Of a DNA stretch of 32,182 nt, positions 1-32,182 are shown piece after piece. The stretch covers positions 1 through 32,182 of the forward strand of contig JADGOM010000117.1 of NCBI GenBank assembly GCA_017882925.1, read 5' to 3'. The DNA is from Acidimicrobiia bacterium (GTDB lineage Bacteria > Actinomycetota > Acidimicrobiia > IMCC26256 > Chersky-534). Under the pieces are notes generated by a model. It was not told the DNA's origin and did not search any database. It saw nothing but the letters and a program-made list of their open reading frames with translations. The position numbers and the translations under genes were made by a program. How positions within the stretch are numbered: the first letter of the stretch is position 1; each line of letters begins with the position of its first letter.

Positions 1-83
1 ACGTCGAGCAGCGCGGCGCCCACGCCGCGGGACCCGCCCGTGACCACCGCTCGCCGGCCCTGGTAGCTGAATGGATGTGTCAT
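1..83 (-). CDS. SDR family oxidoreductase, N-terminal fragment (runs off the window)
   Basis: Minus-strand translation from ATG at 83: MTHPFSYQGRRAVVTGGSRGVGAALLD; contains the TGxxxGxG NAD(P)-binding motif. Confidence 0.75.
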   Translation of the reverse strand, partial: MTHPFSYQGRRAVVTGGSRGVGAALLD

Positions 84-233
84 GGCTCCTCGTCCCGTCG
101 GTGGCCCATATCTAACAACTCCGTCACTGAACCGCAACCGATGTCCATCGAACAGCAAGAAATAGAGGCTGACGTCGCGATCACCCTCCGCGATCGTCTA
201 ACGCCGACGTCACCCTGGTGCCGCGAACTCCAT

Positions 234-270
234 GCGCATCTCACCTGCCAAATAGGTCGGTGAGATGCGC
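234..270 (-). terminator. Stem-loop just downstream of the 282-1352 gene, candidate U-tract-less terminator
   Basis: GCGCATCTCACC / GGTGAGATGCGC, 12-bp perfect arms with 13-nt loop, beginning 12 nt after the stop codon; no T-tract. Confidence 0.5.
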
Positions 271-281
271 ACGAACGTGGG

Positions 282-1352
282 TCAGCTGAGGGTGATGGCG
301 CCGATGTAGGCGCTGGAGGGAAGCTCGATCGCGGTGGTGGGCCGGCCGGTGCGGACGTTCCAGCCCGCGATGCGGACGTCGTGCGCGTTGGCGTCGGCGC
401 CGCGTTGGACCATGGCCCACACCGTGCCGTCGCCCGCGGCGAGCGCGGCCGGCAGGCGGAACTGCGCGGGCGCGGTGGGGAGGAGCTGCACCACCGTGCG
501 GGTCGCGCCGGAGGCGAGGTCGGTGCGCACGAGCGCGGAGCCGTTGGCCGCGATCGAGAACAGGCCACCGCCGGCGACTTCCGCGCCCCGAAGCGGGCTG
601 AGGCCCGCGGCCACCGGGAAGGTCCGGCGTACCGCGAGCGTGGTCGCGTCGAGTCCGATGGTCTCGTCGTCGGTGACGACCCAGACCGTCGACCCGGCGG
701 TCGCGACGCCTCGCACCTTCACCACCGGGCCGGTCGCGGTGGTCAGCGGGACCTGCCGCGCGACCTTGGCCGTGCCGGCGTCGACGCGGCTCACGGTCGT
801 GCCGGTGGTCGTCGAGTCGACGGCGACGATCCCGCCGGCCACGGGCACGACTGCGGTGGTGCCGGCGGCGTCTGGACTCGCGCTGCCCGCGCGCAGCTGC
901 ACCTCGCCGGTGCCGTCGCCCTTCGCCCGGTCGAACCGGTAGAGCACGCCGGGCCGGTTGACCAGCCAGAGGTCGCCCCCGCGCGCCGCGAGCGCGGGCA
1001 GCGCGTCGTCGGCCGGCGCCTCGCCCGCGGGGACCTGGCCCAGGTCGTCGACCCGGTTGGTCTCGGGGTCGAGCTGGCCGACCCGGCCGCTGAGCTGCTC
1101 GTAGAGGTAGACGCGGCCCGGGACGCCGAGCACCGAGCCGAAGCCCTGCTCCTCGAGCCGCTTGGGCGCGGCCGGCTGGTGCGGGTCGAAGCGCAGCGTC
1201 ACGAAGCCGAAGGCCCACAGCGCGTGCGGCGACGACCTCGGCGCCGACGAACCGTCCGACTGCGTGAGCGCGGCGATCCCGACCCCCAGGGCGATCACGA
1301 CCGCGAAGAGGATGGCGGTCGCCCGCTTCGAGAGACCCCAGTACCGGGACAT
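282..1352 (-). CDS. Membrane-anchored or secreted beta-propeller-like protein of unknown function
   Basis: ORF 356 aa; N-terminal signal anchor (RATAILFAVVIALGVGIAAL); repeated 'VRGVATAGSTVWVVTDD', 'LAAGDGTVWAMV' blade-like motifs. Confidence 0.7.
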   Translation of the reverse strand: MSRYWGLSKRATAILFAVVIALGVGIAALTQSDGSSAPRSSPHALWAFGFVTLRFDPHQPAAPKRLEEQGFGSVLGVPGRVYLYEQLSGRVGQLDPETNRVDDLGQVPAGEAPADDALPALAARGGDLWLVNRPGVLYRFDRAKGDGTGEVQLRAGSASPDAAGTTAVVPVAGGIVAVDSTTTGTTVSRVDAGTAKVARQVPLTTATGPVVKVRGVATAGSTVWVVTDDETIGLDATTLAVRRTFPVAAGLSPLRGAEVAGGGLFSIAANGSALVRTDLASGATRTVVQLLPTAPAQFRLPAALAAGDGTVWAMVQRGADANAHDVRIAGWNVRTGRPTTAIELPSSAYIGAITLS

Positions 1353-1434
1353 GGGCGGAGATCCTTGCCGACGCCGGGCTCCCGGGCGCCGCGGGCGGCG
1401 CGGCCGACGGCCTCGGGCGCGCGCCGCGCGCCGG

Positions 1435-2289
1435 CTACTCGTTGTGGAAGTCCGGATCGCGCTTCTCCAGGAAGGCGTGCATGGCCTCCCCGGCGTCGGC
1501 GGTCATCGACGCGAGCACCTGGGTGCGGTTCTCGAGGTCGACCGCGGCCTGGTAGCTGCCGATCTCGAGCGCCGACCACATCACCTCCTTGGTCATGAAG
1601 ACGCCGAAGGGGCTGTTGGCGCGGATGAGGTCGGCCTTGGCGAGCGCGGCGTCGAGCAGGTCGGCGTCGGGCACGAGGTCGGTGACCAGGCCGATGCGCT
1701 CGGCCTCGGCCGCGTCGAAGATCCGGCCCGTGAGCATGAGCTCGTGGGCGCGCGCCGCGCCGACGATGCGCGGGAGGAGCCAGCTCGTGCCGATGTCGCA
1801 GGCCGAGATGCCGATGCGGACGAACGCGACGTTGAAGCTCGCGGACGCGGCCGCGATCCGGATGTCGGAGCCGAGCACGAGCGCGAAGCCGCCGCCCGCC
1901 GCCGGGCCGTTGACCGGGGCGATGACCGGCACCTTGAGCCGTTGGAGCCGGGGGATGAGCCCGGTGATCCGCTGCTGGACGGCGAACGTCCGCTGCACCC
2001 GGCCGAGCTCCTCGGTGCCGGGCTGGGTGCCGTAGCCGCCGAGGTCGGCCCCGGCGCAGAAGCCGCGGCCGGCACCGGTGATGATCGCGGTCCGCAGCGT
2101 GGGCCGCGCGTCGATCTCGTCGCACGCGTCGTAGATCCCCTCGACCAGTGCCTGGTTCATCGCGTTGAGCCGGTGGGGCCGGTTGAGCGTGACCAACGCG
2201 ACGTCGTCGCGCGGGTAGCTCACCAGTACCGCGTCGGCGTCGGGCTCGGTGGGGGAGAGCGGTTCCGCGGGACGGCGCGGCGCGGTCAC
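1435..2289 (-). CDS. Enoyl-CoA hydratase/isomerase (crotonase) family protein
   Basis: GTG start; 'ITGAGRGFCAGADLGGYG' and 'APVNGPAAGGGFALVLGSDIRIA' crotonase motifs; GTGA overlap with the upstream gene. Confidence 0.93.
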   Translation of the reverse strand: MTAPRRPAEPLSPTEPDADAVLVSYPRDDVALVTLNRPHRLNAMNQALVEGIYDACDEIDARPTLRTAIITGAGRGFCAGADLGGYGTQPGTEELGRVQRTFAVQQRITGLIPRLQRLKVPVIAPVNGPAAGGGFALVLGSDIRIAAASASFNVAFVRIGISACDIGTSWLLPRIVGAARAHELMLTGRIFDAAEAERIGLVTDLVPDADLLDAALAKADLIRANSPFGVFMTKEVMWSALEIGSYQAAVDLENRTQVLASMTADAGEAMHAFLEKRDPDFHNE

Positions 2290-3251
2290 CGGGACGCCCG
2301 CGTGAAGTGCGGCATGACCTCGTCGGCCACGAGGCGCAGCGTGGCCTCCGACGCCCGGTCGTAGCAGAAGAAGACGAACGACGTGATGCCCTGCTCGATG
2401 CGCTCGCCGATCCGGTCGACGATCGCGGGCGGGGTGCCGATGTAGCCACCCTCGTGCAGCCCCCAGCCGGGCCCGGGGAAGCGGCGGTCGGCCTTGGCCA
2501 GCGCTTCGGTGAGCGACGCGTCATCGGGCGCGATCACCAGCACGGCCTCCTGCGAGCGGCGGATCTCCGCGGGGTCGCGGCCGATCTTCCCGCACTCCGC
2601 GTCGAGCACCGCGACCTTGCGCTCGCACTCCGCGAGCGCGTACGTGGGGAGGTTCCACACGTCGGCGTACTTCGCGACGAGGGGCAGCGTGCGCTGCTCG
2701 CCCGCGCCGCCCACGTGGATCGGGGGCCGCGGGCTCTGGACCGGCGGGGGCAGGTTGGGGAGGTCGCGCACCTGGTAGTGGCGGCCCTCGAACGTCGTGC
2801 GCGCGCCGGCGAACATGCGGGTGATGATCTCGAGCGCCTCGCCGAGCTTGTCGGACCGCTCCGCGAACGTGCCCCACGGGATCCCGATCTCCGCGTGCTC
2901 GGGCTCGTAGGAGCCGCTCCCGACGCCGAGATCGACCCGGCCGTTCGAGATCACGTCGAGCGTGGTCGCCATCTTCGCCAGCAGGGCCGGATGGCGGAAG
3001 TTGTTGCACAGCACGAGGTGCCCGACCCGCAGGCGCGTCGTCTGGGCGAGGAGCGCGGTCGCCAGCGTCCAGCCCTCGAGCGCGGGCGTGTCGGGGAGCA
3101 TCGGGCCGTAGAGGTGGTCGAAGAGCCACAACGACGAGAACCCGAGCTCCTCGCACAGCTGCGCCCGCGCCAGCAGGTCGGGATACCCGAACGCGAGCTG
3201 CGGGACGTAGATCCCGAAGTCGATCGGCGTCGTCGTGCTGTCTGCTGGCAT
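2286..3251 (-). CDS. LLM class (probably F420-dependent) oxidoreductase
   Basis: Luciferase-like TIM-barrel sequence: 'LCEELGFSSLWLFDHLYGPM', 'DVISNGRVDLGVGSGSYEPEH'. Confidence 0.9.
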   Translation of the reverse strand: MPADSTTTPIDFGIYVPQLAFGYPDLLARAQLCEELGFSSLWLFDHLYGPMLPDTPALEGWTLATALLAQTTRLRVGHLVLCNNFRHPALLAKMATTLDVISNGRVDLGVGSGSYEPEHAEIGIPWGTFAERSDKLGEALEIITRMFAGARTTFEGRHYQVRDLPNLPPPVQSPRPPIHVGGAGEQRTLPLVAKYADVWNLPTYALAECERKVAVLDAECGKIGRDPAEIRRSQEAVLVIAPDDASLTEALAKADRRFPGPGWGLHEGGYIGTPPAIVDRIGERIEQGITSFVFFCYDRASEATLRLVADEVMPHFTRASR

Positions 3252-3305
3252 TCGTCCCCCCGGATCACTCGCGAGCTCGGCCGGGTCACCCTACGCGCCC
3301 CGATC

Positions 3306-3350
3306 GAGTGCGTTCACTGACCACACCTGGTGTAGTCAGTGAACGCACTC
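3306..3350. terminator. 45-bp near-perfect palindrome between the acyl-CoA dehydrogenase and LLM genes (terminator or operator)
   Basis: GAGTGCGTTCACTGACCACACCTGGTGTAGTCAGTGAACGCACTC; 15-bp perfect outer arms, one mismatched inner pair, odd centre; begins 12 nt after the ACAD stop; no T-tract. Confidence 0.5.
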
Positions 3351-3361
3351 TCCGTCGGGGG

Positions 3362-4552
3362 TCAGTTGTGGGGGATCTCGTTCCAGGGAACGTCCTTGTC
3401 GACGCGCGGCTCGCCCGGCAGCCCGAGCACGCGCTCGCCGAGGATGTTGCGCATGATCTCCGACGTGCCGCCCTCGATCGAGTTGGCCTGGAGCCGCAGG
3501 AACGCCTGCTGCGGACTCGAGAAGCCGAAGGTGCGCTCCTCGCGGGGGAGCGCGACTCGGTCGTAGCCGTCGTAGAGCATCGCGTCGGGGCCGAGCAGGT
3601 TCATGGTGAAGCTCATGATCGCCTTGTTGAGGTCGGCGAACGCGAGCTTGCCCACCGAGCCCTCCGGCCCGGGCACGCCCTTCTTGCGGTTCTGCGACGC
3701 GCGGATGTTGGTGATCCGGTTGGCCTCGGCCTGGCACCACAGCCGCATCAGCTCGTCGCGACGGCCGGCGTCGCGCGCGTCGTCGGGTAGACCGTTCCAC
3801 GCGTCGACCGCGTACGAGATGGTCCCGGAGCCGCGGGGGGCGACCGACCCGCCGATCGACACCCGCTCGTTCATGAGCGTGGTCATCGCGACGCGCCAGC
3901 CGTCACCCTCGTCGCCGAGGCGCTCGGCGTCGGGGATCCGCACGTCGGTGAGGTAGACCTCGTTGAACTCGGCCTCGCCGGTCATCTGGCGGAGCGGGCG
4001 CACGTCGACGCCCGGCGCGTGCATGTCGGCCACGAAGTAGGAGAGGCCGCGGTGCTTCGGCGCGTCGGGATCGGTGCGCGCGAGCAGGAGGCCGCGGCTG
4101 GCGAGGTGGCCGAGCGACGTCCACACCTTCTGGCCGTTGACGACCCACTCGTCGCCGTCGCGAACCGCGCGCGTCGCCAGGCCGCCGACGTCGGAGCCGG
4201 CGCCGGGCTCGCTGAAGAGCTGGCACCAGACCTCCTCACCGGTGAAGAGCGGCCGGAGGTAGCGCGTCTTCTGCGCGTCGGTTCCGTGGGTCACGATCGT
4301 CGGCGCGCCCATGCCGTAGCCGATCGGGTTGCGCATGTAGGCAGCGGGCGCGCCCGCCTCGGCGAGCTCCGCCTGCACGAGCGTCTGCAGCTTGGGCGAC
4401 ACGCCGGAGCCGCCGGAACCTTCGGGGAAGTGCACCCACGCGAGGCCCGCGTCGAACTGCGCGCCGAGGAAGGCAGCCGCGTCGGTGGTCGCGGGCGGGA
4501 AGTCGGCCAGGAGCTGCTTGACGCGGCCTTCGATCAGCTCGTGCTCGTCCAT
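3362..4552 (-). CDS. Acyl-CoA dehydrogenase family protein
   Basis: 'CQLFSEPGAGSDVGGLATRA', 'WVVNGQKVWTSLGHLASRGLLLARTDP', 'EGGTSEIMRNILGERVLGLP'. Start placed at MDEHELIEG, not the 4666 ORF start. Confidence 0.93.
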   Translation of the reverse strand: MDEHELIEGRVKQLLADFPPATTDAAAFLGAQFDAGLAWVHFPEGSGGSGVSPKLQTLVQAELAEAGAPAAYMRNPIGYGMGAPTIVTHGTDAQKTRYLRPLFTGEEVWCQLFSEPGAGSDVGGLATRAVRDGDEWVVNGQKVWTSLGHLASRGLLLARTDPDAPKHRGLSYFVADMHAPGVDVRPLRQMTGEAEFNEVYLTDVRIPDAERLGDEGDGWRVAMTTLMNERVSIGGSVAPRGSGTISYAVDAWNGLPDDARDAGRRDELMRLWCQAEANRITNIRASQNRKKGVPGPEGSVGKLAFADLNKAIMSFTMNLLGPDAMLYDGYDRVALPREERTFGFSSPQQAFLRLQANSIEGGTSEIMRNILGERVLGLPGEPRVDKDVPWNEIPHN

Positions 4553-4664
4553 TCCGGCGCTCCAGCCCGTTCGACAATCGACCCCGAATACGATACGGCG
4601 CGGGTCGCAGGCGGGCATTCTGGCGCACTTGACCGGGCCGCGTCGCGCCGACGATGTTGTGCCC

Positions 4665-5732
4665 ATGGACGGACCTCACATCAAGATCGGCGTCATCCAC
4701 GACTTCCCCGCGGCCGACGGCGGCGTCAACTTCGAGTGGTCGCTGCTCCGTGGCATTCAGGAGGTGGTCGACGCCGGACGGCTCAACGCCACCTTCGAGG
4801 TCATCCACGAAGCCGCGATGGGCCTGCCGCTCCCGGGCGGATCCGCCGACACCGTGGTGCGGGCGTTCGAGCGGCTCGACGACGCCGGCGTGCTGGCGAT
4901 CGTCGGCCCCGCGATCACCGACAACGCGCTCATCACGCGCCCGCTCGCCGACGCGGCCCAGATCCCGACCATCAACTACACGGGCTCGGACGAGTCGCGC
5001 AGCGAGTACTCGTTCCACTTCCAGATCGGGTCCCTCGAGGACGAGCCCTACTTCCTCGCGCACCACCTGAAGAAGAAGGGGATCAGAAAGGCCGCGCTGC
5101 TCCACGACCGCTCCTACATCGGCAAGCACATGGCCGAGTTCTTCGAGGCCGCGGCCGAGATCAACGGCATCGACGTCGCGACCCGGGCCCAGGTGCGCGA
5201 CGACGGCACGAACGCGCAGGCCGCGGTCGACGCGGTGTTCGCCACCGACGCCGAGGCGCTGGTGTACGTCGGGCTCTGGGACGCCGCCCACGAGGTCGTG
5301 CTCCACTGGCCCGAGAACGCCCGACCGATGGCCGTGGCGGCCAACTCGGCGCTGATCTACGGCCACCACGACCAGGCCTGGGCGCGGGACTGGGAGGGCT
5401 GGGCCTACATCGACACCGTGTCGGAGAAGAACCCGGTCTACGCCGCGCTCTGCGCCGCGTCCGACGCCGACGGCCGGACCTCGGGCCCGGGCCAGGCCGG
5501 CGTCTACGACATCGGTCGACTGCTCGCCGAGGGCCTGGCGCAGTCGCACCCGCTCACCCGGGTCGACCTGATGAAGGGCCTGGAGAAGGTGCGCTGCCTC
5601 GACGCCGCCACCGGCGAGAAGGGCACCCTCATGGGCTTCGGCCACTACGAGCGCGGCGCGCTCAAGGGCCGGTACCTCGTCATCCGTGAGTGGCGCGACG
5701 GTGCCACCGTCGAAGTGGAGTACTCCGAATGA
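4665..5732 (+). CDS. ABC-transporter substrate-binding-like protein (periplasmic binding fold type I, Leu/Ile/Val type), no evident signal peptide
   Basis: 'IKIGVIHDFPAADGGVNFEWSLLRGIQEVVDAG', 'GVLAIVGPAITDNALITRPLADAAQIPTINYTGSD'. Confidence 0.82.
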   Translation: MDGPHIKIGVIHDFPAADGGVNFEWSLLRGIQEVVDAGRLNATFEVIHEAAMGLPLPGGSADTVVRAFERLDDAGVLAIVGPAITDNALITRPLADAAQIPTINYTGSDESRSEYSFHFQIGSLEDEPYFLAHHLKKKGIRKAALLHDRSYIGKHMAEFFEAAAEINGIDVATRAQVRDDGTNAQAAVDAVFATDAEALVYVGLWDAAHEVVLHWPENARPMAVAANSALIYGHHDQAWARDWEGWAYIDTVSEKNPVYAALCAASDADGRTSGPGQAGVYDIGRLLAEGLAQSHPLTRVDLMKGLEKVRCLDAATGEKGTLMGFGHYERGALKGRYLVIREWRDGATVEVEYSE

Positions 5733-6517
5733 GCGACAACAATCCCAACGAGGGCGTCCTCGACGGCAAGGTCGTCATCGTCACCGGTGCGTCACGCGGC
5801 ATCGGCAAGGGCCTCGCGATCGGTCTCGCCGAGGCGGGAGCGAAGGTCGTGGTGTCGGCCCGCACGGTCGACAACGCGAAGCCCGGTCTGCCCGGCACGA
5901 TCAAGGAGACCACCGACGCGATCAACGCGGCCGGCGGCACCGCGGTCGCGATCCGCTGCGACGTGGGCGTCGAGGACGACATCATCAATCTGATCAAGCA
6001 GACCGTCGACACGTTCGGCCGCATCGACTGCCTCGTCAACAACGCGATGGCGCCCACGCGCGGCACCTACGACGAGACCACGGCGGAGATGTGGGACGAG
6101 TCGATGCGCGTCAACGTGCGCAGCCTGTTCATCTTCTCCCGCGAGGTCATCCCGGTGATGGAGAAGACCGGCGGCGGCAGCATCATCAACGTGTCGTCCG
6201 GCGGCGCCGCCCACGAGTCCAACCCGTTCCTGCCCCCGGGCTACTGCACCTACGTCGTGGCCAAGGCCGCGATGGAGCGCTACAGCACGAGCCTGGCCTT
6301 CGAGGTCGCCGACCGCGGGATCGCGATCAACGCGATGCGCCCCGGCGCGGTGAAGACCGAGCTCACCACGCTCGAGCTGCCACCCGACACCGACTGGAGC
6401 ACGTGGCAGGAGCCGAAGGACGTGGTCGACGCGGTCGTGTTCCTGGCCCAGCAGCGCGGCGACACCTACACCGGCCACGTCGTCAACTCGCCGGACTACC
6501 TCACGCTCTGGCCGTGA
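5729..6517 (+). CDS. SDR family NAD(P)-dependent oxidoreductase
   Basis: 'VVIVTGASRGIGKGLAIGLAEAG', 'LVNNAM', 'YVVAKAAMERYS' (Y-x3-K). ATGA overlap with the upstream gene. Confidence 0.92.
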   Translation: MSDNNPNEGVLDGKVVIVTGASRGIGKGLAIGLAEAGAKVVVSARTVDNAKPGLPGTIKETTDAINAAGGTAVAIRCDVGVEDDIINLIKQTVDTFGRIDCLVNNAMAPTRGTYDETTAEMWDESMRVNVRSLFIFSREVIPVMEKTGGGSIINVSSGGAAHESNPFLPPGYCTYVVAKAAMERYSTSLAFEVADRGIAINAMRPGAVKTELTTLELPPDTDWSTWQEPKDVVDAVVFLAQQRGDTYTGHVVNSPDYLTLWP

Positions 6518-6605
6518 CGGGCGAGGCCCGCCTCCCGGCACCGGACGAACCGGTGGGGGAGACGGGCGTCGTCGCGTCCGACGGGCGCCGCGCGGGCGAC
6601 CGCGG

Positions 6606-7400
6606 CTAGGCGGTTGCGGTACCGGGGTCGCGGAACTCGCCCGCCTCGGTGTGGATCTCGGGCTCGACGACCTCGGCCGCGTGGACGTCGTCGGCCGGCG
6701 GGACGAGCACCCGCCAGGCGAGCGCACCGATCACACCACCCACGATCGGGAAGATGATGAACACCCAGAGCTGGCTGAGCGCCCAGCTCCCCTGGAACAC
6801 GGCGGTGGCGAGGCTGCGGGCCGGGTTCACCGACGTGTTGTCCACCGGGATCGTGATGAGGTGGATCACGGTGAGCATGAGGCCGACGACGAGCCCGGTG
6901 AACGGGATCGGCATCGACTTGCGGGTGGTGCTCGCGATCACGAACAGGAACAGCGCGGTGAACACGATCTCGACGGTGATCGCCGCGCCGAGCCCGAACC
7001 CGCCGGGTGAGTGCTTGCCGTAGCCGTTGGACGCGAACCCGGACAGCTTGGCGCTGAAGTTGGAGTGGCTGTTGGCGATGACGAAGATGATCAGGCCGCC
7101 GAGGAGGCCACCGACGATCTGGCCCCCGAGGTACCAGGGAACATCGGCGCCGCTGGTCTTGCGCGCGGCCCACAGGCCGATGGTGACCGCCGGGTTGATG
7201 TGGCAGCCGGAGATCGAGCCGATGGCGTAGGCGGCACAGAGGAGCGCCAGGCCGAACGCCAGGGCGACGCCGAGGACCCCCACCGATGACACACGGCCGG
7301 CGAACGCGCCGGTTGCGAGGACCGCGGTACCGGGTCCGCCGACGATGAGTATGAGCGTTCCGATCAGTTCGGCCACCGCGATGCGAGCCTTGTCGGGCAT
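6606..7400 (-). CDS. MIP family channel protein (aquaporin)
   Basis: Two NPA motifs (SGCHINPAVT, TSVNPARS); 'AVAELIGTLILIVGGPGTAVLA'; start at MPDKARIAV. Confidence 0.92.
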   Translation of the reverse strand: MPDKARIAVAELIGTLILIVGGPGTAVLATGAFAGRVSSVGVLGVALAFGLALLCAAYAIGSISGCHINPAVTIGLWAARKTSGADVPWYLGGQIVGGLLGGLIIFVIANSHSNFSAKLSGFASNGYGKHSPGGFGLGAAITVEIVFTALFLFVIASTTRKSMPIPFTGLVVGLMLTVIHLITIPVDNTSVNPARSLATAVFQGSWALSQLWVFIIFPIVGGVIGALAWRVLVPPADDVHAAEVVEPEIHTEAGEFRDPGTATA

Positions 7401-7657
7401 TGGGACCCCTCCCCGGGTGTGGTCCACGCGGGCGGATGGTCCGGACCCGCGTGCAGAGCTTGTGCGCATGTGTTTCTAGCCTTTGAGTGTCCATTTTCGG
7501 CGGATCTCGACCCGGGCCTGAAGATCCACGCTCAAGGTCGCGGGCCCGGCGCCGATGGTTCCTCCAGCGCTCGAGCCTGGATGCCGTGTTGCGCCGGGGA
7601 GCAATCTTCGGAGTAGCGCGGCTCCCAGGACCGAGCGCCTTCACGAGGGAGGCATGC

Positions 7658-8173
7658 ATGCGGGACATGACCCGGCGAGGATTCTTCGGCCTGACCGCGG
7701 CGACCGCCGGCGGCATCGCCGCGATCCCGCTGCTCGGTGGCGTGGCCGGGGCCGACACCGCCCCCACCGCCACGAAGCCGATCTTCCGGCTCGAGCCGAA
7801 CCCCAACGCGTGCAACGCGTGCCTCGGCCACCGCAACAAGCGGTTCGCCGACGAGAAGTCCGCCGACGGCACCCGCGCCCACAAGGGCTGCCACTGCACG
7901 GTGGTCTCCGCCGACGACATCGACGCCGCGGTCTACGAGCAGCTCTTCAAGGACGGCGGCACCGTCGACCTCCGCAACCCGGACACCGCGAATCTCGTGA
8001 AGGCCGGCGGCGGCTCGTCCGTCCCGGTGCCGATCGTCACCGCGCTCCCGCTCGCGGTCCTGCTCGGTGGGGGCGCGGCCGGCTATTGGTTCTGGCACAA
8101 GCGCCAGGACCGCCTGGCCGCCGAGCGCCGCGCCGCGGCCCACGCGGGCTCCGGCACACCTCCCGCCGCCTAG
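7658..8173 (+). CDS. Tat-exported, C-terminally membrane-anchored Cys-cluster protein, unknown function
   Basis: Tat signal 'MTRRGFFGLTAATAGGIAAIPLLGGVAGA'; 'NACNACLGHRNKRFADEKSADGTRAHKGCHCTVV'; C-terminal TM 'VPIVTALPLAVLLGGGAAGYWFWHKRQDR'. Confidence 0.75.
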   Translation: MRDMTRRGFFGLTAATAGGIAAIPLLGGVAGADTAPTATKPIFRLEPNPNACNACLGHRNKRFADEKSADGTRAHKGCHCTVVSADDIDAAVYEQLFKDGGTVDLRNPDTANLVKAGGGSSVPVPIVTALPLAVLLGGGAAGYWFWHKRQDRLAAERRAAAHAGSGTPPAA

Positions 8174-8191
8174 CGGCCTCTCCGGCCGCGC

Positions 8192-8614
8192 TCAGGCGCG
8201 GCGGAAGAGGGGGAGGGTCAGCTCGTCGTCGACGCGGGTGGGCACCAGCTCGACGCGGTCGCCGACCGTGAGCTCGTCGACGGGGCAGTCGAGCAGGTTG
8301 CTCACCACGAACACGCCCTCGTCGAGCCGCACGACGACCGCGCCGTAGGGCACCTGGTCGATGAACGCGGGCAGGGTCGGCGCATGGATGACGGTGAAGC
8401 TCCAGACCTCGCCCGACCCCGCCGACGTGACCCATTCCGTCGCGCGTGAGCCGCAGTGGGCGCACACCGGTCGGGGCGGGTGCCGGAGCGTGCCGCAGGC
8501 CGCGCAGCGCTCGAACCGCAGCTCGCCGTCGCGCAGCGCGGACCAGAACTCCGCGTCGGCGCCGCTCGGGTCGGGGCGCGGGATCGCGTCGGGGGAGGGT
8601 ACCGAGAACGTCAC
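8192..8614 (-). CDS. Zn-ribbon OB-fold protein (DUF35 family)
   Basis: GTG start in GTGA overlap with the thiolase stop; 'FERCAACGTLRHPPRPVCAHCGS' zinc ribbon followed by an OB-like 'GEVWSFTVIHAPTLPAFIDQVPYGAVVVRLDEG'. Confidence 0.9.
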   Translation of the reverse strand: MTFSVPSPDAIPRPDPSGADAEFWSALRDGELRFERCAACGTLRHPPRPVCAHCGSRATEWVTSAGSGEVWSFTVIHAPTLPAFIDQVPYGAVVVRLDEGVFVVSNLLDCPVDELTVGDRVELVPTRVDDELTLPLFRRA

Positions 8615-9795
8615 CGGTCGACCCCCAGCAGCACCGCGCCCGACGGGTCGGTGATCGCACCGCAGGCGAACGCGACCTCCGCCCCCTCGACCTGGTTGAC
8701 CGCGGTTCCCCGGAGTTGGCGCACCGCCTCCGGGAGGTGGTTGACGCCGTGCACGAACGCCTCCCCGTTGGATCCACCGTGGGTGTTGACCGGGAGCCCG
8801 CCGTCGGGCCATCGGGTCGCGCCGCTCTCGATGAACGGCCCGCCCTCGCCCATGCCGCAGAACCCGTACTGCTCGAGCGCGAGCGGGACCGTGAGCGAGA
8901 ACGGCTCCACGACCATGGCCACGTCGACGTCGGCCGGCGTGATGCCGGCCCGGCCGAACAGGCGGCGGCCCGCGACCACCGCGCCCGAGTCGTGCTCGCC
9001 GTAGGCCGCGGTGGTGGCGAAGAAGTCGGAGAGCTCGGTGTGGATCGGCGCGCCGAGCTGCACGTGGCCGAGCACGGGGATCGCGCCGGCCTGCAGGTCG
9101 CGGGCCCGCTCGACGGTGGTGACGAGCAGCGCGACCGCGCCGTCGTTCTCGAGCGAGCAGTCGACGAGCCGGATCGGCTCCGCGATGGGCCGCGCTGCAT
9201 ACCAGTCGTCGAGGGTGATGGGGTCGCGCATGATCGCGTCGGGGTTGCGGCTCGCGTGGAAGCGCTGGGCGACCGCCTGCATCCCGAAGTGCTCGGCGCG
9301 GGTGCCGTAGACGCCCATGTGCCGCCGGCCGATGAGCGCCATCTCGTGCGCCGGCGCCGCGACGCCGAACGGGTGGTGCCACTGCCGGAAGTCGCGGAGC
9401 CGGCTGCCCGACTTGGCCCACGGCCGGCCGCCCTGGTTCGGGTCGCTGCCGTAGGACGCGGCCTTCGAGCGGTTGCGGGCGCGGAACACGATCACCTGCT
9501 CGGCCGTGCCGTGCTCGACGGCCATCGCCGCGAGCCCGAGGATGGAGGCCGCGCCACCACCACCCGACGGCGTGCGGGCCATGTAGCGGAGCTCGTCGAT
9601 GCCGAGCGTCGTGACGAGGTCGACCTCGCTCACCTGCTCGACGTGGAAGCTGACGAAGCCGTCGACGGTGCGGGGCTCGACGCCGGCGTCGGAGCACGCG
9701 GCGCCGATGGCCTCGACGGCCAGGTCGAGCTCGGTGCGGCCCATGTTCTTCGCGAAGCGGGTCTGGCCGATGCCGGCCACGGCGGCGGTGCGCAT
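8611..9795 (-). CDS. Thiolase-like / lipid-transfer (SCP-x type) protein
   Basis: 'MRTAAVAGIGQTRFAKNMGRTELDLAVEAIGAACSDAGV', 'GAASILGLAAMAVEHGTAEQVIVFRARN', 'NTHGGSNGEAFVHGVNHLPEAVRQLRG'. Confidence 0.9.
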   Translation of the reverse strand: MRTAAVAGIGQTRFAKNMGRTELDLAVEAIGAACSDAGVEPRTVDGFVSFHVEQVSEVDLVTTLGIDELRYMARTPSGGGGAASILGLAAMAVEHGTAEQVIVFRARNRSKAASYGSDPNQGGRPWAKSGSRLRDFRQWHHPFGVAAPAHEMALIGRRHMGVYGTRAEHFGMQAVAQRFHASRNPDAIMRDPITLDDWYAARPIAEPIRLVDCSLENDGAVALLVTTVERARDLQAGAIPVLGHVQLGAPIHTELSDFFATTAAYGEHDSGAVVAGRRLFGRAGITPADVDVAMVVEPFSLTVPLALEQYGFCGMGEGGPFIESGATRWPDGGLPVNTHGGSNGEAFVHGVNHLPEAVRQLRGTAVNQVEGAEVAFACGAITDPSGAVLLGVDR

Positions 9796-9933
9796 GGGCC
9801 AGGAAGCTAGCCCGCGCACACCGTGACCGCCCCGACGGTCCTTCGACATCTCCCGCCCGACCCATCTCCCCACCCGCACATCCATCGCCTGAGCCGCTCC
9901 GTAGAGTCGACGTCTCCGAGGAATGAGGATCAG

Positions 9934-10332
9934 ATGGGCATCCGGATCGTGAAGCTCGCCGTCGGAACCAGCGTCGTGTCCCTGCTGATGCTCGCCGCCG
10001 CGGGTGGCGCCGGCGCCGCGGGCGCGGTCGCCACCCACCGGACCGGCCGGGTCGAGGTCGCGGCGACGCCGGCCGCGGCGAAGCCGGTGAAGTTCACGAT
10101 CAAGGGCTTCAGCTTCAAGCCGAGCAAGACCACGGCCAAGGTCGGCCAGAAGATCGTCGTGACCAACAAGGACTCGACCACCCACACGGTCACCGCCGAC
10201 AAGGGCGCGTTCGACACCAAGGACATCAAGCCGGGTGGCTCGAAGACCTTCACGGTGAAGAAGGCCGGCACCTACCCGTTCCACTGCGCCATCCACCAGT
10301 TCATGAAGGGCACGCTCGTCGTGAAGAAGTGA
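9934..10332 (+). CDS. Cupredoxin / plastocyanin-like secreted protein
   Basis: Signal peptide 'MGIRIVKLAVGTSVVSLLMLAAAGGAGAAG'; type-1 Cu ligand pattern 'TTHTV...YPFHCAIHQFMKGTLVV'. Confidence 0.88.
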   Translation: MGIRIVKLAVGTSVVSLLMLAAAGGAGAAGAVATHRTGRVEVAATPAAAKPVKFTIKGFSFKPSKTTAKVGQKIVVTNKDSTTHTVTADKGAFDTKDIKPGGSKTFTVKKAGTYPFHCAIHQFMKGTLVVKK

Positions 10333-10351
10333 GCCGCCGGCGCATCCTCCA

Positions 10352-11626
10352 CTAGCTGGTGGCGCCCAACCACCCGAGCAGGGTCTGGGCGACGACGGTG
10401 ATCGCGAGCGCGGCCACGACCGTGACGCTGATCGTCGCGACCATCCGGAAGCGCGGGCTGTTGACGGCGTCGCCGAGCACCGAGCGGCGGTTCGCGAGCA
10501 CGAGGATGAAGCCCAGGATCACGGGCGTGATGATCCCGTTGAGGATCTGCATGTTGAGGAGCAGCCGGAACAGGTTGCCCGGGACCAACGCGACCGACGC
10601 CCCGACGAGGATCTGCGCGGAGAACAGCCCGAGGAACAGCGGCGCCTCGGAGAAGCGGCGCGACACCGAGCGCTCCGCGCCCACCGCCTCCGCGATGCCG
10701 TAGGCCGTCGAGAGCGGGACGACGGCGCCCGCGAGCGCCGACGCGCCGAGGAGGCCGACCGCGAACAGCGCCTCGGCCGCGTTGCCCGCGACCGGCCGCA
10801 GCGCCTTGGCCGCCGACGCCGCCGACGAGAGCACGCCGTGGCCGCCGATGGCGGCCGCGGTCGCGATGATGATGCACATGCTGATGAGGTTGGCGAAGAT
10901 CGCGCCGCCCACCGCGTCGACCCGCTCGGCCGGGTACTGCTCCGGGCCGATGCCGCGGTCGGCGACGGCCGCGGCCTGGTACAGCTGCATGTAGGGCGTG
11001 ATCGTCGTGCCGACGAGCGCGACCGCGACGAGCAGGAAGTCGTGGCTCCACGAGAAGTGCGGCCAGATGGCGTTGAGCCCGACCTGGCCCCAGTCGGGGT
11101 TCCCGAGGATCAGCGCGAGCGGGTACGCGAGGAAGGCGAGCGACAGGAGGAGGAACAGCCGCTCGGCGTAGCGGTACGAGCCGAAGGCCACCAGCGACCA
11201 GATGCCGATCGCGGCCAGCGGCACCGACACGTAGCGCGAGATCCCGAAGAGCTCGAGCGCGGCGCCGATGCCCGCGAACTCCGACACCACCAGCCCGAGG
11301 TTCGCGACCACCAGGCAGGCGATCGCGAACGTCGTCAGCCGCAGCGAGAACTGCTCGCGGATGAGCGACATCAGCCCTTCGCCAGTGTACGCGCCGAGCC
11401 GGGCCGACATCTCCTGCACCACGACCAGCGCGACGGTGATGAGCGTCATCAGGAACAGGGTCCGGTAGACCCAGGCCGAGCCGGCCGACGCGTACGTCGC
11501 GATGCCACCGGCGTCGTTGCCCGCGTTCGCGGCGATCAGCCCCGGCCCGAGGATGGCGAGGACCCCGAGCGGCCGGCGCCGCAGCCAGACCAGCGCGGCG
11601 CCGGTGCGCTCGCGCGCCGCGCTCAT
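10352..11626 (-). CDS. Nramp (SLC11) family divalent-metal transporter, divergent
   Basis: 'LAILGPGLIAANAGNDAGGIATYASAGS', 'FLMTLITVALVVVQEMSARLGAYTGEGLMSLIRE', 'ALVGTTITPYMQLYQ'; ATGA overlap with the upstream gene. Confidence 0.9.
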   Translation of the reverse strand: MSAARERTGAALVWLRRRPLGVLAILGPGLIAANAGNDAGGIATYASAGSAWVYRTLFLMTLITVALVVVQEMSARLGAYTGEGLMSLIREQFSLRLTTFAIACLVVANLGLVVSEFAGIGAALELFGISRYVSVPLAAIGIWSLVAFGSYRYAERLFLLLSLAFLAYPLALILGNPDWGQVGLNAIWPHFSWSHDFLLVAVALVGTTITPYMQLYQAAAVADRGIGPEQYPAERVDAVGGAIFANLISMCIIIATAAAIGGHGVLSSAASAAKALRPVAGNAAEALFAVGLLGASALAGAVVPLSTAYGIAEAVGAERSVSRRFSEAPLFLGLFSAQILVGASVALVPGNLFRLLLNMQILNGIITPVILGFILVLANRRSVLGDAVNSPRFRMVATISVTVVAALAITVVAQTLLGWLGATS

Positions 11627-12963
11627 GTCCGGAGCCCCGTCCGGGTGAACCGGCGCGGCTCGGCCAGCGCGTCGACGAGGTCGTCGGCGAGGATGCGCCC
11701 GACCGGCGCGCCGTGGCTGTCGACGACGAGGAGCGACGACCCCCGCGACTCGATGAACGCCTCGACCACGACCTCGAGGTCGGCGTCGGGGGCCACCGTC
11801 ACCGGCGCCGGCGCGGCCACGAAGGCGCCGAGCGGGCGGGTCGGCTCGGCGAGGAACAGCTCGAACACGCTGACGTCGTCGAGCATGCGGCCCGCGTCGT
11901 CGACCACGATCACCGCGTCGACGTCGGCGCGGTGCTCGTCGTCGGCGCGCAGCTGCTCGCGCACCTGCTCGACGACCGCGTCCGCCTTCACCAGCACGAG
12001 GTGGCTGGTCATGAGCCCGCCCGCGGTGCCGGCGGGGTAGCGGAGCAGGCGCCGGAGCCGGGTCGAGGCGTCGACGGGCATCGCCGCCAGGAGCCGCGTG
12101 CGGTCGTGCTCGTCGAGGTCGCGCAGGGCGTCGGCAGCCTCGTCGGGCTCCATCCCGGCCAGCAGCGCGGCGCCACGCGCGGGTGTCGACTCCCGGAGCA
12201 GGACCGCGAGCTCGTCGGCGTCCATCTCCTCGAGCGCGTCGGCCGCGGCCGCTGGCTCCAGCGAGTCGAGGAGCTCCTGGCGCTCGGTGCGGCCGAGCTC
12301 TTCGAGCAGGTCGGCGAGCTCGCCCGGCCGGAGCCGGTGCAGGGCCTGGTTGGGCCGCCGCATCCGCACCAGCCCGTCGGCCGTCCCGAACGGCTGGATC
12401 GACGCCCAGTCGATGACCCGGTCGGGGCGGGGCCGGGCCCGCATCCACGCGGGACCGAGCCGGCGCAGGAGGGTCTGGAACCCGACGTCCACGCCCACGA
12501 GGCGCAGGGCGCCGAGCGCACGCGCGAGGTAGAGGTCGGCGGCGCGGACGACGCGGACGCCCTCCACGTCGATGAGCTGGTGGTCGACCACGTCGGCTGT
12601 GAGCGCGACCTCACCCGGGCGGCGCACGAAGTCGCGGAGGTCGAGCCGGGCCGAGCGCAGCTCGACGCGACGCGCGGCGAGGCTCGCGATGAGGTCGGCC
12701 GGGACGAAGATCGCCCGGCGCCCGACCTTCACCACGAGGCCGGTCACCGGCGGGTAGGAGGCTCCCTCCCAGCGGGCGACGACGTCGACGACGCGGCCGA
12801 CCTCGAGGCCGACCGAGTTGTGCACCGGCGCGCCGACGAGCCCGGCCATCGAGATGATGGATTCGGCCACGGCGCGCTGGGCCAGCAGACGGCGGGAGCG
12901 CTGTCCGCGGAGTTGGCGCAGGGGCGTGGCCGGGTGGAGACGGGAGAAGGCGCGAGGAGCCAT
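11623..12963 (-). CDS. PRC-barrel / MgtE N-terminal / CBS-domain protein
   Basis: N-terminal PRC-like 'GAPVHNSVGLEVGRVVDVVARWEGASYPPVTGLVVK'; MgtE_N-like 'LHRLRPGELADLLEELGRTERQELLDSLEPAAAADALEEM'; CBS pair; no MgtE membrane domain. Confidence 0.87.
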   Translation of the reverse strand: MAPRAFSRLHPATPLRQLRGQRSRRLLAQRAVAESIISMAGLVGAPVHNSVGLEVGRVVDVVARWEGASYPPVTGLVVKVGRRAIFVPADLIASLAARRVELRSARLDLRDFVRRPGEVALTADVVDHQLIDVEGVRVVRAADLYLARALGALRLVGVDVGFQTLLRRLGPAWMRARPRPDRVIDWASIQPFGTADGLVRMRRPNQALHRLRPGELADLLEELGRTERQELLDSLEPAAAADALEEMDADELAVLLRESTPARGAALLAGMEPDEAADALRDLDEHDRTRLLAAMPVDASTRLRRLLRYPAGTAGGLMTSHLVLVKADAVVEQVREQLRADDEHRADVDAVIVVDDAGRMLDDVSVFELFLAEPTRPLGAFVAAPAPVTVAPDADLEVVVEAFIESRGSSLLVVDSHGAPVGRILADDLVDALAEPRRFTRTGLRT

Positions 12964-12966
12964 GGG

Positions 12967-12989
12967 GACCTCTTCAAGGAACGGAGGTC
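12967..12989 (-). promoter_or_regulatory. Hairpin sequestering the RBS of the MgtE_N/CBS gene
   Basis: Minus strand GACCTC-CGTTCCTTGAA-GAGGTC-ccccATG region: 6-bp perfect stem whose 3' arm carries the GAGG Shine-Dalgarno 5 nt before the start codon. Confidence 0.5.
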
Positions 12990-13026
12990 GCGCCGGAGGC
13001 GGTGTGCACGCGTGGAGCGGGGCGCG

Positions 13027-13086
13027 CTACAGCGAGGAGGCGCGATGCGATGGCAGCCGCTGACTGGGGGGATCGTCCGTACGCAT
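13027..13086 (-). CDS. Putative 19-aa leader peptide MRTDDPPSQRLPSHRASSL upstream of the MgtE_N/Nramp operon
   Basis: ATG at 13086 preceded by AGGAGGTGA (8 nt between AGGAGG and ATG); TAG stop; lies in the 5' leader of the transport operon. Confidence 0.55.
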   Translation of the reverse strand: MRTDDPPSQRLPSHRASSL

Positions 13087-13142
13087 GCGCCTCACCTCCT
13101 CGTGGGCTCGTTCGGGTCGGTCGCGGTGCCGCCCGGCAGACG

Positions 13143-13163
13143 CCGGGCCGCATTCCGGCCCGG
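13143..13163 (-). terminator. Perfect 8-bp GC stem-loop between tatA and the leader ORF (candidate terminator/attenuator)
   Basis: CCGGGCCG-cattc-CGGCCCGG; no T-tract on the minus strand. Confidence 0.4.
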
Positions 13164-13224
13164 AAACGTTACCCGATTCGGGCCGGGGTCCGGGACCGCG
13201 ACGAGGAGGTCCGGTCGGGGAAGC

Positions 13225-13500
13225 TCAGTTCGTGGAGCCCGGCGGCGGTTCGATCGGGCTGGCCGGCGGGGCGGTCGCTGCCGTGGGCTCGGTGGCCGGC
13301 GTCGGTGGCACCTCGACCTGGGTCTTGGCGGCCGGGGCCGGCTCGACGTCGTCCTTGGCGCCCTCGTCGAGTCCCTTCTTGAACTCGTGCTGGGCGCGGC
13401 CGACGGACCGGGCGAGCTTCGGGATCTGCGATCCGCCGAAGAGCAGGGCGATGACGGCGATGAGGATCAGGATGTCCGGACCGATGATCTCGGCGAGCAT
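13225..13500 (-). CDS. tatA: Sec-independent protein translocase TatA-family protein
   Basis: 'MLAEIIGPDILILIAVIALLFGGSQIPKLARSVGRAQHEFKKGLDEG', canonical TatA TM plus amphipathic helix. Confidence 0.9.
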   Translation of the reverse strand: MLAEIIGPDILILIAVIALLFGGSQIPKLARSVGRAQHEFKKGLDEGAKDDVEPAPAAKTQVEVPPTPATEPTAATAPPASPIEPPPGSTN

Positions 13501-13619
13501 GGTCACTCCCTCGGGTCGGGGCCGCGGCCGGGGGGCGACCGGCGGCGCAACGCCCCATGATCCCACGGTGGGAGCCGGGATCACGATCGAGGGTTGGTCC
13601 GGCCGGTAGCTTGCGGGCC

Positions 13620-14885
13620 ATGCTCGCCCTGGCCCTCGCGGCGGAAGCCGCCTCGGTGCGCGACTTCTCGTTCAACGGTGCGCTCTGGGTCGCCGGGATC
13701 GCGCTCGTGGCGCCGATCCTGGTGAACCTGGCCCCCCAGCTGCGGATGCCGGCCGTGGTCCTGGAGATCGGCTTCGGGATCCTCGTGGGCCCGGCGGTCC
13801 TCGACTGGGTCCACGTCGACGTGACCCTCGACGTGCTCGGGCTCCTGGGCCTCGCGTTCCTCCTCTTCATCGCGGGCCTCGAGATCGATCCGTCCCGCTT
13901 GCGGGGTCGGATCGGAAGGCTCAGCGGCGCATTCGGGGTGTCGCTCGTGCTTGCCGCAGGCCTCGCCTATCTGCTCAACGAGATCGAGCCGCTCCGCGAC
14001 CCGTTGTTCGTCGCGATCGTGTTCGCGTCCACGTCGTTGGGCCTCGTCGTCCCGGTGCTGAGCGACGCGGGGGAGAACGCGACCATGTTCGGGCAGGTGG
14101 TCCTGGCCGCGAGCTCGCTCGCCGAGTTCGGGACGATCCTGCTGATCTCGCTGTTCTTCTCCCAACGCGCGTCGACCACGGGCTCGCAGGTGGTGCTCCT
14201 CGTGGCGTTCGTCGGGCTCGTGGCCATCGTCGCCTTCGGCATGATGCGGGCCGACGAGTCACCGCGCGTCGCGCGGACGCTCGTCGATCTCGAGGACACG
14301 TCGGCCCAGCTCGGGGTGCGCATCGCGATCAGCCTGTTGCTGCTCTTCACCGCAATGGCGACCGGTCTCGGATTCGAGGCCATCCTCGGCGCGTTCGTCG
14401 CCGGCGCACTGCTCCGGGTGGTCGATCGGCACGAGTACCTGATCCACGCCGGGTTCCGCCGGAAGATCCAGGCGATCGGCTACGGCTTCCTCATCCCGGT
14501 GTTCTTCGTCACGAGTGGCATGAACGTCGACATGAAGTCGCTGTTCGACCAGCCGCGCCACCTGATCCTCGTCCCGCTCTTCCTGTTGGCGCTCCTGTTG
14601 GTCCGTGGGTTGCCGGCGTTCTTCTACTCGACGTTCTTCGACCGGCGGCACCAGGTCGCGGCGGGTCTCCTCCAGGCGACGTCGCTGACGTTCGTCGTGA
14701 TCGCGGGCCGGCTCGGCGTCGAGCTCGCGGTGTTCGATGCCGCCACCGGCGCCGCGCTGGTCTGTGCCGGGCTGCTCTCGGTGATCCTGTTCCCGGCGTT
14801 CGCGCTGCGGATCCTCGGCGACTCGCAGGCGGTCACGATCGGCAACGAAGCGGATGGGGACCCCGACCCGGACGTGATCCGCTGA
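13620..14885 (+). CDS. Cation:proton antiporter (CPA2 / KefB-like membrane domain)
   Basis: 'RMPAVVLEIGFGILVGPAVLDWV', 'LDVLGLLGLAFLLFIAGLEID', 'FASTSLGLVVPVLSDAGE'. Confidence 0.9.
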   Translation: MLALALAAEAASVRDFSFNGALWVAGIALVAPILVNLAPQLRMPAVVLEIGFGILVGPAVLDWVHVDVTLDVLGLLGLAFLLFIAGLEIDPSRLRGRIGRLSGAFGVSLVLAAGLAYLLNEIEPLRDPLFVAIVFASTSLGLVVPVLSDAGENATMFGQVVLAASSLAEFGTILLISLFFSQRASTTGSQVVLLVAFVGLVAIVAFGMMRADESPRVARTLVDLEDTSAQLGVRIAISLLLLFTAMATGLGFEAILGAFVAGALLRVVDRHEYLIHAGFRRKIQAIGYGFLIPVFFVTSGMNVDMKSLFDQPRHLILVPLFLLALLLVRGLPAFFYSTFFDRRHQVAAGLLQATSLTFVVIAGRLGVELAVFDAATGAALVCAGLLSVILFPAFALRILGDSQAVTIGNEADGDPDPDVIR

Positions 14886-15112
14886 GTTGAGCGCGTGAGG
14901 TCGTGAGGGCTCGTGTCGGCGACGCGCCTCATGCGCGAACCGGCGCGCACGGCTTCACGCCGCGGCCGCGCGAAACCGCAGGCCGGTGTCGTTGTGCCCG
15001 GATCGGATCAAGGATTCGCGGCGGCCCGCCGATGAACGCTCAACGCCGCGTGCACGGACGCGTACGGCCCGACGTCGGCGCGACGTCGCCAGGCACGCCG
15101 ATGGAGTGAACG

Positions 15113-15376
15113 TTGCCGGAGATCCACTACGACCATCAGGCCCTGCAGCTGCTCGGGGTGCCGGGAGCGCGGCTGGCGACGGGCCTCCGTCAGCTCGACG
15201 TGAGCGAGACGACGATCCAGGAGCTCCTGCGCAACGACCTCGGGCTCGACGACCGCGCCATCTCCGAGGCGATGAGCGCGGCGGAGCGGCTCGCCGACGA
15301 CGGCGAGCCCGGCGATCCGGAGCCGCCGCGCCGACGCGCGGACGACGTGGAGCGCGGCGGGCCCGAGCCGCGCTAG
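15113..15376 (+). CDS. Small hypothetical protein (87 aa, TTG start)
   Basis: Amphipathic-looking sequence 'GARLATGLRQLDVSETTIQELLRNDLGLDDRAISEAMSAAERLADDGE'; stop overlaps the convergent gene's stop (cTAg). No family recognised. Confidence 0.4.
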   Translation: MPEIHYDHQALQLLGVPGARLATGLRQLDVSETTIQELLRNDLGLDDRAISEAMSAAERLADDGEPGDPEPPRRRADDVERGGPEPR

Positions 15377-16125
15377 CGCGCGAGCAGGATGGTGCCGGGC
15401 TCGGGGACGTGGCCCCGCAGGCCGGAGTCGAGGCGGGTCGACGGCGTGAGCCGTGCGGCGACGTTGGTGAGGAGCAGCGGGCCGACCCCTGATGCGTCGG
15501 CTCCCGCGGCGTCGACCTCGACCGCCCAGCGCGCGGGGTCGTAGGTGAGCCGGCCCGAGCCGGGCGCGTCCTCGAACATGGTCGTGGGCCCCACCGCGCG
15601 GCTGCGCCACGGCCGGATCCCGGCCGCGGTGAGGGCGGCGAACGCGCCCTCGTCGGTGGTGACGACGCTCCCGGTCACCGCGCCGAACACCTCGGCCAGA
15701 TCGCGGCCGAACTCCTCGGTCAGCCCCTCGACCACCGCGGAGTTGACGCCCCAGACCACCTGCGGGTGGAGGTAGCCGATGAGCGCCGCGCTCCGGAACG
15801 AGTCGAAGCGGGAGGAGTCGGCCGACGAGTAGAGCGCGCCGAGGGTGCCGGCCGCGGTCTCGAACGGGTAGCTGTGAAGCGTCTCGGAGAGCATCGACAC
15901 GATCAGGAGCAGGGGCCGAACCTCGTCCTCGTTCCCGGGCGCGCTGCTGTCGACGCCCGAGGTGTCGTCGATCCCGAGGCGCACGAGCACGGGCACGAGC
16001 GCGGCGGCCTCGTCGTCGACGTCGGCCTGCGACACGGCCCAGGGCACGACGTCGTCGCCGACCCGGATGCGGCCGAGACCCCAGGCGACGGGCGGCGGCT
16101 CGTAGATGGTCTGGGGCACGGTCAT
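15373..16125 (-). CDS. Uncharacterised 250-aa protein encoded with a PaaK-like ligase
   Basis: Start at MTVPQTIYEPPPVAWG, ATGA overlap with the upstream ligase stop. Confidence 0.7.
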   Translation of the reverse strand: MTVPQTIYEPPPVAWGLGRIRVGDDVVPWAVSQADVDDEAAALVPVLVRLGIDDTSGVDSSAPGNEDEVRPLLLIVSMLSETLHSYPFETAAGTLGALYSSADSSRFDSFRSAALIGYLHPQVVWGVNSAVVEGLTEEFGRDLAEVFGAVTGSVVTTDEGAFAALTAAGIRPWRSRAVGPTTMFEDAPGSGRLTYDPARWAVEVDAAGADASGVGPLLLTNVAARLTPSTRLDSGLRGHVPEPGTILLAR

Positions 16126-17468
16126 GCGCGTGTCACCCTCGGGATCTTGTGCGGCGGTCCCAGCTTCAGCAGGGACTCGTTGGTGACCAGCTCGACGTCG
16201 GGGACGACGCCGAGCGCGTCGGCGACGGATGCGGTGACCCGCTCGCGCAGGTCGCCGAGCCCCTTCTTCCCGTCGTCGCGGTAGCCGACGCGCAGCTGCA
16301 GCACGTCGACCTCGCGTTGCGGCCGGATGATCTGGAAGATGCCGGAGCTCGTCTCGTCGACCAGCTCGATCGCGTGCCACACGTCCATCGGCAGGACGCT
16401 GCGGCCCTCGACGACGACCTCGTCGCCCTTGCGGCCCAGCGTCCAGATCCGGCCGTGCGTCCGGCCGCAGGCGCAGGGCGCGAGCGTGCGGCGCACCAGG
16501 TCGTCGGAGCGGTAGCGGATCAGCGGCGCGATCTTGTCCACCAGCGTGCTCGTGACCAGCTCGCCCGGGGTGCCGTCCGCCACCGGGTCGGTGCCCGACG
16601 GGTCGAGCGACTCCGCGTAGGCCGTGTCCTCCCAGTAGTGGCAGCCGTCGTGCTCGCGGCACTCGGTCGCGGCGCCGACGTCGCCGAGCGCGGTGTGCTG
16701 GAACAGCTCGAGCCCCCACTCGTCGGTGAGGCGGCGCGCCCGCGGCCCGATCGGCTCGCCGGCCCACGAGACGCCCTCGTAGCTCGCGAACGACTTCTCG
16801 GGGTCGACGCCCATCGCGGGCGCGTGCTGCTGGACACCCATGAGGATGGCGAGCGAGAAGTTGTACATGGCCGTCGGCCGGTACTTCTCGTTGATCGCGA
16901 AGAGGAACGGCACCTCGGCCGGGTTGTGGTCCACGAACACCGGGGTCGCCCCGATCCCGCGGATCGTGTCGTGGATCCCGGGGCCGCGGAACGTGAAGAG
17001 CACCTCGGTGAAGTAGTCGCCCGGCCGGCAGCCGAACTCCCAGAACTCGCGCACGAGGAAGCTGGGCCCGCTGCCCGCCGACGGTGCCGGGGTGGGGTCG
17101 CCGGTCGTGCCCGACGTGCTGAAGATCGCGCTGAACACCCCGCGGGTGCGGGGCTCGATGCAGAGCAGCCCGCCGTAGGGGTCGTTGTGCCGGTCGCGGT
17201 ACGAACGGATCGCGTCCTTGTCGATGAACGGGACCTTCTCGTGGAAGTCGTCCATCGACTGCACGTCGGCCGGCGTGACCTTGGCCGCGTCCCACGTCTC
17301 GCGGATGAGCCCGCTGCGCTCGTAGGCCCACGGGATCAGGTCGCCGAGCAGCGTCTCCTCGCGGTGCCTCTCGATCTGCTCCCGCGGCATCGTCTCGATC
17401 TCGGGTACGAAGTAGCGCTGGTCGCGCGGCCGTTCGAGGAACGGTGCGCGTTCGGTGACGTCAGACAT
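16122..17468 (-). CDS. Phenylacetate--CoA ligase (PaaK)-like adenylate-forming enzyme
   Basis: 'AIFSTSGTTGDPTPAPSAG', 'LIRYRSDDLVRRTLAPCACGRTHGRIWTLGRKGDEVVVEGRSVLPMDVWHAIE'. Confidence 0.88.
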   Translation of the reverse strand: MSDVTERAPFLERPRDQRYFVPEIETMPREQIERHREETLLGDLIPWAYERSGLIRETWDAAKVTPADVQSMDDFHEKVPFIDKDAIRSYRDRHNDPYGGLLCIEPRTRGVFSAIFSTSGTTGDPTPAPSAGSGPSFLVREFWEFGCRPGDYFTEVLFTFRGPGIHDTIRGIGATPVFVDHNPAEVPFLFAINEKYRPTAMYNFSLAILMGVQQHAPAMGVDPEKSFASYEGVSWAGEPIGPRARRLTDEWGLELFQHTALGDVGAATECREHDGCHYWEDTAYAESLDPSGTDPVADGTPGELVTSTLVDKIAPLIRYRSDDLVRRTLAPCACGRTHGRIWTLGRKGDEVVVEGRSVLPMDVWHAIELVDETSSGIFQIIRPQREVDVLQLRVGYRDDGKKGLGDLRERVTASVADALGVVPDVELVTNESLLKLGPPHKIPRVTRA

Positions 17469-17679
17469 CCGCAGCTCCGTGCGAGAGGGGAGGGGCGACC
17501 GCGCCGGGCGGCGGGGTGCTCGCCCAGGTGCCGTCCCCGAGGGGACAGAGGTGGGTGGACGCGATGCCGCCGCCGGTCTCCACGGCCGCGGCGCCGCCCG
17601 CCTGCCAGCCGATGCAGATCCCGGTCTTGTCGGTGGGCGGGAGACGGAGGTCGGCGGGGGATGTCCAGGTGGTGGTCAC
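17461..17679 (-). CDS. Small uncharacterised protein (72 aa), first gene of the PaaK-like operon
   Basis: GTG start; 'MTTTWTSPADLRLPPTDKTGICIGWQAGGAAAVETGGGIASTHLCPLGDGTWAS'; 8-nt overlap with the ligase gene. Confidence 0.5.
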   Translation of the reverse strand: MTTTWTSPADLRLPPTDKTGICIGWQAGGAAAVETGGGIASTHLCPLGDGTWASTPPPGAVAPPLSHGAADV

Positions 17680-17689
17680 TGGGCTACCG

Positions 17690-17701
17690 TAACGACCGTT
17701 A
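17690..17701. promoter_or_regulatory. Candidate TetR operator between divergent genes
   Basis: TAACG-AC-CGTTA perfect 5-2-5 inverted repeat in the 21-bp gap between the GTG (17679) and ATG (17701) starts. Confidence 0.4.
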
Positions 17702-18324
17702 TGGACGCCCGTCAACGACTCCTCCGCGCCGCGCTCGCGTCGGTCGCCGACCGGGGGTACGCCGACGCCGGGCTGCGCGAGATCGCCGCGGCCGCGGGGG
17801 TCACGACCGGCTCCGTGTACCACCACTTCGGCGGCAAGGACGAGCTCGTGCGGGCCGCCGTCCTCGAGCACGCCGACCTCGTGGCGCTCGAGCTGCAGGC
17901 CGCGGATCCCGGTCGGGACGCGCCCGCCGATGCCCGGCTCCGGGCGCTCGTGGGCGCGCTCGCGTCGTCGCGCGACCAGTCGCGCTGGCACCGCGACCTG
18001 GGCATCGTCATCAGCATCGAGCTGCCGAAGGTCGACGGCTTCCAAGACGTCTTCGTCCACATGCGGCCCGCGCTCGTCAACCTGATCCGCGGCATCGCGG
18101 CCGACGGCGTCGCCCGGGGCGACCTCGAGCTCGTGCCCGGCGTCACCGTCGTCGAGTTCGCCGACGGCGTGCTCGCGGGGATCGTCGGGCTCGAGCTGAT
18201 GGCGGCACGCGGCTCGCTCAACGGCCCGCTCGACCGCGCGCTGCTCCTGCACGTCGACACCGCGCTCGCGGCCTCGCGCCCCGACCGCGCCCGTCGGACC
18301 GCCACCTCCCGGAGCCCAACCTGA
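17701..18324 (+). CDS. TetR/AcrR family transcriptional regulator
   Basis: 'MDARQRLLRAALASVADRGYADAGLREIAAAAGVTTGSVYHHFGGKDELVRAAV', canonical TetR HTH. Confidence 0.93.
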   Translation: MDARQRLLRAALASVADRGYADAGLREIAAAAGVTTGSVYHHFGGKDELVRAAVLEHADLVALELQAADPGRDAPADARLRALVGALASSRDQSRWHRDLGIVISIELPKVDGFQDVFVHMRPALVNLIRGIAADGVARGDLELVPGVTVVEFADGVLAGIVGLELMAARGSLNGPLDRALLLHVDTALAASRPDRARRTATSRSPT

Positions 18325-18340
18325 TGGAGAGCCCGTCGTC

Positions 18341-19909
18341 ATGACCGAATCCGTCCTCCACACCCAGACCCTCGGCACGCTGCTCACCGAGCACGCCCGC
18401 AGCTACCCCGACCAGCTCGCGCTCGTCGACGGCGACGTGCGGCTCACCTGGCCCGAGCTCGATGCCCGCGTCCACCGCGTGGCCGCCGCGCTCACGGCCA
18501 ACGGGGTGGCGCGCGGCGACCGGATCCTGTGGCTGGGTCAGAACAGCTTCCGCGTGCTCGAGCTGCTCTTCGCGTGCGCCCGCGTCGGCGCGGTGATCTG
18601 TCCGGCCAACTGGCGACAGTCGCCCGACGAACTCGCGTTCGTGATCGACGACGTCGACGCGCGGATCGTCGTCTGGCAGGAGGAGGAGGTCGGCGAGTCG
18701 GTGCGCGCCGGGCGCGAGCGGGCCGGGTCGAAGGACCGCGCCCTCTGGCTGCGCCACGACGTCGACGCCTCCCACCCCGAGTCGTACGAGGGCGTGCTCA
18801 TCGCGTCGGACGCCGGCGCGGGCGGGGAGCCGACCGACGGCTCCGACGTCAACGACGCGGTCCTGATGATCTACACCGCCGCCTTCGAAGGCCATCCGAA
18901 TGGCGCGCTCCTCTCGCAACGAGCGCTCATCGCGCAGTCGCTCCTGATGCTCCAGCTGCAGAAGCTCGACGGATCGGCCGTCTACCTCAACTGCGGCCCG
19001 ATGTTCCACGTCGGCATGCTCTTCACGACGTTCCCGGTGCTGCTCGCGGCGGGCACCAACGTGATCGTGCCCCGCGTCGACGCCGAGGAGCTCTGCCGGC
19101 TCATCGAGGTCGAGCGCTGCACCGGCGGCTACATCATGGCGCCCACCGTGGAGCAGATCGTCGAGCTCAACGCCGACCGGCGCTACGACCTCTCGAGCCT
19201 GCGGGTCTCGGCGATGAGCGGCGGCGCGTGGGCCGAGATGACGACGCCCGACGACAGCATGTGGTGGTCGCGGCCCGGCGGCTACGGCCAGACCGAGACG
19301 TTCGGGATGTGCACGTTCAGCTGCCTGGGCGGTAGCGCGCCGCACGGCCGTCCGTCGCCGTTGGTGCAGCTCGCGATTCTCGGGCCCGACGACGAGCTGC
19401 TCCCGCCGGGAGAGGTCGGCGAGATCGGCGTGCGCGGCGTGACCGTGATGAACGGGTACCACAACCGTCCGGAGCTCAACGCGCAGCGGCAACGCAACGG
19501 CTGGCACCACACCAACGACCTCGGCCGCCGCGAGGCCGATGGCTCGGTCACCTTCGTCGGGCCGCGCGTGCGCATGATCAAGAGCGCGGCGGAGAACATC
19601 TACCCGGCCGAGGTCGAAGGCTGCATCGCGCAGCACCCGGCGGTCGCCGCGTGCGCGGTGCTCGGCGTGCCCGACGACACCTGGACCCAGAGCGTGAAGG
19701 CGGTCGTCGTCCTGCACGACGGCATGGACGCGACCGAGATCGACATCATCGAGCACTGCCGCGTGCGGATCGCGTCGTACAAGAAGCCGCGCGCGGTCGT
19801 GTTCGTCGCCGCGCTGCCGCGGGTCCCGATCGGGTTCGTCGACCGCGACGCGCTCGACGAGCAGCACGGCGGCGGCGGCTACCCCGGCGGCTGGAACCGC
19901 AGCGCCTGA
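18341..19909 (+). CDS. AMP-dependent synthetase/ligase superfamily protein with altered core motifs
   Basis: ANL-superfamily layout: 'MIYTAAFEGHPNGALLSQRAL' (A3 position), 'GGYGQTETFGM' (A5), 'VGPRVRMIKSAAENIYPAEVEG' (A8). Confidence 0.9.
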   Translation: MTESVLHTQTLGTLLTEHARSYPDQLALVDGDVRLTWPELDARVHRVAAALTANGVARGDRILWLGQNSFRVLELLFACARVGAVICPANWRQSPDELAFVIDDVDARIVVWQEEEVGESVRAGRERAGSKDRALWLRHDVDASHPESYEGVLIASDAGAGGEPTDGSDVNDAVLMIYTAAFEGHPNGALLSQRALIAQSLLMLQLQKLDGSAVYLNCGPMFHVGMLFTTFPVLLAAGTNVIVPRVDAEELCRLIEVERCTGGYIMAPTVEQIVELNADRRYDLSSLRVSAMSGGAWAEMTTPDDSMWWSRPGGYGQTETFGMCTFSCLGGSAPHGRPSPLVQLAILGPDDELLPPGEVGEIGVRGVTVMNGYHNRPELNAQRQRNGWHHTNDLGRREADGSVTFVGPRVRMIKSAAENIYPAEVEGCIAQHPAVAACAVLGVPDDTWTQSVKAVVVLHDGMDATEIDIIEHCRVRIASYKKPRAVVFVAALPRVPIGFVDRDALDEQHGGGGYPGGWNRSA

Positions 19910-19967
19910 CCGGGTGGCGACGGGTGGAGGCCGGGACCGGCGGGGAAGGATCGCGTAGGTTGGGTGG

Positions 19968-21521
19968 ATGCCGCTCGCCGAGTCCGCCCGCCGGTTCCCG
20001 CAGTCGGGGATCGCGACCCCGCACTACCTCGCCTCCGCAGCCGGCCTGGCGACGCTCGCCCGGGGCGGCAACGCCGTCGACGCGATCGTCGCGGCCAACC
20101 TCGCGCTCGGCGTCGTCGCGCCCTACTTCTGCGGCTACGGCGGCGACGTCTTCGCCATCGTGTGGGACGGCCGCGCGCACGGCTACGTGGGGTCGGGCCA
20201 CTCGGCCGCCGCCGCGAGCATCGATGCGCTGCGGGGTGAGGGCCTCGAGCACATGCCGTACTTCAACGGGCACTCGGTCACGGTGCCCGGCGGGCCGCGC
20301 GGTTGGTTCGACCTGCTGGAGCGGTGGGGCACGAAGAGCTTCGGCGAGCTCTCGCAGGCCGCCATCGGCTACGCGCGCGACGGCTTCGAGCCCACCGTCC
20401 GCGGGCAGGGGATGATCACCGAGGCGGGCATGTTCTACGGGCCCGGGTTCGAGTGGCCCGCGATGTACAGCGAGGCGACGGTCGGCACCCGCCTGCGCCA
20501 ACCGGCGCTGGCCGGCCTGATCGAACGCCTCGCCGAAGGCGGCCCCGACGCCTACTACCAGGGTGAGGTCGCGGAGACGATCGCGGCCACGATCCAGCGA
20601 CGCGGCGGCCTCATCACCGCCGACGACATCGCCGCGCACCGCGGCGAGTGGGTCGACCCGATCCGCGCCGGCTTCCGGGGCGCGGAGATCCTCGAGCTGC
20701 CGCCGCCGACGCAGGGTGTGACCGCGCTCGAGATGCTGCGGATCGTCGACGGCTTCGAGCTCCCGCCCGACGGCCCCGAGCGCCAGCACCTCCTCGTCGA
20801 GGCGGCCAAGCTGGCCTTCGCCGATCGCGACACCTACGTGAGCGACCCGCGCCACATGACCGTCGACGCCGCCGCGATGCTGGCCGACGACTGGACCGGC
20901 GACCGCCGCGCGCGCATCGACCCGCGGCGCGCGTCGAGCCCCGAGCCCTACCGCGTCCCCACCGGCGGCACCGCGTACCTGTGCGCGGCCGACTCCGACG
21001 GCCTGCTCGTCAGCCTCATCCAGAGCAACTTCCTCGGCTTCGGCTCCGGCATCCACGTCGACGAGTTCGGCATCAACCTCAACAACCGGGGCTCCTCGTT
21101 CAACCTCTCCGAGGGGCACGCCAACGCCATCGCCCCGACCAAGCGGCCGATGCACACGCTGATCCCCGCGCTCGGGCTGCGCGACGGCGAGCCGTGGCTC
21201 GTGTTCGGCTCGATGGGCGGCGACGCGCAGCCGTTGATCCACCTGCAGCTGCTCACCCGCATCCTCGACGACCGCACCGAGCTCCAGGCCGCGCTCACCG
21301 CGCCCCGGTTCAACGTCGAGGCCGGGCGCTGGCGGGTCAAGACCGAGTGGCACATGCCGGCCGAGACCGTCGCCGGGCTCGAGTCGCTCGGCCACCGGGT
21401 CGAGTCGATCGGGCCGCTGGAGATGGGCGTGGGCCACGCGCACGCGATCGAGCTCGGTCCCGACGGCGGCTACGCGGTCGCCACCGATCCCCGCGCCGAG
21501 GGCGCGGCGCTCGGGCTCTGA
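19968..21521 (+). CDS. Gamma-glutamyltransferase family protein (Ntn hydrolase)
   Basis: 'ASAAGLATLARGGNAVDAIVAANLALGVVAPYFCGYGGD'; nucleophile region 'GGTAYLCAADSDGLLVSLIQSNFLGFGSGI'; 'VFGSMGGDAQPLIHLQLL'. Confidence 0.9.
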   Translation: MPLAESARRFPQSGIATPHYLASAAGLATLARGGNAVDAIVAANLALGVVAPYFCGYGGDVFAIVWDGRAHGYVGSGHSAAAASIDALRGEGLEHMPYFNGHSVTVPGGPRGWFDLLERWGTKSFGELSQAAIGYARDGFEPTVRGQGMITEAGMFYGPGFEWPAMYSEATVGTRLRQPALAGLIERLAEGGPDAYYQGEVAETIAATIQRRGGLITADDIAAHRGEWVDPIRAGFRGAEILELPPPTQGVTALEMLRIVDGFELPPDGPERQHLLVEAAKLAFADRDTYVSDPRHMTVDAAAMLADDWTGDRRARIDPRRASSPEPYRVPTGGTAYLCAADSDGLLVSLIQSNFLGFGSGIHVDEFGINLNNRGSSFNLSEGHANAIAPTKRPMHTLIPALGLRDGEPWLVFGSMGGDAQPLIHLQLLTRILDDRTELQAALTAPRFNVEAGRWRVKTEWHMPAETVAGLESLGHRVESIGPLEMGVGHAHAIELGPDGGYAVATDPRAEGAALGL

Positions 21522-21538
21522 GCCGAAGGGAAACCGAC

Positions 21539-22288
21539 ATGGACCTCGGACTGCACGGAAAGCGGGCGGCGGTCTCGGCCGCGTCGAAGGGCCTCGGCTT
21601 CGGGGTCGCAGCCGCGCTGAGTGCGGAAGGCGTGCAGGTCGCGATCTGCGGGCGCGACCCGGACTCGGTCGAGGCGGCCGCGGCGCGGATCGGCAACGGC
21701 ACCATTGGACTGGTCGCCGACGTCTCCGAACCCGACGCGGCCACCGGGTTCGTCCGCGACGCGCGCGAGGCCCTGGGCGGGCTCGACATCGTGGTCACCA
21801 ACGCGGGCGGGCCCCCACCCGGCAACTTCGCGTCGGTCACCCTCGACCAGTACGAGATGGCGTTCCGCCTCAACGCGCTCAGCGCGATCGCGATGTGCAC
21901 CGAGGCGGTGCCGGGGCTGCGCGCGCAGGGTTGGGGCCGCATCGTCGCGATCACGTCGATCACCGTGCGCCAGCCGAGTCCTTCGCTGATCCTGAGCAAC
22001 ACGGCGCGCGCCGGCCTCACCGGCTTCCTCAAGACGCTGTCGCGCGAGATCGCGATCGACGGCGTCACCGTCAACTCGCTGCAGCCGGGCAGCCACGCCA
22101 CCGACCGGCGCAAGGCCCTGGCGGGGATCGAGCCCGGTGACGCCAAGGACCACGGCATCCCCACCGGGGAGTTCGGCCGGCCCGAGGACTTCGGTGCCAT
22201 CGCCGCGTTCCTGTGCTCCGACCACGCCCGCTTCGTCAACGGGGCCGCGATCCCCGTCGACGGCGGTGCCAGCAGCGGTCTGCAGTGA
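21539..22288 (+). CDS. SDR-like oxidoreductase (BKR-like subgroup) lacking the canonical Tyr/Lys
   Basis: 'GKRAAVSAASKGLGFGVAAALSAEG', 'LDIVVTNAGGPPPG', 'LSNTARAGLTGFLKTLSREIAIDGVTVNSLQPG'. Confidence 0.9.
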   Translation: MDLGLHGKRAAVSAASKGLGFGVAAALSAEGVQVAICGRDPDSVEAAAARIGNGTIGLVADVSEPDAATGFVRDAREALGGLDIVVTNAGGPPPGNFASVTLDQYEMAFRLNALSAIAMCTEAVPGLRAQGWGRIVAITSITVRQPSPSLILSNTARAGLTGFLKTLSREIAIDGVTVNSLQPGSHATDRRKALAGIEPGDAKDHGIPTGEFGRPEDFGAIAAFLCSDHARFVNGAAIPVDGGASSGLQ

Positions 22289-22366
22289 CCAGCTCTCCAG
22301 TCGCCGACCGAGGCTCGCACCGGGCGCGCCGGGGGCCGGCGCGGCGGCGCCCGTTACGATCCGCGC

Positions 22367-22657
22367 ATGTTTCGACACATGGTCCTCTTCACCTGGGCGG
22401 ACGGCACCTCCGAGGCCGACCTCGCCGGGTTCATCGCGATGCTCGAACAGCTCCCGGGCCGGATCCCCGAGATCCGGGCCTACACCTTCGGCCCCGACCT
22501 CGGCCTCGTGCCCGGCAACGCCGACTTCGGGATCGTGGCCGACTTCGACGACCAGGCCGCGTTCACCACCTACGCCGGCCATCCCGACCACCAACCGGTG
22601 CTCGCGTTCGTCGGCGCGCACGCCGCCCGGAGGACCGCGGTCCAGCTCGCCGTCTGA
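22367..22657 (+). CDS. Dabb (stress-responsive A/B barrel) family protein
   Basis: 'MFRHMVLFTWADGTSEADLAGFIAMLEQLPGRIPEIRAYTFGPDLG...DFGIVADFDDQAAFTTYAGHPDHQ'. Confidence 0.85.
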   Translation: MFRHMVLFTWADGTSEADLAGFIAMLEQLPGRIPEIRAYTFGPDLGLVPGNADFGIVADFDDQAAFTTYAGHPDHQPVLAFVGAHAARRTAVQLAV

Positions 22658-22716
22658 CCGGTCCGTTTCGGCCGCCGCAGCGCGGAATGCGATCCCTGCC
22701 CACGTAACCTGCAGGG

Positions 22717-23319
22717 ATGCCCGTCCCCGCGTGGCGATCCCGCGTCGTCACCGTCCCCAACGCCGTCACGGTCATTCGCCTCGCCTGCGTGCCGTGGTTC
22801 CTCGTGCTCCTCTTCGGCCAGGACCGGGTCGTGGCCGCGGGGTACCTCCTCGCGGCGCTCGGGTGCACCGACTGGGTCGACGGTTACGTCGCCCGCCACT
22901 TCGACCAGGGCAGCGAGCTCGGCAAGATCCTCGATCCGGTCGTCGACCGGGTCATGCTGCTCACGGCCGCGATCTCGCTCCTCGCCTACGGCATCGTGCC
23001 CATCTGGCTCGGGGTGCTGGTGCTCTTCCGTGAGGCCCTGGTCGCGGGCGCGGGCCTCGTCCTGGGGGCGATGGGGGCCGCCCGGATCGAGGTCACCTGG
23101 TCGGGCAAGGCCGGTGCCCTCTCGTTCATGTGCGGGCTGCCGCTCTTCATGTGGGCCTACGCCACCTCGGGCACGGCCCACGACATCCTCATCACCGGGG
23201 CGTGGTTCTTCGCGATTTGTGGTCTGGCATTCAGTTGGTACGCAACCGCGCAGTACGTTCCTTTGGCGCGCCGCGCGTTGCGCGACGGCCGGAAGGCCCG
23301 AGCAGGAGGTCTGGTGTGA
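22717..23319 (+). CDS. CDP-alcohol phosphatidyltransferase (PgsA-like)
   Basis: CDP-OH-P motif 'DWVDGYVARHFDQGSELGKILDPVVDR' (DGxxAR...GxxxDxxxD). Confidence 0.93.
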   Translation: MPVPAWRSRVVTVPNAVTVIRLACVPWFLVLLFGQDRVVAAGYLLAALGCTDWVDGYVARHFDQGSELGKILDPVVDRVMLLTAAISLLAYGIVPIWLGVLVLFREALVAGAGLVLGAMGAARIEVTWSGKAGALSFMCGLPLFMWAYATSGTAHDILITGAWFFAICGLAFSWYATAQYVPLARRALRDGRKARAGGLV

Positions 23320-25808
23320 AGGCGGTCATCATGGCCGGCGGCGAGGGAACCCGACTCCGACCGCTCACGAGCAACCAGCCCAAGCCGATGATGCCGATGG
23401 CGAACCGGCCGATGATGGAGCACATCGTCCGCCTGCTCGTCGCCAACGGCTTCGACGACATCGTCGTGACGGTGGCGTTCCTCGCCAACCAGATCCGCAA
23501 CTACTTCGGCGACGGCTCGGAGTTCGGGGTGCGGATCCGCTACGCCACCGAGGACTCGCCGCTCGGCACCGCCGGCTCCGTGCGCAACGCGGCCGACGAG
23601 CTCACCGAGCCCTTCCTCGTGATCTCGGGCGACGTGCTCACCGACTGCGACCTGGGCGCGTTCGTCAAAGCCCACACCGACTCGGGCGCGATGGCGTCGA
23701 TCGTGCTGAAGCGCGAGGACAACCCGCTCGAGTTCGGCATCGTGATCACGCGCGAGGACGGCTCGATCGAGCGGTTCCTCGAGAAGCCCACCTGGGGCCA
23801 GGTGTTCTCCGACACGATCAACACCGGCATCTACGTCCTCGACCCCAAGGTGTTCGACTTCATCCCGCCCGACGAGGTCGTCGACTTCTCGAGCGACGTG
23901 TTCCCACAGATGCTCGAGCAGGGCCTGCCGATGTACGGCTGGGTCATGGACGGCTACTGGGAGGACGTCGGCAACCTCGAGGCCTACACCCGCGCGCACC
24001 AGGACATCCTCGACGGCCGGGTGAAGGTCGACATCGAGGGCTTCCGTGTGGGCGACCAGGTGTGGCTCGGCGAGGGCTCCGATGTCGACCCCGAGGCCCG
24101 GGTCGAGGGGCCGGTCGTCATCGGTGAGAACTGCCGGGTCGAGGCGGGCGCGCACCTGCGCCAGTACACCGTGCTCGGCAGCGACGTGGTGGTGAAGGCC
24201 GACAGCTTCCTCGAACGCGCCGTCGTGCACGACCACGTCTACATTGGCCCCGGCACCCGCCTGCGCGGATCGGTCGTCGGCCGCAACACCGACCTCCGCG
24301 GCGACGACCGCGCCGAGGAGGGCGTGGTCATCGGCGACGAGTGCTTCATCGGCGAGCACGTCGTCATCAACCCGGGCGTGAAGATCTACCCGTTCAAGAC
24401 CATCGAGGCCGGCGCCGTCCTCAACAGCTCGATCGTGTGGGAGAGCCGCGGCACGCGGACCTTCTTCGGGCGCCGGGGCGTGCGCGGCCTCGCCAACGTC
24501 GACATCACGCCCGAGATCGCGGTGCGCCTCGCGATGGCCTACGGCTCGTCGCTCAAGAAGGGCGCGGTGGTCACCACCAGCCGCGACACGTCCCGCGCCG
24601 CCCGGGCCCTCAAGCGGGCGATCATCGGCGGGCTCAACCTCGCCGGCGTCAACGTGGAGGACCTCGAGCTGGCGACCGTGCCACTCACCCGGTTCCACGT
24701 CAACAAGGAGCGCGCGCAGGGCGGCATCTCGGTGCGGCTCGCGCCGGGCGACCCGAGCAGCGTCGAGATCCGGTTCTTCGACCACAAGGGCCGCGATATC
24801 GACGAGCAGATGCAGCGCAAGGTCGAGCGGCTGCTCTCGCGCGAAGACTTCCGGCGCGCGTTCGGCGGGGAGATCGGCGACATCGTGTTCCCACCGCGCG
24901 CGATCGAGTACTACACCGTGGCCCTCGAGCGCACGGTCGACTGGAAGCGGCTGCGGGAGCGCGCGTTCAAGGTGGTGCTCGACTACTCGTCCGGCGCCAC
25001 CTCGCAGATCATGCCCAACGTGCTGCCGAAGATCGGCGCCGAGGTCCTGGCGGTGAACCCGTTCGCCACCACCCAGGCGTCGATCGACGCCGCGATCGAC
25101 CTGCCCACGCGGGTCAAGCGCGTCTCCGACCTCGTGCGGGCGTCGGGCAGCCACCTGGGCGCGGTGTTCGATCCCGACGGGGAGACCGCGACGATCATCG
25201 ACGACGAGGGCCGGATGCTCACGTCGGAGGAAGCGCTCATGTCGCTCGTCTCGCTCGTGACCCAGGTGCACGAGCACGCCCGGATCGCGCTGCCGGTGAG
25301 CGTGAGCATGGCCGCCGAGCGCATCGCGGCCGAGAACGGCGCCGAGATCGTGTGGACCAAGCTCTCGGCCGCCAACCTCATGGAGATCGCGTCGACGGGT
25401 GCGGTCGACTTCGCGGCGTCGCAGGAGGGCGGCTTCATCTGGCCCGACTTCCTGCCCGCCTACGACGCCACCGCCACCCTGGTGCGCCTGCTCGACCTGC
25501 TCGCGGCCACCGACCAGCGGCTCTCGCAGGTCGTGCGCAAGCTGCCACCGGTGCACGTCGCCCACGAGGTCGTCGCGACGCCCTGGGAGCGCAAAGGCAT
25601 GATCATGCGCGAGATCATGGAGCGCTCCAACGACCGCGAGTTGGTGCTGGTCGACGGGGTGAAGATCCTCCACGGCGACTCGTGGGCGCTGGTCCTTCCC
25701 GATCCCGAGGAGCCGCTCACCAACGTCTGGGCCGAGAGCAGCAGCGACATGGAGGCCCGCCAGCTCGCGCAGGAGTACGCGCGGCGGATCCGTCAGCTCT
25801 TGCGGTAA
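23316..25808 (+). CDS. Sugar-1-phosphate nucleotidyltransferase fused to phosphomannomutase-like domain
   Basis: GTG start (GTGA overlap); 'MAGGEGTRLRPLTSNQPKPMMPMANRPMMEHIV', left-handed beta-helix repeats, then PMM-like tail 'VDGVKILHGDSWALVLPDPEEPLTNVWAES'. Confidence 0.92.
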   Translation: MKAVIMAGGEGTRLRPLTSNQPKPMMPMANRPMMEHIVRLLVANGFDDIVVTVAFLANQIRNYFGDGSEFGVRIRYATEDSPLGTAGSVRNAADELTEPFLVISGDVLTDCDLGAFVKAHTDSGAMASIVLKREDNPLEFGIVITREDGSIERFLEKPTWGQVFSDTINTGIYVLDPKVFDFIPPDEVVDFSSDVFPQMLEQGLPMYGWVMDGYWEDVGNLEAYTRAHQDILDGRVKVDIEGFRVGDQVWLGEGSDVDPEARVEGPVVIGENCRVEAGAHLRQYTVLGSDVVVKADSFLERAVVHDHVYIGPGTRLRGSVVGRNTDLRGDDRAEEGVVIGDECFIGEHVVINPGVKIYPFKTIEAGAVLNSSIVWESRGTRTFFGRRGVRGLANVDITPEIAVRLAMAYGSSLKKGAVVTTSRDTSRAARALKRAIIGGLNLAGVNVEDLELATVPLTRFHVNKERAQGGISVRLAPGDPSSVEIRFFDHKGRDIDEQMQRKVERLLSREDFRRAFGGEIGDIVFPPRAIEYYTVALERTVDWKRLRERAFKVVLDYSSGATSQIMPNVLPKIGAEVLAVNPFATTQASIDAAIDLPTRVKRVSDLVRASGSHLGAVFDPDGETATIIDDEGRMLTSEEALMSLVSLVTQVHEHARIALPVSVSMAAERIAAENGAEIVWTKLSAANLMEIASTGAVDFAASQEGGFIWPDFLPAYDATATLVRLLDLLAATDQRLSQVVRKLPPVHVAHEVVATPWERKGMIMREIMERSNDRELVLVDGVKILHGDSWALVLPDPEEPLTNVWAESSSDMEARQLAQEYARRIRQLLR

Positions 25809-25874
25809 GCCGCGGCGGACGCGCCCGGCCTACGATTCCCGGCGACCGGGCCCCGGACCAGAGGACGTCAGCGC

Positions 25875-26255
25875 GTGGATTACCCCCAGGACCTGCGGTA
25901 CAGCACCGAACACGAGTGGGTGCGCGTGGAAGGCGGCCGGGCCACCGTCGGGATCACCGCGTTCGCGCAGGACGCGTTGGGCGACGTGGTCTACGTCCAG
26001 CTCCCCGACGTCGGCGCGCTGGTGACGGCCGGGGCGTCGGTCAGCGAGGTCGAGAGCACGAAGTCGGTCTCGGAGATCTTCGCCCCCGTGAGCGGCGAGA
26101 TCGTCTCGGTCAACGGCACCCTCGAGGACGCGCCCGAGCTGCTCAACTCCGATCCCTACGGCACCGGCTGGATCCTCACCGTCGAGATGAGCGACACCGG
26201 CGAGCTCGCCGCGCTGATGGACGCGGCCGGGTACCGGACCCTCGTCGAGAGCTGA
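25875..26255 (+). CDS. gcvH: Glycine cleavage system H protein
   Basis: 'YSTEHEWVRVEGGRATVGITAFAQDALGDVVYVQLPDVG', lipoyl-Lys motif 'SEVESTKSVSEIFAPVSGEI'. Confidence 0.96.
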   Translation: MDYPQDLRYSTEHEWVRVEGGRATVGITAFAQDALGDVVYVQLPDVGALVTAGASVSEVESTKSVSEIFAPVSGEIVSVNGTLEDAPELLNSDPYGTGWILTVEMSDTGELAALMDAAGYRTLVES

Positions 26256-26256
26256 G

Positions 26257-27063
26257 ATGGGCTCGGTCGCCGGGCCCACCGTCTGGAGGCTGTTCGACGA
26301 CCTCGACACGCCGCGCACCGCCGCGGGCCAGATGGGGGCCGACCTCGCCCTGCTCGACGAGGTCGCGGCCGGAGGCCTCCCCGCCCTGCGGCTCTACCGG
26401 TGGGCGCCGCCCGCGCTGAGCCTCGGCCGGTTCCAGGCCGACGCCGACGTCGACGTCGACGCGTGCACCCGCCTCGGGGTCGAGGTCGTGCGCCGGCCCA
26501 CCGGGGGCCGGGCCCTGCTGCACGGCGGCGACCTCACCTATGCCGTCGCGATGCCGTTGCCGGACCACGCGCCGTCGGTCGACGCCCGGTACCGGATGCT
26601 CGCCGCGGGCCTGATCGCGGGGCTCGCGGCCCTTGGCGTGGAGGCGGAGGTCGCGTCCCACGCGGGGCCGGCGGGGCCGGTCTGCTTCACGGCGCAGCGG
26701 GGCGCCGACCTGCGGGTCGGGGGGCGGAAGCTCTGCGGGTCGGCCCAGGTCCAGCGGGGTCCGGCGCTCCTCCAGCACGGCTCGATCCTGCTCCGGCGGC
26801 TGGCGTTCGACGAGACCGATCTCGTGCGCCACGAGTCGCCGGCGGCCCGGGCGGAGGCCCGTTCCCGCCTCGGCTCGGCCACCGTGACGTTGGCGGAGCT
26901 GGGGGCCCCGACCGACCCGCGGGAGGTGGCCGACGCGCTGGTCGAGGGTTTCGTGCGGGCGGTCGGCGTGCGGATGACCTCCGCTCCCTGCGACGGAGCC
27001 ACCTGCGCCGGGGCCGGCATCGAGGTTGAGACTTCACCAGCCGGAGCCACCGCGGACCGGTAG
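26257..27063 (+). CDS. Lipoate--protein ligase / octanoyltransferase (LipM-like)
   Basis: 'VVRRPTGGRALLHGGDLTYAV', 'GPVCFTAQRGADLRVGGRKLCGSAQVQRGPALLQHGSILL'; adjacent to gcvH. Confidence 0.9.
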   Translation: MGSVAGPTVWRLFDDLDTPRTAAGQMGADLALLDEVAAGGLPALRLYRWAPPALSLGRFQADADVDVDACTRLGVEVVRRPTGGRALLHGGDLTYAVAMPLPDHAPSVDARYRMLAAGLIAGLAALGVEAEVASHAGPAGPVCFTAQRGADLRVGGRKLCGSAQVQRGPALLQHGSILLRRLAFDETDLVRHESPAARAEARSRLGSATVTLAELGAPTDPREVADALVEGFVRAVGVRMTSAPCDGATCAGAGIEVETSPAGATADR

Positions 27064-27072
27064 CCTGGCCCG

Positions 27073-27543
27073 GTGATCGTCTGCGCCCGTTGCGGCCACC
27101 AGAACGCGGAGTCGGCTCGGTTCTGCTCGTCGTGCGGGGCTCCGCTGCCCGACGGCGGCGATGCGACCCAGTCGATCCCCGCGGTGGAGAGCGAGGCGAC
27201 GATCGCCGAGGAGACCGCGGCCGACCTGGAGGAGCTCCCCGACGGCATCGGCGCCATCATCGTCGACCGGGGGCCCAACGCCGGCAGCCGCTTCCTGCTC
27301 GAGAACACGATCACCGCGGCCGGCCGTCATCCCGACTCGGAGATCTTCCTCGACGACGTGACCGTCTCCCGCCGGCACGCGGTGTTCGAGCGCCGCGCCG
27401 ACGGCTACGTCCTGCGCGACGTCGGCTCGCTCAACGGCACCTACGCCAACGGCGACCGGGTCGACGAGTACGAGCTGCGCAACGGTGACGAGGTGCAGAT
27501 CGGCCGCTACCGGCTCATGTTCCTGGTCGGTGGGGGCGGATGA
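27073..27543 (+). CDS. Zinc-ribbon + FHA domain protein (GarA-like)
   Basis: 'CARCGHQNAESARFCSSCGAPL'; FHA 'AAGRHPDSEIFLDDVTVSRRHAVFERRADGYVLRDVGSLNGTYANGDRV'. Confidence 0.92.
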   Translation: MIVCARCGHQNAESARFCSSCGAPLPDGGDATQSIPAVESEATIAEETAADLEELPDGIGAIIVDRGPNAGSRFLLENTITAAGRHPDSEIFLDDVTVSRRHAVFERRADGYVLRDVGSLNGTYANGDRVDEYELRNGDEVQIGRYRLMFLVGGGG

Positions 27544-28427
27544 TGGCGCTCAAGGCGCACGCGTCCATCGGCGAGGTCCTGGCCGAGCTCCGCGAGGAGT
27601 TCCCCGACATCACGATCAGCAAGATCCGGTTCCTGGAGAGCCAGGGCCTGATCGATCCCGAGCGAACGCCGTCGGGCTACCGGAAGTTCTACGAGTCGGA
27701 CATCTCGCGGCTGCGGTGGATCCTCGGTCAGCAGCGCGACAACTTCCTCCCGCTCAAGGTCATCAAGGACCGGCTCGACGGCTTCGACGCCCGGGGCGAG
27801 GAACCTCACGACGAGGTCGAGGTCGAGATAGTGGTCGTCGAGGTCGAGGAGGTCGACATCGAGATCGAGTCGGAGGTCGAGGTCGGCCGCGGCGGACAGC
27901 AGCTCCTGCTCGACGGCCAGGCGCCGATCCGCCGCCGGGGCTCGCGCTCGACCATGGCCGCGCCGGCGACGCGCCGCAGCCGGGCCGAGGCCGCGGTGCC
28001 GCTCGACGACGAGCCCGGCGACGATCTGGAACGCGAGGTCAGCGGTCTGAGCCTCACCCGCTCCGAGCTGGCCCACGCCGCCGGCCTCGACGACGCCGCG
28101 GTCGCACAGCTCGAGGAGTTCGGGCTGCTCGTCCCGAGCCGCCAGGCCGGCGACCGCGTGCTCTTCGACGAGGACTCGCTCGCGATCGCCCGGCTCGCGG
28201 CCGGCTTCTTCCGGCAGGGGATCGAGGCCCGCCACCTCCGCATGTACCGGCAGTTCGCCGAGCGCGAGGCACTGCTGTTCGAGCAGGTGCTGATGCCGTT
28301 GCTGCGCCAGCGCAACCCCGAGGCCCGGGCCAAGGCCCGCGAGGAGATGACGGAGCTCGCCCGCCTGGGTCGGGGGCTGCGGGCCGCGTTCCTGCGCAAC
28401 GCCTCCCGGGACCTGCTCGGCGAGTGA
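27540..28427 (+). CDS. MerR family transcriptional regulator (FtsR/Rv1828-like)
   Basis: 'ASIGEVLAELREEFPDITISKIRFLESQGLIDPERTPSGYRKFYESDISRLRWILGQQRD'; ATGA overlap with the FHA gene. Confidence 0.9.
   Translation: MMALKAHASIGEVLAELREEFPDITISKIRFLESQGLIDPERTPSGYRKFYESDISRLRWILGQQRDNFLPLKVIKDRLDGFDARGEEPHDEVEVEIVVVEVEEVDIEIESEVEVGRGGQQLLLDGQAPIRRRGSRSTMAAPATRRSRAEAAVPLDDEPGDDLEREVSGLSLTRSELAHAAGLDDAAVAQLEEFGLLVPSRQAGDRVLFDEDSLAIARLAAGFFRQGIEARHLRMYRQFAEREALLFEQVLMPLLRQRNPEARAKAREEMTELARLGRGLRAAFLRNASRDLLGE
27808..27887 (+). repeat. Degenerate GAGGTC/GAGATC hexamer tract encoding alternating (E/D)(V/I)
   Basis: gaggtcgaggtcgagatagtggtcgtcgaggtcgaggaggtcgacatcgagatcgagtcggaggtcgaggtcgg encodes EVEVEIVVVEVEEVDIEIESEVEV in the MerR protein. 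Confidence 0.75.
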
Positions 28428-29098
28428 CGGTCGCCCCGCCGGCCGCACTGCTCACGCCGGCCGCCGTCGCCGACACCGTCCAGCGCCTCGCGGCCGAGAT
28501 CGCGGCCGCACATCCCGACGGCGTCGTGCTCGTGAGCGTGTTGAAGGGCGCGCTGCTCTTCACCGCCGACCTCGTGCGGGCCTTCCCGCGTGAGACGCCG
28601 GTCGAGGTCGACTTCATGGCCATCTCCCGCTACGCCCCGCAGCGCGGCCGGGTCCGCATCCTCAAGGACCTCGAGGCCGACGTCGCCGGGCGCGCGGTGG
28701 TGCTGGTCGAGGACATCGTCGACACCGGGCTCACGGTCGCGTTCCTCCAGGCGCAGATGCGGGCGCGCGACGCGGCGTCGGTCGAGGTCTGCGCGCTGCT
28801 CGACCGCCCGGCACGGCGGATCGTGCCGCTCGAGGTGCGGTACGTCGGCCGCGAGATCGACGACATCTTCGTGCTCGGCTACGGCCTGCACCACCAGGAC
28901 CTCTACCGCAACGTGCCCGGCGTCTACGTCGCCGACCGGGCCACCGTCCTGGCCGCGCCGGAGGCGTACCTGCCGCACCTCTATCCCGCCGCGTTCAGCT
29001 CCCGTTCACCCGCCGGTTCGACCACCACCACAACCGGCGGTGAGCCCGCGGAGCCCGGTGGTAGGGTCACTGCGACTCGGAACGGAGGCGGCCAGTGA
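28424..29098 (+). CDS. hpt: Hypoxanthine (guanine) phosphoribosyltransferase
   Basis: GTG start in GTGA overlap; PRPP loop 'AVVLVEDIVDTGLTVAFL'; 'VSVLKGALLFTADLVRAF', 'VDFMAISRY'. Confidence 0.92.
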   Translation: MTVAPPAALLTPAAVADTVQRLAAEIAAAHPDGVVLVSVLKGALLFTADLVRAFPRETPVEVDFMAISRYAPQRGRVRILKDLEADVAGRAVVLVEDIVDTGLTVAFLQAQMRARDAASVEVCALLDRPARRIVPLEVRYVGREIDDIFVLGYGLHHQDLYRNVPGVYVADRATVLAAPEAYLPHLYPAAFSSRSPAGSTTTTTGGEPAEPGGRVTATRNGGGQ

Positions 29099-29577
29099 TC
29101 CGTTTGATGCTGGTGGGAGTACGGGTCGAGGTTCCTACGAACCAACCGATCGTGCTGCTGCGTGAGGACGACGGCCAGCGGTACTTGCCGATCTTCATCG
29201 GCCCGCCGGAGGCGACCGCGATCGTCTACGCGCTGCAGGGCATGGAGACGCCCCGGCCGATGACGCACGACCTCTTCACGAGCGTGCTCGACGAGATGTC
29301 GGTGCAGCTCCAGCAGGTGATCATCACCGAGCTGCACGAGGGCACCTTCTACGCCGAGATCGAGTTCAAGCGCGACGGCACCACGCACCGGATCTCCTCG
29401 CGGCCGTCGGACGCGATCGCGCTCGCGGTGCGGGCCACCGAGCCGGTGCCGATCTTCGCCGAGGAGTCGGTGCTCGACGAGGCCGGCGTCCCCTTCGACG
29501 CGGAGGAGGACGAGGAGCAGATCGAGGAGTTCCGCGAGTTCCTCGACCAGGTGAGCCCGGACGACTTCGCGACCTAG
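29095..29577 (+). CDS. Bifunctional nuclease family protein (DUF151)
   Basis: 'VLLREDDGQRYLPIFIGPPEATAIVYALQGMETPRPMTHDLFTSVLDEM', 'SSRPSDAIALAVRA'; GTGA overlap with hpt. Confidence 0.93.
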   Translation: MIRLMLVGVRVEVPTNQPIVLLREDDGQRYLPIFIGPPEATAIVYALQGMETPRPMTHDLFTSVLDEMSVQLQQVIITELHEGTFYAEIEFKRDGTTHRISSRPSDAIALAVRATEPVPIFAEESVLDEAGVPFDAEEDEEQIEEFREFLDQVSPDDFAT

Positions 29578-29631
29578 ACCTCCGGCGCTGCACGGTCCGC
29601 CTGGGAATCCGATCGGTCGGGACGAGACGGC

Positions 29632-30714
29632 ATGAGACGCCCGGCGCTGCCGCGGACATCGCGCGACGCCCGGGTCCGGGAGGGCCGCGGCCGCGTGCGC
29701 CTCGGCCTGCTCGTGCTCGCGGTGGTGGTCGTGCTGGGCACGCTGTGGTTCTGGCTGGCCGAGCACTTCAGCTTCCTCGACGCCGCGTTCCAGGTGACGA
29801 TGACCGTCACCACCGTGGGCTTCGGCGAGGTCCACCCGTTCGACGCGACGGCCAAGGTCGTGGCGATCGTGCTCATGATCGTCGGGGTCGGCGCCGCGCT
29901 CTACACGCTCGGCGGGGTGTTCGAAGAGCTGTTCGAGAGTCAGATCGACCGTTTCGGGAGGCGCCGGATGCAGCGCAGGATCGACGACATGCACGGGCAC
30001 GTCGTGCTGTGCGGCTGGGGCCGGGTCGGGCGCATGATCGCCGATCTGCTCGACGAGCACCTCGAGCTCGTAGTGGTGGAGTCGTCCGAAGCCACCGCCG
30101 ACACCGCGCTCGCCACCGGCATCCCGGTCGTGGTCGGGGACGCGACCGAGGACGCGGTGCTCGGGCAGGCCGGGATCGAGCGGGCCGCGGTGCTCGTCGT
30201 GAGCCTCGAGTCCGACAGCGACGCGATCTCCACCGTGCTCTCGGCCCGGGTGCTCAACCCCGCGCTGCGGATCGTGGCCCGGGCCAACTCGGGCTCGAGC
30301 GAGCCCAAGCTCGTGCGGGCGGGGGTCGACCACGTGGTCAACCCGCTGCACATGGGCGCGCAGCGGCTCGCGTCGTTCGCGCAGCAGCCCGCGGTGGCCG
30401 ACTTCCTCGACGTCGTGGCCCACGACGGCGCGCTCGAGCACCGCTTCGAGGAGTACCTGATCCCGCCCACGTCGGCGTTCGCGGGCCGCTCTCTCGGGGA
30501 GACCTCGATCGAGGCGACCGGCGTCCTGGTGCTCGCGATCCGCGAGGGCAACGGGCGCTTCGTGAGCAACCCCGGGCCGGACGCGCGCCTCGAGCCCGGG
30601 GCGAAGCTCATCGTGATGGGCGCGCCCGACCAGATCGGTCGGCTCGACGCGCTGAAGGGCGGCGAGCCGGGCGCGGCCCGGGCCGCGGCCGCCCGCGACA
30701 CGACCCCGGGGTAG
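29632..30714 (+). CDS. Two-TM potassium channel with cytosolic TrkA-N/TrkA-C (RCK) domains
   Basis: Filter 'TMTVTTVGFGEVHP'; 'HVVLCGWGRVGRMIADLL'; C-terminal 'PDARLEPGAKLIVMGAPDQI'. Confidence 0.93.
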   Translation: MRRPALPRTSRDARVREGRGRVRLGLLVLAVVVVLGTLWFWLAEHFSFLDAAFQVTMTVTTVGFGEVHPFDATAKVVAIVLMIVGVGAALYTLGGVFEELFESQIDRFGRRRMQRRIDDMHGHVVLCGWGRVGRMIADLLDEHLELVVVESSEATADTALATGIPVVVGDATEDAVLGQAGIERAAVLVVSLESDSDAISTVLSARVLNPALRIVARANSGSSEPKLVRAGVDHVVNPLHMGAQRLASFAQQPAVADFLDVVAHDGALEHRFEEYLIPPTSAFAGRSLGETSIEATGVLVLAIREGNGRFVSNPGPDARLEPGAKLIVMGAPDQIGRLDALKGGEPGAARAAAARDTTPG

Positions 30715-30757
30715 CGCGTCTTCGCAGGTCAGGTGGCACGAAAACGTCTTGTTGACG

Positions 30758-30786
30758 TTGACGCCGAAGACCCTCAGGGTTACCCT
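30758..30786 (+). promoter_or_regulatory. Candidate sigma70-type promoter of the second MerR gene with a palindromic spacer
   Basis: TTGACG - 17 nt - TACCCT; spacer contains ACCCTCAGGGT (30770-30780). Confidence 0.5.
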
Positions 30787-30850
30787 CCACACGACCGTAA
30801 CTACCTGGGTGTGGTTCCGTGAGGGGACCCCGGGAGCGGAAGGGCCGGCA

Positions 30851-31360
30851 ATGGACGAGCAGGCGGGGGACGCGGAGGCCGAGGTCGGCTTCCGCGGGCC
30901 CCAGGTGTGCAAGATCGTCGGGATCACGTACCGGCAGCTCGACTACTGGGCGCGTACCGATCTGATCCGCCCGTCGCTCGCCGACGCCCAGGGGAGTGGC
31001 AGCCAGCGGCGCTACTCGTACCGCGACCTGGTCGCGTTGAAGGTCATCAAGTCGCTGCTCGACGCGGGCGTGTCGCTGCAGACGGCGCGCAAGGCCGTCG
31101 ACTACCTGCGCCAGCACCTCGGTGACGACCTCGCCACCGCGACCCTCGTGATCCAGGGATCGCAGTCGGTGCTCGCCCGCACCGACGCCGAGTTCGTCGA
31201 CATCGTGCGCCAGGGCCAGGGCGTGCTCAGCCTGGTGCCGCTGAAGCCCGCGATGGAGGCGCTCGACGCCACCATCCACGACCTCGCGCCGGCGGCGGCA
31301 CCGGCGACCGTCGTCCCGATCGCCGGCCCGAAGGCGGCCGGGGGAGTCGTGGGAGTCTGA
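30851..31360 (+). CDS. MerR family transcriptional regulator (Rv1830-like position)
   Basis: 'GFRGPQVCKIVGITYRQLDYWARTDLIRPSLADAQGSGSQRRYSYRDLVALKVIKSLLDAGVSLQTARKAVDYLRQHL'. Confidence 0.9.
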   Translation: MDEQAGDAEAEVGFRGPQVCKIVGITYRQLDYWARTDLIRPSLADAQGSGSQRRYSYRDLVALKVIKSLLDAGVSLQTARKAVDYLRQHLGDDLATATLVIQGSQSVLARTDAEFVDIVRQGQGVLSLVPLKPAMEALDATIHDLAPAAAPATVVPIAGPKAAGGVVGV

Positions 31361-31821
31361 CCGCGCACGCGGGCCCCGAGGAGCTGCCGCTCCCACACGA
31401 GTCGGTCCGCTTCGCGCACAACTCGGAGCGCCAGTTCGCCAAGCTGCTCGACTTCTACGCGATCGAGTGGGAGTACGAGCCGCGCACCTTCACGCTCGAG
31501 GCCGACAAGGACGGCAACCCGATCCAGGCCTTCTCGCCCGACTTCTACCTCGCGGCGTACGACCTCTACATCGAGGTCACCACGCTCAACCAGAAGCTGG
31601 TCACGAAGAAGAACCGCAAGGCCCGCCGGCTGGTCGAGCTCCATCCCGAGATCCGGATCAAGGTCCTCTACCAGCGCGACTACCTGCACCTGCTCGTGAA
31701 GTACGGGCTGGAGGCGCCGTCGCAGCTGTCGGAGCAGTGGGGGCCGGGCGGATCGCTCCGCCTCGACGTCGCGCCCCCTCGCCGCGCCCCGGAGGGCGAC
31801 GGTCAGGCCGAGACCGCCTGA
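31357..31821 (+). CDS. PD-(D/E)XK nuclease-like protein, apparent CTG start (not in ORF track)
   Basis: Hand translation: MTAHAGPEELPLPHESVRFAHNSERQFAKLLDFYAIEWEYEPRTFTLEADKDGNPIQAFSPDFYLAAYDLYIEVTTLNQKLVTKKNRKARRLVELHPEIRIKVLYQRDYLHLLVKYGLEAPSQ...; 'SPDFYL..(Y)IEVTT' resembles a PD-ExT nuclease core; CTGA overlap with the MerR stop. Confidence 0.75.
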   Translation: MTAHAGPEELPLPHESVRFAHNSERQFAKLLDFYAIEWEYEPRTFTLEADKDGNPIQAFSPDFYLAAYDLYIEVTTLNQKLVTKKNRKARRLVELHPEIRIKVLYQRDYLHLLVKYGLEAPSQLSEQWGPGGSLRLDVAPPRRAPEGDGQAETA

Positions 31822-31916
31822 CGGGCGATCGACGCGGCCCACCAGATCAGGGGACACCGCGTGGATGTCGCGTCGGCCTGCGGTAACAGGCTTGGATCGC
31901 GGTCGCGGTCGCAGTC

Positions 31917-32182
31917 GTGCTCGTCGACATCGGTGCCGTCGCGGGCGGTAGCTCCAGCACGAAGGAGAAGGCGACGCGCGCAACAACGACAAGCGCGGCG
32001 GCCGGCCCCACGACTGCGGCAACGGCACCCACGAAAGCGGTTGCCCCTCAGACCACCGCGGCTGGCCCGGCCTTCACCCCAAACCGGATCCGGTTCGGCG
32101 ACAACCGCGAGTTTCAAGGTGCCGAACTCGTGGGCCTTCGCCGGGTTGTACGACTGCTCGGAGTTCGGCAGTGAGCGGGGTC
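31917..32182 (+). CDS. Possible start of a secreted Ala/Thr-rich-linker protein, frame disrupted near 32112 (partial)
   Basis: Hydrophobic 'WIAVAVAVVLVDIGAVAGG' then 'TRATTTSAAAGPTTAATAPTKAVAPQTTAAGPAFTPNRIRFGDNREF'; downstream coding-like signal continues in another frame. Confidence 0.3.

Follow-up and report, generated by a model that had tools for sequence, protein, structure and literature searches.

A candidate Mg2+-linked leader peptide with a conserved CCY-CCN-AGU core upstream of NRMT-type transporter genes in Acidimicrobiia

The M-box (ykoK) riboswitch (RF00380) precedes Mg2+ transport genes, and in ermC-type attenuators the position of the ribosome on a leader ORF decides between 1:2 and 2:3 pairing. 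In the enterobacterial leader mgtL, conserved early CC[C/U] proline codons are decoded slowly at low Mg2+ because TrmD needs Mg2+ for the m1G37 methylation of tRNA-Pro (PMC6335274). EF-P also matters in mgtL control (PMC6460261), and the early acidic residues of the peptide destabilise the ribosome (PMC11282234). The second described system, the mgtQ uORF in the mgtC-mgtB intergenic region of Salmonella, overlaps a switch between 1:2/3:4 and 2:3 pairing before a Mg2+ transporter gene (PMC8092293). Here, we suggest that a short ORF found upstream of NRMT-type loci in the class Acidimicrobiia is probably a translated leader peptide which acts as a Mg2+-linked translational attenuator of Mg2+ uptake genes and is not homologous to MgtL or MgtQ. 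A literature search, which missed most subscription journals, revealed no earlier report of this leader.

The window, that is, the whole analysed stretch of 32,182 nucleotides, contains on its minus strand a gene for an MgtE_N and CBS domain protein of 446 aa (11623-12963; Pfam PF03448, PF00571). The end of this gene is overlapped by a gene for a 424-aa Nramp-related Mg2+ transporter of the NRMT type (10352-11626, minus strand; PF01566). The 19-codon uORF with a Shine-Dalgarno sequence that was described in the initial annotation is indeed present at 13086-13027 on the same strand. It encodes MRTDDPPSQRLPSHRASSL and lies 63 nt before the MgtE_N-CBS gene. The ribosome site CGAGGAGGTGAGGCGC is located directly 5' of the uORF start, and the string AGGAGGTGA is found upstream of the uORF. 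The core motif GAT CCC CCC AGT (Asp-Pro-Pro-Ser) occupies positions 13063-13074 (minus strand) and has the class-wide form CCY-CCN-AGT. The uORF shares its reading frame with mgtE_N, and one TAG separates them (13086-12963, minus strand); given this single in-frame TAG, a gene caller could run the mgtE_N 5' end through the uORF. Since the congener G001 has a different uORF-gene spacing and its frames do not match, the uORF does not belong to the 5' end of mgtE_N, and a mis-called gene start was ruled out by the differing frames in relatives. A search of the window for terminator-like sites gave none. Upstream of the leader lies a TatA/B-type gene (13225-13584, minus strand), the called 5' end of which is overlapped by a divergent Na+/H+ exchanger gene (13557-14885, plus strand).

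The closest solved relative of the window Nramp protein was 7qia (E=5e-91, versus 2.5e-15 for MntH). We take 7qia to be the EleNRMT of PMC8806188. The metal-site signature of NRMT proteins is DxxG-TxxA/T (PMC8806188), and the window protein, which reads DAGG/TTIT, carries it. A second Nramp type of the class (NRMT2), which is encoded without an MgtE_N gene, also had 7qia as its closest solved relative (5.5e-48); its metal site reads DAGA/TTVA, so that DxxG is missing and the kinship to EleNRMT is kept. Judging from these sequence comparisons, both leader-associated Nramps, which resemble EleNRMT far more closely than MntH, group with the Mg2+ transporters (NRMT) and not with the Mn2+ transporter MntH.

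Protein searches revealed MgtE_N orthologues in 33 of 296 genomes of the class. The leaders were counted among 29 orthologues having at least 47% identity and readable upstream sequence. Of these 29 close MgtE_N-CBS/Nramp operons, 27 are preceded by a short ORF that has a strong ribosome site and carries x-Pro-Pro-Ser near its start. One of the 27 leaders reads Asp-Ala-Pro-Ser. The two close orthologues without a leader are those of G004 and G015. In G023, the leader sits on a separate contig (L061), the end of which matches the start of the contig with the gene. The NRMT gene that follows the leader-bearing MgtE_N gene at G239:C46:11788-13041 (minus strand) has one in-frame TAG, reflecting either a pseudogene or a sequencing error. 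In addition, a divergent MgtE_N type (35-41% identical) adjoins the second NRMT type at G159:C90, G188:C37, G243:C55 and G103:C132, being on the opposite strand to it in G159; no leader was detectable at these four loci.

In the class sample, the second Nramp type is represented by 34 genes, at least 20 of which are preceded by the same x-Pro-Pro-Ser core. Five of these leaders have the usual form (MKLEPPSTW..., MKSDPPSTW..., MRQPPSTW..., MSQPPSTR... and MRSEPPSTG...). Another 15 belong to family f32, where a G-rich ribosome site is followed by CTG-AAA-CCY-CCN-AGT-ACC, to be read as (M)KPPST; this count consists of 13 leaders, including one that has an additional ATG codon, together with those of G135 and G182. 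The string NTGAARCCYCCNAGTAC, typical of f32, occurred at 12 sites in 198 genomes of the class, 11 of which were at NRMT2 leaders. Genome G216 holds both Mg2+ transport loci, each with its own leader. The f32 leaders L097, L103-L107, L111, L115 and L126-L129 show an apparently conserved CTG start in the form CTG-AAA-CCC-CCN-AGT-ACC. The CTG start that f32 leaders would need is a rare start codon, which counts against the translated-leader reading. A supposed second leader type before f32 NRMT2 genes, ending in V[LQ]RGxF and a stop codon, was rejected, as it overlaps the CTG-AAA-CCC-CCN-AGT-ACC start. Two possibly degenerate leaders before NRMT2, L094 (G278, MEPPDTDSYL...) and L112 (G069, MRTEPSSPRRS...), were left out of the counts. 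Outside the class, two scans covering 398 genomes of the phylum gave nothing convincing: the relaxed pattern produced four outside matches in the phylum scan versus about nine with a reversed control. The outside match L220 was judged a stray from its sequence.

The class-wide pattern search made no demand that the motif be in frame with a start codon. All examined matches associated with MgtE_N or NRMT genes were nevertheless in frame, and several unrelated matches were out of frame. The leaders start with ATG, GTG or TTG, the distance from start to motif shifts by whole codons, and the x-Pro-Pro-Ser core ends by the eighth or ninth codon. A codon-neutral scan, in which any Pro codon and any Ser codon were accepted, recovered 43 leaders. 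In all 43 the first Pro codon is CCC or CCT and the Ser codon is AGT, while the second Pro codon is free (CCG, CCA, CCT or CCC) and varies at its third base only. Just two further matches were obtained, both lacking CCY as well as AGT. In the downstream genes, AGT makes up 5.1% of the Ser codons and CCY about 48% of the Pro codons; elsewhere in the uORFs, AGT accounts for 5 of 116 Ser codons. The leader of G239 has GCC at the place of the first CCY. Pro-Pro is preceded by D, E, Q or K. Outside the core, the peptide is not conserved, its C-terminal half included. These counts point to a constraint at the codon level, at the start of the reading frame. Because the residue before Pro-Pro may be any of the four, the acidic residue of "DDPP" is not what matters most; the initial annotation had built its sensor idea on DDPP and the basic residues after it, together with the position upstream of Mg/Mn-type transport genes, and what proved invariant is P-P-S, encoded by CCY-CCN-AGT. 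In the complete leader-bearing genome G016, tRNA-Pro occurs with the anticodons GGG, TGG and CGG, and there is one tRNA-Ser(GCT). Based on these anticodons, CCY would select tRNA-Pro(GGG), and AGU would be read by wobble.

The codon data bear directly on an MgtL-type intrinsic destabilisation of the ribosome, in which an N-terminal D or E next to Pro would cause drop-off at low Mg2+. An acidic residue does precede Pro-Pro in most of 35 leaders, and both mgtL (PMC11282234) and mgtQ (PMC8092293) make use of acidic residues. However, Q replaces the acidic residue in G202, G288, G282 and G188 and K replaces it in 13 f32 species, and the fixed CCY and AGT are left unexplained while the acid codons vary freely. 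We consider this explanation unlikely.

At the RNA level, pairing is possible between segment 1, the uORF Shine-Dalgarno sequence CGAGGAGGTG (13093-13102, minus strand), and segment 2, which lies in the distal uORF (13033-13045, minus strand). Within segment 2, CGCCTCCTCG (13042-13033) pairs with segment 1, and TCGCGCC (13045-13039), which overlaps this string, is the partner of segment 3. Segment 3, GGCGCGA (12988-12994, minus strand), lies in the spacer and offers segment 2 an alternative pairing. The strings CGAGGAGG/CCTCCTCG and GAGGCGC/GCGCCTC, for which pairing had been proposed in the initial annotation, are found in the window as described there, and so are GACCTC (12989-12984), GAGGTC (12972-12967) and ACCTCC (12988-12983), the last of these suggested as another partner of the uORF ribosome site. 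A small hairpin of GACCTC and GAGGTC lies over the ribosome site of mgtE_N (12967-12989, minus strand). This 3:4 helix was better than shuffles in the window (p=0.042) and in G001 (p=0.030) and not significant across lineages (p=0.15); the proposed sequestration of the transporter Shine-Dalgarno sequence is thus seen in these two sequences and lacks support as a general feature of the families.

In the window alone, the 1:2 helix gave a shuffle p of 0.043, the 2:3 pairing was no better than shuffles (p=0.83) and the whole leader folded at z=-1.4. Taken by itself, the window is only mildly unusual, barely above chance, and the leader was judged real because of the comparative evidence from relatives and not because of window statistics. 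For the families, duplex energies were compared with dinucleotide shuffles using one sequence per lineage, with lineages treated as independent. Under this treatment, both the 1:2 pairing (p=2e-6) and the 2:3 pairing (p=9e-7) exceeded the shuffles. In family f28, the 1:2 register was 87% paired versus 45-69% when slid; it shows little covariation on both sides, as the ribosome site hardly changes. In the 2:3 helices of f28, both paired strands change in step, as in GCCACCUCC/GGAGGUGGC and CAUCUCU/AGAGAUG. In f32, 2:3 alone was supported (p=1e-5), and a weak CTG start appears in place of a masked ribosome site. Consequently, mutually exclusive 1:2 and 2:3 helices can overlap the uORF, as in mgtQ and ermC-type leaders, with just 2:3 in f32. 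In the 1:2 hairpin, the Pro-Pro-Ser motif is part of the loop. It has no pairing partner above shuffles (p=0.97 and 1.0), and its role as half of a helix or pseudoknot was rejected for this reason.

The position of the leader before Mg2+ transport genes is shared with the M-box, which the initial annotation had named as an alternative. No covariance-model match to RF00380 at the gathering score was obtained in any leader tested. A search with all Rfam models likewise yielded none that fits the leaders, M-box being absent even among matches up to E=10. The string AGGTGAGGC, said to resemble the M-box core, is the Shine-Dalgarno stretch, and the resemblance is confined to this ribosome site. M-box or other riboswitch identity was rejected on the basis of these searches. 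A more general form of the idea is an RNA aptamer with CCYCCNAGU as its conserved loop and the uORF as an incidental feature. It would account for the invariance of AGT at the nucleotide level and for the hairpin-loop location of the motif. Nevertheless, it is quite unlikely, given the lack of an Rfam match and of a pairing partner for the motif, the restriction of changes in the second Pro codon to the third base, the whole-codon spacing between start and motif, and the maintenance of ATG, GTG or TTG starts with a strong ribosome site.

Classical amino-acid attenuation, where the Pro and Ser codons would sense the charging of tRNA-Pro or tRNA-Ser, draws on the two Pro codons, on a Ser codon seldom used in these genomes and on the response of the Salmonella mgtA leader to Pro-tRNA levels (PMC6460261); we regard it as highly improbable, as there are just two Pro codons and the downstream genes are those of Mg2+ transporters and not amino-acid genes. 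A programmed +1 slip at CCY-C fusing the leader to the downstream gene is hardly credible: although CC[C/U]-[C/U] tends to shift when m1G37 is lacking (PMC6335274) and the +1 frame of G001 runs into mgtE_N, the downstream gene stands in frame 0, 1 or 2 with no fixed choice and the +1 products share neither length nor end, so productive +1 or -1 recoding was rejected.

Based on the above results, the best reading is that the leader would work like MgtL and MgtQ and belongs to neither of them by sequence. The relatives lend support to three proposals of the initial annotation: that a leader peptide precedes transport genes of the Mg2+ type, that the uORF has alternative pairings and that the system is analogous to MgtL. 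Comparison among genomes establishes the uORF, its codons, its context before two independent kinds of NRMT-type locus and the potential for 1:2 and 2:3 pairing. We infer Mg2+ as the signal, the direction of the response, the level of the output and translation itself, the last from the Shine-Dalgarno sequence, the frame and the codon-level conservation. With MgtL, which precedes mgtA, the leader shares a short ORF before a Mg2+ importer gene, early CC[C/U] Pro codons (43/43) and alternative folds. However, a homologous peptide with alternating acidic and Pro residues (EPDP) is missing: MgtL reads MEPDPTP... and the present leaders M-x(0-4)-[DEQK]-PPS, the similarity being limited to short Pro-rich motifs. 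Further differences are the invariant AGU, which is not known in MgtL, the dispensable acid, the gene class (a P-type ATPase there, MgtE_N/NRMT here) and the host class. With MgtQ, the common feature is a uORF overlapping a 1:2/2:3 switch before a Mg2+ transporter gene (PMC8092293). However, MgtQ needs its acidic residues and can do without its Pro codon; in addition, its 3:4 helix covers the mgtB ribosome site, and the counterpart here is weakly supported. The choice between 1:2 and 2:3 by ribosome position is common to ermC-type attenuators, whose inducer is an antibiotic, whereas Mg2+ or the translation state is proposed here.

We suggest the following course of events for the leader as an attenuator. 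At low Mg2+, the ribosome would slow down or fall off at CCY-CCN-AGU early in the chain. Possible contributors are Mg2+-dependent m1G37 methylation of tRNA-Pro, Pro-Pro bond formation, for which EF-P is needed, and, where an acidic residue is present, intrinsic ribosome destabilisation. A ribosome halted at CCY-CCN-AGU would sit between segments 1 and 2 and leave segment 2 free for segment 3, and a ribosome reaching the stop codon would cover segment 2. The choice between the 1:2 and 2:3 folds would then set the expression of the transporter operon. Following mgtL and mgtQ, we assume that low Mg2+ leads to high expression. The m1G37 model accounts for CCY only, and the invariant AGU is explained by neither the mgtL nor the mgtQ models. 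More tentatively, and with some doubt, we consider that this may be a Mg2+-sensing leader peptide with an origin separate from that of MgtL, in which the sensor is the fixed CCY-CCN-AGU read by m1G37-dependent tRNA-Pro(GGG) and wobble-pairing tRNA-Ser, and the acid is unneeded. If so, Mg2+ would be sensed via tRNA methylation and decoding speed and not by a riboswitch.

The papers found document the control of Mg2+ import by leader peptides in enterobacteria. The leader described here would be the second such case, apparently an independent one, from a deep actinobacterial class and pared down to a nearly invariant codon string. It would part the ribosome-sensed codons and tRNA-Pro from the acidic and Pro residues that are confounded in mgtL, and the m1G37/TrmD model of Mg2+ sensing would become testable in a minimal natural sequence. 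Furthermore, the leader provides a marker by which Mg2+ importers can be recognised in uncultured Acidimicrobiia.
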